Origin: an uncultured Planctomycetaceae bacterium
GTDB taxonomy: Bacteria > Planctomycetota > Planctomycetia > Gemmatales > Gemmataceae
Length of the DNA: 64,000 nucleotides
NCBI GenBank assembly: GCA_937888715.1
Contig: CALARU010000286.1
Coordinates: 1-64,000, forward strand
Direction of reading: 5' to 3'
A model generated the notes under the pieces. The model searched no databases. It saw nothing but the letters and a program-made list of their open reading frames with translations, and was not told where the DNA came from. Both the position numbers and the translations under genes were made by a program. Numbering within the stretch: the first letter of the stretch is position 1; each line of letters starts with the position of its first letter. Below, piece after piece: positions 1 through 64,000 of the stretch.

Positions 1-219
1 AACCTAGCTATCTAATCTTACTGAATTTCACCCATCTTTCAATAAACACTCATGATTAGGGTAAAGTTTCGCTAAATAATTAAAGATAAGCACTGAGTGT
101 TTTTAAATGTTGGTTATTTAAAATTTGATTTAATGAAGCTATTTCCGCCAAAAGCGGTAAGATTTCATAGAAGAAGTTGTTAGTGAACAGCTTGTTTGAC
201 TTCGTTTTTTGGCACCCCA

Positions 220-1272
220 ATGTCTTCATGGTTTCTTCATGATCCTGTTTTTCTTCTTTTATTGCCTGTTTTGGCAATCCCTTGGTTTGATTTTAATAAA
301 AATGCCAAGCCTTTCCCTTTTCCAGGCTGTTATCTACTTCAAGACGCACCTAACAAAATAACGAGGATGGGGTGGTTGAGCAGAACTTCTTTTGGCGCTT
401 GCCTTTTGTTTCTTATTCTTGGCTTGGCCCAACCTTCAAAAATTATCAAAGACAGTTCTGTTAAAATAGAGGGTTTGGCTGTTGAGTTCGTTCTCGATAT
501 CAGTGGCAGCATGTCTGAAAACTTGATTTTGGAGCAAGGTCAGCCCATTTCAAGGTTAAATCTTGCCAAGGAAAATATCCATTACTTTTTGCAGGGTAAA
601 AGTCCGAATTTTTCCACCAATTCTTTTAAGCAGAATTATGAAGGTCGGGCGGGGGATTTTATTGGTTTAGTGGCTTTTGCATCTCGTGCCCGCTTGCTTG
701 TGCCCTTAACTTTGGATCACTCCGCTTTTTTATCGGTGCTAGACAAATTAGAACCTAAAAAAGTCCCAGGCTCTTCTGAAACCAACATCGCTGATGCCCT
801 CACTTTAGCTATCGATAAATTACAATCCCTTGCAGAACAACGAAAATTGATTCTTCTATTAACTGATGGCGAACAGAATGTGGTAACTCCCTTTTCAGGT
901 TTGAATCCAATCGATCTTGCAACCCTCGCTGCAAAACTAAATATCGCAATTTATACTCTTAATGTTGGTTATTCAACGGGGGATAAGCTTTTTGAAGACA
1001 CTGCTTCTTCTGAAGAAAAAGAAAAGCGAAGGCAGGCGCAGGAGGGCTTAAGGCAACTTGCCCAAATAACCAATGGATTGGTATTGAATGCTTCAGACGA
1101 AAAAAGCATGGCAGAGGCGTTTCAGAAAATCGGGCAATTGGAGCAGCAGTCGCGCCTTTCCTTGTATTCTAAACCAGTGCAGGATTTTTCCCCCTGGTGC
1201 TTTTTCGTAAGTTTGTTTTTTTGTGGATTGGGCATCTTTTTAGCTGGCAGCCGCTGGCAAAGGATTAGTTGA
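220..1272 (+). CDS. batA: BatA-like VWA-domain membrane protein
   Basis: Membrane-anchored von Willebrand factor A protein of the Bat (aerotolerance) family, thought to work with a MoxR AAA+ ATPase in envelope stress tolerance or metal-dependent assembly. From the ATG at 220 the protein has an N-terminal hydrophobic segment (FLLLLPVLAIPWF), a second membrane segment near residues 55-70, and a VWA domain with an intact MIDAS motif (DISGS, D at residue 93), a TDG motif (LLLTDGEQN), then a C-terminal membrane helix. An in-frame TTG at 196 would add 8 residues; neither start has a clear ribosome binding site, so ATG is preferred. It is the first of five very tightly packed genes (3 nt to the next). 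The family role is established only in a few bacteria; the function here is inferred. Confidence 0.85.
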   Translation: MSSWFLHDPVFLLLLPVLAIPWFDFNKNAKPFPFPGCYLLQDAPNKITRMGWLSRTSFGACLLFLILGLAQPSKIIKDSSVKIEGLAVEFVLDISGSMSENLILEQGQPISRLNLAKENIHYFLQGKSPNFSTNSFKQNYEGRAGDFIGLVAFASRARLLVPLTLDHSAFLSVLDKLEPKKVPGSSETNIADALTLAIDKLQSLAEQRKLILLLTDGEQNVVTPFSGLNPIDLATLAAKLNIAIYTLNVGYSTGDKLFEDTASSEEKEKRRQAQEGLRQLAQITNGLVLNASDEKSMAEAFQKIGQLEQQSRLSLYSKPVQDFSPWCFFVSLFFCGLGIFLAGSRWQRIS

Positions 1273-1275
1273 CCC

Positions 1276-2244
1276 ATGAACAATATCTTTGAGCATCCTT
1301 GGTTATTATTGGGCTTGTTTCCCTTGGTTTTCGTAGTGATTGCGTTGCACCGAACCCAACAAAAACTTGCTGTAAGCCTGGCCTTGTGGGTTCCTCCTAG
1401 AAGCATCAGACCCGTGTCTTTGATTTGGTTTATCAGGCAGAATCTTTTCTTGATGGGGGGTATGTTACTTTTGGTTTTAGCTGCTGCTGGCCCGTTGCTT
1501 CCTAATAAAAAAGCCGCCGGATTTGAAACAAGGCATGGGTTGGTTGTCATCGCATTAAAGGCGAATGAAAAATCAACACAAGCTTCGATTAATTTGCAAT
1601 CTAGATTACTCTCCCAAATACAAAAAGAACATTTCCTAAGGGAAGGTGGCAGAATAGGATTGATACCTTACGGCGGGGAAAGTGATATTTTTTGCCCACT
1701 AACTTTGGATCCGGAGTTTTATGATTATGTGGCATCATCATTGAAAATGGTTTCTAGAGAAAGTCCAAAATCTGATATTATAGACGGAGGTGTTTCATTG
1801 ATTGAAGCGCTAAAAAGCGCATTTGAAACATTACAAAATCAAACTTTAAACTCTAAGCAGATGGTTATTATTTTATTTAAAAACTCAGGTAGGGAAGAAT
1901 CAATTCGGGATGCTTTAATTCATGCTAATATCCCCTCTGATATTGGATTGACATTAGTGTTTCCTGAGGCAATAAAAGTGCCCGAAATTTTTAGTTCTTA
2001 TTGTGAAAGTCAAAAGGCCCGAGCTGTGGCGCTGGGTTCTAAAGTTATTCCGGAAGGTCGTGTTTTAGATGTTCTGAAAAAAGGGAATTCCCGCGATGGT
2101 TTTATTCAAGATGCGAAATTAGTTTATGGTGCAGCGCCTGCTTTGTTTGCCTTTCCCGGTTTACTTTGCCTTTTGTTGGCTTTTATGTTCCCTCCTAATG
2201 TTTCGGCATTAGTTCGCCAATTAGGCAACTGGGGGAATAAATGA
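1276..2244 (+). CDS. batB: BatB-like protein with degenerate VWA domain
   Basis: Second VWA-type protein of the Bat operon, with N-terminal membrane segments around residues 10-22 and 53-72 and a C-terminal helix near residues 283-305. The domain between them keeps the VWA layout (IGLIPYGGESD followed by FCPLTLDPEFYDYV, as in BatA/BatB), but the first strand reads GLVVIALKANEKS, so the metal-binding DxSxS motif is missing. No TDG motif is visible. It is therefore probably a non-metal-binding partner of the upstream BatA. It starts 3 nt after batA and its stop overlaps the next start (ATGA). The assignment as batB rests on position and residual VWA similarity. Confidence 0.7.
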   Translation: MNNIFEHPWLLLGLFPLVFVVIALHRTQQKLAVSLALWVPPRSIRPVSLIWFIRQNLFLMGGMLLLVLAAAGPLLPNKKAAGFETRHGLVVIALKANEKSTQASINLQSRLLSQIQKEHFLREGGRIGLIPYGGESDIFCPLTLDPEFYDYVASSLKMVSRESPKSDIIDGGVSLIEALKSAFETLQNQTLNSKQMVIILFKNSGREESIRDALIHANIPSDIGLTLVFPEAIKVPEIFSSYCESQKARAVALGSKVIPEGRVLDVLKKGNSRDGFIQDAKLVYGAAPALFAFPGLLCLLLAFMFPPNVSALVRQLGNWGNK

Positions 2245-3032
2245 ATTCAATTATTATTACCATGGTGCTTGCAGGAGTTTTTTTTCAAGGGCAGGAAGAC
2301 CAAGAGGTTGTGCAGGGCATTGCGTTCTTTGAAAAGGGCGATTTTAAAAACGCTCTGAGATGTTTATCCAACAGCATACCTAGGGCCCGTGATGTTGCTC
2401 AAGCATCTTGGTACTTGTCATTATCTAATATTGCGATCTCTAAAAAAGTAGATGCAACAGAGAAAGAAGTACTTCTTGAGATTGCATCGGGGTTGCTAGA
2501 AAATCTTGCAGGTTCTGCTTCGATTTATGAGGTGGGTGCAGCTATTGGTTTTAATGATTGTGTGTTGCAAACTTCCCGTATTCGGAAATTGCCTTACCTT
2601 CTCAAAGCCAATGAACTGCTCAAAAAAGCACGAGAAACCCAAGAAGTTTCTAATGTTGATTTAATGAATATCAACAAAAGGATTACTTATAACTTGTTTC
2701 TGATTGCGCAATTTGAGGATTCTGCAGATCAATCTTCCCAATTAAAATCAAACGAAGGTGGCAAGAATCAGGGAGATAAAAATTCGCAGACGAAATCTGC
2801 AGAGGATAAAAACAAAGGTGGTGTTTCTGATAAGGAGCCAGATAATTCTAAAGCGAAAAAGACGGATAAGAAAGCAGAGGGCTTGACGGATAAAGTTCAG
2901 GCGGGCGCGGGGAATCTTGATCTGCTCCCTTATCGGGCGAGTTTGCAGAATCTGAGCAAGGAAGATGCTGCAAAATTAATCAGGGATGCTGCAAAGAAAG
3001 TTAGGCAAGCTGCGGGCGAGGATCCACCTTAA
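2241..3032 (+). CDS. batC: BatC-like TPR protein
   Basis: 263-residue protein with an N-terminal hydrophobic segment (IIITMVLAGVFF, a likely signal peptide), a helical TPR-like region (for example VVQGIAFFEKGDFKNALRCL at residues 24-43) and a very polar Lys/Asp/Asn-rich stretch at about residues 165-215. It ends in an acidic/basic helix. BatC proteins are small TPR proteins that follow batB in bat operons, and this one sits exactly there, overlapping batB by 4 nt and batD by 1 nt (TAATG). It probably acts in the periplasm or on the outer face of the membrane as a protein-protein adaptor. Sequence similarity alone would not be decisive; synteny carries much of the call. Confidence 0.6.
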   Translation: MNSIIITMVLAGVFFQGQEDQEVVQGIAFFEKGDFKNALRCLSNSIPRARDVAQASWYLSLSNIAISKKVDATEKEVLLEIASGLLENLAGSASIYEVGAAIGFNDCVLQTSRIRKLPYLLKANELLKKARETQEVSNVDLMNINKRITYNLFLIAQFEDSADQSSQLKSNEGGKNQGDKNSQTKSAEDKNKGGVSDKEPDNSKAKKTDKKAEGLTDKVQAGAGNLDLLPYRASLQNLSKEDAAKLIRDAAKKVRQAAGEDPP

Positions 3033-4036
3033 TGCAGGCTATGAAAAATATTTCTGCTCTATCTCTTTTTTTATGCTTTTGCGCTTTTTCGCAGGGTGTA
3101 GATAGAGTTGATTCTTTGGCACCTTGGATTCCTAGAAATCTGCCTGATGGCATGCAATTTAGTGGTGCGGTAGGATCCCGTTTTCGTATTAGTGCCTTGG
3201 TTAAAGATGCGATTATCAACCCCGGTTCTGCATTTGATTTTGAAGTTGATATTCAGGCGACTGGAAGGGTGTTGTTGCCCCCGGGTGAATTTGATTTTGA
3301 ATCGATATTTGCGGGCAATGCTTCTTTTAAGGTTGAGGTTTTGCCTGGGCTAACTCAATCTGGTGCGAAACGATGGCGCTATTTTTGCAGGATTTGGCCT
3401 TTGGAAGAAGGTAAATTAGAAATCCCTGAAATTCCCTTTGCTTACATCAACCCGGATATCCCTTGGCCTAATAAACAATTGATGCTGGACTTTTCTGATT
3501 CAATTAAAGTAGAGGTTTTGCAGAGGAAGGTTTTTGCTGTTAGTTTACGCGGGCCAGATGTTGTTTTTGATGCTGATGGATTACGGAAATCGCCTTGGCT
3601 GAACTCTGTAAAGGGGGTTGGTTTAACAGAATTTGTCTGGATGTTTTTGACTCCACCATTTGTGGGAATCATTATTTGGAGCGTTGCAAAATACCGCGCC
3701 AGTATGGAATTGCTTAATGCCAGAGGGCGAGCTTTTTGGGTGCTCGAAAACCTGACAGCTCTAAAACATAAAACCGATTTACTTCAGGCAGAGGGCGTAT
3801 TTAAATTGATGCAGGAATATTTACATAGTTCTTTTGGTATGTCGGGGGTGGTGACCAGTGCTGAAATTATAAACGGGCGATTTGATAAGTTCTTGAATCA
3901 CAATGATTCCCAGCAATTTTCAAAGTTTTTTAGTGATATTGAAACGCTTAAATTCAATCCCGATCTTTCGAAAAATGATTGCGACCTCATTGATCAAGCA
4001 ATTGCTTGGATTCGCATTTTGGAGGTTAGGCGATGA
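3032..4036 (+). CDS. batD: BatD-like membrane protein
   Basis: 334-residue protein with a signal peptide (ISALSLFLCFCAFSQG), a beta-rich extracytoplasmic part and one transmembrane helix at about residues 201-220 (FVWMFLTPPFVGIIIWSVA), followed by a cytoplasmic helical tail. This is the layout of BatD (oxygen tolerance) proteins, although it is shorter than the usual 500 or more residues, probably because it has fewer beta domains. GAGG about 10 nt upstream supports the start at 3032; an alternative ATG lies at 3041. It overlaps batC by 1 nt and the next gene by 4 nt, so translation is probably coupled. Function in this organism is inferred from the operon. Confidence 0.6.
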   Translation: MQAMKNISALSLFLCFCAFSQGVDRVDSLAPWIPRNLPDGMQFSGAVGSRFRISALVKDAIINPGSAFDFEVDIQATGRVLLPPGEFDFESIFAGNASFKVEVLPGLTQSGAKRWRYFCRIWPLEEGKLEIPEIPFAYINPDIPWPNKQLMLDFSDSIKVEVLQRKVFAVSLRGPDVVFDADGLRKSPWLNSVKGVGLTEFVWMFLTPPFVGIIIWSVAKYRASMELLNARGRAFWVLENLTALKHKTDLLQAEGVFKLMQEYLHSSFGMSGVVTSAEIINGRFDKFLNHNDSQQFSKFFSDIETLKFNPDLSKNDCDLIDQAIAWIRILEVRR

Positions 4037-4779
4037 ACCTTGGAATGCTAGTTTTCATTTGTTTAGCCTTTCCTTGCCAGCATGCGCAGGAAGATTTTGA
4101 TCAAGCTCGAGATTTTTATAATCAAGGTTTGGCTTTGAAGAATGATGCGAATCAAGCTGCCCCTTTTTTTAAACTATCATCAGACGCCTTTAGGAAATGT
4201 GCGGGCCATTTGTCTGAAACACCTACTTTTTTTCGTGAATGGTCTGCCGCAGAGTTGTTAGCAGCTAATCCTGCCCATGCGTTGATGGTTTCTAATCAAG
4301 GATTGCGCTTGTATCCTTGCGATTCCCAACTCTTAAAAATAAGCGATTGGCTCAAACAAGAATTGGCACTTGATACGGGAAGTATTCCAGCTTCGTTTAA
4401 AGTTTTAGGGTCTCGCAATATTATTGCTCTTTTAGGGGTGTTTAATTTAATTGGTTGGATTGCTATTTTTCTTGCTAGGAGCCGATTGCGGAAACTAGGT
4501 CTTTTTCTCGTGTGTGGTTGCATGCTTGGAGCTGGTGCGGTTATTCAAAAGTCAGATGTTATTCATAACTTGCCTTTTAAGGCGATTGTGGCTGAGAAAC
4601 TACTTTTTTTAAAAGTAGGTAATGATCCTACCTACCCTAATCATTCTGGGCCTGCTCTGAAGCCTGGCACCGCGATTAAAGTTTTGGATCACCAGGGGGA
4701 TTGGTTTCTGGTAAGTACTGCGACTGGGCGATTTGGCTGGGTAATGTCTTGGGATATACTAATTGATTTGGGCAATTAA
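4033..4779 (+). CDS. batE: BatE-like protein (TPR, two membrane helices, SH3-like domain)
   Basis: 248-residue protein with a signal-like N-terminus, a TPR-like helical region at about residues 20-110 (FDQARDFYNQGLALKNDANQ), two membrane segments near residues 128-165 and a C-terminal bacterial SH3-like domain (about 185-248, ending with GWVMSWDILIDL). TPR plus SH3 is the BatE architecture and it is the fifth gene in batA-E order. The start overlaps batD by 4 nt (ATGA). It probably scaffolds the other Bat proteins in the envelope. The next gene begins about 90 nt downstream, so the tight packing ends here. Confidence 0.6.
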   Translation: MNLGMLVFICLAFPCQHAQEDFDQARDFYNQGLALKNDANQAAPFFKLSSDAFRKCAGHLSETPTFFREWSAAELLAANPAHALMVSNQGLRLYPCDSQLLKISDWLKQELALDTGSIPASFKVLGSRNIIALLGVFNLIGWIAIFLARSRLRKLGLFLVCGCMLGAGAVIQKSDVIHNLPFKAIVAEKLLFLKVGNDPTYPNHSGPALKPGTAIKVLDHQGDWFLVSTATGRFGWVMSWDILIDLGN

Positions 4780-4867
4780 TAATTATTGCTGTTATAGCTT
4801 GGGTTTCTTTATTAGAATAATCAAATCTAATTCTCAATGTCGGGCTAGATTTGAGGAGTATCTAAAG

Positions 4868-5926
4868 GTGTCAACGGATAAAATAGGCGAATATCTTAGT
4901 CAGTTTAACCATGCTCGCAAACAAATGGTGGAGCAGTTAGGCCGAGTTATCATCGGGCAAACGGATGTTATAGATCAAATCTTGGCAGCTATTTTTACGA
5001 AAGGGCATTGCCTTTTAGTTGGCGTTCCCGGTCTTGCCAAGACCCTTATGGTTAGTTCGTTAAGTCAGATTTTGGATGTTTCATTCCGCAGGATTCAATT
5101 CACCCCTGACCTTATGCCTTCGGATATTACTGGGACTACGGTTCTTGATGAAAAAGAACCAGGGAAAAGGGAATTCCGCTTTGTCAAAGGCCCTGTCTTT
5201 ACCAATATTCTTCTTGCGGATGAAATTAATCGCACTCCACCTAAAACGCAGGCAGCACTTTTGCAGGCGATGGCGGAAAGGGAAGTCACCATCGGGCAGG
5301 AAACGCATAAACTCCCCGATCCTTTCTTTGTGATTGCAACGCAAAACCCGATCGAGCAGGAAGGTACTTACACCCTTCCTGAAGCGCAGCAAGACCGTTT
5401 TATGTTTAATATTTATGTTGATTACCCCTCCTTTGAGGAGGAAAAGAAGATTCTTACGCAAACCACCAAGGATGAAGTTCACGAGTTAACCAAGGTGTTG
5501 AGCAGTAAAGCTATTATTAATTTGCAGAAGTTGGTGCGTGGAGTGCCCGTTGGTGATTATGTGGTGGATTATGTTGCCCGGTTGGTGCGAAGTACACGCC
5601 CTGGATTAGATGCCCCAGATTTTATCACGCGTTGGGTGGATTACGGTGCGGGGCCTCGTGCTGGCCAGTTTTTAATTCGTGCAGGCCAGGCATTTGCTGC
5701 TATGGATGGGCGCTTTAGCGTGTCTATAGATGATATTAAGAAAGCTGCTGTTCCGGTTCTTAGGCACAGAGTTGGGGCTAACTTTCAATCGCAAGCCGAG
5801 GGCAAGCGCAGTGATGATATTGTGAAACAATTGCTGGCGCATATTGGCGAGCCTGAAGTTTCGAAGTATGATCGTGGGACTGGCAGATCTAGGCCTACTT
5901 CCCCGATGAAAAGGCCTGAGTTTTAG
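4868..5926 (+). CDS. moxR: MoxR-family AAA+ ATPase
   Basis: Cytoplasmic AAA+ ATPase of the MoxR family, which typically remodels VWA-domain partner proteins. Walker A (GVPGLAKT), Walker B (LLADEINR) and the sensor/ATQNP motif are all present, followed by the MoxR lid domain (GPRAGQFLIRAGQAFA). I chose GTG at 4868 because GAGGAG lies 9 nt upstream at 4853-4858 and because homologues begin close to this point; the longer in-frame extension to 4763 would overlap batE and gives an unlikely N-terminus. In other bacteria moxR normally precedes DUF58 and the bat genes; here it follows batE and is separated from DUF58 by a cytochrome gene. Confidence 0.93.
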   Translation: MSTDKIGEYLSQFNHARKQMVEQLGRVIIGQTDVIDQILAAIFTKGHCLLVGVPGLAKTLMVSSLSQILDVSFRRIQFTPDLMPSDITGTTVLDEKEPGKREFRFVKGPVFTNILLADEINRTPPKTQAALLQAMAEREVTIGQETHKLPDPFFVIATQNPIEQEGTYTLPEAQQDRFMFNIYVDYPSFEEEKKILTQTTKDEVHELTKVLSSKAIINLQKLVRGVPVGDYVVDYVARLVRSTRPGLDAPDFITRWVDYGAGPRAGQFLIRAGQAFAAMDGRFSVSIDDIKKAAVPVLRHRVGANFQSQAEGKRSDDIVKQLLAHIGEPEVSKYDRGTGRSRPTSPMKRPEF

Positions 5927-5970
5927 TTCATTACCTTCCTATGTGATCTGCTAATTTCAAGGAGAATAGA

Positions 5971-7437
5971 ATGTTTAGTTATGACTTCAAAAAGACATGC
6001 GTTTTTGGGTTTGGAGCACTTGGCTTGGGATTGTCTCTTTACCTGCTCAATGTTGATGAAAAGGCCATTGCTGCAGCTCCAGATAAGCCTGATTTCGAAT
6101 TCGCTTTGCCCAATAAGGCTTGGATGAAGTCTGATGCGGAACAAGTTCCCATCGTGTTTTTGAATCGCTCGCAAAATGCTGCAGAGTGGGACAAACTTAC
6201 ATCTTTTTGGAATGAAGGAACCCAGACGGTTGCGGATGTAATTACGGGGAAAAAATCAGAGATGGCGGTAGTTAAAATCAAGGTGCCTCTTGGCTTGACT
6301 CAAAACCCACCGGTTCCTGTGGAAAATTCCATGACGGTTGCTAAGTGGAATCTTGGTAAGAAGATTTATTTCGATAAGATTATTTCTTCAAACAATACTG
6401 TTTCCTGCGCTTCCTGCCATAATCCTAAAATGGGTTTCACAGACCAATCTATGGTTTCGATTGGGATCAATGGAAATCTTGGTGGCATGAGCGCCCCTTC
6501 GGTTTATAACTCGGCTTATAGTTTATTACAGTTCTGGGATGGTCGTGCTGCTACATTAGAAGCTCAATCCCAAGGGCCACCGCAAAATCCTTCCGAAATG
6601 TTTGATGGCAAGGGTAATGCTTGGGATGCAGCGGTTGAAAGGCTGAGAGCCAAGCCCGAGTATGTTGCGATGTTCAAGGAAGTTTTCGGAACACTGCCCA
6701 CCCGCGATGGTGCTGCCAAAGCCATGGCTGCTTACGAACGCACCGTTCTTACTGGTAATTCCATTCATGATCGTACTGAAGTTGCAATGCGAACAAGAGT
6801 TGGAGAAGAAGAAACAGGCAAGTTCGAAGTGCTTGCAAAGGATTATGAAAAAGTGCTATCCGAAGCAATTGCTGCCAAGGATTCCAGCGCTTTAGAAGCA
6901 CTAGGCGTAAAGGGTGCAGATAAAGCTGCTACCTCTGAACTTGCTCGAAGCATTAATAATGGCAGGATCTTGTTCAATGGCAAAGCTCGTTGCAATGGGT
7001 GCCATGTTGGCGATAGTTTTTCTGATAGCCAGTTCCATAATTTGGGTGTGGGCGCTAAAGCAGGAAAGTTGCCTGAAGGTATGTTGGGGCGATTTGGAGC
7101 TCAGCCAACAGGTCAGAAAAATCCTGAACTTGTAGGTGCTTTTAAAACCCCTCACCTTCGTCAGCTTCTTGCCACTGCCCCTTACATGCATGATGGCAGC
7201 CTTAAAACCCTGGAAGAAGTTGTTGATTTTTATGAAAAGGGCGGCAATGTAAACCCTTTCTTGGATGTTCGCATGCGTGATTATGCCAGCGAAAAAGCCT
7301 CGGGACCTAAGGCCATCAAGCCTTTGGTGTTGGGCCTTACTCCTTTTGAAAAGAAGGATTTGGTTAACTTCATGAAGGCACTAAACGGCGAAGTTGCTGA
7401 AGCGATCGTTGTCGATCCTTCGAAGTTTGCCAAGTAA
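5971..7437 (+). CDS. Di-haem cytochrome c peroxidase (MauG/CcpA family)
   Basis: 488-residue exported protein with two CXXCH c-type haem sites, CASCH at residues 146-150 and CNGCH at residues 341-345, each in a cytochrome c peroxidase/MauG-type domain. The N-terminus has a hydrophobic export segment (about residues 10-26) ending near an AIAAAPDKP stretch. The C-terminal part has the family motifs FKTPHLRQL and YMHDGSLKTLEEVV, with a distal-haem methionine/histidine region. An AGGAGA ribosome site lies just upstream of ATG 5971. The family reduces hydrogen peroxide or oxidises protein substrates in the periplasm. Its place between moxR and the DUF58/VWA genes suggests a link between peroxide handling and the Bat region, but this is inference. 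Confidence 0.9.
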   Translation: MFSYDFKKTCVFGFGALGLGLSLYLLNVDEKAIAAAPDKPDFEFALPNKAWMKSDAEQVPIVFLNRSQNAAEWDKLTSFWNEGTQTVADVITGKKSEMAVVKIKVPLGLTQNPPVPVENSMTVAKWNLGKKIYFDKIISSNNTVSCASCHNPKMGFTDQSMVSIGINGNLGGMSAPSVYNSAYSLLQFWDGRAATLEAQSQGPPQNPSEMFDGKGNAWDAAVERLRAKPEYVAMFKEVFGTLPTRDGAAKAMAAYERTVLTGNSIHDRTEVAMRTRVGEEETGKFEVLAKDYEKVLSEAIAAKDSSALEALGVKGADKAATSELARSINNGRILFNGKARCNGCHVGDSFSDSQFHNLGVGAKAGKLPEGMLGRFGAQPTGQKNPELVGAFKTPHLRQLLATAPYMHDGSLKTLEEVVDFYEKGGNVNPFLDVRMRDYASEKASGPKAIKPLVLGLTPFEKKDLVNFMKALNGEVAEAIVVDPSKFAK

Positions 7438-7467
7438 TTTATCAGGTTTAATTGAGGGAGGCATTTC

Positions 7468-7941
7468 ATGGCTGGATGGTTCAGGGTGTTTCTGTTGCAA
7501 GAAGAGGGCCCCGAACCATTTAGGATAATGGAATGCCTTCAGTCGTTGATACCTGAAGTTAAGGGTAAATTTCGGACTGATGAGGATGGCTGGTTTCAGT
7601 TGATTCTTGATCATTCTTCGATTGGTGAATTGACTATAGATCATTTTCTGACTTCAGAAAAAGGCGTTCGTGCAGAGATCAACACTTGGGCTGCATGGCT
7701 TGAAAGCAAACAGCGGCTTGATTTAATGGAACGAATCATCCAAGTTAAGCAAATTTTCTCTTTCGAAGTTACTCCCGAGATGGAAGATAATGCTTCAGAT
7801 ACCCTTGTTTTTAAGCGTATTGCGCTTGGATTAGCAGCTTTGGCACAGGGGTTTGTTCATATCGATGCTGTTGGGTTTTTGGAGCCTGACGGTACTCTTT
7901 TGATTGAAGATGAAGATGCCATCAGAGCGGATTTGAAATGA
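7468..7941 (+). CDS. Conserved-looking hypothetical protein upstream of DUF58
   Basis: 157-residue soluble, acidic protein without signal peptide or membrane segment; I do not recognise the family. It has an N-terminal alpha/beta-like part (WFRVFLLQEEGPEPF) and a helical centre, and ends IEDEDAIRADLK. A strong GGGAGG site lies upstream of ATG 7468. Its stop overlaps the DUF58 start by 4 nt (ATGA), so the two are probably translationally coupled and the product may work with the DUF58 protein or with MoxR. Coding capacity is supported by the ribosome site, codon pattern and coupling; function is unknown. Confidence 0.75.
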   Translation: MAGWFRVFLLQEEGPEPFRIMECLQSLIPEVKGKFRTDEDGWFQLILDHSSIGELTIDHFLTSEKGVRAEINTWAAWLESKQRLDLMERIIQVKQIFSFEVTPEMEDNASDTLVFKRIALGLAALAQGFVHIDAVGFLEPDGTLLIEDEDAIRADLK

Positions 7942-8834
7942 ACTCTTCCGAAAAATTCCTCAAGCCTGAAGTCATCAATCAAGTTTCGAGGCTCGATTTA
8001 CGCGCCAAGTTTATTGTTGAAGGTTTTCTTTCGGGGTTGCATGCCAGCCCTTTTCAAGGCTTCAGCGTTGAATTCTCCGAACATCGCAAGTACGCACCAG
8101 GCGATGATATCAAAGACATCGATTGGAAGGTTTACGCCAAGACTGAAAAATATTATCTTAAGAAGTTTCAGGCTGAAACCAATATGATGGGTTACCTCGC
8201 AATCGATCAAAGCGCTTCGATGGGGTATACCTACAGGCAGGATCTAACTAAGTTTGAATATGCAACATGCCTGGCGGCAGCGCTGACTTACCTCATGATC
8301 AACCAACAGGATCCCGTGGGATTGGTCACCTTTGGGGAAAAGCTCAAAGCTTGGTTGCCACCTCGCAGCAAAAGAACGCAGTTTTCTTCTGTTCTTTCTG
8401 TTCTTTCAAAGCTGGTGCCCGAGGGTATCACCGATTATGGCTCATGCATGAACCAGCTTACTTCCCTGATTAAAGGGAAAAGCTTGATTATGATATTTAG
8501 CGATCTTCTTGCAGATCCTGAACCGATCATTAAATCAATCCACCAACTTAGGCATCGTGGACATGAGATCATTCTTTTTCATATTCTTGATGAAGCAGAA
8601 GCGAATTTTCCTTTTGATGGCATGGTTGAATTTGAAGATGTTGAAACCCCGACGGTAGTTACTGTGGATGCCTATGGCATGAAGGATGATTACCTTGCGG
8701 CGGTTAAGCAGTTTAGGGAGAAATACAAGGATGAGTGTTTACGCAGTGGTTGTGATTATGTTGCGATCGACACGAGCGTAAACTTCGACAAGGCTTTGAT
8801 GGAGTATTTGCTGCAAAGGCAAAGACGGTTCTGA
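7938..8834 (+). CDS. DUF58 (VWA-like) protein
   Basis: 298-residue DUF58 protein. The family signature is clear: RKYAPGDDIKDIDWKVYAKT at about residues 50-69, followed by YYLKKFQAETN and a VWA-like core with a metal-site-type motif (LAIDQSASMGYT, DxSxS). DUF58 proteins are encoded beside MoxR ATPases across bacteria and are regarded as their cytoplasmic VWA partners. The start overlaps the upstream hypothetical gene by 4 nt. After this gene there is about 150 nt of non-coding sequence before the next VWA gene, containing a short direct repeat. Confidence 0.92.
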   Translation: MNSSEKFLKPEVINQVSRLDLRAKFIVEGFLSGLHASPFQGFSVEFSEHRKYAPGDDIKDIDWKVYAKTEKYYLKKFQAETNMMGYLAIDQSASMGYTYRQDLTKFEYATCLAAALTYLMINQQDPVGLVTFGEKLKAWLPPRSKRTQFSSVLSVLSKLVPEGITDYGSCMNQLTSLIKGKSLIMIFSDLLADPEPIIKSIHQLRHRGHEIILFHILDEAEANFPFDGMVEFEDVETPTVVTVDAYGMKDDYLAAVKQFREKYKDECLRSGCDYVAIDTSVNFDKALMEYLLQRQRRF

Positions 8835-8893
8835 TTTGTATTTTTGTCTGGGTTGCCCTTGGGAAACAAAAAGGTTGTTGAGTTTGAAAATTA

Positions 8894-8925
8894 CTTGAAC
8901 CATTTCTAGGATCTTGAACCATTTC
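8894..8925. repeat. 13-bp direct repeat upstream of a VWA gene
   Basis: The 13-mer CTTGAACCATTTC occurs at 8894-8906 and again at 8913-8925, a 19-bp period, in the intergenic stretch between the DUF58 gene and the BatA-N/VWA gene. The spacing of about two helical turns would suit a dimeric regulator, but chance or a small duplication is equally possible. Confidence 0.4.
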
Positions 8926-8984
8926 CCGGTAGTATGTGTGCATGAGTTTGAGTAGGTGCCCCTTCGCTTAAGTGGTTTTAGCAT

Positions 8985-11189
8985 ATGGGTTTTGTTCACG
9001 GATATTTGCTTGCTGGTTTGGCAATGGTAGCGTTGCCTGTGCTTTTCCATCTTCTCATGAAGCAAAAGCCCAAGCGGATCAAGTTTCCTGCAATTCGATT
9101 TCTTCTTCAAAAGCAAAACAAAAACCAGCGCAGAATGAACATTCAACACTGGTTGCTTTTACTTTTACGTATGTTGGTGGTGGCTTTGATCTGTTTGGCG
9201 TTATCACGGCCCAGAATTACCATGGGTGACTTTTCATTTGGCAGGGATCAGCAGATTGCTGCGATCATGATTTTTGATTCCACCCCCAGCATGGATTATA
9301 AAATAGGCGATAAATCCAGACTTGATGAAGCTCGCTTTCAAGCCAGTAAGTTCCTTGACGAAATTTCTCCTGATAGCAAAATTGCTGTCCTAGACCTTGC
9401 TGCCAGTTTGGAAAACGCAAAACCTGCAGCTCAAGAATGGTTGCCCGGAAGAAGGCAGGTCGAGCAAAAACTCGCAGAATTAAAAACCCACCCTGCAGGA
9501 ACAACCCTCGCTTCTCAGGTTAATTATGCATACAGGTTGTTGCAAACCCTTGGCGAAGGTGAAGGTGTGCCTCCTAAGTTTATCTTTATTTTTTCAGATC
9601 GAACCGCTCAATCATGGAATGGTATGGAAGGTGGGGGCGTAGTTATCCCGAAGGATGTATCTACGGTTTTCATCGATGTTGGTGAAGATAATCCTGCAGA
9701 ACTTGCAATCGAAAAAATGACGGTTGAGCCTGCAGTTGTAGAACCGGGCGGCAGTATTAATGTCAGAATGTTTTTACGATCGACGGGGATTGATCATAAG
9801 GCTTTGATAAGTTGTTCGATTGAAAACCTGCCCGCAGATATGAAGATTGCGGATAAGAAATCCTATCTTTGCCCGAAAGGTGTAGCTACCGAGGCGTTGT
9901 TTGAATTGCCCGTACCCAAGCTGGAAAATTTGGAAGCTGGGCCTCAGTATTTTCAAGTGGTTGCGAAGCTAGCCTCCACCGATGCTTGGGAAGCGAATGA
10001 TAAACGGTATGCAACTTTTCAGGTTAGGCCAAAGCCTGGGGTGCTAATCCTTGCAGAAGATACAAAAAAACCTCGGATCATCAGGGCCGCACTCGATGCT
10101 TTGGGCTCCTTTAAATCGGAGACAAGAGTTTTGCAGGGCGTGCCTAAATTGGATGATCTTTCTTCTTTCAAAACGGTTGTCTTGTTTCAAGTTAACAAGC
10201 TGGATCCTGCGGTTTTGCAGAAGTTGCTGGCATATGTAAAGGCTGGTGGTGGCTTGGCGGTTGTGCCTGCGCCTGGCATGAATTTAGAATCCTATGGCAC
10301 AGCAGAAGCCAAAGAACTTTTGCCTATAACTTACACTTCTTTTGAACGAATTTCCTCAGGAAAGCAGGGGTATTGGCTTGGTGGATTCGATAGCGCCAAT
10401 GCTCTTACTGCGCCTTTTAAAGATTGGATTGCGTCTGCTGATCCGGATTTTAATCGCCCAGAACTTCGCCCTTTTGTATTGGGGCGATGGAAAGTTAAGC
10501 CTTCGGAAGATTCCAGCATTCTTGCAAGTTACATAATTGATGGCGCCCTTGCGGATGCTGCACTGATCGAGAAAAGTTTCGGATCTGGAAAAGTTGTTGC
10601 GTTCACTACGCCCTTGGATGGCAGCAAAATGGAAGGCAATCGGTTTTACAATAACTATTGGCAGGATTCCTCTTTTGGCTTGGTGCTTTTGGATCGAACT
10701 GCGAAGTATCTAGGGGGCGAGAGTCGACTTCCTGAATTGCAATTTCTTTCGGGTCAACCCGTAGTCATCCAGTTGCCTGCACCGCCTTTGAAAACCCCTT
10801 TGCAGCTTCGGGGCCCGGGTTTGAGTGCTACAGAGAGTTTGATTAATTTGGGTGAAAATCGCGGACCTTTGGTTTTGAGGCAGGCGGTTGAGCCGGGAAA
10901 TTATCAACTTCTTGATAACAAAGGAAAAGAGCTTTCTTCTTTTAGTCTTAATATTGCAGCGGAAGAATGTTACCTCGAAAAGATTGCGATTGAAAAGGTG
11001 GAAGAGTTATTTGGCAAGGGATCGGTTGTACCTTTGGGCAAAGATGCTGATTTGACTGAGCGTATCAGACAGAATTACAAGCCACCCTTAGAGTTGATGC
11101 CTTGGCTGCTTTTGCTGCTGCCTTTTATTCTTACGATGGAAAGTTTTGCAGCGAACAAGTTTTATAAAAAGGAACCACTCCCTGCATGA
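8985..11189 (+). CDS. Membrane protein with BatA N-terminal domain and VWA domain
   Basis: 734-residue membrane protein. The N-terminus is the BatA/aerotolerance domain (two helices with LPVLFHLLMKQKPKRIKFPA between them, then a helix at about 55-70). A VWA domain follows with a variant metal site (DSTPS at about residue 93), then a large extracytoplasmic region containing a segment like the glutamine-amidotransferase fold (VLILAEDTKKPRI, then LLAYVKAGGGLAVVPAP), and a C-terminal membrane helix (LMPWLLLLLPFILTMESF). This arrangement is common in planctomycetes next to DUF58 and the following VWA gene. Likely a MoxR-system membrane partner; the specific substrate is unknown. Confidence 0.85.
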   Translation: MGFVHGYLLAGLAMVALPVLFHLLMKQKPKRIKFPAIRFLLQKQNKNQRRMNIQHWLLLLLRMLVVALICLALSRPRITMGDFSFGRDQQIAAIMIFDSTPSMDYKIGDKSRLDEARFQASKFLDEISPDSKIAVLDLAASLENAKPAAQEWLPGRRQVEQKLAELKTHPAGTTLASQVNYAYRLLQTLGEGEGVPPKFIFIFSDRTAQSWNGMEGGGVVIPKDVSTVFIDVGEDNPAELAIEKMTVEPAVVEPGGSINVRMFLRSTGIDHKALISCSIENLPADMKIADKKSYLCPKGVATEALFELPVPKLENLEAGPQYFQVVAKLASTDAWEANDKRYATFQVRPKPGVLILAEDTKKPRIIRAALDALGSFKSETRVLQGVPKLDDLSSFKTVVLFQVNKLDPAVLQKLLAYVKAGGGLAVVPAPGMNLESYGTAEAKELLPITYTSFERISSGKQGYWLGGFDSANALTAPFKDWIASADPDFNRPELRPFVLGRWKVKPSEDSSILASYIIDGALADAALIEKSFGSGKVVAFTTPLDGSKMEGNRFYNNYWQDSSFGLVLLDRTAKYLGGESRLPELQFLSGQPVVIQLPAPPLKTPLQLRGPGLSATESLINLGENRGPLVLRQAVEPGNYQLLDNKGKELSSFSLNIAAEECYLEKIAIEKVEELFGKGSVVPLGKDADLTERIRQNYKPPLELMPWLLLLLPFILTMESFAANKFYKKEPLPA

Positions 11190-11229
11190 AAATGCTTGTA
11201 TCTACTGCTGAATTGCGGAGGCCTTCCCT

Positions 11230-13785
11230 ATGGATTGGGTGATTGATCCGCTATGGCCATGGTCCACTGCAATGGGAATGCTTGGGGCATTGCCCCTGCT
11301 TTCAGTGCTTATGCCCTTGGTGATAATATTGGCGGTGGCGGTAGGCTTACCAGCGGCGTTTCCGTTATTGGCAAGTCGAGGTAGCAGGATAATTGCTTTG
11401 GGGGGTGGGATGATTTTGGTGGTTCTTGCAATGTTATGGACTGCATTGCAGGGGGCGCTGGGCGGTGGTGGATTGATGATGGGTTTTCGAGCGGTGGGTG
11501 GTTTGATGTTTTTCGCCCTTCCTGCATTGCTTATGGGCATCACGATTTGGACTTACATTGGAATTCCTCGAGCTACTACTTCTAGGATAGGAATTATTCT
11601 TTTTGTTCGGTTGCTTGCGATGATGCTGGCTTTTTTGGTGGCTTTCAGGCCATCGCTTGCGATCTTTGACAAACAATCTGTTCGCAGCATCATTTATTTG
11701 CTTTTGGATTCTTCGGAGAGCATGACGATTCTTGATGAGGCGGATCAAACATCACGATGGGATCATTTGCAGCAGGTGTTGAAAGATAACGACCCACTTT
11801 TAAAAAAACTTCAGCTTCAAGATACCGAGGTTAAAACCTTTCAGTTCTCTTCCCAATTATCAGATTTTGAACTTGAGAAGCCTGGCCTTCCTTCGGGTAA
11901 AACCACGGATGTTGGCAATGCACTTAAAGGAATGGTTGACAGAACGGTTGGGCAAGATAAATTCCGTGGGTTGTTGCTTTTTAGCGATGGTGCAGATAAT
12001 GGAACTTCGAGGCAGCCTGCTCTTCCTTTGGCTCAGCGGTTGCGTGACCTCTCGCTGAATGTTCATTCGTTTGCTTTGGGAAAACCGACTACAACTGCAG
12101 GCCAGACCGATCTTGCGCTTGTTTCCATTTCCACTGAACCGACGCCTATTATTCCGCTCGGGGGTGAGATCAGTGTGAAAGTCAGTTTGAATGCTCCGGG
12201 GTTTGAGAATGCCTTGGTGGGTGTACGACTGCTTTTGGATGGAGTGCCTGTGGTTGCAAGGATTTTTCAAGATGATGCTGAAGTAAAAATTGCAGGGGTG
12301 CCCGGGCATACCATTCAGCTTAAGCGGGCAGAGGGCAATGAAATTTTGATCAGGCACAGGCCTCTTGGCACTTTGGGTGAGGTGAAGGTTACGGTTCAGG
12401 TTGGCGATCCGAGGCGTGATTTTATGCCTTTACCCGGGGAAATCAGTGCTGCAAACAATCAAATTGATACTTATGTTACGGTTGTTAAAGAGGGCACTAG
12501 AGTTCTTTTGGTCGATAAATTGCGCGCTTGGGAGCCTCAGTTTATTTGCGATGCCCTCGGTAAGGATTCTAAAATCAGTCTTTTCCCGGTTTGGCTTCGG
12601 GGCAATGACAAGCCCGATGACGATGTTCGGGATCTCTTTCGTTTTGATCAACGTAATTATGACGCAATTATTTTTGGCGATGTCACTGCTGCACAAGTGA
12701 AGGTTTTGGGGAATAATGTGCTTGAGCAGATCGAACGCATGGTCTTTGATAAAGGCACCGGGTTTTTAATGTTGGGCGGTTACAGCACTTTCGGCAACTC
12801 CGATTGGAAGGGCACTCCTATCGAAAAACTTCTTCCCGTTATGCTTGATGTTCAAGGGCAGATTGATGCGCCCGTAAAAATGGTCCCTACCGATGACGGG
12901 CTAAGAAGGTATTCTTATATCCTTAAAATCTCTAATCAGATCGCAGGTGCTCAGGGGGCTTGGGCCAAGCTTAAGGAGTTGGATGGCCAGACCAAATTAG
13001 GCAGTTTAAAGCCTGGCTTATCTTCTGTGCTTGCGGAATCTGGTAATAAGGATCCTTTGCTTGTTACTCAGAATTATGGGAAGGGTCGAACCTTGGCCTT
13101 CGGGGCGGATACTTCTTACAAATGGATCCGCGATCCTGAATCTAGGCAAAATCATTCGCGATTTTGGGCTCAGATGGTTCGCTGGCTTGCAAGGCAGGAA
13201 GAGATGGAGGGCAGTGTTATTGTTATCCCTGATTCTAGGCGCATCCCCGCCAACACTGAACTTGGCTTCCGGGTAGCTCTTCGCGGTAAAGATGGCAATG
13301 AGTTGGAAGCTGGCAAATATCAGGTTCAAGTTTTTGGACCTGATGGTAAAGCGGTTCGCGTTCCAACTTCCAAAAAGGGTACGGAAGAGCTTGGTGTATT
13401 TTTGAACTCTGAGTTATCTGGTGAATATAAAATTGAAGTTGAAGCTGAGGGCAAAGACCCTAGCGGGGAAGTGATTGCGGGGAAATCTTCTGCGCGCTTC
13501 ATGGTTTATGATGAAGATCTTGAAATGACTCGCAGGGCTGCAGACCATGATTTGTTGAAGAACATCGCAACAGCGGGTGGCGGAACTTTCCAACGGGTTG
13601 AAGAATTGAAAACTTTCCTGCAAAAGATGCTAAATGAACCCCCCCTGACTGAAAAAGCTGGGGGCAAATATTACCCCGATTGGAAATCCAACATCGGGTC
13701 TCCTATTTATGCTTTTATCATGATCTTTTTTATTGGCATCGTTGCTACCGAGTGGTTGCTCCGCAGGTGGTGGGGTTTGGTCTAA
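11230..13785 (+). CDS. Large membrane VWA/glutamine-amidotransferase-like protein
   Basis: 851-residue protein with four to five N-terminal membrane helices within residues 15-150, a VWA domain with an intact MIDAS (LLLDSSESM, DxSxS) and a matching FSDGADNG motif, then a beta-sandwich region and a class I glutamine amidotransferase-like domain (FLMLGGYSTFGNSDW at about residues 510-525) that shows no obvious catalytic Cys, followed by a C-terminal helix (PIYAFIMIFFIGIVATEWLL). Such proteins follow DUF58 and BatA-N proteins in planctomycete genomes. It ends the Bat/MoxR region; 338 nt of non-coding DNA follow before the pfa genes. Confidence 0.85.
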   Translation: MDWVIDPLWPWSTAMGMLGALPLLSVLMPLVIILAVAVGLPAAFPLLASRGSRIIALGGGMILVVLAMLWTALQGALGGGGLMMGFRAVGGLMFFALPALLMGITIWTYIGIPRATTSRIGIILFVRLLAMMLAFLVAFRPSLAIFDKQSVRSIIYLLLDSSESMTILDEADQTSRWDHLQQVLKDNDPLLKKLQLQDTEVKTFQFSSQLSDFELEKPGLPSGKTTDVGNALKGMVDRTVGQDKFRGLLLFSDGADNGTSRQPALPLAQRLRDLSLNVHSFALGKPTTTAGQTDLALVSISTEPTPIIPLGGEISVKVSLNAPGFENALVGVRLLLDGVPVVARIFQDDAEVKIAGVPGHTIQLKRAEGNEILIRHRPLGTLGEVKVTVQVGDPRRDFMPLPGEISAANNQIDTYVTVVKEGTRVLLVDKLRAWEPQFICDALGKDSKISLFPVWLRGNDKPDDDVRDLFRFDQRNYDAIIFGDVTAAQVKVLGNNVLEQIERMVFDKGTGFLMLGGYSTFGNSDWKGTPIEKLLPVMLDVQGQIDAPVKMVPTDDGLRRYSYILKISNQIAGAQGAWAKLKELDGQTKLGSLKPGLSSVLAESGNKDPLLVTQNYGKGRTLAFGADTSYKWIRDPESRQNHSRFWAQMVRWLARQEEMEGSVIVIPDSRRIPANTELGFRVALRGKDGNELEAGKYQVQVFGPDGKAVRVPTSKKGTEELGVFLNSELSGEYKIEVEAEGKDPSGEVIAGKSSARFMVYDEDLEMTRRAADHDLLKNIATAGGGTFQRVEELKTFLQKMLNEPPLTEKAGGKYYPDWKSNIGSPIYAFIMIFFIGIVATEWLLRRWWGLV

Positions 13786-13862
13786 GAAAAGCAAGAATAT
13801 TTGAAATTTCCCAGAGCTCTCCCATTTAGCTAATCTAAATGCAAGAAATCCTCTTGTTTTGG

Positions 13863-13893
13863 ACGTAAGCACATGCAGTTTAATGCTTTACGT
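13863..13893. promoter_or_regulatory. Imperfect inverted repeat upstream of the pfa-ole genes
   Basis: In the 338-nt gene-free stretch before pfaD, ACGTAAGCA (13863-13871) faces TGCTTTACGT (13884-13893). The arms match except for one extra A and are separated by 12 nt. There is no T-run after it, so an operator or RNA hairpin is more likely than an intrinsic terminator. It lies about 250 nt upstream of pfaD, in the only sizeable gap where a promoter for the seven-gene pfa-ole set could sit. No convincing -35/-10 pair was found by eye. Confidence 0.35.
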
Positions 13894-14027
13894 TTACAAT
13901 CATGCTTGTTTTGATGGTTTAGGTCAAGGGGTTTTTGGTAGGTTGTTACGGTTGTAGCGAAAAGATCTTGGCATTCCTGCAAATGCCTTGTGGAAGAGTG
14001 CGCTATGGGGCGTTATGATATTATCTT

Positions 14028-14045
14028 CCAGTCAGGGTTGGCTGG
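14028..14045. promoter_or_regulatory. Short hairpin in the pfaD leader region
   Basis: CCAGTC (14028-14033) can pair with GGCTGG (14040-14045) around a six-base loop, and the stem can be lengthened by two further pairs. It sits about 100 nt before pfaD with no following T-tract. It might be a leader RNA structure; with such a short stem chance is a real possibility. Confidence 0.25.
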
Positions 14046-14144
14046 AGTTGCCAAGGATGGCTAATGAGGTCAGGCAGTCCGTTTGTATTCCGTAACTTTG
14101 TGGGGAGGTGGCGGGGTGTTTAATTGCTCAAAGGGTCTTCGGCG

Positions 14145-15581
14145 ATGACGATTAGGCCGCAAGATCTGGGTGACCCGTCTTTCCGTAGCGATCTGGGTCT
14201 CGAATACAATTATTTGGCAGGGGCGATGGCTAATGGCATTGCTTCGGTCGAATTAGTTGCAGCAATGGCACGCACCGGCATGCTTGGTTTTTTTGGTGCT
14301 GCTGGCCTTTCTCTTTCCCGCGTTGAAGATGCAATCCAGCGTTTAAAATCTGAAGTACCCAACAAGCCTTTTGGCTTTAATCTTATTCACAGCCCCAATG
14401 AACCCCGTCATGAAATGGCGATCGCTGAGCTTTTCCTGCGCGAAGAAATTCGCTTGGTCGAAGCTTCCGCTTATCTTGATTTAACTCTGCCTTTGATTCT
14501 TTACAGACTGCATGGCATATACCGTGATGCCAAGGGGAATGTTGTTACGCCAAACAGGGTGATTGGTAAAGTATCGCGTATCGAGGTTGCTACTAAATTC
14601 TTCAGCCCTGCCCCAGAGCGATTTGTTAACGAATTAGTTCAACTAGGAAAGCTGACTCCAGAGCAGGGCAAACTTGCAGCTTTGGTTCCTGTTGCTCAAG
14701 ATGTCACTGCTGAAGCTGATTCTGGCGGCCATACCGATAACAGACCTGCAATCACACTTGTCCCTACCATCATTGCATTGCGAGATCGCTTACAAGCGCA
14801 GTACAACTATTCGCAACCATTGCGGGTTGGCGCTGCGGGTGGTATTTCGACACCAGCATCTGTTGCAGCGGCATTTATTATGGGCGCTGCTTATGTTGTT
14901 TCAGGTTCGATCAATCAATCATGTGTTGAATCAGGTTCTTGCCCAACGGTTCGCAAAATGCTTGCAGAATCTGGGCAGGCCGATGTAGCGATGGCCCCTG
15001 CAGCAGACATGTTTGAAATGGGTGTAAAGGTGCAAGTTTTAAAGCGCGGCACCATGTTCCCCATGCGGGCTCAAAAGCTTTACGAAACCTACAGAGAATA
15101 TGCTTCGATCGAACTGATTCCCGCGCCCGAAAAAGCGCAATTAGAGAAGACGATCTTCAGGTCTTCCCTCGAAGAAATTTGGGAGCAGACGAAAGAGTTC
15201 TTCATCAAGCGAGACCCCGAACAAGTGACCCGCGCAGAGAAAGATCCCAAGCATAAGATGGCTTTGGTCTTCCGATGGTATTTGGGCCAATCCTCACGAT
15301 GGGCTAATTCAGGCGAACCGACCAGAGTTGTCGATTATCAAATTTGGTGTGGCCCTGCGATGGGGGCTTTCAATGAATGGGTCAAAGGCTCTTTCCTCGA
15401 GAAACCCGAGAACCGCAAAGCTGGTATTGTTGCATTGAATTTATTGCATGGCGCAACGCAGTTGATGCAATTCCGTATCTCCTCTTTGCTCGGTTTGGCA
15501 AAGCAGGGTAATTCTTCGCCATTGCCTGTCGAGTTTGAAAAACTTAAAGAACAACTAGGTTACGCAGGAGTGCCCGCATGA
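14145..15581 (+). CDS. pfaD: PfaD: enoyl reductase of PUFA synthase
   Basis: FMN-dependent, TIM-barrel trans-acting enoyl reductase of the PfaD/Pfa1 family, which reduces enoyl intermediates during iterative polyunsaturated fatty acid (PUFA) synthesis. Family hallmarks are plain: LEYNYLAGAMANGIASVELV near the N-terminus, the EADSGGHTDNRP motif at about residue 195, the GAAGGISTPASVAAAFIMGA flavin-phosphate region, and the C-terminal WCGPAMGAFNEWVKGSFLE block. Length (478 aa) fits the family. An in-frame TTG at 14124 would add 7 residues; ATG 14145 is preferred. The stop overlaps the pfaA start (ATGA), so it is coupled to the synthase. Gene order ER, pfaA, pfaC matches the myxobacterial pfa1-pfa2-pfa3 order rather than the pfaABCD order of marine gammaproteobacteria. 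Confidence 0.95.
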   Translation: MTIRPQDLGDPSFRSDLGLEYNYLAGAMANGIASVELVAAMARTGMLGFFGAAGLSLSRVEDAIQRLKSEVPNKPFGFNLIHSPNEPRHEMAIAELFLREEIRLVEASAYLDLTLPLILYRLHGIYRDAKGNVVTPNRVIGKVSRIEVATKFFSPAPERFVNELVQLGKLTPEQGKLAALVPVAQDVTAEADSGGHTDNRPAITLVPTIIALRDRLQAQYNYSQPLRVGAAGGISTPASVAAAFIMGAAYVVSGSINQSCVESGSCPTVRKMLAESGQADVAMAPAADMFEMGVKVQVLKRGTMFPMRAQKLYETYREYASIELIPAPEKAQLEKTIFRSSLEEIWEQTKEFFIKRDPEQVTRAEKDPKHKMALVFRWYLGQSSRWANSGEPTRVVDYQIWCGPAMGAFNEWVKGSFLEKPENRKAGIVALNLLHGATQLMQFRISSLLGLAKQGNSSPLPVEFEKLKEQLGYAGVPA

Positions 15582-18500
15582 GTGATGCAACTCCCAAAAT
15601 GAAAATGGAACCATTGGCCATCGTTGGAGCAGGATGTTTCTTTCCTGGTTCCGAGGGATTTGAAGCTTTCTGGAGCTTCGTGAAAAGTGGCAAAGATGGT
15701 ATTACCAAAATTCCCGCTTCGCATTGGAACCCCGAAGATTACTTCGATAAAGATCCCAAATTTCCTGATAAGGTTTATAGTCAGACTGGTGGGTTCATCT
15801 CTCCTGTTGAGTTTTCACCTGGCGACTTTGGCATTGCCCCTAACAACCTCGAAGCTACGGATACATCGCAATTACTCGGCTTGATGGCTGCAAAGCAGGC
15901 GCTTGAACATGCTGGATACCAATCCGGTATTGGTGACCCAAAGCCCGGCTTGAAGCCTTTAGATCGTTCGCGTGCCAGTGTTATTCTCGGCGTTACTGGT
16001 ACTCTCGAACTGGTTATTCCCCTTGGTGCAAGGCTTGGCCATCCCCGCTGGCGCAAGGCGCTTTCAAAGGCTGGCGTTGATGATGCCACCACTCAAAAAA
16101 TAATCGATGACATTAGCGCTTCGTATGTTCCTTGGCAGGAAAACTCCTTCCCTGGGCTATTGGGAAATGTCGTCGCTGGTAGAATTGCAAATCGCTTTGA
16201 TTTCGGCGGCACCAACTGCGTTGTCGATGCTGCGTGTGCTAGCTCGCTTGGTGCTTTGCATCTTGCAGCACTAGAGCTTTGGTCGCATCGATCCGATATG
16301 GTTATTTCGGGCGGGGTTGATACCTTCAACGATATTTTCATGTTCATGTGTTTCAGCAAAACTCCCGCTCTTTCTCCCACAGGCCATTCACGCCCATTTG
16401 ATGCAGAGGGCGATGGCACCGTACTTGGCGAAGGCCTTGGCCTTTTTGTTCTTAAACGACTTTCTGATGCTGAAAAAGCAGGCGATAACATTATTGCTGT
16501 ACTTCGTGCGGTTGGTACTTCAAGCGATGGAAAGGGTGGCGCTGTTTATGCCCCCCGCGCTGAAGGCCAGATGAACGCGCTGCGTGCTGCCTACCATGAA
16601 GCAGGAATCTCCCCCGATTCCATCGATATGGTTGAAGCCCATGGCACTGGCACCAAGGTCGGCGATGCGACCGAACTTTCCTCGCTTTTGAAAGTGTTTC
16701 AAGAGTCAGGCAAAAAAGGTTCTTGGTGTGCGGTTGGGTCTATCAAATCTCAGATCGGGCATACGAAAGCTGCTGCGGGCGCTGCTGGTTTGCTTAAAGC
16801 TGCTGCTGCTCTTTACAATAAAGTCTTGCCCCCTAGTATCAAAGTGCGAAAGCCACTTGAAGGCATGAACCGTGGCAAAGGCCCCTTCTATTTCTCTGGC
16901 CAAAAGCGCCCTTGGATTTCAAACCCCAATCATCCACGCAGGGCCGCTGTCAGTGCTTTTGGTTTTGGTGGCAGTAATTTTCATTGTGTGCTCGAAGAAT
17001 ATCAGAAGACGAAAGCGCAACCTGATTGGGATGGTAATACCCAGATTCTTTCGCTCTCTGCTGTTTCGAAAAACGAACTGCTGCAAAAGCTCGATGCCTT
17101 GAATGCTCAACCCAAGTGGGAACAATGGCGCAGAGATTGCTTTAAGTCGCGTTCGAGTTTTGATCACCGCATGGATTGGCGCTTGTTGTTGATTACCCGC
17201 AAGGGTGAATCCGATATCGCTCAAGTATTGCAAAAAGCTCGTGAATCTTTGGCGCAGTTTCAGAAAGATAAACCTCTTCCCCCAGGTATTTTCATCGAGC
17301 AGGGGCAACACTCGGGTAAACTCGCTTTTCTTTTCAGTGGTCAGGGCGCTCAGTACCCAGGAATGCTTCTTGATCTTTCCTGTATGTTCCCCGAAATGCT
17401 GGATGTCTTTGAAAAGGCCCATGCGCTACAACTAAAAAATCAAGCAGAAGCAACCTTGCTGGTCGATCTGATTTATCCTCAGACCACCTTCGATCCTAAA
17501 GAGGCAGAGCAGGATCTTTTACGCTTGCAGGACACCCTGAATGCACAACCTGCATTGGGCGTGATTGAACTGGGTGCTATGAAGGTTCTTAGTCGCTTTG
17601 GCTTGACTCCCGATTTGACCGCAGGGCATAGCTTTGGTGAGCTTGCTGCGCTCGCTTGTGCTGGGGCTTTCACGGATGAGCAGTTTCTTGACCTCGCATT
17701 TCAGCGTGGCAAATGCATGGCCCATGCCTCGACCGGAAATGGCGGCATGATTGCAGTGCTCGCTCCTGAAAAAGATGTTGCAGCTTTGTTCCATACCAAC
17801 GGTATATCCTTGGTTCCTGCCAATCGAAACACTTTGAATCAAATTGTTTATGCTGGGCCTATAGATCAGATTGATCTTGCTGAAAAGGTTCTTGCATCCA
17901 ACGGGTTTAAAGCGAAGAAGCTTCAGGTTGGTGGAGCATTCCACAGCCCGATGGTCGCCAATGCTGAGCAGCCTTTCCTTAAGTTTATCCAATCGAACAT
18001 TCAGTGGAATTCAACCAAGGTTCCTGTTTACGCAAACTCGACTGCCTCTGTTTACCCAACGGAAAATGTTGCTGCGAATAAAGTTCTTGCAGGGCAATTG
18101 GCGAAAAGTGTTGAGTTCAGCCAAATGATTTCTGCTATGCACCGCGATGGAGCAGCCACTTTTGTTGAGATCGGGCCTGGTGGCAGACTAACCGGCTTGG
18201 TATCTGAAATACTTAAGGGCCAAAAGCATAATGCGATTTCGCTTGATGCTAGCCAAGGTAAGAAAGCAGGCGAGTACGATCTCGCAGCATTATTATGCAA
18301 GCTTAGTGCCTTGGGCCTTAAGGTGGATCTTGCCCAGTGGGATAAAGGCTTTGTTGATGCACCGGTTGAAAAACCAGGGTTCACTGTTGCATTGACCGGT
18401 GCTAATTATGTTCGTACCAAAACAGATAAAGTGGAACCCAAGACGCCAAGTGCTCCTAAAGTTGCGCCTGTGTTAGTTCCTCCAGTGAAAGTTGTTGCAG

Positions 18501-21500
18501 AAAAAGTGATCGAAACTAAAGTTGTATCTCCATTAAGTTCGTCAAGACCGCTTGAAAATCCGAAAATTATAACCCCAACCATGACCCCGCAAGTAAATCA
18601 GGAAGTGAAATCCGTACCGATGTCAAATAGAAATATTAATTCAGAAGGCATAGGTCGTGTGCTTGATGTAACTAAAGCAAGCCTCGATATGCTGCAAAAA
18701 TTGCAAGAACAATCCTCCCAGATTCACAAGATGTTTCTGGAAGGGCAGGAATCTGCACAGCGTAATTTGCATGCTCTAATCCAACAGCAGCAGATTGTTT
18801 TGCAGGCCTCCTTGGGGTTGAGCACTGCGATGCCTCAACTTAAATTCGAAGAAAAAGTTCAACCCGTTGTTTCCTACACCCCTGCGCCTCCAACTTCCTT
18901 TGTCGCTGAAACAGTGGCTGCTCCTGTTGCAAAACCTGTTGCACCATACAAAGCACCTACGGTTGTTGCACCTGTGGTTGTAAGAACGCAACCCGTGCCT
19001 ACCCCCGCGATTGTAAGAACGCAACCCGCACCTGAACCAGTAGTTGCTGCGCCTGTTGCGACTTCTCTTTTATCAACCCAAAACCCTCCCGCAATTGGGT
19101 CCATCGCTTCGGTTTTAATGATGGTGGTTTCTGAAAAAACTGGCTACCCTACCGAAATGCTTGAACTTGATATGGCTTTGGATGCAGACCTTGGCATCGA
19201 TTCCATCAAAAGAGTTGAAATCTTGGCAGCAATTCAAGAGAGGTTGCCCGAAGCGCCAATCGTTAAGCCAGAACATCTTGGTTCCCTCAACACGCTGCGC
19301 CAAGTTGCTGAATTTCTTCTGGGATCCAAAGTTGATGACATTAAAGTTGAAGTTAAAAATAGTGCGCCAGCAGTTGTTGCTGTTGCGCCTGTTGTGGTTA
19401 GAAAAACAAGCACAGCGGAATCTGTTTTGATTCAGGTTGTTTCTGAAAAGACTGGCTACCCAACGGAAATGTTGGAACTCGACATGGCGTTGGATGCGGA
19501 TTTGGGAATCGATTCGATCAAGCGGGTGGAAATACTTGCAGCAATTCAGGAAAAGTTGCCCGAAGCTCCGATTGTAAAGCCCGAGCACTTGGGAACTTTA
19601 AATACACTCCGCGAGGTTTTGAATCATCTTGATGGTGGAGGTGTTGGGCAAAAAGAAACGGCACACGAGGCACCCCCAGCAAAAAAATCATTCAGCCAGC
19701 CTTCGATTCCTACCGGGCTTGACCGGTTGGTTCCTAGGTTGGCTAAGGTGGCTGGCAACCACGGGACCTTCAGTATTGACAAACAAATACTCGTGACAGG
19801 TTCAGATGCAGAATTATCGATCGAAGTTTGTAATGCTATTATCAAACGCGGATTCAAAGCTGAAAAAATCGGCTTGAGTGAAGTGATTAATGCTTCTTGG
19901 GATCGATTGGGTGGGCTCATTATCCTCTCCTCCCCTTTGCATTCAAATGAAGATTTTCTTTTGAAATCTTTAATGGCTGTGCAATCGGTTGGCAAAGCAT
20001 TGCGCTCGGAATCTTCATCTTCTGGCTCCATACTTTTTGCAGTTACTAGGCTTGATGGGGCCTTGGGTTTTGAATCATTTGCAGATGATCGCAATCCTCT
20101 TGATGCTGGTTTGCTTGGTCTGGTGAAAACCGCAGCCCGCGAATGGCCTCTTATTCGTTCCCGTGCCATCGATGTTGATCCACGCATTGGAATTACTGAT
20201 GCAGCAGAGAAAATCGCAGACGAAATTTTGTTTCATGGGCCTATTGAAGTAGCTATCAATTCTTCGGGAAGAAGAACCATCCAGCTTGATGTTACGGAGG
20301 TCGAACTTTCCCAGACTGAATCAAAACTTGAAGGCAAATTAGTGTTGGTTACCGGAGGGGCCCGGGGCGTTACCGCATCATGCGCTCAGGCGATTGCTGA
20401 TCTTCATGCACCTTCAATTTTAGTTTTGGGCAGAAGCCCCGAACCTACCAATGAGCCCGATTGGCTCATGAAGTTGAATTCCGAAATGGAAATTAAGAAA
20501 GAACTTGCAGCCCGATCTGGAGCAGGTCTTTCGCCCAAAGCCATCGGCGAACAATGTAAGCAGATACTTGCGAATCGCGAAGTAAGAACGAACTTGGAAA
20601 AGCTTGGTGCTAGTTGTTCTAAGGTGCTTTACCGCTCAGTAGATATTCGCGATGCAGTTTCCGTTTCCCAAATTCTTGCTGAAGTTCAGGCTGCGTTGGG
20701 GCCTGTATGTGGCATTATTCATGGTGCTGGGGTTTTGGCAGATGCCTTGATTGAAGATAAGACTGCTGAACAATTCCAGCGCGTTTTTGCAACCAAGGTC
20801 ACTGGATTGCAAAATATTCTTTCTAGTATTGATCTTCATAAGCTTAATTTCTTGGCAATGTTTTCCAGCACTACGGCCCGCTTTGGCAGAACCGGCCAGG
20901 TTGATTACGCCATGGCGAATGAAGTGCTTAACAAGATGGCGCAGAAGTACTCTCGGTTATTGAAAAACACCCGTGTGGTTTCTTTCAATTGGGGCCCATG
21001 GGAAGGTGGCATGGTGGGCGAGGGCTTGAAAAAACTTTTCCTCAAGGAAGGTATTGGCCTGATTCCTTTAAAGGAAGGGGCAGCCTTGCTTGCGTGTGAA
21101 TTACTCGCAACTAATTCTTCTGTTGAAGTTAGTGTGCTTGCTAAAGGCTCTTCCATCCCCCGTGAGGAAGTTCCCGCAAAACTAAAATCAGAGGTTCCCG
21201 CACTTCTTACTTTTGAACGCAGACTCGATCTTTTAGAGCATCCTTTTCTCGAGCACCATGTGATTGATGGCAGGCCTGTATTGCCGATGGCAATGATGCT
21301 GGAATGGCTTGCCCATGCAGCCTTGCACGAGAATCCGGGTTATCAATTTCATGGCTGTGATGACTTTAGAATTTTGCATGGTGTGATTTGTGATCAGCCC
21401 GAACCTTTGCAATTGCGTTATCTTTCTGGGGTTCCGCGCGCAACTTCGAATGGCCTTATTATTCCTGTGGAAGCTCGAAGTTTTCGTAATAATGGTAAAG

Positions 21501-22063
21501 ATGTTTTGCACGCAAAGGCAGACATTCTTTTAGTTGAAGCACTGCCTGGCTCTCCTGCAAATCTTCGATCCATCACTGCCCCCAAGGTCGAATATTTGAT
21601 TGATGATCTTTACCGCGATGTTCTTTTTCATGGCAAGATGATGCATTGTCTGGAAAATGTTGAAAGCTGTGGCGAACGCGGGATCACATGCTGGGTGAGG
21701 GGCGCTCCTGAACCTTCCGAATGGATAAGGCAGCCTTTAAGGCAGCGTTGGATTCTTGATCCATTGGGATTAGATGCGGTTTTGCAAATGATGATTGTTT
21801 GGACTTCCAAGATGCAAAGCATGGGATCATTGCCTTGTAGAATTGGGAGCCTTCGATTGTTCCGGAAACCAGTCTTCAACCAAAAGCTAAAAGCTGTATT
21901 GGAAATTCGCAAAGCCAATGAGCTTCATGCAGTTGCAGATGTTGATATGATTGATCCGGTGTTTGGCGTGGTTATGCGTTTGGAAGGCGTTGAAGGCGTT
22001 TTAGATGCATCCCTAGCCAGAGCCTTTCGCAAAAATCGACTCGGAAAACCAGCCACAATCTAG
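15578..22063 (+). CDS. pfaA: PfaA-type synthase: KS-AT-ACP-ACP-KR-DH
   Basis: 2161-residue type I iterative synthase. KS at about residues 10-470 with an intact Cys-His-His triad (C220, H355 in HGTGT, H395). AT at about 575-890 with GHSFGE (S685). A Pro/Ala/Val-rich linker holds a helical Gln-rich segment at about 1027-1087. Two near-identical ACPs carry LGIDS with phosphopantetheine serines S1209 and S1313. A ketoreductase has VTGGARG near 1590 and catalytic Tyr near 1776. The C-terminal polyketide-type dehydratase has HxxxGxxxxP at H1894 and DxxxQ at D2066. This is the PfaA/Pfa2 domain order, but with only two ACPs where characterised enzymes often have four to nine. Start at 15578 is supported by AGGAG 7 nt upstream and overlap with pfaD. 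Needs a phosphopantetheinyl transferase, not present in the window. Confidence 0.95.
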   Translation: MSDATPKMKMEPLAIVGAGCFFPGSEGFEAFWSFVKSGKDGITKIPASHWNPEDYFDKDPKFPDKVYSQTGGFISPVEFSPGDFGIAPNNLEATDTSQLLGLMAAKQALEHAGYQSGIGDPKPGLKPLDRSRASVILGVTGTLELVIPLGARLGHPRWRKALSKAGVDDATTQKIIDDISASYVPWQENSFPGLLGNVVAGRIANRFDFGGTNCVVDAACASSLGALHLAALELWSHRSDMVISGGVDTFNDIFMFMCFSKTPALSPTGHSRPFDAEGDGTVLGEGLGLFVLKRLSDAEKAGDNIIAVLRAVGTSSDGKGGAVYAPRAEGQMNALRAAYHEAGISPDSIDMVEAHGTGTKVGDATELSSLLKVFQESGKKGSWCAVGSIKSQIGHTKAAAGAAGLLKAAAALYNKVLPPSIKVRKPLEGMNRGKGPFYFSGQKRPWISNPNHPRRAAVSAFGFGGSNFHCVLEEYQKTKAQPDWDGNTQILSLSAVSKNELLQKLDALNAQPKWEQWRRDCFKSRSSFDHRMDWRLLLITRKGESDIAQVLQKARESLAQFQKDKPLPPGIFIEQGQHSGKLAFLFSGQGAQYPGMLLDLSCMFPEMLDVFEKAHALQLKNQAEATLLVDLIYPQTTFDPKEAEQDLLRLQDTLNAQPALGVIELGAMKVLSRFGLTPDLTAGHSFGELAALACAGAFTDEQFLDLAFQRGKCMAHASTGNGGMIAVLAPEKDVAALFHTNGISLVPANRNTLNQIVYAGPIDQIDLAEKVLASNGFKAKKLQVGGAFHSPMVANAEQPFLKFIQSNIQWNSTKVPVYANSTASVYPTENVAANKVLAGQLAKSVEFSQMISAMHRDGAATFVEIGPGGRLTGLVSEILKGQKHNAISLDASQGKKAGEYDLAALLCKLSALGLKVDLAQWDKGFVDAPVEKPGFTVALTGANYVRTKTDKVEPKTPSAPKVAPVLVPPVKVVAEKVIETKVVSPLSSSRPLENPKIITPTMTPQVNQEVKSVPMSNRNINSEGIGRVLDVTKASLDMLQKLQEQSSQIHKMFLEGQESAQRNLHALIQQQQIVLQASLGLSTAMPQLKFEEKVQPVVSYTPAPPTSFVAETVAAPVAKPVAPYKAPTVVAPVVVRTQPVPTPAIVRTQPAPEPVVAAPVATSLLSTQNPPAIGSIASVLMMVVSEKTGYPTEMLELDMALDADLGIDSIKRVEILAAIQERLPEAPIVKPEHLGSLNTLRQVAEFLLGSKVDDIKVEVKNSAPAVVAVAPVVVRKTSTAESVLIQVVSEKTGYPTEMLELDMALDADLGIDSIKRVEILAAIQEKLPEAPIVKPEHLGTLNTLREVLNHLDGGGVGQKETAHEAPPAKKSFSQPSIPTGLDRLVPRLAKVAGNHGTFSIDKQILVTGSDAELSIEVCNAIIKRGFKAEKIGLSEVINASWDRLGGLIILSSPLHSNEDFLLKSLMAVQSVGKALRSESSSSGSILFAVTRLDGALGFESFADDRNPLDAGLLGLVKTAAREWPLIRSRAIDVDPRIGITDAAEKIADEILFHGPIEVAINSSGRRTIQLDVTEVELSQTESKLEGKLVLVTGGARGVTASCAQAIADLHAPSILVLGRSPEPTNEPDWLMKLNSEMEIKKELAARSGAGLSPKAIGEQCKQILANREVRTNLEKLGASCSKVLYRSVDIRDAVSVSQILAEVQAALGPVCGIIHGAGVLADALIEDKTAEQFQRVFATKVTGLQNILSSIDLHKLNFLAMFSSTTARFGRTGQVDYAMANEVLNKMAQKYSRLLKNTRVVSFNWGPWEGGMVGEGLKKLFLKEGIGLIPLKEGAALLACELLATNSSVEVSVLAKGSSIPREEVPAKLKSEVPALLTFERRLDLLEHPFLEHHVIDGRPVLPMAMMLEWLAHAALHENPGYQFHGCDDFRILHGVICDQPEPLQLRYLSGVPRATSNGLIIPVEARSFRNNGKDVLHAKADILLVEALPGSPANLRSITAPKVEYLIDDLYRDVLFHGKMMHCLENVESCGERGITCWVRGAPEPSEWIRQPLRQRWILDPLGLDAVLQMMIVWTSKMQSMGSLPCRIGSLRLFRKPVFNQKLKAVLEIRKANELHAVADVDMIDPVFGVVMRLEGVEGVLDASLARAFRKNRLGKPATI
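18978..19028 (+). repeat. 18-bp direct repeat in the pre-ACP linker of pfaA
   Basis: The 18-mer TTGTAAGAACGCAACCCG occurs at 18978-18995 and 19011-19028, a 33-bp (11-codon) period, encoding VRTQP-type repeats in the Pro/Ala-rich linker just before the first ACP. It looks like a recent in-frame tandem expansion of a flexible linker. Confidence 0.75.
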
Positions 22064-22075
22064 ACCGGGTTTTGC

Positions 22076-25000
22076 ATGAACAACACAAAGCACGGCCCAG
22101 GCAGTCCTGATCACTCTTTTTTTTCTCCTATTGCCATCGTCAGCGCTGGTTGCGTTTTTGCAGGTTCACCCGACCTTGAATCTCTTTGGCAGCTTGTTGC
22201 TTCAGGGCAAAATGCTTCGAGTGAGGTTCCATCTGGGCGTTGGGTTTTAGACCCCGCAACCCTTCGTGCTGATTCGATGGCGCAAGCCGACAAGGTTCAT
22301 ACCACCAGAGGTTTTTTCGCTCAGGTTCCTGAGCGTAATCCCGAAAAATATCCCTTGCCTCAAGAGATGCTTCAAAAGCTAGATGCGGGTAGTTTGTTTG
22401 GTTTGGAAGCTGCTCATCAAGCTTTAAAAGGGAAGATTGAAAACCTGGATCGCCAGCGTGTGGGCGTGATTTTAGGGCATATCGCATTGCCTACCGAGGG
22501 CACCTGCAAACTCAACCTTCAAGTGTTGGGGAAAGTTCTTTCAGAAGCTGCGGGGTTGCCCGTTCCCGAAGAATGCTTGGGAGTTGAGCCATCATGGTTA
22601 TCGCAACCCGCTGCACTTCCCGCTAATCTTATTGCAAAGGCTTTTAATCTTGGTGGGCCTTGCTTCACTTTGGATGCAGCATGTGCTTCCAGTTTTTATG
22701 CCCTAAAACTTGCATCGGATGCCCTTTATTATCGCAGAGCGGATGCAGTGCTCGCGGGGGGTGTTTCTGGTGCGGATAGCCTTTACACCCACATGGGATT
22801 CAGCCAGCTAAGGGCTTTATCTATGTCGGGCAATTGCAGGCCGTTTGATCATCGTGGTGATGGTTTGATGGTGGGCGAGGGTGCAGGAATATTTTTGCTC
22901 AAGCGCTTGCAAGATGCAATTGAAGCTGGAGATGAAATTCTTGGAGTTATCAGGGGCATAGGCCTTTCGAATGATATCGGCGGTGGGTTGCTTGCTCCTA
23001 ATAGCGAAGGCCAATTGCGTGCCATGCGTGCAGCATATCAGCAATCGGGTCTCAAGCCTTCGGATATCGATTTAATTGAGTGTCATGCTGCGGGTACCCC
23101 GGTTGGCGATGGGGTTGAATTTTCTAGCATGGCTGAATTATGGAAGTCTGAATCCTATAAAGTTAATCAATGCAGTATAGGATCTGTAAAGTCGAATGTC
23201 GGGCATGTGCTTACTGCTGCGGGCGGTGCCGGGCTTGCCAAGGTTTTAGCTGGTTTAAATCGTCAGCAACTTCCCCCTACCGCAGGGTTCGAAGCTTGTT
23301 CTTCATCGATCAAAATTGATTCTTCTGCATTCCGGGTTTTGAAAACCGCGCAACCTTGGGAAAGAAGGCAGGCAGATATTCCCCGCAGGGCAGCGCTTAG
23401 CGGTTTTGGATTTGGTGGCATCAACGCTCATGTTCTTGTCGAAGAATGGATAGGTCAGAAACTTCAAGTTGCAGAGCCTCAAGCAGAGCACGGCCCACTT
23501 GCTGTTGTTTCGGTTGCAGCTAGAAACGCAGGTGATATTAGCACAGAGCCTTTCTATCAGCGGGCGATAGGGTTTGGCAAAGTTGAACTAGAACCTCTTG
23601 TAAATGACTGGAATGTGCAATCATCGAAATCAGTTACAGCGGATCTGCCGCATAATACAATTCTAAAAGGAAGGCCCAAAAAAGCAGTGGAGTTGCCACT
23701 AGATGCGTTTCGAATTCCGCCCAGGGAACTTGAACAGATGCTTCCGCAACAGGGGTTGGCACTCGATACTGCACGCGAAGCACTTGAATCCATGAAGTTC
23801 AAGGAATCTGATTTTCAAAGGATGGGAGTCTTTCTCGGAGTAGGCCTTGATTTAAATACGACAAACTACCACTTGCGTTGGTGGTGGCTTGCAAACAATC
23901 GGAATCCTGAATATGCCGATGCTGCAGGCCCTGCCTTGAATGCAGATCGAACCATGGGCGCGCTTGCAAGTATTGCAGCTAGTAGAATCGCCCGTGAATA
24001 CAGGGTGGGCGGTGTTGCGTTTACAATTGCTGCAGATGAGAACTCAGGGTTAAGGGCGCTCGAAATTGCATGGGATTCGTTGGTGTCTTTTCAGATCGAT
24101 AGTGCCTTGGTCGGGGCAGTGGATTTTTGTCTCGATCCCCGCATGATTGTCCCTCTTGCAAAAGAAGGCAAACTTACCGATGCAATTTTAAACCCTGCTT
24201 TAGCTCTGGGGAAGACGGGTATTATTCCGTCTGATGGCTCTGCAGTTCTTGTTTTAAAAAGGCTTGAAGATGCGGAAAAATCCGGTGATACCATCCTTGC
24301 GGTACTCCGGGGCATCGGCACTTTTAAAGACCCGATTGCTAAAGGAATATCTGATAAAGCCTGTAGGACAGCGATGGAAAGTGCCTACCTTTCCTCGGGT
24401 ATTCATCCCGCAACCATTCAATATCTTGAATCGAATTCTTCGGGCCTAGAGCAGGAAGATGCTGCAGAGGCCAGAGCTCTTGGCGATTTCTTTTCCCCTA
24501 GGCAGGTGCCCGGTCAAGCTGTGCTTCATTGTGCCAGATTTCAACTTGGTTGGTCCGGGGCTGCAACAGGTTTGCAATCATTGGCAAAAGCTTGCCTTTG
24601 TTTAAACCAGAAAGTGTTGCCCGGAAATTCTCTTGAACAACCTGAACTGGATCGCAGATATGAGGACGCCCGATTTCTAGCAGAAAATTTCAGCCCAACT
24701 CCTTGGCTTCGAAACAGGGAGGATGGACCACGCAGAGCAGGGGTTAATTCTTTGGGCAGCGATGGAACTTGGTTTCATATCTTGCTTGAAGAACCCGAAT
24801 TAGAAGATAACATAACACCGCCCAATCTGGCTGCATCAGCTTTCTCTGAAGCACTTTTTGCAATTTACGGAAAAGATGCTTCTACTCTTGAAGCCAATCT
24901 CTTTCTTTTAAAACAATTTGCATCAGAGGGCGATTTTCCTTCGTTGCTTTCTTTGGCAAAAGCTTGGCATGAGAAGAATCTTGCTTTGGGTGATTCGCCC

Positions 25001-28000
25001 TTTGCGTTGTCTTTTGTCGTTTGCAATCTTATGGAACTACCTTTGCTTATTGAGGTGGGTTTAAAAATCTTGAAGGGCGAGCCTCTTGATTCTTCTGTTG
25101 CTGACAGGGTTTTTTATAGTCGTAACCCGCTTGGAAACGAAGGGCAAGTTGCAATGGTTTTTCCAGGGTCGGGCGCGGATTTCCCTTCGATGGGTGCAGA
25201 CCTATCTCTTCGCTGGCCACAGAGCCATCTTAATTACGACAAGAATAGTCTTAAATTAAGAGCGCAGGTTCTTCCCGAGTTTTACTGGCAGGGCAGGCCT
25301 TTTCGCCAGCCTTTGCCCCATGAACGAATCATGGCGCAAGTTTCGTTTGGATGTACCACTGCAGAGATTATGCGGCTTGCCCGCATAAAAACAGATTTGG
25401 TGCTGGGTTATAGCCTGGGTGAATCAACCGCATTGGTTGCAATGGGTTATTGGGCTGACCGCGATGGGCTTTGGCATGCGCTTGAAGGTTCGACTCTTTT
25501 TAAGGAAGATCTTGTAGGGAAAAGGCAGGCAATCGCTCTTTCTTGGGGAATGGAACCAGGGAAGGTTCCTGATTGGCTCGTCGGATTAGTGGAAAAATCT
25601 CCTGAAGATATCGAACCATACCTAGTAGATTTTGACCGTGTTTATTTGCTTATTATTAACAGTCCAAATGAATGTGTCATCGGCGGAGACGCGACTCAAG
25701 TCAAGAAATTGGTCAAACAATTGAACTGCAGATTGTTTCCTTTAAGTACTGAAACTGCAGCAGTTCATTGCGAAGCTGCAAGGCCCATTGCAGATGCTTA
25801 TCGAAGATTTCATTTGTTACCAACTAAACCCATGGCAACGCCCTTTGTTTACAGTGCATCGTTTGGCTCTGCTTACGAGGTAACGAAAGAAGCAGCGTCG
25901 GAAGCGATCACAGGCTTGGCCTTGAGCACCATGGATTTTAATAAGTTAGTAGAAACTGCATATGAGGATGGCGCACGCATATTTTTAGAGATGGGGCCTG
26001 GCTCTTCTTGTACCAGAATCATCGCTAATATTCTTAAGGGTAGGCCTCATTTTGCTAAATCGCTAAGCACTATGCGGGGCAGCCAATATCTAGGATTCTT
26101 GAAAACCATCGCTGCCTTGATTTCTGAAAGGGTCCCTTTGGATTGCAGTTTCCTTTTTACTCCCGCTGATTTGGTGAGTGCAAATGGTAATAAGATGAGA
26201 TTGATTACAGGCTCTGCAGGTTTTGCATTCACCGCGCCCAGTTCGAATCGGGTTAGCACTCAAGAAGTTACGGAAGAAAGAATACATTTCATGGAAAATG
26301 AAAATGCGCTGCAGATTCATGGTGTCGAACATGCTGTGAACATGAACCAATCTGCAATGGAAGCCCATGCTGCTTATTTAAAACTTTCGCAATCAACACT
26401 AGGGCAGATGACCGCACTGGTTGAATTCCAAAATCAGATGCTGCAATCGGTGAATTTGGGCGATACGGAGTTCGATATTTTTTCACAGGATGTTTCTGAT
26501 AGTACTAGCTCTGACAAATCGTTTGAAATGCTTTTAACACCGCCTAGAACTCTTGATCGTAATGCTTGCTTGCATTATGCCCGTGGGAATATCGCAGGGG
26601 TGTTGGGTTCGATGTATGCCGAAATTGATGCCTACCCTACTCGAGTTAGATTACCAGATGAACCCTTGATGCTTGTGGATAGAATCTTGGCAATCGAGGG
26701 CGAACCTTGTTCGATGGGTTCGGGAAGAATCATTACCGAGCACGATGTTTTGCCCGGTGCATGGTATTTGGATCATGGCAGAATCCCCACTTGCATTGCT
26801 GTGGAATCGGGGCAGGCAGATCTATTTCTATCAGGCTTTTTAGGCATCGATCATAAAACCAAAGGCCTTGCGGTTTATCGCCTGCTTGATGCAGAGGTTA
26901 CTTTCCATCGTTCCCTGCCTGTTGCAGGCGAAGTCATTCATTACGATATTCGCATTGATCGGTTCTTCCGCCATAATAACACTTATCTTTTTCGTTTTTG
27001 GTACGATGCCACGGTCAATGGCGAACCTTTCATGGCAATGCGCGAAGGTTGTGCAGGTTTCTTTACAGAAGAAGCGCTTGCTGCCGGCAAGGGCATCGCT
27101 ATTTCAGTAAACGCAGATAAAAAAGAAGATGTGATTTCAACCCCGCCTTTGCTTCCCATGGTTAAAGAATCTTTTAGTGAAGAACAATTGGATGCGTTGC
27201 GAAGTGGAGATTTGGCGGCTTGCTTTGGTGCCCAGTTTGCCAATCTTCCTATTCATGATCCTGCAACTTTGCCCGGTGGGAAAATGCGACTTGTGCATCG
27301 GGTGCCTCTTCTTGAACCTGAGGGCGGACCTGCTGGCCTTGGCCGTATTTTAGGCGAAGCTGATATTCATCCTGATGATTGGTTTCTTACCTGCCATTTT
27401 GTTGATGATCAGGTAATGCCCGGCACGCTCATGTATGAATGTTGCCTGCATACGCTCCGAATTTTTCTTTATCGCATGGGATGGGTTGGCGAAAAATCGA
27501 ATGTTGCGTTCGAACCAGTGCCCGGGGTTACGGGTAAACTTCGCTGCAGAGGGCAAGTTACTGCTGCCACGAAAAAAGTTACCTATGAAGTTTTGATTAG
27601 GGAAAGAGGTTATCGCCCAGAACCCTACACCATCGTTGATGCATACATGTATGCGGATGGTAAAAATGTTGTTGAGATAAAATCCATGTCGCTTCGTATG
27701 ACAGGATGGAGCAAAGAATCGGTTGAAGCAATTTGGTCGGGTGGAGTTTCTAGTGCGGTGAAAACACCACGCTTTGATAATGCCAGCATTATGGCATTTG
27801 CGATAGGCAATCCTTCCGAAGCGTTTGGAGATGCGTACAAGGTTTTTGATGCTGAAAGAAAAATCGCAAGGCTTCCCGGCCCACCTTATAAATTCCTCGA
27901 TCGAATCATGGAAGTAAACTGCGAACCTTGGAAGATGGTTTCAGGTGGCGAAATTGTTGCAGAGTATGATGTCCCACTCGATGAATGGTATTTCAATTCT

Positions 28001-28831
28001 GAAAGACAGGCAGCAATGCCTTTTGCCATTCTTCTAGAAATCGCCTTGCAGCCTTGTGGTTGGCTTGCTGCTTATTTGGGATCTGCGCTTACTAGTAAGG
28101 ATGATCTTTCCTTCCGTAATCTGGGAGGGAAGGCTGTTTACCTAGAACCTGTTATTGCAGATGCCGGGACACTTTCTATCAAGGTTAAGATTACACGCGT
28201 GTCATCCTCTGCTGGGATGGTGGTGCAATCGTATTTGTTTGATGTTTTTTGTAAGGGCAAAAGTATCTATAGGGGGGATACTACTTTTGGGTTCTTTTCG
28301 AAGGATGCGCTTGCAAATCAGGTTGGAGTTCGTGGTGCAAGTTTATGGAATGTTGAGAAATATGACCGTGTGGATGCCTTGATCAGTGCAGAACCGCCAT
28401 TTCCTGATGAATTTTTAAGAATGTTGGATCGGGTGGAATACCTTGAGCAAAAGGGGGGAGCAAACGGCCTGGGTTACATCCGGGGAATCAAGCAGGTTAA
28501 CCCCAAAGACTGGTTTTTTAAAGCACATTTCTATCAAGATCCAGTTTGGCCTGGCTCGCTGGGCCTTGAAGCAATGATTCAATTGATGAAAATCCTTGCA
28601 ACAGACTTCTGGCCTGAAGTTGACACTTTTTTGCCTATTGTAAGCCCAGAACCACATATTTGGATTTACCGCGGGCAGGTTATTCCGCATAATAACACTG
28701 TGATAGTCGAAGCAACTATTACCAATAGGGACGATCCCTGTGGTTTATTGGTTGCAGATGGCAAACTATCCGTAGATGGCTTGATCATCTATGAAATGAA
28801 AGACTTCCGCCTAAAGGCTTGGAAGTCGTAA
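22076..28831 (+). CDS. pfaC: PfaC-type synthase: KS-CLF-AT-DH-DH (four hot-dog units)
   Basis: 2251-residue partner of PfaA. KS at about residues 15-455 with C203, H337 and H377. A second KS-like domain (about 485-905) is a chain-length factor: the Cys position is Glu (ADENSG, E655) and both His motifs are lost. An AT follows at about 1020-1370 (GYSLGES, S1113), then a helical Gln-rich linker at about 1420-1465. Four FabA-like hot-dog units start near residues 1527, 1731, 1931 and 2113; the second and fourth carry the catalytic His motif (CHFVDDQVMPG, H1774; AHFYQDPVWPG, H2151), so they form two double-hot-dog dehydratases. The order KS-CLF-AT-DH-DH is that of myxobacterial Pfa3, but the C-terminal acyltransferase (AGPAT) of Pfa3 is absent. 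Starts 12 nt after pfaA. Confidence 0.93.
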   Translation: MNNTKHGPGSPDHSFFSPIAIVSAGCVFAGSPDLESLWQLVASGQNASSEVPSGRWVLDPATLRADSMAQADKVHTTRGFFAQVPERNPEKYPLPQEMLQKLDAGSLFGLEAAHQALKGKIENLDRQRVGVILGHIALPTEGTCKLNLQVLGKVLSEAAGLPVPEECLGVEPSWLSQPAALPANLIAKAFNLGGPCFTLDAACASSFYALKLASDALYYRRADAVLAGGVSGADSLYTHMGFSQLRALSMSGNCRPFDHRGDGLMVGEGAGIFLLKRLQDAIEAGDEILGVIRGIGLSNDIGGGLLAPNSEGQLRAMRAAYQQSGLKPSDIDLIECHAAGTPVGDGVEFSSMAELWKSESYKVNQCSIGSVKSNVGHVLTAAGGAGLAKVLAGLNRQQLPPTAGFEACSSSIKIDSSAFRVLKTAQPWERRQADIPRRAALSGFGFGGINAHVLVEEWIGQKLQVAEPQAEHGPLAVVSVAARNAGDISTEPFYQRAIGFGKVELEPLVNDWNVQSSKSVTADLPHNTILKGRPKKAVELPLDAFRIPPRELEQMLPQQGLALDTAREALESMKFKESDFQRMGVFLGVGLDLNTTNYHLRWWWLANNRNPEYADAAGPALNADRTMGALASIAASRIAREYRVGGVAFTIAADENSGLRALEIAWDSLVSFQIDSALVGAVDFCLDPRMIVPLAKEGKLTDAILNPALALGKTGIIPSDGSAVLVLKRLEDAEKSGDTILAVLRGIGTFKDPIAKGISDKACRTAMESAYLSSGIHPATIQYLESNSSGLEQEDAAEARALGDFFSPRQVPGQAVLHCARFQLGWSGAATGLQSLAKACLCLNQKVLPGNSLEQPELDRRYEDARFLAENFSPTPWLRNREDGPRRAGVNSLGSDGTWFHILLEEPELEDNITPPNLAASAFSEALFAIYGKDASTLEANLFLLKQFASEGDFPSLLSLAKAWHEKNLALGDSPFALSFVVCNLMELPLLIEVGLKILKGEPLDSSVADRVFYSRNPLGNEGQVAMVFPGSGADFPSMGADLSLRWPQSHLNYDKNSLKLRAQVLPEFYWQGRPFRQPLPHERIMAQVSFGCTTAEIMRLARIKTDLVLGYSLGESTALVAMGYWADRDGLWHALEGSTLFKEDLVGKRQAIALSWGMEPGKVPDWLVGLVEKSPEDIEPYLVDFDRVYLLIINSPNECVIGGDATQVKKLVKQLNCRLFPLSTETAAVHCEAARPIADAYRRFHLLPTKPMATPFVYSASFGSAYEVTKEAASEAITGLALSTMDFNKLVETAYEDGARIFLEMGPGSSCTRIIANILKGRPHFAKSLSTMRGSQYLGFLKTIAALISERVPLDCSFLFTPADLVSANGNKMRLITGSAGFAFTAPSSNRVSTQEVTEERIHFMENENALQIHGVEHAVNMNQSAMEAHAAYLKLSQSTLGQMTALVEFQNQMLQSVNLGDTEFDIFSQDVSDSTSSDKSFEMLLTPPRTLDRNACLHYARGNIAGVLGSMYAEIDAYPTRVRLPDEPLMLVDRILAIEGEPCSMGSGRIITEHDVLPGAWYLDHGRIPTCIAVESGQADLFLSGFLGIDHKTKGLAVYRLLDAEVTFHRSLPVAGEVIHYDIRIDRFFRHNNTYLFRFWYDATVNGEPFMAMREGCAGFFTEEALAAGKGIAISVNADKKEDVISTPPLLPMVKESFSEEQLDALRSGDLAACFGAQFANLPIHDPATLPGGKMRLVHRVPLLEPEGGPAGLGRILGEADIHPDDWFLTCHFVDDQVMPGTLMYECCLHTLRIFLYRMGWVGEKSNVAFEPVPGVTGKLRCRGQVTAATKKVTYEVLIRERGYRPEPYTIVDAYMYADGKNVVEIKSMSLRMTGWSKESVEAIWSGGVSSAVKTPRFDNASIMAFAIGNPSEAFGDAYKVFDAERKIARLPGPPYKFLDRIMEVNCEPWKMVSGGEIVAEYDVPLDEWYFNSERQAAMPFAILLEIALQPCGWLAAYLGSALTSKDDLSFRNLGGKAVYLEPVIADAGTLSIKVKITRVSSSAGMVVQSYLFDVFCKGKSIYRGDTTFGFFSKDALANQVGVRGASLWNVEKYDRVDALISAEPPFPDEFLRMLDRVEYLEQKGGANGLGYIRGIKQVNPKDWFFKAHFYQDPVWPGSLGLEAMIQLMKILATDFWPEVDTFLPIVSPEPHIWIYRGQVIPHNNTVIVEATITNRDDPCGLLVADGKLSVDGLIIYEMKDFRLKAWKS

Positions 28832-28857
28832 CAGCGATAATTCAGGATAGAACTTTT

Positions 28858-29955
28858 ATGAAATATTCCCGGGTGTATCTCGATGCAATTGGTTACGAAC
28901 TTCCACCGGTGGTAGTTTCCACCGAGGAACTCGAAACCAGATTGCTCCCCGTTTATGAAGCATTGAAATTCAATGCAGGTCAGTTGCTCGCTTGGACCGG
29001 TATTCAGGAAAGACGCTGGTGGGAACCAGGGTTTTCCGTTGCTGAAGGTGCTACTCTTGCTGCCAGAAAAGCACTCGATCGTTCTAATGTTACTGCTAAA
29101 GATCTTGAAGTTGTTATTTACTCTGCTGTTTGCAGAGAACAATTTGAACCCGCCACTGCTTGCTCGGTTGCTGCAAAACTGGGCGTTGGTAGTAATGCCC
29201 TCGTTTACGATATTAGCAATGCCTGCCTCGGTGTATTAAATGGCATTCTTGATATTGCCAACCGTATTGAGCTTGGCCAAATTCGTGCGGGCGTTGTTGT
29301 TTCCTGCGAAACCTCCCGCGAAATCAACGACACCATGATTGCTGAATTGCTTAAAAGAAAAAACATCGAGACCTTTAAAGATTCTTTAGCAACCCTTACC
29401 GGCGGTTCCGGCGCAGTGGCGGTTGTTGTTACCGATGGTTCCTTCTCAAGTGAAAAAAGAAGAAAGCTAATTGCTGCTAGTGCTCAAAGCGCAGCAGAGC
29501 ACCATAGCCTTTGCAGATGGGGCCTGACCAATGATCCCATTCCAGATTTTATCCCCGATGGCGCTTCACCCAAACAAATCATTCAGGGCGTTATCCATGC
29601 TGCAAGGCATTTTATGACTACCGATTCAGTTGCAGTGTTGAAGTATGGTGTTGATCTCGGCATGCGCACTTGGAAAAATTTTGTAGGTAAGATCGGCTGG
29701 ACACCCGATGCCATCGATAAAGTTATCTGCCATCAGGTTGGTGCATCGCACCGTGATTCAGTTTTAAAAGCCCTTGGAATATCTTTGCACAAGGATTATT
29801 CTACTTTTCCATTCCTTGGAAATATTGGTACGGTTTCCCTGCCTTTGACCGCAGCGATTGCAGAGGAACGAAAATTCCTGCTCCCAGGAGATAGGGTCGG
29901 CTTGCTTGGGATTGGCAGCGGGCTTAACTGCCTGATGCTTGGCGTAGAATGGTAG
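28858..29955 (+). CDS. oleA: OleA: acyl-CoA head-to-head condensing enzyme
   Basis: 365-residue thiolase-superfamily enzyme of the OleA type, which performs a non-decarboxylative Claisen condensation of two activated fatty acids to a 2-alkyl-3-ketoacid, the first step of long-chain olefin synthesis. The active-site Cys is C123 in SNACLGVLNG. The His (ICHQVGASHR) and Asn (FPFLGNIGTV) of the Cys-His-Asn triad are present, as is the family-type stretch AGVVVSCETSREIN. I chose ATG 28858, preceded by AGGA 10 nt upstream and 26 nt after pfaC; an in-frame TTG at 28819 lies inside pfaC. FabH-like KAS III is the alternative, but the three genes that follow make OleA much more likely. The gene overlaps oleB by 7 nt. 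Confidence 0.92.
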   Translation: MKYSRVYLDAIGYELPPVVVSTEELETRLLPVYEALKFNAGQLLAWTGIQERRWWEPGFSVAEGATLAARKALDRSNVTAKDLEVVIYSAVCREQFEPATACSVAAKLGVGSNALVYDISNACLGVLNGILDIANRIELGQIRAGVVVSCETSREINDTMIAELLKRKNIETFKDSLATLTGGSGAVAVVVTDGSFSSEKRRKLIAASAQSAAEHHSLCRWGLTNDPIPDFIPDGASPKQIIQGVIHAARHFMTTDSVAVLKYGVDLGMRTWKNFVGKIGWTPDAIDKVICHQVGASHRDSVLKALGISLHKDYSTFPFLGNIGTVSLPLTAAIAEERKFLLPGDRVGLLGIGSGLNCLMLGVEW

Positions 29956-30896
29956 TTGGTAATAAGCCTGGCGATGTTTCAGGTCCTCCCCAAACCCTTT
30001 TAAATTGGATCAGGGAGAACCCCATCCTTTATCCTTTCAAGGGTAAATATCTAAACCTTGGCAATCATAAACTTCATTACCTCGATGAAGGTTCGGGTAA
30101 GCCCGTGTTTATGATTCATGGCAACCCGACATGGTCCTTTTTTTATCGCAACTTGATTCCCGCACTTTCGAAGTTCATGCGGGTTATTGTTCCTGATCAT
30201 GTTGGATGCGGGCTTTCCGATAGGCCCACCGATGAACAATACAGCTACACGCTTGAAAGCAGGCTCAACGATCTTGATAAGTTGATCAATCATATTGCCC
30301 CGACTGGAAAAATCAGCCTAGTTGTGCATGATTGGGGCGGCATGATCGGAACCTCTTGGGCCGTGCGTAATGCCTCGAGAATTGAAAGCATTGTTTTTTT
30401 GAATACCGCAGGTTTTGGCCTTCCCCAAGGTAAGCCCCTCCCTTGGACTCTCAAGGTCTGCAGATCCAAGATTTTTGGCTCATTGATGGTGCGCGGGTTT
30501 AATGGGTTTTGCCTAGGAGCGGCACGGTACTGCGCTATTAAAGGTCTTAATAGTAAAGTAAGGGCTGGCTTTCTTTCGCCTTATTCAAGCTGGAAGGATC
30601 GACTTGCGATATTCCGCTTCGTGCAGGATATCCCCATTAATCCACAGCACCCCTCGTATGAGATTATCGAAGGCACTAGATCGGGCCTTGCTAATTTGAA
30701 TGATACACCCAAAATCTTTTGCTGGGGCAGACACGACTTTATCTTCAATGATGATTTTCTTGCGGAATGGAAAAAACATTTTCCCAACGCAGATTATAAT
30801 GTCTTTGAAGATGCTGGGCATTACCTTCTCGAAGATGCGCCTGCTCCGATCATTGCGAAGATCCAAGAATTCTTCATGAAACACCCCGGGGGTTGA
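29949..30896 (+). CDS. oleB: OleB: alpha/beta-hydrolase, beta-lactone decarboxylase
   Basis: 315-residue alpha/beta-hydrolase resembling haloalkane dehalogenases: oxyanion region HGNPTWSFFYRN, nucleophile elbow VVHDWGGMIG with Asp (D128) rather than Ser as nucleophile, and catalytic His in DAGHYLLEDAP (H291). An Asp nucleophile in this context is characteristic of OleB, which decarboxylates the beta-lactone made by OleC to give the cis-olefin. The gene overlaps the end of oleA by 7 nt, and oleC begins 3 nt after its stop. Without context it could be called a haloalkane dehalogenase, and many databases would do so; the position between oleA and oleC settles it. Confidence 0.92.
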   Translation: MVVGNKPGDVSGPPQTLLNWIRENPILYPFKGKYLNLGNHKLHYLDEGSGKPVFMIHGNPTWSFFYRNLIPALSKFMRVIVPDHVGCGLSDRPTDEQYSYTLESRLNDLDKLINHIAPTGKISLVVHDWGGMIGTSWAVRNASRIESIVFLNTAGFGLPQGKPLPWTLKVCRSKIFGSLMVRGFNGFCLGAARYCAIKGLNSKVRAGFLSPYSSWKDRLAIFRFVQDIPINPQHPSYEIIEGTRSGLANLNDTPKIFCWGRHDFIFNDDFLAEWKKHFPNADYNVFEDAGHYLLEDAPAPIIAKIQEFFMKHPGG

Positions 30897-30899
30897 GCC

Positions 30900-32537
30900 A
30901 TGCAGGGCTCACTTAATATCGCCAACCTAGTCCGGGAAATGGCGCATGATTTTCCCGATGCCGTTGCTGTTATTGTGCAAAATGGTGCACACCTTTCTTC
31001 CGGCCCAAAAATCTCCGCCCAGCTATCCTTCTCCCAATTGCAGAATTCCATCGATGCCGCTGCCCGTGGCCTTCTCGATCAGGGATTTCAACCTGGAATG
31101 CGCGTTGCGGTCATGGTCAAGCCAGGCATCGAATTCCTCCAAGTCGTTTTTTCACTTTTCACCATTGGCGCAACGGTTGTTGTTGTTGATCCTGGGCTTG
31201 GGTTAAAGGGAATAGGCTCTTGCCTTAAAGAAGTTCAACCAGAGGCCTTCATCGGGATTCCCCTAGCACAAATGGCAAGGATTCTCTTGGGGTGGGGTAA
31301 AACTTCCATTAGAAAAACCATCACTGTTGGTGGTGCCATATTTGGAACCCGGTGGTCGGATGTTTTACGAAAAGGCTCGGTTTTAAATACACCTTTGGTA
31401 TGTAACGCTGTTGATCCCGCTGCGATTTTATTTACGAGTGGCAGTACGGGGGTATCCAAAGGCGTGGTGTACGAACATGAGCAATTTCATGCCCAGGTTC
31501 AACTTCTTAAAAGCCTTTATCAAATTGCTCCGGGTGAAATTGATCTCCCAACCTTTCCTCTTTTTGCGCTTTTTTCTCCAGCATTGGGTATGACTGCGGT
31601 TATTCCAGAAATGGATTTCACCAAGCCTGCTAAAGCTGATCCGTATAAGATTCTTGGTGCCATCAGGCATTTTAAGGTGACTAATCTTTTTGCTTCTCCT
31701 GCTTTGCTTCGTAGGTTGGCAAGTCTTCCGAAAGATATTAATTTCCCAACACTAAAGCGCATTCTTTCTGCAGGGGCCCCAGTGCCTGCTCGAGATATTT
31801 CCAATCTCGCCAACCGATTAAATCCTGAAATTCATCTGCATACTCCTTATGGAGCGACCGAATCTCTTCCCGTTGCAACCATTTCTAGTGCAGTTATTCT
31901 TTCCGAAACCCAACAATTCACCTCTTCAGGGAAAGGTGTTTGCGTGGGTAAACCTGTTGGAGGCATCGATGTTCGTATTATTAAAATCGATGATGCTGCA
32001 ATTGGAAATTGGTCTGAATCCCTACGGGTTACTCAAGGAGAAATTGGTGAAATGGTAGTGCGCGGCCCGGTTGTTACCAAGCATTATTTTAATCGCCCTG
32101 TTCAAACAAACCTTGCAAAAATTCTTGATGCTGATGGCCAAACTCTTCATCGAATGGGTGACCTTGGGTATTTCGATCCCGAGGGAAGGCTTTGGTTTTG
32201 TGGCAGGAAATCTCAGCGCGTGTCCTCTCCGAATACGCTTTTTCATACCGTCCCTATCGAGGGAATATTTGATTCAGTTCCTGGTGTTTTTCGAAGTGCC
32301 CTAGTAGGAGTTGGGCCCGTAGGATTACAACTCCCCGTCGTATGTGTCGAAAAAGTAAAAGGTATGGTTAGTGATCAAGAGTTATTACGGAACCTTGCAA
32401 GCAGGGCTTTGCTTTATCCCCAAACCAAAGACATTAATAAGTTTTTGATCCATCCCTCGTTCCCCGTGGACATAAGACATAATTCTAAAATCAAGCGGGA
32501 AGAACTTGCAGTTTGGGCTGCAGGGAGGCTTTCATGA
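30900..32537 (+). CDS. oleC: OleC: AMP-dependent beta-lactone synthetase
   Basis: 545-residue member of the acyl-adenylate-forming (ANL) superfamily. The AMP-binding motif TSGSTGVSKG lies near residue 180, the GATES motif near 318, and the hinge/C-terminal RMGDLGYFDPEGRLWFCGRK region near 415-435. In ole operons this protein activates the 2-alkyl-3-hydroxy acid with ATP and closes it to a beta-lactone. It starts 3 nt after oleB, preceded by GGGGG, and overlaps oleD by 4 nt. A generic long-chain acyl-CoA ligase would be the naive annotation; synteny makes OleC the better call. Confidence 0.93.
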   Translation: MQGSLNIANLVREMAHDFPDAVAVIVQNGAHLSSGPKISAQLSFSQLQNSIDAAARGLLDQGFQPGMRVAVMVKPGIEFLQVVFSLFTIGATVVVVDPGLGLKGIGSCLKEVQPEAFIGIPLAQMARILLGWGKTSIRKTITVGGAIFGTRWSDVLRKGSVLNTPLVCNAVDPAAILFTSGSTGVSKGVVYEHEQFHAQVQLLKSLYQIAPGEIDLPTFPLFALFSPALGMTAVIPEMDFTKPAKADPYKILGAIRHFKVTNLFASPALLRRLASLPKDINFPTLKRILSAGAPVPARDISNLANRLNPEIHLHTPYGATESLPVATISSAVILSETQQFTSSGKGVCVGKPVGGIDVRIIKIDDAAIGNWSESLRVTQGEIGEMVVRGPVVTKHYFNRPVQTNLAKILDADGQTLHRMGDLGYFDPEGRLWFCGRKSQRVSSPNTLFHTVPIEGIFDSVPGVFRSALVGVGPVGLQLPVVCVEKVKGMVSDQELLRNLASRALLYPQTKDINKFLIHPSFPVDIRHNSKIKREELAVWAAGRLS

Positions 32538-33523
32538 AAGTGTTAGTAACAGGGGGTGGCGGTTTTCTTGGCTCTGCTATTTGCTCGATGCTGGTTTCAC
32601 GAGGCGATAATGTTCAAAGCATTTCCCGTAAGCCATATGCGAAATTGAATGCTATGGGTGTTGCACAGTTTCAAGGCGATTTGGCCGATAAAGGTGCGAT
32701 TCATCTGGCAGCGCAAGGTTGCGATGCAATCATTCATACTGCTGCAAAAGCTGGTATTTGGGGCGATTACAATAGCTATTACCAAACCAATGTTGTGGGT
32801 ACTAAAAACATTCTTGAGGTTTGTAAAAGCTTGGGCATTCCTAAATTGGTATACACCAGTTCGCCTAGTGTGGTTTTCAATAATGGAGATATGGAGGGCG
32901 TTGACGAATCAGTTCCCTATCCTGAAAGCTATCTTACTGCATACCCAAAAACTAAATCCCTTGCAGAGCAAATGGTTTTGAAAGCCAATGATGATGCGCT
33001 TGCGACGGTGGCATTGAGGCCGCATTTAATATGGGGGCCAGGCGATAACCATCTTGTTCCCAGAATTCTGGCACGGGCCAAGGCCGGTAGGCTTCGCAAA
33101 ATTGGAACTCGCATTGTTATGGTTGATTCTGTCTATATTGATAATGCTGCAAGTGCCCATCTTTTGGCTCTCGATCACTTGTCGTTTCAGTCCTCATGTT
33201 CAGGCAAGGCGTACTTTATTTCCAATGGCGAACCTTGGAAGCTTTGGGATTTGGTGAATGAAATCATTCGTGCGGGCAATGGCAACCCGGTGGATAAAAG
33301 TGTTCCGGTTTCGCTTGCTTACTTCATGGGTTGGGTTTTTGAAATGACCTATAGTCTTTTGCGAATACAAAACGAACCACCCATGACAAGGTTTCTTGCC
33401 AAGGAGTTATCCACATCGCATTGGTTTGATATTTCGAATGCAAGGAAAGATTTTGGGTATGAACCCAAGGTTTCGATCAAAGAAGGATTGGTGCGTTTAA
33501 AAGCTTCGCTACAAAAAGCGTGA
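32534..33523 (+). CDS. oleD: OleD: NAD(P)-dependent 2-alkyl-3-ketoacid reductase
   Basis: 329-residue extended short-chain dehydrogenase. Rossmann motif VTGGGGFLGSA lies at the N-terminus; the catalytic Tyr-Lys pair is Y137/K141 (AYPKTKSLAEQ) with TSSPSVVF upstream as the Ser strand. OleD reduces the OleA product to the 2-alkyl-3-hydroxy acid. I chose ATG 32534, which overlaps the oleC stop (ATGA) and has AGGGAGG upstream; an in-frame ATG at 32513 lies further inside oleC. It is the last gene of the pfa-ole set; a weak hairpin (GTGAG/CTCAC, 33520-33539) follows, and the next gene is on the other strand. Confidence 0.92.
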   Translation: MKVLVTGGGGFLGSAICSMLVSRGDNVQSISRKPYAKLNAMGVAQFQGDLADKGAIHLAAQGCDAIIHTAAKAGIWGDYNSYYQTNVVGTKNILEVCKSLGIPKLVYTSSPSVVFNNGDMEGVDESVPYPESYLTAYPKTKSLAEQMVLKANDDALATVALRPHLIWGPGDNHLVPRILARAKAGRLRKIGTRIVMVDSVYIDNAASAHLLALDHLSFQSSCSGKAYFISNGEPWKLWDLVNEIIRAGNGNPVDKSVPVSLAYFMGWVFEMTYSLLRIQNEPPMTRFLAKELSTSHWFDISNARKDFGYEPKVSIKEGLVRLKASLQKA

Positions 33524-33572
33524 GCAATTTTTTACTCACACCTTTAGAAATGCTAAATCAAGCAAGATGATG

Positions 33573-34007
33573 TTATTTGCCTATTAGGGCGTTTTGGTAA
33601 TCCACTAAGGCTGCTTCGATTCCCGTGCGCAGGTTTTCTGCAGCTTTATCATTGGATTTACGATATTCATCCAAGCGTTCGCGTATTCCATCTCTGCGTT
33701 CTTGTAAGGTCTGCAGTTGTTTATAAACTTCCGCCTTGGCCTCTCCTGTTGCGTTTTTCCCTTGATCTCTGATCGCCACATATTGTTTATCTAAAGCGTT
33801 TAATTTTGCCTGGCTCTCGTTGACATAATCCACTCTGGCAGAGCTAAGGGCCTCAGCAGTTGAGGTTGCAGCTTCGTGAATATCATTTTTGGCTTTTTCA
33901 AAATGCTCATCTGTTCTCGCAGAGTACATTCGGAATGGCGAGGCATCACATCCAATGATGGAAAATAGCGCAGCAACATTTAATATTAAAGGGAATGATC
34001 GATTCAT
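33573..34007 (-). CDS. Small lipoprotein with helical, coiled-coil body
   Basis: 144-residue protein from ATG at 34007 with an N-terminal hydrophobic segment and a lipobox (FSIIGC, lipidated Cys C20), so it is probably anchored to a membrane. The rest is highly charged and helical (for example KAKNDIHEAATSTAEA and LQTLQERRDGIRERLDEY), with heptad-like spacing suggesting a coiled coil. I do not recognise a family. A longer in-frame start at 34064 would bury the signal sequence and is unlikely. It is convergent to oleD and divergent from clpB, so it is probably transcribed alone. Confidence 0.75.
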   Translation of the reverse strand: MNRSFPLILNVAALFSIIGCDASPFRMYSARTDEHFEKAKNDIHEAATSTAEALSSARVDYVNESQAKLNALDKQYVAIRDQGKNATGEAKAEVYKQLQTLQERRDGIRERLDEYRKSNDKAAENLRTGIEAALVDYQNALIGK

Positions 34008-34323
34008 AAAGCTTGCCTGTCCCAATATACCAAGATATTCACATAAACCAATTACAGAACACATGCATAAGCTTTATTTCAAATCGTTCAAGCCCACTTT
34101 TTAAGTTTGCTGGGCTTATTATCGTAGGGATCAATAGCCTAGGTCCTCTATACTGTTATTTCCGTTTAGTTTAACCTTTACGGTTTCTGTAAGATATTGC
34201 TTTGTATAGACTTGCGTTCGTTTGTAAAAATATTGAAGGTTAGAGATGTATTTGTGTACATTCTTATCTTGTTTAGCGAATAATGTAGGTGTGATGTAGT
34301 AAAAGGCTTAATGGATTCTTGTA
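34008..34323. other. Intergenic region between the small lipoprotein gene and clpB
   Basis: 316 bases without a credible gene; it must carry the promoters of the minus-strand lipoprotein and of clpB. It is AT-rich, with no CIRCE-type (HrcA) inverted repeat, no tRNA-like cloverleaf and no convincing sigma-70 or heat-shock promoter by eye. Confidence 0.5.
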
Positions 34324-36939
34324 ATGAACATTGATCGATACACGGAAAAAGCGCAGGAAGCCTTGCAGCAGGCTTCCAAGATTGCCCAGTCTAAGGGGCA
34401 GCCTCAGGTCGATTTGGAGCATTTGCTTTCAAGCTTATTGGCTCAGGACCCAGGTTTAGCGTTATCTATTTTGCGCAAATCGAACATCAATACCGATGCC
34501 TTGCGCAAGCGCTGCGATCAAGAAATCGATCGCCTTCCCAAGGTTTCTGGCTCCAATCAAGATGGTAATGTCTACCTTGCTGGTAGGTTGAACACGATTC
34601 TCAAGCAATCAGAGGAAGAGGCTAAAAATTTTAAGGACGATTTTATTTCGATCGAGCATATTCTTCTGGCGTTGTTGGAAGATAAAGCTTCGATAGGAAA
34701 ACTGTTCAAAGAGTTTGGAATAACCCGTGATCTATTAATGACTGCACTTCAAGAAGTAAGAGGAAACCAACGCGTGACCAATCAAAACCCGGAAGCCACT
34801 TATCAGTCCTTGGAAAAGTATGGGCGTGACCTCACTAAAATGGCTGCTGCCAACAAACTCGACCCTGTCATAGGTCGGGATGAAGAAATTCGCAGAGTGA
34901 TTCAGGTTCTTTCCCGAAGAACCAAAAACAACCCTGTTCTCATAGGCGAACCAGGCGTTGGTAAAACCGCTATTGTCGAGGGACTTGCCCAGCGAATCGT
35001 TCGGGGTGATGTGCCTGAAGGTTTGAAAAACAAAATGATTGTTTCCCTCGATATGGGGGCATTGATTGCAGGCGCGAAATTCCGGGGTGAATTCGAAGAG
35101 CGCCTTAAGGCTGTCCTTAAGGAAGTTCAGCAATCCGCAGGGGAAATCCTTCTTTTTATCGATGAACTGCATACCGTTGTTGGTGCAGGTAAAGCCGAGG
35201 GTTCCATGGATGCAGGCAACCTTTTGAAACCGATGCTGGCCCGGGGCGAGCTTCATTGCATTGGTGCGACCACCCTCAATGAGTATAAGCAAAATATTGA
35301 AAAAGATGCTGCCCTTGAGCGCAGGTTTCAGCCTGTAATTGTTGATCAACCAACGGTTGAGGATACTATCAGTATTTTGCGCGGCTTAAGGGAACGCTAT
35401 GAATTGCATCACGGCGTAAGGATCAAAGATGCTTCTCTGGTTGCAGCAGCGGTGCTTTCTAATCGTTATATAGCTGATCGTTTTCTGCCTGATAAAGCGA
35501 TCGATCTTATCGATGAAGCTGCAGCAAAACTGCGCACTGAAATTGATAGCATGCCTGCTGAATTGGATGAAATATTGAGGCGTACCATGCAATTAGAGAT
35601 TGAAAGAGAAGCGCTTAAAAAGGAAAAAGATGCTGCATCCAAAGAGAGGCTTTTGAAACTCGAAAAAGAACTTTCCGATTTAAAAGGTGAGTCAGGCGCA
35701 CTCAAAGGCCAATGGGATATCGAGAAAGAAGCAGTTCTGAAACTCCGCGCTCTTAGGCAGCAAATTGACCAAACCAAACTCGATGCCGAACAAGCCGAGC
35801 GTAGCTACGATCTTAGCAAAGCTGCAGAACTCAAGTATGGAAAATTAAACGAATTAGAACGAAAGCTTAAGGCCGAGGAAGAAGCTTTTGCATCGAAGCA
35901 AGGCGAAAGCAAGCTCATCAAAGAAGAAGTTGATGAAGAAGATATTGCAGATGTTGTAAGTAGGTGGACTGGTGTTCCAGTCTCGAAATTACTTGAGGGG
36001 GAACTGCAGAAATTGTTGCATCTTCAAGAAGAACTTCATCAGCGAGTCGTTGGGCAGGATGAAGCTGTGGCTGCTGTTTCAGATGCTGTTTTAAGGGCCC
36101 GCAGTGGCTTGAAAGACCCCAATAGGCCTGTTGGGAGTTTTATTTTTCTTGGGCCAACAGGCGTAGGGAAGACTGAACTTGCAAGAGCGCTTGCTGAATT
36201 CTTGTTCGATGATGAACGATCCATGATCCGCATTGATATGTCTGAATATCAAGATAAACACACTGCTGCAAGGCTTGTTGGCGCACCCCCAGGCTATATT
36301 GGTTATGAAGAGGGCGGGCAGTTGACAGAGGCGGTCAGGCGAAAACCTTATTGCGTCATCCTCTTTGATGAAATCGAAAAAGCCCACCCCGATGTGTTTA
36401 ATTTATTGTTGCAGGTTCTCGATGATGGCAGATTAACGGATGGTCAAGGCCGTACGGTTAATTTCAAAAATACCATTGTTATCATGACCTCGAATATAGG
36501 CAGCAACAGGATCCTTCAGTTCAAGGGGTCTTATGTTGGGGAAATTTATGACCACATGAAAGATGCAGTGCTTGAAGAGCTGAGGAAGAATTTCAGGCCA
36601 GAGTTTCTTAATCGGGTTGATGATATAATTGTATTTCATGCACTTAGCGAAAAGCATCTTGGAAAAATCATTGAAATTCTTCTTGGCCGCCTTCGTTCCA
36701 GATTGAATGAGAAGCATATTCTGCTGGAGCTTACCGAAGCTGCACGGTTGCATTTGGTTGCAGTGGGTTACGATCCCGCTTATGGCGCACGACCTTTGAA
36801 GCGCACCATTCAAAAAGAAATCGAAAACCCGCTTTCAAGATTGATGCTTGAAGGGAAAGTTAAAGATCATTGCAAAGTAATGGTGGATTTCGATAAGGCC
36901 AAAGGTGCGCTGAATTTTGATATTATCAAACTTGCATGA
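34324..36939 (+). CDS. clpB: ClpB disaggregase
   Basis: 871-residue Hsp100 ATPase. The N-terminal Clp repeat domain covers about residues 1-145. The first AAA+ module has Walker A GEPGVGKT at 208-215 and Walker [10 protein letters not shown]. The middle coiled-coil domain (Lys/Glu-rich, about 410-530) distinguishes ClpB from ClpA/ClpC. The second AAA+ module has GPTGVGKT at 610-617 and [14 protein letters not shown]. With DnaK/J/E it would rescue aggregated proteins after heat stress. Length and domain order are standard. It appears to be a single-gene unit with a 316-nt upstream region. Confidence 0.98.
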
Positions 36940-36994
36940 TCGGAATATCCCTCCGCAATTATATCTCGTATGGTAGAATTAATCCGGAGGTTAC

Positions 36995-38380
36995 ATGCTG
37001 GCGTTCCGTGCTGATACTATGTTTGATCGAAGGATGTTCCTAGCTTTAGGAATGCCTTTGCTTTCTGGTATTGCCAATGGCAGCACTGGGGATGGTGCGA
37101 AAACTCGCAAGGCAAAGTCGGTACTTGTAGTGTTTTGTGGGGGTGGGCAAAGCCAGTTGGAAATGTGGGATCCCAAGCCCAACGCACCGGTAGAAATCCG
37201 AGGCGCCTTTGGTTCGATTGCCACGAAAGTTCCCGGTGTCCGCTTTGGTGAACATCTTCCCAAAGTTGCAAGTATAGCTAATAAGTTCACGGTTCTTAAA
37301 AGTGTTAGCCATGATGATTTGGATCATGGTTCTGCTTGTTATCTGAGTTTAACGGGGCATTTTCATCCACAGAAATCAGCGAATCCACCGCCCAAGCCTG
37401 ATGATCTACCTACGGTGGGTTCGATCTTTAGAAGAATCCGGCCAATCGGGCCTTTTGGTTTTTCTAGTTCCCATGTCAATGGGCCATTGGTAGTGCCTGA
37501 GTTAAATTCGCCTGGGCAAAATAGTGGCTATTTGGGTCGGGCCTATGATCCCCTTGCGGTGGATGGCAGCGACCCCGAAAAGTCGCTTCCTTCGCTCAAC
37601 CCGCGCGAAGAATTACCCACGGTGCGAATTCAGCAAAGGCAATCCTTGAAGAATGCGTTGGAAAAAGAACAGCGCAAGTGGGAGTCGGTGCCTGGGTTGC
37701 TTGATCATGATTTGCGTTACAAGCAGGCGTATCAAATTTTGAGTGACCCTAAAGCTCGAAGTGCGTTTGATCTTTCCCAAGAGAAGGATTCTGTTCGCGA
37801 TCGCTATGGTCGAAATCGTTCTGGTCAGGCTTGCCTGCTTGCCCGCAGATTGGTTGAAAGAGAAATGCCCTGGGTTACAGTGTTTTGGAATCCGAATATC
37901 CGCGGTCAAGATTCTGCGCCCAACGAAACCGATCAATACGGTTGGGATACGCACAACGATATTTTTGAATCGATGAAAGATCATTTGTTGCCTCGTTTTG
38001 ACCAAAGTTTTTCCGCCCTTTTAGAAGACATGGATTCACGAGGGTTGTTGGATTCAACATTGGTGGTTTGTATGGGAGAGTTTGGCAGGGCGCCTTTGGT
38101 TGCATTAGAGCCTAGATTTGCAGGCGCTACTCCCGGTAGAAAACACTGGGCTGCAACTTACTCTGTTGTTTTTGCAGGCGCCGGGGTTACCCAAGGGGCC
38201 GTGGTTGGCGCTACCGATCGCGCAGCCGCATATCCCGTTCAGGACCGCGTTACTCCACAAGATATTATCACCACGCTGTTTGATGCGCTTGGCGTTCCTC
38301 CCACCGAGCATTATCATGATCTATTGAACCGACCTGTTGCTGTTTCTACCGGGAAGCCCATTAAAAAGCTCTTTATCTGA
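36995..38380 (+). CDS. DUF1501 protein
   Basis: 461-residue DUF1501 protein, a family with an alkaline phosphatase/sulfatase-like fold that is greatly expanded in planctomycetes. Hallmarks: the arginine-pair export-type N-terminus (DRRMFLALGMPLLSG), VLVVFCGGGQSQLEMWDPKP, DTHNDIF and VVCMGEFGRAP. The ribosome site GGAGG at 36986-36990 is 4 nt before ATG 36995. DUF1501 genes usually neighbour a DUF1549/DUF1553 cytochrome-type partner; none is present here. The enzymatic reaction of the family has not been established. The downstream protease gene starts 18 nt later and could be co-transcribed. Confidence 0.9.
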   Translation: MLAFRADTMFDRRMFLALGMPLLSGIANGSTGDGAKTRKAKSVLVVFCGGGQSQLEMWDPKPNAPVEIRGAFGSIATKVPGVRFGEHLPKVASIANKFTVLKSVSHDDLDHGSACYLSLTGHFHPQKSANPPPKPDDLPTVGSIFRRIRPIGPFGFSSSHVNGPLVVPELNSPGQNSGYLGRAYDPLAVDGSDPEKSLPSLNPREELPTVRIQQRQSLKNALEKEQRKWESVPGLLDHDLRYKQAYQILSDPKARSAFDLSQEKDSVRDRYGRNRSGQACLLARRLVEREMPWVTVFWNPNIRGQDSAPNETDQYGWDTHNDIFESMKDHLLPRFDQSFSALLEDMDSRGLLDSTLVVCMGEFGRAPLVALEPRFAGATPGRKHWAATYSVVFAGAGVTQGAVVGATDRAAAYPVQDRVTPQDIITTLFDALGVPPTEHYHDLLNRPVAVSTGKPIKKLFI

Positions 38381-38398
38381 CCAAGGGATTAAAAACAC

Positions 38399-39592
38399 AT
38401 GAGCAATGATGAGATTTTAAATAATGACCCACCAAGATCCAGATCAGTTATGCTCTGGATTTTTGTCGTAATCATTTCCATCTTTGCCCTCTCCCTGCCT
38501 TTTGTATTAGTCCTTGCGTTTATCTTTGGTAAGAATATCTTATTTAAAGATAATGGAGACACGGATAATATTAAGTATGGTTCTGCAAGGCCAATTGTTG
38601 CGCGGGGTAATCTTGCAGAGGATGAAAAATCCACCATCGAGCTTTATAATCAATCAAGGCAGGGGGTGGTTAATATCACTATCCTAGCTAATCGCAAGAC
38701 TGGTATCAATTTGAATATTCAGCAGATGCCCGAGGGTACAGGGTCTGGGTTTGTGTGGGATGATGCAGGGCACATTGTAACGAACTTTCATGTGATTCAA
38801 AACGCAGATGCAGCGCAAATTACCTTTGCGGATCAATCAGTTTTTCAAGCCAGGCTCGTAGGGTTTTTCGCTGATAAGGATCTTGCAGTTTTAAAAGTCG
38901 ATGCCCCCAAGGGGAAGCTAAAACCTTTGCCATTGGGCCGTTCTGATGATCTCCAAGTTGGGCAGAAAGTGTATGCAATTGGAAATCCCTTTGGCCTTGA
39001 TCAGACCTTGACCACGGGGATTATTAGTGCGCTTGGAAGGGAGATAGATTCAGTAAATAAAAGGCCGATCAAGAATGTGATTCAATCGGACGCTGCGATC
39101 AATCCGGGTAATTCGGGTGGTCCACTTCTTGACAGTGCGGGTTTGCTTATCGGGGTAAACACTGCAATTTATAGTACTTCCGGTGTTTCCGCAGGGATTA
39201 GTTTTGCAATTCCTGTGGATGAGGTGAACCGGGTGGTGCCCGAGCTTATCAAGAATGGAAAAGTTACTAAGCCCGGTTTGGGGGTTACTCTTGCGCCTGA
39301 CAATATGTCGAGGCAATGGGTGCCTGAAGGTGTTGTGGTTTTGGATGTTCTTCCGGAAGGTGCTGCAGCAAAGGTGGGGATTCGTGGCTCTTCCAGAAAG
39401 AAAACAGGAAACATCGTGCTTGGTGATATCATCAAATCGGTTGATGGCAAGGATATCAAGGTTCTGAAAGATCTATACTTGGTTTTGGATGAGAAAAAAG
39501 TGGGTGATGTGGTGAAAGTTTTGATCCTTCGCGAAGAAGTTGAACTGGGATTTGATATCACCCTGATGCCTCTTCAATCATTGAAGCAATAA
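38399..39592 (+). CDS. HtrA/Deg-type membrane-anchored serine protease with one PDZ domain
   Basis: 397-residue trypsin-like protease with an N-terminal transmembrane helix (about residues 17-42), catalytic triad H131 (NFHVI), D161 (DKDLAVLK) and S239 (NPGNSGGP), and a single C-terminal PDZ domain (about 290-385). One TM helix plus one PDZ resembles DegS/HtrA-type envelope quality-control proteases. It lies 18 nt after a DUF1501 gene. The exact paralogue cannot be named from sequence alone. Confidence 0.94.
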   Translation: MSNDEILNNDPPRSRSVMLWIFVVIISIFALSLPFVLVLAFIFGKNILFKDNGDTDNIKYGSARPIVARGNLAEDEKSTIELYNQSRQGVVNITILANRKTGINLNIQQMPEGTGSGFVWDDAGHIVTNFHVIQNADAAQITFADQSVFQARLVGFFADKDLAVLKVDAPKGKLKPLPLGRSDDLQVGQKVYAIGNPFGLDQTLTTGIISALGREIDSVNKRPIKNVIQSDAAINPGNSGGPLLDSAGLLIGVNTAIYSTSGVSAGISFAIPVDEVNRVVPELIKNGKVTKPGLGVTLAPDNMSRQWVPEGVVVLDVLPEGAAAKVGIRGSSRKKTGNIVLGDIIKSVDGKDIKVLKDLYLVLDEKKVGDVVKVLILREEVELGFDITLMPLQSLKQ

Positions 39593-39602
39593 TTCTATTT
39601 CT

Positions 39603-39625
39603 TTGTTGCTATTACTACGCAACAA
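39603..39625. promoter_or_regulatory. Perfect 7-bp inverted repeat upstream of the sugar-binding lipoprotein
   Basis: TTGTTGC (39603-39609) and GCAACAA (39619-39625) form a perfect inverted repeat with a 9-nt spacer, 42 nt before the substrate-binding-protein start. There is no T-tract after it, so it could be an operator for a regulator of the binding protein or a weak terminator hairpin of the protease gene. Confidence 0.4.
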
Positions 39626-39666
39626 TACTCAAAGCTATTACCAAGTAAAATGGATGGGAGATAAGT

Positions 39667-40656
39667 ATGAATACTTTCATAAAGACGGTTTTGGTTTTTG
39701 CAGTTTTTGCAGCAGTGGGCTGTGGTGGAAATAATACTCCGGATAAAAACGAAAAGGCCAAAGAAAAAGCATCTATGAAAGTGAAGGGGATCATAGGCGT
39801 CTCTGTGCTTACTCTTACGAATCCATTTTTTAAGGTTATAGGCGACACGATAAAAGAGCAGGCAGAAAAAGCAGGATATTCTGTTGAGGTGGTGAGCGGG
39901 GAATTTGATGTTGCAAAGCAGCAAAGTCAGGTCAAAGATTTCTTAGTGAAAAAAGTAGTTGCGATTGTGTTATGCCCTTGTGATTCGCGCTCGATTGGTG
40001 CAGTTATTCAAGAAGCGAATAAAGCGGGAGTACCTGTATTTACTGCAGATATCGCATGCCTGGCTCCCGATGCCAAAGTGGTGACTCATATTGCAACCGA
40101 TAATTTCGAAGGGGGCAAGCAAGCTGGAATTGCCACGATTGAAGCGATGGGCGAAGCTGGGGGCAAAGTTGCGGTGCTCGATTTTAGGCAGGCTGAATCA
40201 TGCATCTTGCGGGTCAAGGGTTTTAAAGAAGTTATCGATGCGCACAACAAGAAAAACCCAAAAGCCCAGATAACGATAGTTGCAGAGCTTCCAGGCGATG
40301 GGAAGAAGGATAAAAGCCAAAGTGCCACTGAAGATGTATTGCAAACCCATCCAGATCTTGCAGCAATTTTTGCAATCAATGATCCTTCAGCATTGGGGGC
40401 CCGGGCAGCACTTGAACGAGCTAACAAGGCTGATGCAGTAAAAATTATCGGGTTTGATGGCCAGCCTGATGGTAAGCAAGCGATCAAGGAAGGGAAGATT
40501 TTTGCAGACCCGGTGCAATTCCCGGATAAAATTGGGCAGCAAACTGTTGCTGCAATGCTGGATTATTTCGATGGCAAGACGCCACCGAAAGAAGTTTTGA
40601 TTCCTACGGGCTTGTATAAAAAAGCTGATGCAATGAAAGACCCCGAACTTAAATAA
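39667..40656 (+). CDS. Sugar-type ABC substrate-binding lipoprotein (RbsB-like)
   Basis: 329-residue lipoprotein: signal ending in the lipobox AAVGC (C19), then a two-lobed periplasmic-binding fold of the ribose/galactose type (IGVSVLTLTNPFFKVI; FTADIACLAP; IATDNFEGGKQAG; FAINDPSALGARAALE; GFDGQPDGKQAI). It would capture a sugar or sugar-like ligand for an ABC importer or signal receptor. No permease or ATPase gene lies next to it, so it works with a transporter encoded elsewhere or as a sensor. GGGAG upstream supports ATG 39667. aroE follows 10 nt downstream. Confidence 0.92.
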   Translation: MNTFIKTVLVFAVFAAVGCGGNNTPDKNEKAKEKASMKVKGIIGVSVLTLTNPFFKVIGDTIKEQAEKAGYSVEVVSGEFDVAKQQSQVKDFLVKKVVAIVLCPCDSRSIGAVIQEANKAGVPVFTADIACLAPDAKVVTHIATDNFEGGKQAGIATIEAMGEAGGKVAVLDFRQAESCILRVKGFKEVIDAHNKKNPKAQITIVAELPGDGKKDKSQSATEDVLQTHPDLAAIFAINDPSALGARAALERANKADAVKIIGFDGQPDGKQAIKEGKIFADPVQFPDKIGQQTVAAMLDYFDGKTPPKEVLIPTGLYKKADAMKDPELK

Positions 40657-40666
40657 GGATGAAACG

Positions 40667-41521
40667 ATGACTAAGGTTTTGAATTTTAAGCAAGAACTTA
40701 CCGCATGTTTTGGTCAGCCTGTTAGTGAAAATCCGACTCAGGCGATGATCGAAGCCGCCTATAAGCATCATGGATTGGATTGGCGTTATCTGACGATTGA
40801 GGTTGCACCGAGCCATTTGAGTGATGCGGTAAAGGGCGCTCGTGCAATGGGTTTTGTAGGGTTTAATTGCACTATTCCGCACAAGGTTGCAGTCATTGCC
40901 CACTTGGATGGGTTGGGTGAGTCAGCATCGGTCATGGGTGCGGTTAACTGTGTTGTGCGCAGGGGTGAAAAGCTGATTGGTGAAAATACCGATGGCAAGG
41001 GGTTCCTTGAATCGTTAAAAGAGTTGACCGATCCCAAGGGGAAGCGCGTTGTGATTTTTGGCGCAGGCGGTGCTGCACGGGCCATCACTGTAGAGCTTGC
41101 GCTTGCGGGCGCCAGCCATTTTACGCTGGTAAATCGCAGTGTTACCCGGGGTGAAGAGTTGGCTAAGTTGCTTCGGGAAAAAGTAAGTGCAAAGGTCGAA
41201 TTTGTTCAATGGAAGGGTGATTTCAAAATTCCCGAGGGCACCGATGTAGTGATCAACGCAACTTCCATCGGACTATATCCTGATCGAGAAGCCAGGCTTG
41301 AACTTGACATTTCCACTTTGAAACCTTCGATGGTGGTTGCAGATGTTATCCCTAATCCTCCTGAAACCAGACTGGTAAGGGATGCCCGGGGTAAAGGTTG
41401 TAAAGTGATTGATGGACTTGGGATGCTCGTTAATCAAGGGGTTATTGGTATCAAGCATTGGGCGGGTATCGATCCCGATCCCAAGGTGATGCGTAAGGCC
41501 CTTGAAGATATATTCAACTAG
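40667..41521 (+). CDS. aroE: Shikimate dehydrogenase family protein
   Basis: 284-residue AroE-type enzyme, expected to reduce 3-dehydroshikimate with NADPH in aromatic amino acid synthesis. Catalytic Lys lies in NCTIPHK and the Asp in GENTDGKGF; the Rossmann motif is IFGAGGAARA; the end shows IDGLGMLVNQG. The N-terminal substrate loop reads GQPVSENPTQ instead of the usual GxPxxHSxSP, so the two shikimate-contacting serines are shifted or absent. It may be an AroE subfamily with adjusted substrate binding. It starts 10 nt after the binding-protein gene with an AAGGATGAAACG leader, suggesting co-transcription, although the two functions do not obviously belong together. Confidence 0.88.
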   Translation: MTKVLNFKQELTACFGQPVSENPTQAMIEAAYKHHGLDWRYLTIEVAPSHLSDAVKGARAMGFVGFNCTIPHKVAVIAHLDGLGESASVMGAVNCVVRRGEKLIGENTDGKGFLESLKELTDPKGKRVVIFGAGGAARAITVELALAGASHFTLVNRSVTRGEELAKLLREKVSAKVEFVQWKGDFKIPEGTDVVINATSIGLYPDREARLELDISTLKPSMVVADVIPNPPETRLVRDARGKGCKVIDGLGMLVNQGVIGIKHWAGIDPDPKVMRKALEDIFN

Positions 41522-41570
41522 CTAGCCGTAAGGATCAATCAAGCTGCAAAAGAGAATGTGGGTGCTTTTA

Positions 41571-41978
41571 ATGGGTAGTCCAGAAATTATCGTTAGAACT
41601 GCGGGAAATGAAGACGCATTAAAGCAGCTCGGCCCTTACGGAATTGAAACTCTAATCATGGTGGACGAGGAAATTCGAACCACGGCTTATAGGGTGAAAG
41701 TTCAAGCGGAATCTAGTACAAGCACCAGTTATCATCAAATTGCTGAGGAGCTTTATTATGTGCTTGCGGGTGAGGGGGTTGCAATTTTGGATGGGGTGGA
41801 GCATGAGTTGAAGGTGGGGGTATTTTTGCGATTGCCTCCTGGCACAAAGCATGCGTTTAGGGCTGGGCATAACGGGTTAGAGATGCTGGATATTCATGCG
41901 CCTGGTTGCAGGCCGGATAGGGATGTTTTTTTTGTGGGTGGAGAAGTGCCTGCGGGTTTTAAATCCGCTGCAGAATAA
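41571..41978 (+). CDS. Single-domain cupin protein
   Basis: 135-residue cupin from ATG 41571 (an in-frame ATG at 41556 would add 5 residues). Motif 1 metal ligands are visible (SYHQIAEELYYVLAGEG: His and Glu) and motif 2 supplies the third His (PPGTKHAFRAG). Such small cupins bind a metal and act as isomerases, dioxygenases or sensors; the substrate cannot be told. It ends exactly where the convergent rpoN gene ends, with the two stop codons adjacent and no gap. Confidence 0.8.
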   Translation: MGSPEIIVRTAGNEDALKQLGPYGIETLIMVDEEIRTTAYRVKVQAESSTSTSYHQIAEELYYVLAGEGVAILDGVEHELKVGVFLRLPPGTKHAFRAGHNGLEMLDIHAPGCRPDRDVFFVGGEVPAGFKSAAE

Positions 41979-43481
41979 TCAAGGCGTCCAATTTTTTCGT
42001 TCCCTTGATGATGGAATGTTGAGGATTTTTCTGTACTTGGTGATGGTTCTACGGGCCACAGGGTAGCCTTCTTCCTGAAGTTTGTTTACTAGATCTTCAT
42101 CGGAAAGCGGATTGGATTTATCTTCTACGCCAACCACTTCAAGAAGTTTTCTGCGGATTTTTTCCCATGCGATATCTTCACCAGTTGCGCTTTGAGTGCC
42201 TCCGCCAAAGAATCGTTTCAGCGGAAAAACTCCCCGCGGGGTTTGAACCCATTTATCATCGACCGCCCTGCTGATGGTTGAAACATCCACGCCAACCACT
42301 TCTGCAATTTGCAGCATTTTCAGTGGTTCGATATGTTCAGGGCCGAGTTCTAAAAAGCTCAATTGCCTTTGGATGATTGCTTGTGTGACTTTTTTTAGAG
42401 TAGATCTGCGTTGTTCGATTGCTTCGAGCAACCATTGGGCAGATTGGATTTTGGGTCGGAGAAACTCTTTTACTTTTTTATCGGTGGCTCGATTTTTACA
42501 CTCTGCAACATAAGTCTGATTGATTTGCACATTGGGTAAAAGTTCGTCAGCTAGGCGGACAAGATATTCCCCATCTTCTGACTTGAAAATTTCAATATCC
42601 GGTACCACGTAGGGAATATTTTCGGAATTAAAGATGGCTGCGGGTTTGGGATTTAGTTTTCGAATAACCTCAATTGCTTCTTTGATTTGATTTAAATCAA
42701 GCCCGGTTGTTTTTTGAATTGCGGGTATACGGTTGTGCCTGATGTTTTCCAAATGGTTGGTGATCAGGCTTTTGACTGCATCTGGGTTTGGCGTTTCCGA
42801 GGTGAGTTGTAGTAATAGGCATTCAGCTAAATCTCTTGCGCATATGCCGGGCGGATCCAGCCTTTGAACGATGGAAATCGCTTGTCTGATTTGATCAGGG
42901 GTGCAAGGCGGATCAATCGAATTGGCAATTTCTTCTGCACTCGATTTCAGATACCCACCATCATCAAGGTTGGCGATCACCAGATTTACAAGGCGTCTTT
43001 CTTCTTTTGAAATATCAAAGAATGATAGCTGATCGATGAGGTAATCTTCGAGTGATTGTGGTCTGGAAACCATGTTTTGCATGGCATTGTGCTTGCGTTC
43101 GGAAAATTCTTCGATGGCGTTACGCGAAGGCCTATGATCATCGTAAAGCGATTCTTTCCATTCTTCGGGCATGCCATCAAGGCGCTCGAAATCGGCTTCC
43201 GCTTGGCCTTTAGTATCGATCACCAAAGTTTTGTCAGAGGTATCTTTGGAAGTATTTGGTTCAAATTCATATTCGTTTTGGTCGTCATTCCAGTCATCGT
43301 TGGGATTCGCGTTTTCTGAATCTTGGGTGAGTTCAAGAACGGGATTTTCCTGAAGCTCCTGTTGGATTTTTTCTTCCAAAGCCATGATCGGTAGCTGGAG
43401 TATCTCCATCGACTGAATCATGCGAGGTGCAAGATGCAGTTCGTGCCCCATCCTCAAGCCCATGGAATGTTCTAGCCGCAT
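41979..43481 (-). CDS. rpoN: RNA polymerase sigma-54 factor
   Basis: 500-residue sigma-54 factor. Region I near the N-terminus reads GHELHLAPRMIQSMEILQLP, followed by an acidic, Asp/Asn-rich region II (about 55-100), the core-binding domain, the DNA-binding helix-turn-helix and the RpoN box (ARRTITKYRKILNIP) near the C-terminus. It directs transcription from -24/-12 promoters together with enhancer-binding proteins. The start could be one of several Met codons near 43481 (also M7 and M11). No enhancer-binding protein is encoded nearby. Confidence 0.97.
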   Translation of the reverse strand: MRLEHSMGLRMGHELHLAPRMIQSMEILQLPIMALEEKIQQELQENPVLELTQDSENANPNDDWNDDQNEYEFEPNTSKDTSDKTLVIDTKGQAEADFERLDGMPEEWKESLYDDHRPSRNAIEEFSERKHNAMQNMVSRPQSLEDYLIDQLSFFDISKEERRLVNLVIANLDDGGYLKSSAEEIANSIDPPCTPDQIRQAISIVQRLDPPGICARDLAECLLLQLTSETPNPDAVKSLITNHLENIRHNRIPAIQKTTGLDLNQIKEAIEVIRKLNPKPAAIFNSENIPYVVPDIEIFKSEDGEYLVRLADELLPNVQINQTYVAECKNRATDKKVKEFLRPKIQSAQWLLEAIEQRRSTLKKVTQAIIQRQLSFLELGPEHIEPLKMLQIAEVVGVDVSTISRAVDDKWVQTPRGVFPLKRFFGGGTQSATGEDIAWEKIRRKLLEVVGVEDKSNPLSDEDLVNKLQEEGYPVARRTITKYRKILNIPSSRERKNWTP

Positions 43482-43527
43482 TCGTTTTCCTTAAGGCCTA
43501 ATAGCATCACAATCGAAAGTAGAGCAA

Positions 43528-44157
43528 TCAAAGTTCTCTACGTCCTTCAAGTGCATCCGCCAGAATTTGAGAGTTTGCAAATTCCAAACCCGAGCCCGAA
43601 GGAATGCCGCGTGCAAGTCGCGTTACTTTGATTCCTGAAGGGCCCAATAAGCTGGAAAGGTAAAGAGAAGTTCCATCCCCTTCCATGGTTGGATTAGTTG
43701 CCATGATTATTTCTTGAATATCACCTTTTTCAACCCTGAGCATAAGTTGGTCGATGGTTAAGTTATCGGGGCCCATGTTATCTAAGGGGGCAAGTTTCCC
43801 GTGTAATACATGGTAAAGGCCGCGAAACATCCCCGAGCGTTCGATGGAAGAAAGATCCCTAGGTTGTTCGACAATGCAAACCACGGAAGAATCTCTTCTA
43901 GGATCGGAGCAAATTAAGCAGAGTTCATTTTCTGTAGGGTTGCAGCAGACTTTACATTGTTTAATGGATTCTTTGACCGAGCGAAGGCATTCTGCAAGAG
44001 ATAGCACCTGCTTTTTATCCGCGGTCAAAATGTAGTGAGCCAATCGTTCGGCAGACTTCGGGCCAATGCCTGGAAGTTTTCCGAGTTCTTCGATCAAGCG
44101 AGCGATAATGCCCAGTTGTTGATTTGAATCAGACAGTGTCAAATTCCTAGGCTCCAA
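43528..44157 (-). CDS. recR: Recombination mediator RecR
   Basis: 209-residue RecR: helix-hairpin-helix region (LGKLPGIGPKSAERLAHY, residues 25-42), four-cysteine zinc site (C68, C71, C80, C83) and a Toprim domain (VCIVEQPRDLSSIE through ATNPTMEGDGTSLYL). With RecF/RecO it loads RecA at gaps. It is the third gene of dnaX-ybaB-recR, 12 nt downstream of ybaB, a gene order found in very diverse bacteria. Confidence 0.97.
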   Translation of the reverse strand: MEPRNLTLSDSNQQLGIIARLIEELGKLPGIGPKSAERLAHYILTADKKQVLSLAECLRSVKESIKQCKVCCNPTENELCLICSDPRRDSSVVCIVEQPRDLSSIERSGMFRGLYHVLHGKLAPLDNMGPDNLTIDQLMLRVEKGDIQEIIMATNPTMEGDGTSLYLSSLLGPSGIKVTRLARGIPSGSGLEFANSQILADALEGRREL

Positions 44158-44169
44158 AAGAAAATCGGT

Positions 44170-44511
44170 TTAGCTAAATCCTGGAAGTTGAAAGCCCCCG
44201 GGTAAACCAAGTGACTGTGTCATTTTTGCAGTTTCCTCAGCAATCGCAAGCTTAGCTTTTGCAAGTGCTTGATTAGAAGCAGAGCGAATAAGTTCTTCGA
44301 GGTAAGGCTTGTCTTGCATTTTGAAAGCTTCATCCGAAATAACGATGGAAATAATTTCCATTTTTCCATTGGCTCGAACCCGAACCATGCCGGCGCCCGA
44401 CTCGCCATCGGTGTGGATTTTATCGAGCTTCGATTGCATTTCTTCCATCTGCTCCTTCATTTTAGGAAGGTTACGCATCAGGTTTGCAATCTGGCCCATT
44501 TCTTTAAACAT
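44170..44511 (-). CDS. ybaB: YbaB/EbfC nucleoid-associated protein
   Basis: 113-residue YbaB/EbfC DNA-binding protein. I chose the ATG at 44511 (MFKEMGQIANLMRNLPKM) because it starts 4 nt after the dnaX stop, has GAGG within the last dnaX codons, and matches family length; a longer in-frame start at 44595 lies inside dnaX. The family forms dimers that bind DNA and sits between dnaX and recR in many bacteria. The core GxGxVxVxxNGxMEI-type strand (GMVRVRANGKMEIISI) is present. Confidence 0.93.
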   Translation of the reverse strand: MFKEMGQIANLMRNLPKMKEQMEEMQSKLDKIHTDGESGAGMVRVRANGKMEIISIVISDEAFKMQDKPYLEELIRSASNQALAKAKLAIAEETAKMTQSLGLPGGFQLPGFS

Positions 44512-44515
44512 TGGT

Positions 44516-46288
44516 TTAAGCCTCGTCGTTATCATCATCCGCACTAGGTTTGGATTCAGGAGGGAGAACTCCGAACCCTGCATCGACCCGTACAATCTGA
44601 GCGTTAAAAATTTCTAAAACTCTTTGAACAATCGGTTCTTTTTCTGCGGCATCCTTGGGATTAACTTTAGGCTTTGAAGCCACGGGTTCAATCTCAATGG
44701 GCGCCAGTTCTACGATTTCATTAGGGTCTGTTATGACCTTGCTAGTAACCCTTACCTGCCAACTTTGCCCCGTAATTTTATTCAGGGCAGTTTGAATTCT
44801 CATGATTCTGGCAGGATCAGAACAATACTCTAAGGCTTGATTGTACAGCCTAGGGAATTCAATAACCAGAGCGTTTGGCCCGGAAATTGCAGGAAGGCCT
44901 GATTTTTTCACCTCGTTACCGAGCATAGGTCCAATTGCATCAATGACTTGTGGCCAAATGGAAGAAATATTTTGAGAAGATAATCGTACTTCAGAAGATG
45001 TGGTTGGTGGCTCAATCAGGCTATCTATTTCACTCAGGAACTTTTTTTTTAAGCCCTCGGGAGGTGCGGTTATTTGCCTTGCAGAGGTTTGCGTTTGCGC
45101 AGGTAAACCCCCTGATTGAAGGAGTTGTAATATTTGTTGCAGTGGGATTAAATTTACCAGTCTGGAAAGACGGATGAGCCCGAATTCCACCATGATTCTG
45201 GGTTGATGGGTTGCTTTGAGCCGGATTTTTGTGAGCGACAAAATATCGAGGCCAGCAAGCAGGGTATCAAGAGAAATTCCCTCGGCCATTTTTTTGAAAC
45301 GATCATGCTGGGAAGTTGCAATGCCTGCATCCACCGGAATTTGATTGGAAGAAGCGTAAACCATAAGGTCACGCCAGTAGGAAATCATCTGCTCAATCAG
45401 TTCCCCCATTTGCAAACCTTTGGAATTGGTTTGATCCATGAGTTCAAGAACCTTGGAAGATTCACCTGTTAAAATCGCCTCAGCAAGATCCATGATGTGG
45501 TTTTCATCAACTGCGCCAATGAGTCGGTGAACTTCATCCCGGGTGATTTTTCCGTTGGAGAAGGATAGCGCTTGATCTAAAAGCGATTGGGCATCCCGCA
45601 TCGAACCACCCGCCCTGCGTGCGATGAGTTCGATGGCTTCGGGTTCTGCTTCCAATCCTTCTTTGATTGTGATTTCCTGAAGATGCGCTGCAATTTGTTT
45701 TGTACCGATGCTGGAAAAATCAAAGCGTTGACAGCGTGAAAGAATGGTGATCGGAATTTTCTGAACTTCTGTGGTTGCGAAGATGAACTTCACATGCGAA
45801 GGGGGTTCTTCAAGTGTTTTTAACAAGGCGTTAAAAGCTGGCCCTGTTAGCATGTGCACTTCGTCAATGATGTAAATCTTGTAGCGCGATCTGCTTGGCC
45901 TGTATTGCACATTGTTGCGGATCTCACGCACTTCATCGATGCCTCGATTGCTTGCGCCATCGATTTCTAGCACATCGACATCTTCACCCGTTGCGATTGA
46001 AGTGCATATCGAACAAACCCCGCAAGGAGTAACGGAGGAACCTTTTTCGCAATTCAGGGCCTTGGCGAGAATTCGGGCTGCAGAGGTTTTTCCCACCCCC
46101 CGAGCACCCGTGAATAAATACGCATGGGCTACACGGTTGTGCTTGATTGCGTTTGTAAGAACTTGAGAAATTGCTTCTTGGCCAATAAGGTCGCTAAACC
46201 CGCCCGGGCGGTACCTTCGAGCTAGAACAGTGTAGCCTTCCGGGGGCGTGGTGCTTGTGGCCTGGTTTTTTGGAGCAGCTTTGGCCAT
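44516..46288 (-). CDS. dnaX: DNA polymerase III subunit gamma/tau
   Basis: 590-residue DnaX from ATG 46288 (MAKAAPKN); a longer frame to 46360 would run through the SRP RNA gene and is rejected. Clamp-loader AAA+ domain has Walker A GARGVGKT (61-68), zinc-module cysteines C80, C89, C92, C95, DEVHML and the SRC sensor motif. Domain III follows to about residue 370, then a Pro/Gln-rich linker and a tau-type C-terminal part. In the linker a run of nine A residues (codons 413-416) has stop codons directly downstream in both alternative frames, suggesting that a short gamma-like form is also made. First gene of dnaX-ybaB-recR, downstream of the SRP RNA. Confidence 0.96.
   Translation of the reverse strand: MAKAAPKNQATSTTPPEGYTVLARRYRPGGFSDLIGQEAISQVLTNAIKHNRVAHAYLFTGARGVGKTSAARILAKALNCEKGSSVTPCGVCSICTSIATGEDVDVLEIDGASNRGIDEVREIRNNVQYRPSRSRYKIYIIDEVHMLTGPAFNALLKTLEEPPSHVKFIFATTEVQKIPITILSRCQRFDFSSIGTKQIAAHLQEITIKEGLEAEPEAIELIARRAGGSMRDAQSLLDQALSFSNGKITRDEVHRLIGAVDENHIMDLAEAILTGESSKVLELMDQTNSKGLQMGELIEQMISYWRDLMVYASSNQIPVDAGIATSQHDRFKKMAEGISLDTLLAGLDILSLTKIRLKATHQPRIMVEFGLIRLSRLVNLIPLQQILQLLQSGGLPAQTQTSARQITAPPEGLKKKFLSEIDSLIEPPTTSSEVRLSSQNISSIWPQVIDAIGPMLGNEVKKSGLPAISGPNALVIEFPRLYNQALEYCSDPARIMRIQTALNKITGQSWQVRVTSKVITDPNEIVELAPIEIEPVASKPKVNPKDAAEKEPIVQRVLEIFNAQIVRVDAGFGVLPPESKPSADDDNDEA
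45030..45052 (-). promoter_or_regulatory. A9 slippery tract in dnaX with immediate out-of-frame stops
   Basis: On the coding (minus) strand dnaX reads TTA AAA AAA AAG, nine consecutive A (45050 down to 45042). A -1 shift would continue for three codons (Val-Pro-Glu) to TGA at 45032-45030; a +1 shift meets TGA at 45036-45034. This is the layout of dnaX slippage sites known from Thermus (transcriptional slippage on A9) and Escherichia coli (-1 ribosomal frameshift), and it falls after domain III where a gamma product should end. Confidence 0.65.
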
Positions 46289-46325
46289 GGATCGATTTAT
46301 AGAAAAGGTAAGGGAAAAGTAAGGC

Positions 46326-46447
46326 GCAGCGTGGCGCCGAGAGAGGCGAATCCACTGCACAAGGGTACGCTGCGTATGGCTGCACCTTCCGGCCTGACCA
46401 GGTTAACAACTTCCCTTTGCGTGGGGCCCCTCCCAGCGCCTCGCTGC
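46326..46447 (-). ncRNA. ffs: Bacterial SRP (4.5S-type) RNA
   Basis: On the minus strand the conserved SRP helix 8 is plain: CTGGTCAGGCCGGAAGGTGC followed by AGCC, with the GGAA tetraloop and asymmetric loop bases that bind Ffh. The ends pair into one long hairpin: GCAGCG then GGCGCTGGGAGG near the 5' end match CCTCTCTCGGCGCC then CGCTGC near the 3' end, so the RNA spans about 120 nt (core 46333-46440). Exact ends are estimates. It guides ribosomes making membrane proteins to the membrane with Ffh. It lies 38 nt upstream of dnaX, a linkage seen in many bacteria. Confidence 0.9.
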
Positions 46448-46489
46448 GGCTAATTAAACCGCGCCCGCTGGTGCGGACATGTTTCTATC

Positions 46490-47377
46490 TTATCGGCCCG
46501 CAACCGTATTGACACTATTTCTCGTTTGAATTGTTATTTTCTTTATCGTTACAGGCTTTTCAGGCTTGCGACTTCCTTCATCATTTTCAGCTTTTAAGGG
46601 CATAGTGTAGATTTTCTTGGCAACTTCCATCCCTTTGGTAATTTTGCCAATTGCGCTGTAGTTTTCGTCCATGAATGGGGCTTTATCTAAATTAAGGTAA
46701 AACCTGCAGGCAGAGGTTTCTGGATCTAATTCGTAAAAAGAGCCGATTGTGCCTGCTTCGTGCTTGGTTTCAGGGCTGAATTCAGGCTTTAGCCAATATC
46801 CGATACTGCCATAGCCTATCTCGCCTGTTCCTAAGGGGCAACCTGCGCGCAGTTGTTCCAGCTTAACCACCGGTTCTTCTGATTCTTCGAGATGAACTTC
46901 TTCAAAGAATAGTCCATCGTAATAACCAACCTTGGCAAGAGCGATGAAGTTTCGAACATGATTTGGCGCCTGAGTTGGGAAAAGTTCCATCTCGATATCG
47001 CCCTGATCTGTGCTAATAATTGCAGTGTAATCGATCAAATTCCCAGCTTTGTCTTTAAATCGAATCTCATCCCAGCACGCCTGTACTGCTTCATAAAGTT
47101 TGTAAACAGATTTCTTGGTCACAGTTACATCGGGTGGCCTGTTACAGTATTCGGGTGGGTTATCACCTATGCAAACGGCTTTTAAGAATGGCTGGTGCAG
47201 CAAATCTTCGGAGGCTTCTTCTTGCTTGTTATTTTGGTTGGAGGTCGTGATTGCTTTTACTTCAGCGGGTTCTGCTTTGGTAATGGGTTCTGGGGCGGAT
47301 TTTTTACCACACCCGGTCAGTACCGATCCCAATACGATTGCAGATCCTAAAACCTTGTAAACTGTGTTCTTAGCCAT
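46490..47377 (-). CDS. Cyclophilin-type peptidyl-prolyl isomerase lipoprotein
   Basis: 295-residue protein from ATG 47377, with a signal peptide ending in lipobox SVLTGC (C23), a low-complexity linker and a C-terminal cyclophilin-like domain (IISTDQGDIEMELFPTQAPNHVRNFIALAKVGYYDGLFF; later GTIGSFYELDPETSACRFYLNL; YSAIGKITKGMEV). The usual catalytic FHR motif is replaced by FEEVHLEES and the FFIT-type motif by FYLNL, so activity may be altered or lost. A longer frame to 47461 is less likely because it displaces the signal. Exported, membrane-anchored folding helper by inference. Confidence 0.88.
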   Translation of the reverse strand: MAKNTVYKVLGSAIVLGSVLTGCGKKSAPEPITKAEPAEVKAITTSNQNNKQEEASEDLLHQPFLKAVCIGDNPPEYCNRPPDVTVTKKSVYKLYEAVQACWDEIRFKDKAGNLIDYTAIISTDQGDIEMELFPTQAPNHVRNFIALAKVGYYDGLFFEEVHLEESEEPVVKLEQLRAGCPLGTGEIGYGSIGYWLKPEFSPETKHEAGTIGSFYELDPETSACRFYLNLDKAPFMDENYSAIGKITKGMEVAKKIYTMPLKAENDEGSRKPEKPVTIKKITIQTRNSVNTVAGR

Positions 47378-47550
47378 GATATTCTTGCTCAATGGAGCAC
47401 CCCTAAATGACAATAGTCCATCCTTCCCGAATCTCATACCTAAGAATTTTAGTTTGGTCAATACTTGCTGTAAGTTATTGCAGCTATAATGCTTAATGCA
47501 TGGAATCTCAAAATAATGCCCATTAAGTCATTGCATACAGGGTTTTTTCA

Positions 47551-48048
47551 ATGGTAAAATGGGTAATATGGCTTTTTCTGTTAAATTTGCTTTTATTTAA
47601 ATTCATGTTCAAATATCTTTCCCAACTTCTGATTCTTTGTTGCTTGCTTGGGCAAGTTGTAAATGTATTTGGCTTACCTTTGGCGTTTACTTCAAATCCA
47701 GATTCTCTGGTTTCATTGCAGTTTAAAGGTTGTTGTACTTCTAATGCCAAAATTTCTTGTTGTGGCAATGATTGCAAATGCTGCTTTTCGAATGAATTGC
47801 CTTCGGATGATTTTGCCTTGGTGCAAGAAAAAACCGTGGGGCAGGGCATTCAAGTTCTTTGGTTGAATCCCGTTTCAACAAACAAGTGCAAAGGTACCAA
47901 TCTGATCAGTCAGTTTGGCGTTGATATGGCTATTCAAGAAATAGGCTCAATTGATTTGATTCTCGCTTCTGATTCAACTCAGCCTAAAGATGCTTCTTCT
48001 CTTTCCTGCGGTATTAAGTTCTCCAATTTCAAGCCTCCTCGGATTTAA
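47551..48048 (+). CDS. Cysteine-rich exported hypothetical protein
   Basis: Up to 165 residues, with a strongly hydrophobic N-terminus (start at 47551 or the internal ATG at 47605, MFKYLSQLLILCC) typical of a signal peptide. The mature part has a compact cysteine cluster (GCCTSNAKISCCGNDCKCC) that could bind metal or form disulfides. A TATAAT box at 47485-47490 may be the -10 of its promoter, without a good -35. No family recognised. It precedes a DUF1559 gene, a beta-propeller with CC motifs and a cytochrome-thioredoxin fusion, all exported, so a shared envelope redox or metal role is conceivable. Confidence 0.5.
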   Translation: MVKWVIWLFLLNLLLFKFMFKYLSQLLILCCLLGQVVNVFGLPLAFTSNPDSLVSLQFKGCCTSNAKISCCGNDCKCCFSNELPSDDFALVQEKTVGQGIQVLWLNPVSTNKCKGTNLISQFGVDMAIQEIGSIDLILASDSTQPKDASSLSCGIKFSNFKPPRI

Positions 48049-48179
48049 TTTACTTTTCAGCATTTGTTTTCAAAGCGTTCCTGATTACTCGGGAGCAATT
48101 TATTGCGTGCATATTTTTATTGCAGCAATTCAAACCTTTGTGAAATTAGTTCAAGTAAATTAAGCGGGAGTTTAATGTC

Positions 48180-49289
48180 GTGAATTCTTTAAAAAAGTTG
48201 CTTCCCATGAAAAGGAAAGCCTTTACCCTGATAGAGCTTTTAGTCGTAATTGCAATCATTGCAATCTTAATTGGGCTTTTGTTGCCTGCGGTGCAAAAAG
48301 TGAGGGAAGCCGCAGCTAGAATGAGTTGCTCCAATAACCTTAGGCAAATATCTCTAGGGATGGCCAACCATGAATCAGTTCGGGGTTATTTTCCTGGCTT
48401 ATCAGATGGTGCCCCCAAACTCCTTCCTGCAGGTATGACTACCGCCCATTATGCCTTTGGTGTGCTCGCTAATTTATTGCCTTATCTTGAACAGGGCTCT
48501 TTGCAAAAGTTGATTGATTACTCGAAGCCTGCAACAATCAGTGGTTGGAGAGGAGATATTAATCCGGTTCATGACCCCGCGGCTAGTTCGCTGATTAAAA
48601 TATTTTTATGTTCTTCTGATAGCGGGAACCCGCTTTTTGCCCAATCAAATACAACTCGCACCCCCAATGCTTTTACCACTGCGGGCAGTAATTATGTATT
48701 CAACATGGGTTCGGGTACTGCTACTGCAACGCAGGTGAATTATGATGCCCAATTTCCAACAGATGGGATGTTTTGGTACGGTTCAAATGTTAGGTATAGT
48801 GGGATAATGGATGGGGCTTCCAATACCCTGCTTGCATCAGAATGCCTGCTGGGCCCGGGTGGAAGTGCCCCAACTTCAAGTACTGTTCCACCTGATAGCA
48901 CTGGTAAATATTATGTTGCTCTCAATACCGGTACCTTTACCTCGAATTCTGTAACGCCTGGTGGGTGGCTACGCGGCTCTGTTGTTTTAAGCCGACCTAC
49001 GGAATGCGATACCGGCACGCGGGCATGGGGCACTATGCGGGGCAGCACTTGGTTTTGGGGCGGTCGAGACTGGAACTCGGTTTTCAACACAGCTCTCAGG
49101 CCCAATGATACTTCCCTAGATTGCGGAGCCCATGGTAGGGGATGGTTTGCTGCACGAAGTAAACACTCGGGCGGTGCAAATTGTGCTATGATGGATGGCT
49201 CGGTAAGGTTTGTCACTAATCAGATTGATTCTGTAATGTGGCAAGCTGCTGCAACGCGTGCTGGGGGCGAGGCTGGGACTCTACCTTAA
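48180..49289 (+). CDS. DUF1559 type II pseudopilin-like protein
   Basis: 369-residue DUF1559 protein with a type IV prepilin N-terminus ([18 protein letters not shown], then [25 protein letters not shown]), the form typical of the very numerous planctomycete DUF1559 family, and the C-terminal [19 protein letters not shown] motif. The residue before the cleavage-site Phe is Ala rather than Gly. GTG 48180 is chosen because GCGGGAG lies 9 nt upstream; ATG 48210 is the alternative. Exported and probably assembled or anchored by a type II/IV machinery; the cellular role is not established. Confidence 0.92.
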
Positions 49290-49325
49290 AAATAAAGTAT
49301 TGATATGGCTTAAGGAGTATAATCA

Positions 49326-50738
49326 ATGATTAGTAATGGCTCTTGGATGAAGTTGTTGTTCCTTGGTGTTCCCGTAATTCTTGGCGGATCTCTGGGGTTG
49401 TACCTCGCAACCGATTTTGATGGCCCTACCTATATTCCTTCTTCCTGCTGCAATCAATCAGAGCCTAAAGAGGGTTCAAAGAATTTTCCCCTCGAAAACT
49501 ATGACGTCAAGGATACTCAGGAACGCCCTAGCCTTGCAGTGGATGGCAAGGGCCGGATCTATCTTGCTTGGGCCTCCCAGACCAGTGATTCGGAGAAGAA
49601 ACTATTGCTTGCAAGGTCGGACAATCAGGGTGAGTCCTTCAATGCAGCTAAAGAAGTGATCAAGTCTGGAATATTCAAATCTGTTTCCCAGATGAAGGGT
49701 AAAACCATTTCCCGCAATGTCCGCATGATGCCCCATGTGATTGCAGGGAAGGACGAAATCTTTCTGGCTTGGACTGAGGCGTTGCCCGATTTAAAAGGCG
49801 TTCGGATGGTGGTTTCTTCCTCCAAGGATGGTGGCGAAAGCTTCGGAACTCCTGCCCCGGTTCACCATGGTGAAAATGCCCGTGCTGCTTTTACCTCCAT
49901 ATCTCTTGGCCAAGATGGCACCATGGTTTCTTCATGGCTTGATAATCGGGATAAGAAGCAAAAAACATTTGCTTCAGTAAAAGGCCCTGCAAAAACCGAG
50001 TTCTCAATGGAAGAAACTGCGGGTGCGGGGGATCCGGATAAAGGTGTTTGCCCTTGCTGCCCAACTTCAACTTTGGTCGCTTTAGATGGCACTGCTTATG
50101 TCGCATTTCGAAATATCCAAGATGGATACCGCGATTTTTATATCAGTCGAAGGAAGCCCGACGCAACTTCTTTTGAAGCTCCCGTCCCTATTATTTCCCC
50201 AACCTGGAAGTTCGATGGCTGCCCTCATGATGGTGCCTCTATGGTTTTGGCGGGGGATACATTCCACATCACTTGGATGGATGCCCGCTCTGGTTCGCAG
50301 CGTTGTTATCATGCTTACGCCAACTGTAATGAAATGAAATTCACTGCAACGGAGTTACACCCTATCACTCAGGGCAGTCAGGGAAATGCCAAGTTGGTGC
50401 TTGATGCACGAGGCGATGTGCATGTGGTTTGGGAGGAAAGCAAGGAAGCGGCATTGGTGGTTGATGCGGGTGCAGAACACAAACATGGTGCGCAGGATTT
50501 TAGTGCCGGGGTTGGTCGGAACATTATGGTTGCTACATTCGAAAAAGATGGGAAGAAATTTGGCTCAGTGAAGGCTGTGGATGAAAAATCTGGGGTGTTC
50601 CAAACCAGGCCTGCGATTGCAATCGCCCAAGATGGAGATTTACTTATTGCTTGGAATGAGCTTTCTGAAGCTGGAAAAGCGATCAAATTCAAGAAGGTAA
50701 AGTGCGGTGCAATCCTTGCGAAAGATGCAAAACCATGA
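49326..50738 (+). CDS. Exported sialidase-like beta-propeller protein
   Basis: 470-residue protein with an N-terminal membrane anchor or signal (MKLLFLGVPVILGGSLGLYL) followed by repeated BNR/Asp-box-like blades (LLLARSDNQGESF, MVVSSSKDGGESF, YISRRKPDATSFEAP), the fold used by sialidases and related exported propellers. Cysteine pairs near the N-terminus (SSCCNQS) and in the middle (VCPCCPTST) could bind metal. Sialidase activity is not implied, since no catalytic set is recognisable. It follows the DUF1559 gene by 36 nt and overlaps the cytochrome-thioredoxin gene (ATGA), so the last two are coupled. Confidence 0.8.
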   Translation: MISNGSWMKLLFLGVPVILGGSLGLYLATDFDGPTYIPSSCCNQSEPKEGSKNFPLENYDVKDTQERPSLAVDGKGRIYLAWASQTSDSEKKLLLARSDNQGESFNAAKEVIKSGIFKSVSQMKGKTISRNVRMMPHVIAGKDEIFLAWTEALPDLKGVRMVVSSSKDGGESFGTPAPVHHGENARAAFTSISLGQDGTMVSSWLDNRDKKQKTFASVKGPAKTEFSMEETAGAGDPDKGVCPCCPTSTLVALDGTAYVAFRNIQDGYRDFYISRRKPDATSFEAPVPIISPTWKFDGCPHDGASMVLAGDTFHITWMDARSGSQRCYHAYANCNEMKFTATELHPITQGSQGNAKLVLDARGDVHVVWEESKEAALVVDAGAEHKHGAQDFSAGVGRNIMVATFEKDGKKFGSVKAVDEKSGVFQTRPAIAIAQDGDLLIAWNELSEAGKAIKFKKVKCGAILAKDAKP

Positions 50739-51631
50739 GCCAGATGCCTGCGAAAGGAAGTTCGGTTTTAATCGCAACCATGGTGGGGTTATTTGCCATT
50801 GCAGTTGTTGGCGGATTGTTGATTGGAAAAAGAAGTACACCCAAAAACCCAACACTAGAGCAATCATCTTCTCGAGGGCCATTTCTTTATCAGGGAATGT
50901 GTGCATCTTGCCATGGGCCGGAAGGAAGGGGAGATGGGGTCTCCGCACAGAATTTAAAAAGTGCACCGCGGGATTTTTCTCTGCGTCCTTGGAAAACTTT
51001 GATCGATTTACCTTCGATTAAGAAAGTGATTGTTGACGGAATTCCGGGCACCGTAATGCCCGGAATTAAAAATGCTTTGGCAGAACCTGATCTGGATGCC
51101 TTGGCGAAGCATGTTTTGAAGTTGGCAGATCAAAACCCATCTCCCACCATGAAAGTTTTTTCTAAGACTGACCAGCTTGCTATAGATGCTGGGTTTGTTT
51201 TAGTTGCGAATAGCTCTGCCCCGTTATTGCAATTGGAAGATGAGCAGGGGAATAAATCAAAGCTTTCAGATTATAAAGATAAAACGGTGATGCTTCATTT
51301 CTGGGGCGTGCAGTGCCCGCATTGCTTAAAGGAAATGCAATCCCTGTTGGAACTTGAGAAATCGTTTCAGGAAAAATCGTTTGTTATGCTGCATGTTTGC
51401 ACGGATGAAGATGATGCAAAAGTTGCGCAACAAATTGCTTCGAAATATGCCCTTGGAATTAAAATCGTTATTGAAACTTCTGGTATTGGCTTGGCCCGTT
51501 ATGAGGTGCAAAGCCTGCCTGCGTTCTGGCTGATTGGGAGCGGGGGCCGTACCTTGGCGCGTTCTGTAGGTACTAAAGATTGGGCTTCTAGTTCTTGTAA
51601 AAGTTTTATTGCGAATCAGATTTTGAAGTAG
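50735..51631 (+). CDS. Membrane-anchored cytochrome c fused to TlpA-type thioredoxin domain
   Basis: 298-residue protein from ATG 50735, overlapping the upstream stop by 4 nt. An N-terminal membrane helix is followed by a class I cytochrome c domain (CASCH haem site, then MPGIKNALAE as likely Met ligand region) and a C-terminal TlpA/ResA-like thioredoxin domain with a CPHC active site (VMLHFWGVQCPHCLKEM) and the cis-Pro loop (VQSLPAFWLIG). Haem and thiol redox domains in one exported protein suggest electron transfer to disulfides or metal-site maturation. The 3' end overlaps the convergent plsY gene by 26 nt. Confidence 0.88.
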   Translation: MSQMPAKGSSVLIATMVGLFAIAVVGGLLIGKRSTPKNPTLEQSSSRGPFLYQGMCASCHGPEGRGDGVSAQNLKSAPRDFSLRPWKTLIDLPSIKKVIVDGIPGTVMPGIKNALAEPDLDALAKHVLKLADQNPSPTMKVFSKTDQLAIDAGFVLVANSSAPLLQLEDEQGNKSKLSDYKDKTVMLHFWGVQCPHCLKEMQSLLELEKSFQEKSFVMLHVCTDEDDAKVAQQIASKYALGIKIVIETSGIGLARYEVQSLPAFWLIGSGGRTLARSVGTKDWASSSCKSFIANQILK

Positions 51632-52904
51632 TGTTTAGTTTTTGATTCAAGCTGTTTTCAGATGTTGCGTTGAGGATTGCAAAAAGAATGATTCCCGCCA
51701 GCATTCCGAGTGCGCTGGTCATGTTTAGGCCCAAGCTAACCAGATGACTGTTGGTGAAATCTTTGCGGGCTTTCAGGGCGCTTTGCACTAAATCTTGGTT
51801 GTATTCTTTTTGTAATAGAACTTGATCGGTTAGGCGGGCGCGCTCAATGCGGTCTTTTTCTACCTTCGGTTCCCAAACCCAACCAGCGAGCGCAAAAAGT
51901 AACCCTACGCCTATGCAAGCCAGCATAGTTTTTCCTAAAGTTCCTGCAGGATTTCTTCTTTGATTCCCCCATAAAATAATCAGCGCAGTGAAACCACAAA
52001 TCACTTGAATGGAGAAGTAAACAGGAAATGCAGGTGATACCACAACCCCTGCTAGCCTACTTGCTTGTTCTTTTAATAAAGGGTTGGGAAATCCAACAGG
52101 GGTGTTTGCTTTAAATGCCTCGGGGGTAGGGAGCCAGTAGGGCGGATTTTCCGTGACACACAATTTTTCGAACCAAGTGAATACACCAGGCCCGATTACC
52201 CCAGTAAAGAAAACCACAGTGCCCAGCCAGATCCCTAGCGATAACTGTAGCAGTATACTTGCAACGCTACGCCAAAGGGGTGAATCTTTAACTCGGTTTT
52301 CTGCCCCCGCCCAAAGTCTAGAGATATTAGGGATGTGCTTTATCCACACAAAGGCGGTTGCAAGAAAAGTGAAAGCCAAGAGATACATGTTGCCTTGAGT
52401 TCCTGATTTTAAAGCGATGAAAGCTTGAGATGAACAAAGAGCGACAGTGGAAGCTAATGACCCAAGCGAGACAAAACCCCATGAAGAGGTAAAAGCGGCC
52501 CAGGTTAGAAGCGCTAGTGCCAATGGAATCGGGACAAGCATCGCCATCGCTCCTGCGCTGGTTGCTATGCCCTTGCCCCCTTTGAATTTTAAATAAATCG
52601 GGAACAGATGCCCGAAGATTGCAGATGCCCCCATAAGAATGCCTGCGATTTCAGGCCCAAAGGGACTAGCAAGATAAAGCATACCTGCCTTTGCGGGCAA
52701 TGCCCCTTTTAAGGCATCTAGAACAAAGACTGCAAAGCCATATTTGGCCCCGAGTACCCTGCCCACATTGGTGGCGCCTATGTTACCACTGCCTTGATTG
52801 AGGATGTCGATTCCTTTGATTCGTGCCAAAAAAAGGCCGAAAGGAAGCGCCCCGACAAGGTATGAAACGATCATTCCAATAGGGAGATAGCCAAACTGTT
52901 CCAT
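51606..52904 (-). CDS. plsY: PlsY acyl-phosphate:glycerol-3-phosphate acyltransferase with C-terminal membrane domain
   Basis: 432 residues from ATG 52904 (AGGG 8 nt upstream). Residues 1 to about 205 are a complete PlsY: GSGNIGATNVGR phosphate motif, KGGKGIATSAG acyl-phosphate loop and the third motif near IPNISRL. PlsY makes lysophosphatidate, the first step of glycerolipid synthesis. Normal PlsY ends at about 200 residues; here a further 225 residues follow, with four or more helices and a LGIWLGTVVFFTGVIGPGVF segment resembling the DUF4149 (TMEM205-like) family. This looks like a gene fusion. The extra domain's role is unknown. Confidence 0.9.
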   Translation of the reverse strand: MEQFGYLPIGMIVSYLVGALPFGLFLARIKGIDILNQGSGNIGATNVGRVLGAKYGFAVFVLDALKGALPAKAGMLYLASPFGPEIAGILMGASAIFGHLFPIYLKFKGGKGIATSAGAMAMLVPIPLALALLTWAAFTSSWGFVSLGSLASTVALCSSQAFIALKSGTQGNMYLLAFTFLATAFVWIKHIPNISRLWAGAENRVKDSPLWRSVASILLQLSLGIWLGTVVFFTGVIGPGVFTWFEKLCVTENPPYWLPTPEAFKANTPVGFPNPLLKEQASRLAGVVVSPAFPVYFSIQVICGFTALIILWGNQRRNPAGTLGKTMLACIGVGLLFALAGWVWEPKVEKDRIERARLTDQVLLQKEYNQDLVQSALKARKDFTNSHLVSLGLNMTSALGMLAGIILFAILNATSENSLNQKLNTTSKSDSQ

Positions 52905-53088
52905 GAATTTACCCTGTTTTTGAGTCTCAAACGCTACTCCTATCATCATACAGGTTATAAAGCTGGAATTAGATGCATATTTTCTGAGAATAATGCCGAT
53001 AACTGTGGTAAAGTTGTGAAGTTAAGGTTAAAGTAAGATGAGATACCTGCCTGAAGATCACCCCTGATCAAAATTGCTGGAGATTCGT

Positions 53089-54468
53089 ATGACTGGAACC
53101 AACAAAAGAGCATGTGATGAGTTTAACCTTTTGAGCCATACGCGCAGAGGCTTTATCAAAGCGGGTTCGCTAGGGATGTGTGGCTTGGCACTTCCTCAAT
53201 TGCTAAGGCAAGAAGCTGTAGCTTCTGCGTTGGGAAAGCCTGTTAACCGCGAAAAATCTGTAATAATTTTGTGGATGCGTGGCGGCCCCAGTCAGCATGA
53301 TATGTGGGATCCTAAGCCCGATGCGCCTGTAGAAATTCGGGGTGAGTTTAAACCCATTGCCACCAGTGTTCCTGGAATTCAAGTTTCTGAACTATTGCCT
53401 AAAACAGCTAAGATCATGCATAAATGGTCGATTATTCGCAGCTTAGCGCATCGTTCGATCGATGGGAATGTTGGCCATTCCGATGGTGATCAGATTTGTT
53501 TTACGGGTTACCCTAGCGGCCCGAGCCCTGATACCAATGTAATGCCCAGCTGCGGTTCCCATGCTGCTAAGCAATTGCAACACTTAAACACTGCAATGCC
53601 TGCGTATGTGATGATTCCCAAGAATGTTCCTGGAACGGGTTCTGCTTGGTTGGGGAAATCGTATGCAGCCTTTGAAACCTTAGCTGATCCTGCTGCAACG
53701 GGGCCATTTAAAATTCCAAACTTTACTTTTGCTGAGGGTGTAGATGCGGGAAGATTGGGTGAAAGAAAAGCCCTTTTAGACACTTTAAATAATCCCGACT
53801 TAGCTGAATCGATGAAGAATTTGGGAGATTACCAGAATCAAGCCCTCGGAATTCTTTCGAGTGGAAAGGCTCGGGCTGCTTTTGATCTCGATAGTGAACC
53901 GCAATCCTTAAGAGATCGTTATGGGTTTATGCCCGCATTTGATCCGGGCGATCCGCAACGATGTGGCGCACCTAATTGGGCCCAACGCATGCTGCTTTCT
54001 CGCAGATTGGTGGAGGCAGGCGTTAGGATGGTTACCGTTGATTTGCGTTGGTGGGATTTTCACAAGCAAGGCTTTGACTCGCAAAAACGAGGGTTCCTGC
54101 CCCGCTGGGATATGGCGTATTCCGCTTTTATTGAAGACATGGAATCTCGTGGATTACTTGAAAATACACTCGTAGTTGCTTGGGGCGAATTTGGCCGAAC
54201 CCCTGTAATTAATAAAGATGCTGGGCGCGATCACTGGCCCTATGTTATGTCAGCTGCTTTTGCAGGCGGTGGTGTAAAGGGTGGCAGAGTCATTGGTTCT
54301 TCTGATGCCAAGGGCGCTGTGCCTAAGGATAATCGCAAATTGCCACACGATGTGCTAGCAACCATTTACAGCCATCTTGGAATCGATACTAAAGCAGCAT
54401 ATCTGGATCATACCGGCAGGCCACATGTGGTATTGCCCGAAGGTTCCAAAATTGAAGAGTTGTTTTAA
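53089..54468 (+). CDS. DUF1501 protein with Tat-type signal
   Basis: 459-residue DUF1501 protein. N-terminus has a twin-arginine signal (TRRGFIKAGSLGMCGLALPQLL), then the family blocks VIILWMRGGPSQHDMWDPKP, ATSVPGIQVSELLPKTA, GHSDGDQICFTG, VVAWGEFGRTP and the final GRPHVVLPEG. ATG 53089 is favoured by GGAG 7 nt upstream. It is the better-conserved of the two DUF1501 proteins here, and it too lacks an adjacent DUF1549/DUF1553 partner. Exported folded by Tat; enzymatic function not established. Confidence 0.93.
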   Translation: MTGTNKRACDEFNLLSHTRRGFIKAGSLGMCGLALPQLLRQEAVASALGKPVNREKSVIILWMRGGPSQHDMWDPKPDAPVEIRGEFKPIATSVPGIQVSELLPKTAKIMHKWSIIRSLAHRSIDGNVGHSDGDQICFTGYPSGPSPDTNVMPSCGSHAAKQLQHLNTAMPAYVMIPKNVPGTGSAWLGKSYAAFETLADPAATGPFKIPNFTFAEGVDAGRLGERKALLDTLNNPDLAESMKNLGDYQNQALGILSSGKARAAFDLDSEPQSLRDRYGFMPAFDPGDPQRCGAPNWAQRMLLSRRLVEAGVRMVTVDLRWWDFHKQGFDSQKRGFLPRWDMAYSAFIEDMESRGLLENTLVVAWGEFGRTPVINKDAGRDHWPYVMSAAFAGGGVKGGRVIGSSDAKGAVPKDNRKLPHDVLATIYSHLGIDTKAAYLDHTGRPHVVLPEGSKIEELF

Positions 54469-54481
54469 GGAATCGGGAGTA

Positions 54482-55546
54482 TTAGTTAATACCAGCTGGG
54501 ATGATCGATTTGATTTGAAAGTCGCGGGTATCCCAAAGTGTAACATGACCCTGGCAAGTACCAACTGCCAGGGTTTTTCCGTCTGGACTCAAGACGATGG
54601 AGCTTATCATTGAGTCCGTAGATGCCAGTTTGTAAATCAGATCCCCTGAATTTATATCTCGTACTTGGACCGCATTGCTCCCGGTAGATAGGAAGAATGT
54701 TTTTTCATCTTTGGAAATTCCAACATGTCTAATTAATTTGTTTGAAATTTGAATGGTTTTGACAATTTGGTTATTCGAAGAATCAATAATGTGAACTGCA
54801 CCTTCAGAGGTTGCGATCAGGGTTTTGCCCGACCAATTTAATGCATCTATAGGCGAATTGATTTTTGCAATTACCGTGCTTTCTGAATTGGATAGCGGGT
54901 TGAACAAGACTATTTCTCCAGTGGATGCACCCAAAGCGACAACCCCTGTTTCCGCGTGTTTACTCATCGAAATATAGTGCAAATTTGGAACGTTTTGTGG
55001 CCTGCTATGGATGTCATCGTGCCAGAGTTGGGGCAAAGTTTTTGAAAATTTACCGTTGGAATTGGCTAGGTTTCCTAAGCTTAATATCGATTCTTGCCCG
55101 CTGACCGATTGAATTTGCTGGATGATTTCTATGTCGGAATGAATTCTGAATTGAATATCGAGTGTAACTGGGTTGCATAAAAGAATTTGGGATTTACTGG
55201 TCCCCAGATAAAGCTGGCTTCCTGTGGGATCCCATTCAATGCAGGTAAGTGGCATGGATGCAATCAAAATGGAGGCTGTTGGGTTCCCCCCTGCTACGGG
55301 CCAAGTGCTTATAAATCTATCTCCTGCAAGTACTGCAAGATTTTTGGAGTCTGGGGAAAAGCGTATTTGGGAAATTTTAAGAGCTAATCCAAAAGATTTT
55401 TGTAACTCGGTATTTAAAGTTGCGGAAGAAGTAGAATTGGCAGTAGCGATTGCGGTGGGGTAATCCATTCGGGAAGCAGAGAAAACAGCAGCGGCTGCTG
55501 TCAATAAGACGCAAGCCGATTTTGCAATAGAAATAATAGCGGGCAT
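54482..55546 (-). CDS. Exported WD40-like repeat protein
   Basis: 354 residues with an N-terminal signal-like segment (SACVLLTAAAAVFSA) and WD40-type blades throughout, clearest at the C-terminus (SSIVLSPDGKTLAVGTCQGHVTLWD) and in the first blade (ISQIRFSPDSKNLAVLAGDRFISTW). It probably forms one seven-bladed propeller for protein binding in the cell envelope. A strong AAGGAGAG ribosome site precedes ATG 55546. It is convergent with the DUF1501 gene, with only 13 nt between them. Partner unknown. Confidence 0.85.
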   Translation of the reverse strand: MPAIISIAKSACVLLTAAAAVFSASRMDYPTAIATANSTSSATLNTELQKSFGLALKISQIRFSPDSKNLAVLAGDRFISTWPVAGGNPTASILIASMPLTCIEWDPTGSQLYLGTSKSQILLCNPVTLDIQFRIHSDIEIIQQIQSVSGQESILSLGNLANSNGKFSKTLPQLWHDDIHSRPQNVPNLHYISMSKHAETGVVALGASTGEIVLFNPLSNSESTVIAKINSPIDALNWSGKTLIATSEGAVHIIDSSNNQIVKTIQISNKLIRHVGISKDEKTFFLSTGSNAVQVRDINSGDLIYKLASTDSMISSIVLSPDGKTLAVGTCQGHVTLWDTRDFQIKSIIPAGIN

Positions 55547-55793
55547 AGCTTATCTCTCCTTAACGGATTATTCTCACATACTTCATTGTATCTTCACATT
55601 TTGGTTTTGTAAATACTAAAGCTTTTTTCTAAACGAAAGTGGAGATTCGAAAAACTCTTAAACCTGTGAGTCAAGTTTGTAAAGGGCAGTTTTAAGTTTT
55701 GGAAATCAAGCGATAGTGATTGGGCGCTCTGCTTTGGTTTGCTTAATAGATTGCTTCTGCCAAAGTTTGTTGAGTGGTTTTCCGAATAGAAAA

Positions 55794-56747
55794 TCAATAA
55801 CCGTCTGTGGTTTCTCCGCCTTGGCGGGTGCCAAGTTTTACCCAAGTTTGCCCATCGATTGAATCGGTGATAAATCTTACTGAACCATCTCCGAATAGGA
55901 AATTGACGCCCCCAGAATGCTTGCTGGTGATACTTTCTGGATGAAAAGAACCATCAGGCTCGGGTATATTAGGTTTGGATGGACTGCTAGGGTCACCTGT
56001 CCATCCAAGAACATAAAGAGCCGGGGTTTCGCCATCTAGATCACCACCGGGAAGCGCTCCCACCCAAGTGCATACTCCCGGAAGTGTGCCCACAGCTTGT
56101 TTAGCAGATTTTGAACTTCGTTCACCCACAAAAAGGGTGTTGCTCAAACCATCGGTAACTTCAGCAATAGAAACACCTCTGCCACGAAGCAGCATTCCCA
56201 AGCCCAAAGCAGAATCAAAGTCTGCTAATTCTGCTTGCCCATTGATGCCTGCGTAAGAGCTTTTAGCGAGTTCGAAATTGCCGCCCGCGCCCGAAATGGT
56301 AAAGGTGTTTAAGCCAGTGTCATCAGATGGGCAAAGAAAGCCCTTAATTACAGTCTTACGAAAAGCAATAGCAGCAGCAGAGGTGTTATTCATTGCAATG
56401 GAGTTGATATTAATCGATTTATAAAGGGATTCTTGTTCGAGGTAGGGAAGAATCAGTGCGCCCCAGCCCCAGCCTATAATAGGATCTGGATTTGTTGTAG
56501 CTGTAGGATCTACCGGGTTAACGGTCATATTATCGAGGTAACCTGCGGGAAACCTATTGTAGGTGCTTTCGTAATTCATCATTGCGAGGCCAATTTGCTT
56601 CAGATTATTGGTGCATTGAAGCCTGGCAGCGGCATCACGCACTTTCTGTACCGCAGGCAATAGCAACCCTATCAACATCCCTATGATGGCAATCACCACC
56701 AAGAGTTCGATCAGAGTAAAGCCTTTTTGCTGGGATTTGTAGGTCAT
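55794..56747 (-). CDS. DUF1559 type II pseudopilin-like protein
   Basis: 317-residue DUF1559 protein with a canonical prepilin leader ([20 protein letters not shown], Gly before the Phe), [26 protein letters not shown] and the terminal SKHSGGVNFLFGDGSVRFI motif. GAGGTGA just upstream of ATG 56747 and a strong sigma-70-type promoter about 45 nt further upstream point to robust expression. Second DUF1559 in the window; functions of this family remain undefined. Confidence 0.93.
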   Translation of the reverse strand: MTYKSQQKGFTLIELLVVIAIIGMLIGLLLPAVQKVRDAAARLQCTNNLKQIGLAMMNYESTYNRFPAGYLDNMTVNPVDPTATTNPDPIIGWGWGALILPYLEQESLYKSININSIAMNNTSAAAIAFRKTVIKGFLCPSDDTGLNTFTISGAGGNFELAKSSYAGINGQAELADFDSALGLGMLLRGRGVSIAEVTDGLSNTLFVGERSSKSAKQAVGTLPGVCTWVGALPGGDLDGETPALYVLGWTGDPSSPSKPNIPEPDGSFHPESITSKHSGGVNFLFGDGSVRFITDSIDGQTWVKLGTRQGGETTDGY

Positions 56748-56799
56748 TGTTCACCTCAAAATTGATGTTACAACAAAGTAAAACAAACTTATACTTCAA

Positions 56800-56827
56800 A
56801 TTGTATAACAGAATATTACCGTGTCAA
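56800..56827 (-). promoter_or_regulatory. Sigma-70-type promoter for the DUF1559 gene
   Basis: On the minus strand, TTGACA (56827-56822) and TACAAT (56805-56800) are separated by 16 nt, matching 11 of 12 consensus bases. Transcription would start near 56793 and give a leader of about 45 nt before the DUF1559 start. It is the best sigma-70 promoter seen in the window and lies in the 307-nt gene-free stretch 56748-57054, which otherwise holds AT-rich sequence only. Confidence 0.65.
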
Positions 56828-57054
56828 TATGGTTATACTTTATTAGTTCGTTTTATTGGGCGGTAGGTTTGCTTCCTGTTGTTTGCTCTGAGGTTTTGCT
56901 TTTTAAAGCGGATGGCTTTCCTGTTCGCCGTTGACACGAACTTTCAAAAACGAATATAAATTTATATCTTCAAAAAATTCGAAGGGAGATTTTGCATTCT
57001 CCCCGCTCTTTATTTTGAGATGCATGGATGCGATTTTACTTGTTGGGATAAAGG

Positions 57055-58173
57055 ATGTGTCCCTTGGTATGCGGCATTGCGAGTTCCGTTCCGATAAACG
57101 ATCCCCGGCAGAACCTTGATTGGTCTGTCTGGCATAGTGATATTGCGTCTGGCAAATCGAGTTCAATCAATTCACATGTGCTAAGAATGGTTCTTTGGTT
57201 GGCGAGCCTTCCCTACGGGGCAAGTGTATGGTTGCGCAACATATTCTTTACAATTAAAATATTCAGGACAAAAAAAGTAGCAGTACCTGTGGTTTGCATA
57301 GGCAACCTGACTGCTGGGGGCACAGGAAAAACCCCGTGTGTTGAATGGCTGTGCAGGGTTCTTTGCTCGTTGGAATTGCGGGTTGCGATTTTAAGCCGTG
57401 GCTATGGCGGTGCGGGTGGTGCCAATGATGAAGCAATGGTGCTTGAAGATCGATTGCCCGATGTGCCACACCTTCAGGGGCCTGATAGATATCTGATAGC
57501 TCAATCAGCAATCGAAGAGTTGGAAAGCGAAGTGCTGGTATTGGATGATGGTTTTCAGCATCGCCAATTTGCAAGGGATTTAGATATTGTGTTAGTGGAT
57601 GCGACGAACCCGTGGGGTTATGGGTATTTACTTCCCCGCGGAACATTGCGGGAACCCAAGTCGGGATTAAAAAGAGCAGGGGCAGTGGTGATAACCCGTG
57701 CGGATCAAGTGGCAGAGGAAAAGCTAACAAGCCTTCGAAATGAGATTAGCAAAATAGCTCCGGGTTTGGTGCTGTGCGAAGCCATTCATCAGCCTGTGGA
57801 GATGATTTGTTGGGAAAGTGAATCGATGGAGTTGGAAGAGATCAAGGGTAGGAAAGTGCTTGCGTTTTGTGGCATAGGAAACCCCGGATCATTTATCAAA
57901 ACATTAGAAAACATAGGCGCAAGTGTAGTGGGGAGCAGAGTGTTTCCGGATCATCATGCGTATACAAGAAATGATATTGCGGATTTGATTGAATGGGCTT
58001 CCCAGCTTGCAGATGGGGATACACTTTTGGTTACAACCCACAAGGATTTGGTGAAAATTCGCACTTCTTCCCTGGGTGGGAATCTGCTTTATGCGCTTCG
58101 GGTTGAAATGCGATTTTTGTCTGGTGCGGAACAGCTTCAAGCATTGGTGCGATCCAAAACGCTTTTAGTTTAG
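57055..58173 (+). CDS. lpxK: Tetraacyldisaccharide 4'-kinase LpxK
   Basis: LpxK phosphorylates the lipid A precursor at the 4' position at the inner membrane. Walker A GNLTAGGTGKTP, the SRGYGG motif and DDGFQHR are all present, as is the N-terminal membrane-associated segment (VLWLASLPYGASVWLRN). The start is uncertain: ATG 57055 gives 372 aa with about 20 residues unlike the family, and no good internal start with a ribosome site was found between 57060 and 57186. It begins a run of lipid A/core genes and implies that this organism makes true lipid A. Confidence 0.92.
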   Translation: MCPLVCGIASSVPINDPRQNLDWSVWHSDIASGKSSSINSHVLRMVLWLASLPYGASVWLRNIFFTIKIFRTKKVAVPVVCIGNLTAGGTGKTPCVEWLCRVLCSLELRVAILSRGYGGAGGANDEAMVLEDRLPDVPHLQGPDRYLIAQSAIEELESEVLVLDDGFQHRQFARDLDIVLVDATNPWGYGYLLPRGTLREPKSGLKRAGAVVITRADQVAEEKLTSLRNEISKIAPGLVLCEAIHQPVEMICWESESMELEEIKGRKVLAFCGIGNPGSFIKTLENIGASVVGSRVFPDHHAYTRNDIADLIEWASQLADGDTLLVTTHKDLVKIRTSSLGGNLLYALRVEMRFLSGAEQLQALVRSKTLLV

Positions 58174-58204
58174 TCCGAGAGCTTTTTAAATGGAGGATTT
58201 TATA

Positions 58205-59191
58205 GTGACTTATACTGGAATCAAAAATATGAACAAACCTTTCGATCTTCAGGGTTTGAAAACCTACGATTTGGCATCTAGACCTTCCAAGGTGTTCAAG
58301 GAAGATTTGGGCAAGCCATTAAATGAGCACGCATCGGTTGCTGATTTGATTGATTCACTTCCCAATCAACTTGCTGGCAAAAGCATTCGCAGGGTGAGAG
58401 ATCATCTGGTAAGAGCGGGATCCAATGGTAATACCGTGGTCGCAGCCATTGGCGGGCATGTGATTAAAACCGGCTGTGCTCCCTACCTGATTGATTGGAT
58501 TCAGAAGGGGATTATCAAGGCGGTAGCAATGAATGGGTCTGCTGCGATCCATGATGTGGAATTGGCCTTGGAAGGAAAAACGAGCGAAGATGTTGGCACG
58601 ATGTTGAATGATGGGAAGTTTGGCATGGCCCGCGAAACCGCAGATTTCTTTGCACTCGCAACCCGCAGGGGCGCAGATGAGGGCATTGGCCTTGGCGCTG
58701 CTGTTGGGGCTTTGCTTGAAGAAAAATACTGCAAGGCTCCCGAAGTTAGCCTTTTGCTTGCAGCCCGTAAAGCTGGTATCCCTTGCACCGTTCATGTCGC
58801 TGTGGGCACCGATATCGTTCATATGCATCCCCATGTAAGTGGTGCTGCCATTGGTGAATCAAGTCACTTGGATTTTCGCATTCTTTGCTCCGTGGTTAGC
58901 ACCATGGCTAATGGTGTGTGGATGAATTTGGGCAGTGCGGTGATCATGCCTGAAGTTCTTTTAAAGGCAGTGAGTGTTGTCAGGAATTTCAACTACGATT
59001 TGGATGGGCTTGTTTGTGTGAATATGGACAAGGAATCGCGTTACCGCAGTACGGTGAATGTACTCAATCGGCCTTCTTCCGAAGGCATTGAAATTACCGG
59101 GCATCATGAAATCATGTTGCCATTGTTGCATGCATCTGTGGCAGCGGCATGGGCTGCAAGGCCGAAGTTTAATGAATCCAAAGCGGCCTAA
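58205..59191 (+). CDS. Deoxyhypusine synthase-like protein in LPS-core locus
   Basis: 328 residues from GTG 58205, chosen because GGAGG (58192-58196) is 8 nt upstream; an in-frame ATG at 58190 would overlap that site. The sequence resembles the deoxyhypusine-synthase fold: NTVVAAIGGHVIKTG, IIKAVAMNGSAAIHDVELAL, IPCTVHVAVGTDIVHMHP, GVWMNLGSAVIMPEVLLKA. The usual DHS catalytic Lys region is not recognisable. Bacteria lack hypusine, so the substrate is likely different; location between lpxK and hldE suggests an envelope-sugar or amine modification role. Family call moderate, function unknown. Confidence 0.65.
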   Translation: MTYTGIKNMNKPFDLQGLKTYDLASRPSKVFKEDLGKPLNEHASVADLIDSLPNQLAGKSIRRVRDHLVRAGSNGNTVVAAIGGHVIKTGCAPYLIDWIQKGIIKAVAMNGSAAIHDVELALEGKTSEDVGTMLNDGKFGMARETADFFALATRRGADEGIGLGAAVGALLEEKYCKAPEVSLLLAARKAGIPCTVHVAVGTDIVHMHPHVSGAAIGESSHLDFRILCSVVSTMANGVWMNLGSAVIMPEVLLKAVSVVRNFNYDLDGLVCVNMDKESRYRSTVNVLNRPSSEGIEITGHHEIMLPLLHASVAAAWAARPKFNESKAA

Positions 59192-59206
59192 TTATTAGGG
59201 GAAGTC

Positions 59207-60754
59207 ATGTTGAACGAAATGAAGCCCAGACTGGTTACGCCTGAAGTTTTAATGCAGCAGGGAACCGACCTTGTTGATCTTGTACACAAGCTTGGGCAAC
59301 CAAGGATTCTTGTGCTGGGTGATCTGATGTTGGATCGATATGTTTGGGGTGATGCAGAGCGCATCAGCCAGGAAGCGCCTGTGATTTTGCTTCGGGCAGA
59401 GCGCAGGGAAGAGCGCCTAGGTGGGGCTAGCAGTGTTGCAACCATGCTTAAGGCAATTGGCGCAAAAGTGCAAATTGCGGGCGTTGTTGGTAACGATTCC
59501 AATGGCGAGCAGTTGCGCAGCATGTTGATTGAGCAGGGGATTGATCCTGAAACAGTGTTGGTGGATTCTGAGCGGCCCACCACAGTTAAGGAACGCTACA
59601 TAGGCAAAGCACAGCACAGACATCCACAGCAGATCATTCGGGTTGATTACGAGGTGCGTGATCATCTTTCCAAGCATTTAGAAACCCGGCTTGCAGAATT
59701 GATCAAACGCAACATCAATGATTTTGATCTCGTTTTGGTTAGTGATTACGACAAGGGTGTATGTACCCCAGGCTTGCTTGCAAGTGTGATTTCCGATTGC
59801 AAAGCCATTGGCAAGAAAGTGATTGTAGATCCTATTAGGGGTAGCGATTATCGCAAATATCATGGCGTTTCGACAATGACTCCCAACAGGCTTGAAGCTG
59901 GCCTTGCTACAGGCAGGGTGATCGAAACTAATGAAGATGGCTTGGCTGCTGCTGCATTATTGCGCGAGCGACTTGATATGGAGGCTGCCATTATTACTCT
60001 TGATAAAGAGGGGATGGCTCTTTCGCACCAAGATGGGCGCTCTGATATTTTTCCTACGAGAATTAGGCAGGTTTACGACATCACTGGCGCAGGCGACATG
60101 GTGCTTGCGGTGTTGGGCATGGCACTTGCTGCAGGTGCTGATTACCCCGAAGCCATCAAGCTTGCAAATATTGCAGGTGGATTGGAAGTAGAAAAGATTG
60201 GCGTGGTCCCGGTTACTAAAGCCGAAATGATTGAAGATATCTGTAAATCTTCCCTTGCTACCAAGGGCGATAACCTTTCTGGTATCGAAAAAATGATGGG
60301 TCGCGATTCGCTTCTTCGTGAACTTGAACAGCACCGGAAGCTAGGTAGAAAAGTTGTATTTACCAATGGCTGCTTTGATGTACTTCATGCGGGCCATGTT
60401 CAGTATTTGCGCGAAGCTAGGGCCCAGGGTGATATCCTTATCGTTGGTTTGAATAGCGATTCAAGCGTGCAAATGTTGAAAGGCCCAACCAGGCCCGTCA
60501 ATAAGATTGATGCCCGCTCCGTGGTTATTGCTGGCCTCGAATGTGTAAGTTATCTTGCTATTTTTGAAGAAAAAACACCTATCGATTTAATTCGCTTCCT
60601 TAAACCTGATGTTTTGGTCAAGGGTGCTGATTACCACAAAGATGAAGTGGTAGGCGGGCAATTTGTTGAAAGCTATGGAGGCAGGGTTCACCTTGCTTCG
60701 CTTCGTAAAGGTTTTTCTACTACCGGTATTTTAGAGCGTCTTGGAGCGGCTTAA
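59207..60754 (+). CDS. hldE: Bifunctional heptose-7-phosphate kinase / heptose-1-phosphate nucleotidyltransferase
   Basis: 515-residue HldE (RfaE). The N-terminal ribokinase-type domain (about 20-335) has LGGASSVATMLKAIGA and the GAGD anion hole (YDITGAGDMVLA). The C-terminal nucleotidyltransferase (about 370-515) has FTNGCFDVLHAGHVQYL with HxGH and the KGADYHKDEVVGG block. It makes ADP-heptose precursors for the LPS inner core. AGGGGAAG precedes ATG 59207. The next gene, a heptosyltransferase, starts about 25 nt later, so substrate supply and transfer are adjacent. Confidence 0.97.
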   Translation: MLNEMKPRLVTPEVLMQQGTDLVDLVHKLGQPRILVLGDLMLDRYVWGDAERISQEAPVILLRAERREERLGGASSVATMLKAIGAKVQIAGVVGNDSNGEQLRSMLIEQGIDPETVLVDSERPTTVKERYIGKAQHRHPQQIIRVDYEVRDHLSKHLETRLAELIKRNINDFDLVLVSDYDKGVCTPGLLASVISDCKAIGKKVIVDPIRGSDYRKYHGVSTMTPNRLEAGLATGRVIETNEDGLAAAALLRERLDMEAAIITLDKEGMALSHQDGRSDIFPTRIRQVYDITGAGDMVLAVLGMALAAGADYPEAIKLANIAGGLEVEKIGVVPVTKAEMIEDICKSSLATKGDNLSGIEKMMGRDSLLRELEQHRKLGRKVVFTNGCFDVLHAGHVQYLREARAQGDILIVGLNSDSSVQMLKGPTRPVNKIDARSVVIAGLECVSYLAIFEEKTPIDLIRFLKPDVLVKGADYHKDEVVGGQFVESYGGRVHLASLRKGFSTTGILERLGAA

Positions 60755-60779
60755 TTTTTCTACAGGGATGTTTGATTCT

Positions 60780-61847
60780 ATGAATGTTGCGATTTTTCTT
60801 CCAGGATGGATTGGTGATGCGGTGATGGCTACTCCTGCCATCAGGGCGCTCAAACTCCATTTCCCCTCGGGAAAATTCGTCTGCGTTTCTAAGTCTTATG
60901 TTGCTCCCATTCTTGTAGGCAACCCTTGGTTTGATTCCATGATTCTTACAGGTGGAAAAAAAGATCTATCTTTGTTAGAGGCTTCATCTCAACTCAAAAA
61001 AGAAAAAATTGATGTCGCTGTTTTGTTTCCCAATTCATTCAGGGCAGGCCTGCTTGCGTGGATGGGGGGTTGCAAACGATCGATAGGATTCAACCGCTAT
61101 TTCAGAAAATGGCTACTCTCTGATTCGCTTGAATCTCCACAAGATGCAAAAGGCAAGTTCATTCCTTCGCCCGCCATTGATTCTTATAACCAGTTAGCCA
61201 TGGTTGCAGGGGCCTCGAATCCTGGGTATGAAATGCAGCTTTTTACTTCAACAGTTGAAGAAGAAATGGCTGAACAAGTCTGGCGGTTTGCAGCTTTCAA
61301 AGATAAGCCGGAAGTTATCTGCTTGAATCCTGGTGCGGCTTTTGGTGCTTCCAAGCTTTGGCCTGCGGAGCATTTTGCTTCTCTTGCACGCGAACTTATC
61401 AGGCTTAGAGGGGCTGGCATTCTTGTCATGTGTGGGCCCAAAGAAAGCGAACTCGCACTTCGCATTACTTCGCTTATTGGCCATCCTTCAGCACGATGCC
61501 TTGCAGAACCTGGCATGCCCGATCTTTCGCTTGGCTTAAGCAAGGCTTGCATTAAGAAAAGCCAATTGCTGGTAACAACGGATAGTGGGCCGAGGCATTT
61601 TGCGGCGGCGTTTAACAAGCCTGTGGTTTCATTGTTCGGCCCCACGCACATAGAGTGGACTGATACTTATCATAAGAAGGAAATCAACCTGCAGAAGAAG
61701 TTGCCTTGTGGGCCTTGTCAGAAAAGGGTTTGCCCGCTGGAGCATCAGTGTATGAAGGAATTGATGCCTTTGGATGTGTTGAGCGCGGGTGTTAGTTTGT
61801 TGGATCAGCAGTTAGAAACTGCAAGGTTTTTAAGGTCGGTGGGATAA
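60780..61847 (+). CDS. waaF: ADP-heptose:LPS heptosyltransferase (WaaF-type)
   Basis: 355 residues from ATG 60780 (MNVAIFLPGWIGDAVMATP); in-frame ATGs at 60768 and 60741 give longer forms that overlap or abut hldE. GT9 family features: N-terminal GWIGDAVMATPAIRAL, nucleotide-binding PGAAFGASKLWPAEHFA and acceptor/donor motif TTDSGPRHFAAAFNKPVVSLFGPT. A Cys-rich end (CGPCQKRVCPLEHQC) is typical of WaaF. It adds heptose to the LPS core at the cytoplasmic face of the inner membrane. WaaC/WaaF distinction is not certain. Confidence 0.92.
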   Translation: MNVAIFLPGWIGDAVMATPAIRALKLHFPSGKFVCVSKSYVAPILVGNPWFDSMILTGGKKDLSLLEASSQLKKEKIDVAVLFPNSFRAGLLAWMGGCKRSIGFNRYFRKWLLSDSLESPQDAKGKFIPSPAIDSYNQLAMVAGASNPGYEMQLFTSTVEEEMAEQVWRFAAFKDKPEVICLNPGAAFGASKLWPAEHFASLARELIRLRGAGILVMCGPKESELALRITSLIGHPSARCLAEPGMPDLSLGLSKACIKKSQLLVTTDSGPRHFAAAFNKPVVSLFGPTHIEWTDTYHKKEINLQKKLPCGPCQKRVCPLEHQCMKELMPLDVLSAGVSLLDQQLETARFLRSVG

Positions 61848-61864
61848 TACTTGGAGTGAGTGTT

Positions 61865-64000
61865 TTGATTTCAAGGATGTTAAGAGTAATGGGTGTAATT
61901 TTTTTGCCAGTGGCTGGCTTGCTGGGGAAGATTTCAAACATGTTTTCGTCTTCAAAGAATGGTTTTCTGGTGATTCGTCCCAGCAAAAGAGCCATGCTAT
62001 TTTCCCAAGGTATTGAAAAGCCGGAAGATATTTTTAACTTGGAAGGAATCAGGGTTACAGGCCATGGTTGGAAAACAGGCAGGCATGTAGCAAGCGTAAC
62101 TTTGGGGAATGGTAAAAACGAAGCTCGCGGCTTTTTGAAAAAAGAACACAATCGGGGTTGGGTAAAAACAATCTTGGCGCATTCAGCCGGAGTATTACAC
62201 GAAGCACGCATTCTTAAAGCACTCGAGCACGAAGGGATTCCAGCTCCTTTATGGGTTGCAGTAGGCAAAACCAGCCTGGGCCATTCTTTCCTCTTAGTAG
62301 AAGAAATTCCTGATGCTGTAAATCTTAAAACTTATTTTGCAGAGCAGCGAAGTCGAAATCAGCGTAAAGAAGTATTGCGCAGGCTTGCATGGATTCTGGC
62401 CCGGATGCACACCCTTGGTTTTTCACATGTTGATTTGTATTCGAAGCATGTTTTGGTTAACCCTGAAACCCGGATGGTTTATCTGCTCGATTGGCAAAGA
62501 TCTTTCAGGATGCGGGATCTGCCTTGGAATATAAGGTCGGGCAATCTTGCAAGGCTTCACGCCACCTTGGACGAAAGTATTCTAAGGCCCAGAGAAAAGC
62601 TTGGGCTCCTGACTTCCTACCTTGAAGCTACTGCTCATTTTTCCCAAGGGAATTCTAACCTCCCTCTATTTCATCTGCTTGCACTCGATATCGATCGCGA
62701 AGCCATCAGGCTTTTAAGCTACAGGCATGTTCGCGAAAAGCGTAACACCCAGGTTGCATTGCAGCCACAAAATTGGATTTTCCTCGAAAAGCAAAATCTC
62801 TTTGTCACCTCCATTTGCTCTGAAGATGAAAAATTACACCTCGACCAATTACTATTAGAAGCAAAAAAGCTTCATGTAAATGGAAAGGTTGTCCTTCGAA
62901 AAACAATGCCGTGCGGTGATTCTGAACTTCGTTTGCAGTATCGAAATATTTCCTGGTTTGAATCGTTCTTTTTTTCTTACTTTAAATCCAGTAAAGCCAA
63001 GGCACCTGAGTATTCCCACGCTGCAATTCTTTACAAGATTCAACGCCATGGCGTGTGTACCGGGAAAATCCTTGCTCTTGGTATTCGCAAGAAGAAGCTC
63101 TTCTCACAAGAATCGTTTCTACTTACGAGAGAGCCTGCAAAGACTTTGCCCCTTTATGAATGGTTTCAACAGGGAACAAGCACCGAGATTCTGGGCAGGC
63201 AGCAGATGGTTTTTGAAGCAATGGGTAGGATGCTTGCCAAAGTTCATTCCTCTGGTTGTTATCTGAAGGGAAAGAAGACGTTGTTTTTAAGGGTTGTGGA
63301 ATCCGATAAACCCCAGGTTTATCTTGATGCTGCAAATTGCCTCGAGGAAGCTCCGGTTGCAAATCCCAAATGGGCCAGCATCGATATGGCGAAAATGAAA
63401 CAAGTGCTTCGATCTTTGGGCGCACAACAGCAAGGTATCGTCAGCTTTCGTAAAGCCTATTCTGACGAGATCGGCAATGATCAGCAGATGAAAAATTCTA
63501 CATCCCAAATTGGAACAGGAGTTCTTGCAATGGATGTAAATTCGGGCGGAACAAAGCTTGCAATCATCCGCAAAACTGATTTACAAATAAATGAAATGAA
63601 CATGAATGAAATGCAAAATGGTGTAGCAATTCAAGTTCAAAAAGATGGTAGCTATGTGAAGTTTTATTCTAGCCCCGAATGGATTGCCCATTATGGTGAA
63701 GATTGGACAACACGTGTAATGGATATTGGGGTAACGGATAGGTTTCATTCGAAGCAGGGTCGTTCGGTGGGTCGGATTATTCTGCCTGGCAAGGATGGTA
63801 AACCTGAGCTTTGTTTCTATTTAAAAAGGCATTACAAGCTTTCGTTTTGGGAAGGATTGATGGGTTGGTTGTTCCCTAAAAAAGCATGGTCCCCTGCTTT
63901 GCAAGAATTTCATCATCTTGCAACAGCGAGACAATTGGGGCTACAGGTGCCTGAAACCGTTGCGGCGGTGGAGTTCATAGGGCCGGGCGCTAAGCTTCGA
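61865..64000 (+). CDS. Multi-domain WaaP/Kdo-kinase-like protein, 3' end beyond window
   Basis: One uninterrupted frame of at least 712 codons continues past the right edge. TTG 61865 has GGAG 8 nt upstream; ATG 61877 is the alternative. The first kinase unit (about residues 40-290) has a WaaP-type catalytic loop MHTLGFSHVDLYSKHVLV and metal Asp in VYLLDWQRS. A second unit (about 300-540) has the equivalent helix but HSSGCYLKGKKTLFL, lacking the catalytic Asp, so it is pseudokinase-like. A third unit begins near residue 590 (YLKRHYKLSFWEGLMGWLFP, then LATARQLGLQVPE) and is cut by the window end. WaaP kinases phosphorylate LPS core heptose; three units in one protein is unusual. Confidence 0.8.
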   Translation, partial: MISRMLRVMGVIFLPVAGLLGKISNMFSSSKNGFLVIRPSKRAMLFSQGIEKPEDIFNLEGIRVTGHGWKTGRHVASVTLGNGKNEARGFLKKEHNRGWVKTILAHSAGVLHEARILKALEHEGIPAPLWVAVGKTSLGHSFLLVEEIPDAVNLKTYFAEQRSRNQRKEVLRRLAWILARMHTLGFSHVDLYSKHVLVNPETRMVYLLDWQRSFRMRDLPWNIRSGNLARLHATLDESILRPREKLGLLTSYLEATAHFSQGNSNLPLFHLLALDIDREAIRLLSYRHVREKRNTQVALQPQNWIFLEKQNLFVTSICSEDEKLHLDQLLLEAKKLHVNGKVVLRKTMPCGDSELRLQYRNISWFESFFFSYFKSSKAKAPEYSHAAILYKIQRHGVCTGKILALGIRKKKLFSQESFLLTREPAKTLPLYEWFQQGTSTEILGRQQMVFEAMGRMLAKVHSSGCYLKGKKTLFLRVVESDKPQVYLDAANCLEEAPVANPKWASIDMAKMKQVLRSLGAQQQGIVSFRKAYSDEIGNDQQMKNSTSQIGTGVLAMDVNSGGTKLAIIRKTDLQINEMNMNEMQNGVAIQVQKDGSYVKFYSSPEWIAHYGEDWTTRVMDIGVTDRFHSKQGRSVGRIILPGKDGKPELCFYLKRHYKLSFWEGLMGWLFPKKAWSPALQEFHHLATARQLGLQVPETVAAVEFIGPGAKLR

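Follow-up and report, generated by a model that had tools for sequence, protein, structure and literature searches.

A three-unit WaaP-type kinase gene with a conserved, catalytically dead middle unit in a planctomycete lipopolysaccharide-core operon

We analyzed a stretch of 64,000 nucleotides from an uncultured planctomycete (contig CALARU010000286.1, positions 1 to 64,000; hereafter the window). Its right-hand end carries lpxK, a GSU2086-family gene, hldE and waaF, followed by a gene encoding three successive units of the Kdo/WaaP kinase type. The features, with the scores of the models that identified them, are as follows.

57055..58173, + strand: lpxK (tetraacyldisaccharide 4'-kinase, lipid A synthesis); TIGR00682 197 bits (cut-off 92), PF02606 267
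58190..59191, + strand: GSU2086-family protein, deoxyhypusine-synthase-like fold family; NF052581 364 bits (cut-off 250)
59207..60754, + strand: hldE, encoding the bifunctional heptose-7-phosphate kinase / heptose-1-phosphate adenylyltransferase; TIGR02199 193.7 bits (cut-off 181.5), HldE model 430.6 (cut-off 521)
60741..61847, + strand: waaF (lipopolysaccharide heptosyltransferase II); TIGR02195 148.8 bits (cut-off 134.6); 60741 is the start of the longest reading frame, and the true start may be internal
61856..64000, + strand: three-unit kinase gene, window part (715 of 876 codons; the rest lies on the contig, to 64486)
61856..61927, + strand: hydrophobic N-terminal helix, residues 1-24 (VSVLISRMLRVMGVIFLPVAGLLG), from a Kyte-Doolittle scan
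61961..62755, + strand: unit 1, residues 36-300, Kdo/WaaP-type kinase with intact catalytic set; PF06293 69.7 bits
62753..63490, + strand: unit 2, residues 300-545, WaaP-family pseudokinase; PF06293 32.7 bits
63491..63691, + strand: linker between units 2 and 3, residues 546-612, the site of the gene boundary in most relatives
63692..64000, + strand: N-terminal part (residues 613-715) of unit 3 (residues 613-876), WaaP-like kinase; PF06293 73.8 bits

Translation placed the start of the kinase frame at a GTG codon at 61856, nine bases beyond the stop region of waaF, and the frame remains open for 715 codons to the end of the window. An earlier note, made from the letters of this DNA, had reported at least 712 codons without a stop from 61865; the open frame was borne out, with the start moved to 61856. 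When the sequence was extended to the right, as that note had proposed, the frame continued on the same contig to 64486 (stop codon included), giving a protein of 876 amino acids in which the third unit is complete.

In most relatives, the units are encoded by two overlapping or adjacent genes, and the single frame might thus reflect an assembly or sequencing artefact that joined two genuine genes. We examined this together with the missed stop or frameshift raised in the earlier note, and rejected all of them. Five further genomes of the genus carry the frame unbroken (891-896 codons between stops, 76-97% identity); the sixth, G002, has no frameshift, and the only interruption there is a run of N marking an assembly gap. 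Six assemblies of this genus, together with 14 more distantly related fused members among the loci read, show the single frame without a break, and the linker that joins units 2 and 3 is itself conserved. A joining artefact is therefore practically out of the question. A contig labeled Candidatus Kuenenia stuttgartiensis (L078, CAMDHK010000086.1) also bears the kinase gene of this freshwater planctomycete, at 97% identity, and this public label is probably wrong.

The Kdo/WaaP model PF06293 covers three stretches of the 876-residue protein (E = 5.9e-49), and each unit, searched in isolation, exceeds the curated cut-off of 21.3 bits with the score listed above. To place the three units in context, we scored 47 members of the family to which the window belongs (probably Gemmataceae), comprising 19 fused proteins and 28 split pairs. 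Units 1 and 2 lie on one polypeptide in all 47, while unit 3 is fused to them in 19 and is encoded by the next gene, usually overlapping, in the other 28. All three units were jointly aligned and scored for the β-3 lysine, the helix-C glutamate, the catalytic aspartate and the metal-binding aspartate.

Units 1 and 3 both retain this set. Unit 1 carries K95 (62138-62140), E116, H191-V-D193-L-Y with D193 at 62432-62434, and D212-W213 (62489-62494), confirming the HxDLYxxH loop and DW metal motif initially read there; its loop, HVDLYSKH, has the tyrosine and histidine of the WaaP type. The further unit that had been seen to be cut by the window edge proved, on the contig, to be an intact WaaP-like kinase, with K657 (63824-63826) and E684 (63905-63907) inside the window and HKDLYLCHF (770-778, including H770-K-D772) and IDLHR (798-802, including D799-L-H-R) past its edge. 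Across the family, the full set was present in 46 of 47 copies of unit 1, the sole exception having glutamate for the catalytic aspartate, and in 47 of 47 copies of unit 3. Every unit 3 also keeps the equivalents of K51, H161, D163, Y165, H168, D188 and R191, residues that mutation has shown to be essential in Pseudomonas aeruginosa WaaP (PMC6147952). WaaP (6dfl) was the closest solved structure for both units (E = 3.7e-14 for unit 3 and 2.1e-6 for unit 1). Judged from these residues, units 1 and 3 are apparently active. The best NCBIfam model for unit 3 was RfaP (NF011703; 90.4 bits for the unit and 138.2 for the whole protein, cut-off 170), and the best equivalog for unit 1 was KdkA (NF002475; 49.2 bits, cut-off 142). 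Because no unit reached the RfaP or KdkA equivalog cut-off, neither unit 1 nor unit 3 was assigned to these specific functions.

The genomic setting of the gene is conserved. The order hldE, waaF, kinase units and a GT4 glycosyltransferase recurs among the relatives, often with the GSU2086-family gene and lpxK upstream. waaF, which lies immediately upstream of the kinase gene, is its neighbor in 28 of 28 split loci and 18 of 19 fused ones, the remaining locus (L036) being on a contig that begins there, and the downstream GT4 gene is present in 47 of 47. The link to the lipopolysaccharide (LPS) core proposed in the earlier note is thus well supported by the operon. The GSU2086-family gene is a regular member of the LPS-core operon in two families. 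In one locus of the sister family (L058:4879-7146), a single protein of 756 amino acids combines the unit 3 kinase with the GT4 that follows it, suggesting that the kinase and the GT4 act jointly.

Protein kinases also belong to this superfamily, and unit 1 gives weak matches to the Bud32, APH and Pkinase models, so that the protein might be read as a protein kinase or signaling protein, similar to InaA or to Ser/Thr kinases, rather than as an LPS sugar kinase. However, the top-scoring models are Kdo/WaaP, RfaP and KdkA, the hldE-waaF operon position beside lpxK is conserved across two families, and the WaaP-specific residues Y165, H168 and DLHR are found in unit 3 of all 47 relatives. A role in protein phosphorylation is accordingly very unlikely.

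Unit 2 differs from its neighbors in that the Lys/Glu/Asp/Asp set is wholly missing. The position of its catalytic loop (63245-63277) reads HSSGCYLKGKK (residues 464-474). This stretch had previously been interpreted as a dead loop, and the loss of the aspartate stands; the histidine of HSSG, however, is not that of the HRD motif, whose place is taken by Leu470, but aligns with a histidine that precedes the catalytic loop and is common to the three units. None of the 47 relatives has HxD or the β-3 lysine in unit 2; at most two of the four catalytic residues occur in any of them, and 30 have none. Unit 2 is dead in all 47, which span about 36 genera, and we therefore rejected the idea that it is a relic of one genome or genus.

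Profile comparison nevertheless favors a retained kinase fold in unit 2. Its profile matched unit 1 (E = 9e-20, 214 columns), unit 3 (E = 4e-10, 196 columns) and solved WaaP 6dfl (E = 1.5e-8), which speaks against the possibility, raised at the outset, that the unit might not fold as a kinase. Because the profile is nearer to unit 1 than to unit 3, unit 2 is most simply a duplicate of unit 1. AlphaFold2, for which the input alignments held near-identical, genus-level sequences only, gave a low pLDDT (33.7 for the whole protein and 40.4 for unit 2), and the fold of unit 2 thus rests on sequence profiles.

The middle unit, though dead, is maintained. We estimated dN/dS by simple counting within the genus, using pairs of low divergence that were not saturated. 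For unit 2, the ratio was 0.09 between the window and L076, 0.14 between the window and L073, 0.08 between L073 and L078, and 0.145 between L074 and L078. In the same comparison, unit 1 gave 0.03-0.08 and unit 3 gave 0.007-0.04; unit 2 is the fastest-evolving of the three, and it is under clear purifying selection. The linker, at 0.06-0.17, is also constrained. Arg397 is conserved in 83% of unit 2 sequences and in at most 30% of units 1 and 3.

A decayed duplicate that merely spaces units 1 and 3 would account for the faster evolution of unit 2 relative to its neighbors, for its low identity within the family (often 12-23% to the window) and for the 30 relatives with no intact active-site residue. 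A spacer is nevertheless unlikely: unit 2 has remained a full-length domain in almost every member, even in the split genes, where it forms the C-terminal half and nothing is fused behind it, its dN/dS is only about 0.1, and motifs at the core of the fold persist throughout the family, as does Arg397, in a manner particular to this unit. A unit kept for a non-catalytic purpose, possibly as a scaffold or regulator, is the reading that we prefer.

We then examined how the three units are distributed. Of 95 genomes of the family, 86 gave a strong match to the unit 2 profile (E below 1e-15). The sister family, where units 1 and 3 are neighboring genes with no unit 2, yielded only matches resembling unit 1, and 391 other genomes sampled from the phylum yielded two weaker matches, both to solitary proteins. 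A shallow search that scored two candidates per genome found a colinear three-unit protein in none of these 391 genomes outside the family, and the plasmids searched gave no match. In a tree of units 1 and 3, the relatives that lack unit 2 form a separate clade (support 100/99), and the fused proteins fall on one side of a weakly supported branch (76/95); in single-unit trees, the fused and split states require two to three changes. Because the tree of units 1 and 3 places the fused sequences together, a repeated origin of the fusion was unsupported, the two to three changes in the single-unit trees notwithstanding. The simplest history starts from two adjacent kinase genes, followed by duplication of unit 1 and loss of catalysis in the copy as the family arose, and then by one fusion to unit 3; a gain of unit 2 in the family is a simpler reading than its loss in the sister family. 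Genus g18 and G107 (L041:4108-5007; the genomes of L080, L081, L085 and L086) carry an extra stand-alone unit 3 besides the fused protein, located elsewhere in the genome (e.g., G023:C170 and G087:C140).

The fused proteins share two further features. A hydrophobic segment lies directly before unit 1 in 19 of 19 fused proteins and in none of the 28 split ones (Kyte-Doolittle scan), with a mean hydropathy of 1.55-2.8 over 19 residues. It is usually followed by arginine or lysine, as expected for a helix whose attached kinases would be cytoplasmic. The segment may be an inner-membrane anchor; in the genus of the window it is weaker than in the other fused relatives, with two arginines inside, and there it could instead be an amphipathic membrane helix. 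Since the fused proteins form what is essentially a single clade, helix and fusion make up one evolutionary association rather than 19.

The second feature concerns the surface that binds acyl-ACP, which stabilizes P. aeruginosa WaaP through basic residues including R226 (PMC6147952). We compared the positions of K140, R141, R221, R222, R226 and R229, whereas R237 was unalignable. The R226 position was the most discriminating column, with arginine in unit 3 of none of the 19 fused and 21 of the 28 split forms; K140, R141, R222 and R229 are mostly basic, and R221 never is. As a change correlated with fusion, the loss of R226 was set aside, because the tree offers just one or two independent contrasts, which allow no test. 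More generally, the fusion, the helix and the other changes mark one clade, and their association is therefore not independent functional evidence.

These data also bear on the idea that unit 2 is a module binding a substrate or carrier (lipid A-core or acyl-ACP) rather than an allosteric partner of the kinases. The need of WaaP for acyl-ACP for its stability, with the involvement of R226 (PMC6147952), would fit such a role, as would the absence of that arginine from the fused unit 3 and its presence in most split forms. Yet the split forms, which have unit 2, mostly keep R226, so that the change tracks the fusion or the helix rather than unit 2, and R221 is non-basic even in relatives without unit 2. 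With the one or two independent contrasts on the tree, we consider a binding module rather improbable and retain an allosteric or scaffolding partner as the preferred role of unit 2.

In addition to the operon, the genome carries one gene with a Kdo transferase domain and two GT9 heptosyltransferase genes, and the culturable planctomycete Tuwongella immobilis, regarded as a relative, expresses KdsA, LpxK and WaaA (PMC8567305). On these grounds, the protein is read as a two-site inner-core kinase. More fully, we propose, with a probability of roughly 0.6, that it is a composite LPS inner-core kinase in which units 1 and 3 are active at two sites, the dead unit 2 is a scaffold or regulator, and, in the fused clade, the whole is tethered to the membrane. 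We infer that unit 1 (KdkA/WaaP-like) and unit 3 (WaaP-like) would each phosphorylate a different position of the Kdo-heptose inner core, in the step immediately following heptose addition by WaaF on the cytoplasmic side of the inner membrane. Unit 2 is probably a duplicate of a unit-1-like kinase fold that would have become catalytically inactive in the ancestor of the family; it may be retained as a scaffold without catalysis or as an allosteric partner, keeping both kinases, and perhaps the substrate, close to each other. In a single clade, to which the window belongs, the gene for units 1 and 2 would then have been fused to the downstream unit 3 gene, and the protein would have gained the hydrophobic N-terminal helix, probably as a membrane tether.

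The array of WaaP-type units described in the earlier note, one active, one dead and one further, is borne out by the three PF06293 stretches and by the dead unit 2 in every relative. From that array, the note had suggested regulated or multi-site phosphorylation. The multi-site part is reasonable, given two intact and dissimilar kinase units; phosphorylation may also be regulated, for which the conserved dead unit 2 is the sole basis.

Known systems provide several points of comparison. WaaP phosphorylates O-4 of heptose I. Unit 3 resembles WaaP/RfaP (PF06293; P. aeruginosa 6dfl, PMC6147952) in HxDxYxxH, DLHR, the essential catalytic and substrate residues and the pathway neighborhood (waaF). 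In contrast, WaaP/RfaP is one domain of about 260 amino acids, whereas here the domain is fused to two more units, one of them dead, and the ACP contacts R221 and R226 are non-basic. In the waaP-wapP-wapQ genes of Pseudomonas, PF06293-type kinases are adjacent in the core cluster, as here, and are thought to act on different heptose positions, but they are described as separate single-domain kinases, and neither of these papers describes a dead unit fused between them (PMC6147952, PMC8005017). Unit 1 is nearest, among equivalogs, to the KdkA/WaaY-type core kinases, although its KdkA score is far under the cut-off and its loop carries the WaaP-type tyrosine and histidine.

Eukaryotic kinase-pseudokinase pairs, such as JAK JH2-JH1 and FAM20A-FAM20C, likewise place a dead kinase fold beside active kinases. 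They serve as a working analogy only, being protein kinases rather than LPS sugar kinases and showing no detailed homology. Bacterial Ser/Thr pseudokinase families (PMC12599244) have conserved kinase folds without catalytic residues, as unit 2 does, but they are of the protein-kinase type, and the words WaaP, Kdo, lipopolysaccharide and tandem do not occur in the main text of that review. We found no WaaP-family pseudokinase described in the open-access literature. What is new here is the arrangement, in which known WaaP-type kinases are combined with a conserved dead unit.

A bolder possibility, which we hold as doubtful but worth stating, is that a family-wide pseudokinase controls or couples two LPS-core sugar kinases in one polypeptide tethered to the membrane, and that the fused clade, as the loss of the R226 equivalent suggests, may have replaced the dependence of WaaP on acyl-ACP. 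If true, this would be a pseudokinase regulating the phosphorylation of a glycolipid, not of a protein. Inner-core phosphates hold the outer membrane together via divalent cations; P. aeruginosa requires WaaP for viability (PMC6147952). The fusion of two core kinases with a conserved dead fold makes pseudokinase control in LPS synthesis testable, in a tethered and possibly channeling form of enzymes known elsewhere as individual soluble proteins, and the split members of the family provide natural controls.

Other WaaP-family proteins were also met in the searches. The window's own genome encodes a second multi-unit PF06293 protein (L052:1933-3696, G000:C193) of 588 amino acids with two units, in which both catalytic loops are apparently kept (HTDLHPGN and HRDLKSPN), and many genomes of the family and order encode relatives of about this length. 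A solitary WaaP-family protein of about 300 amino acids is found in another planctomycete family (L112:7935-8939 in G476, and L114-L120). All eight distinct members that were aligned (L113-L120) are without the catalytic and metal-binding aspartates and mostly without the β-3 lysine. In several genomes the neighbors of the gene are not heptose genes but a conserved reading frame of about 920 amino acids and a membrane protein, which by eye resemble polA and DUF368, respectively. Going by their residues, these solitary proteins are possibly a second, separate family of WaaP-type pseudokinases.
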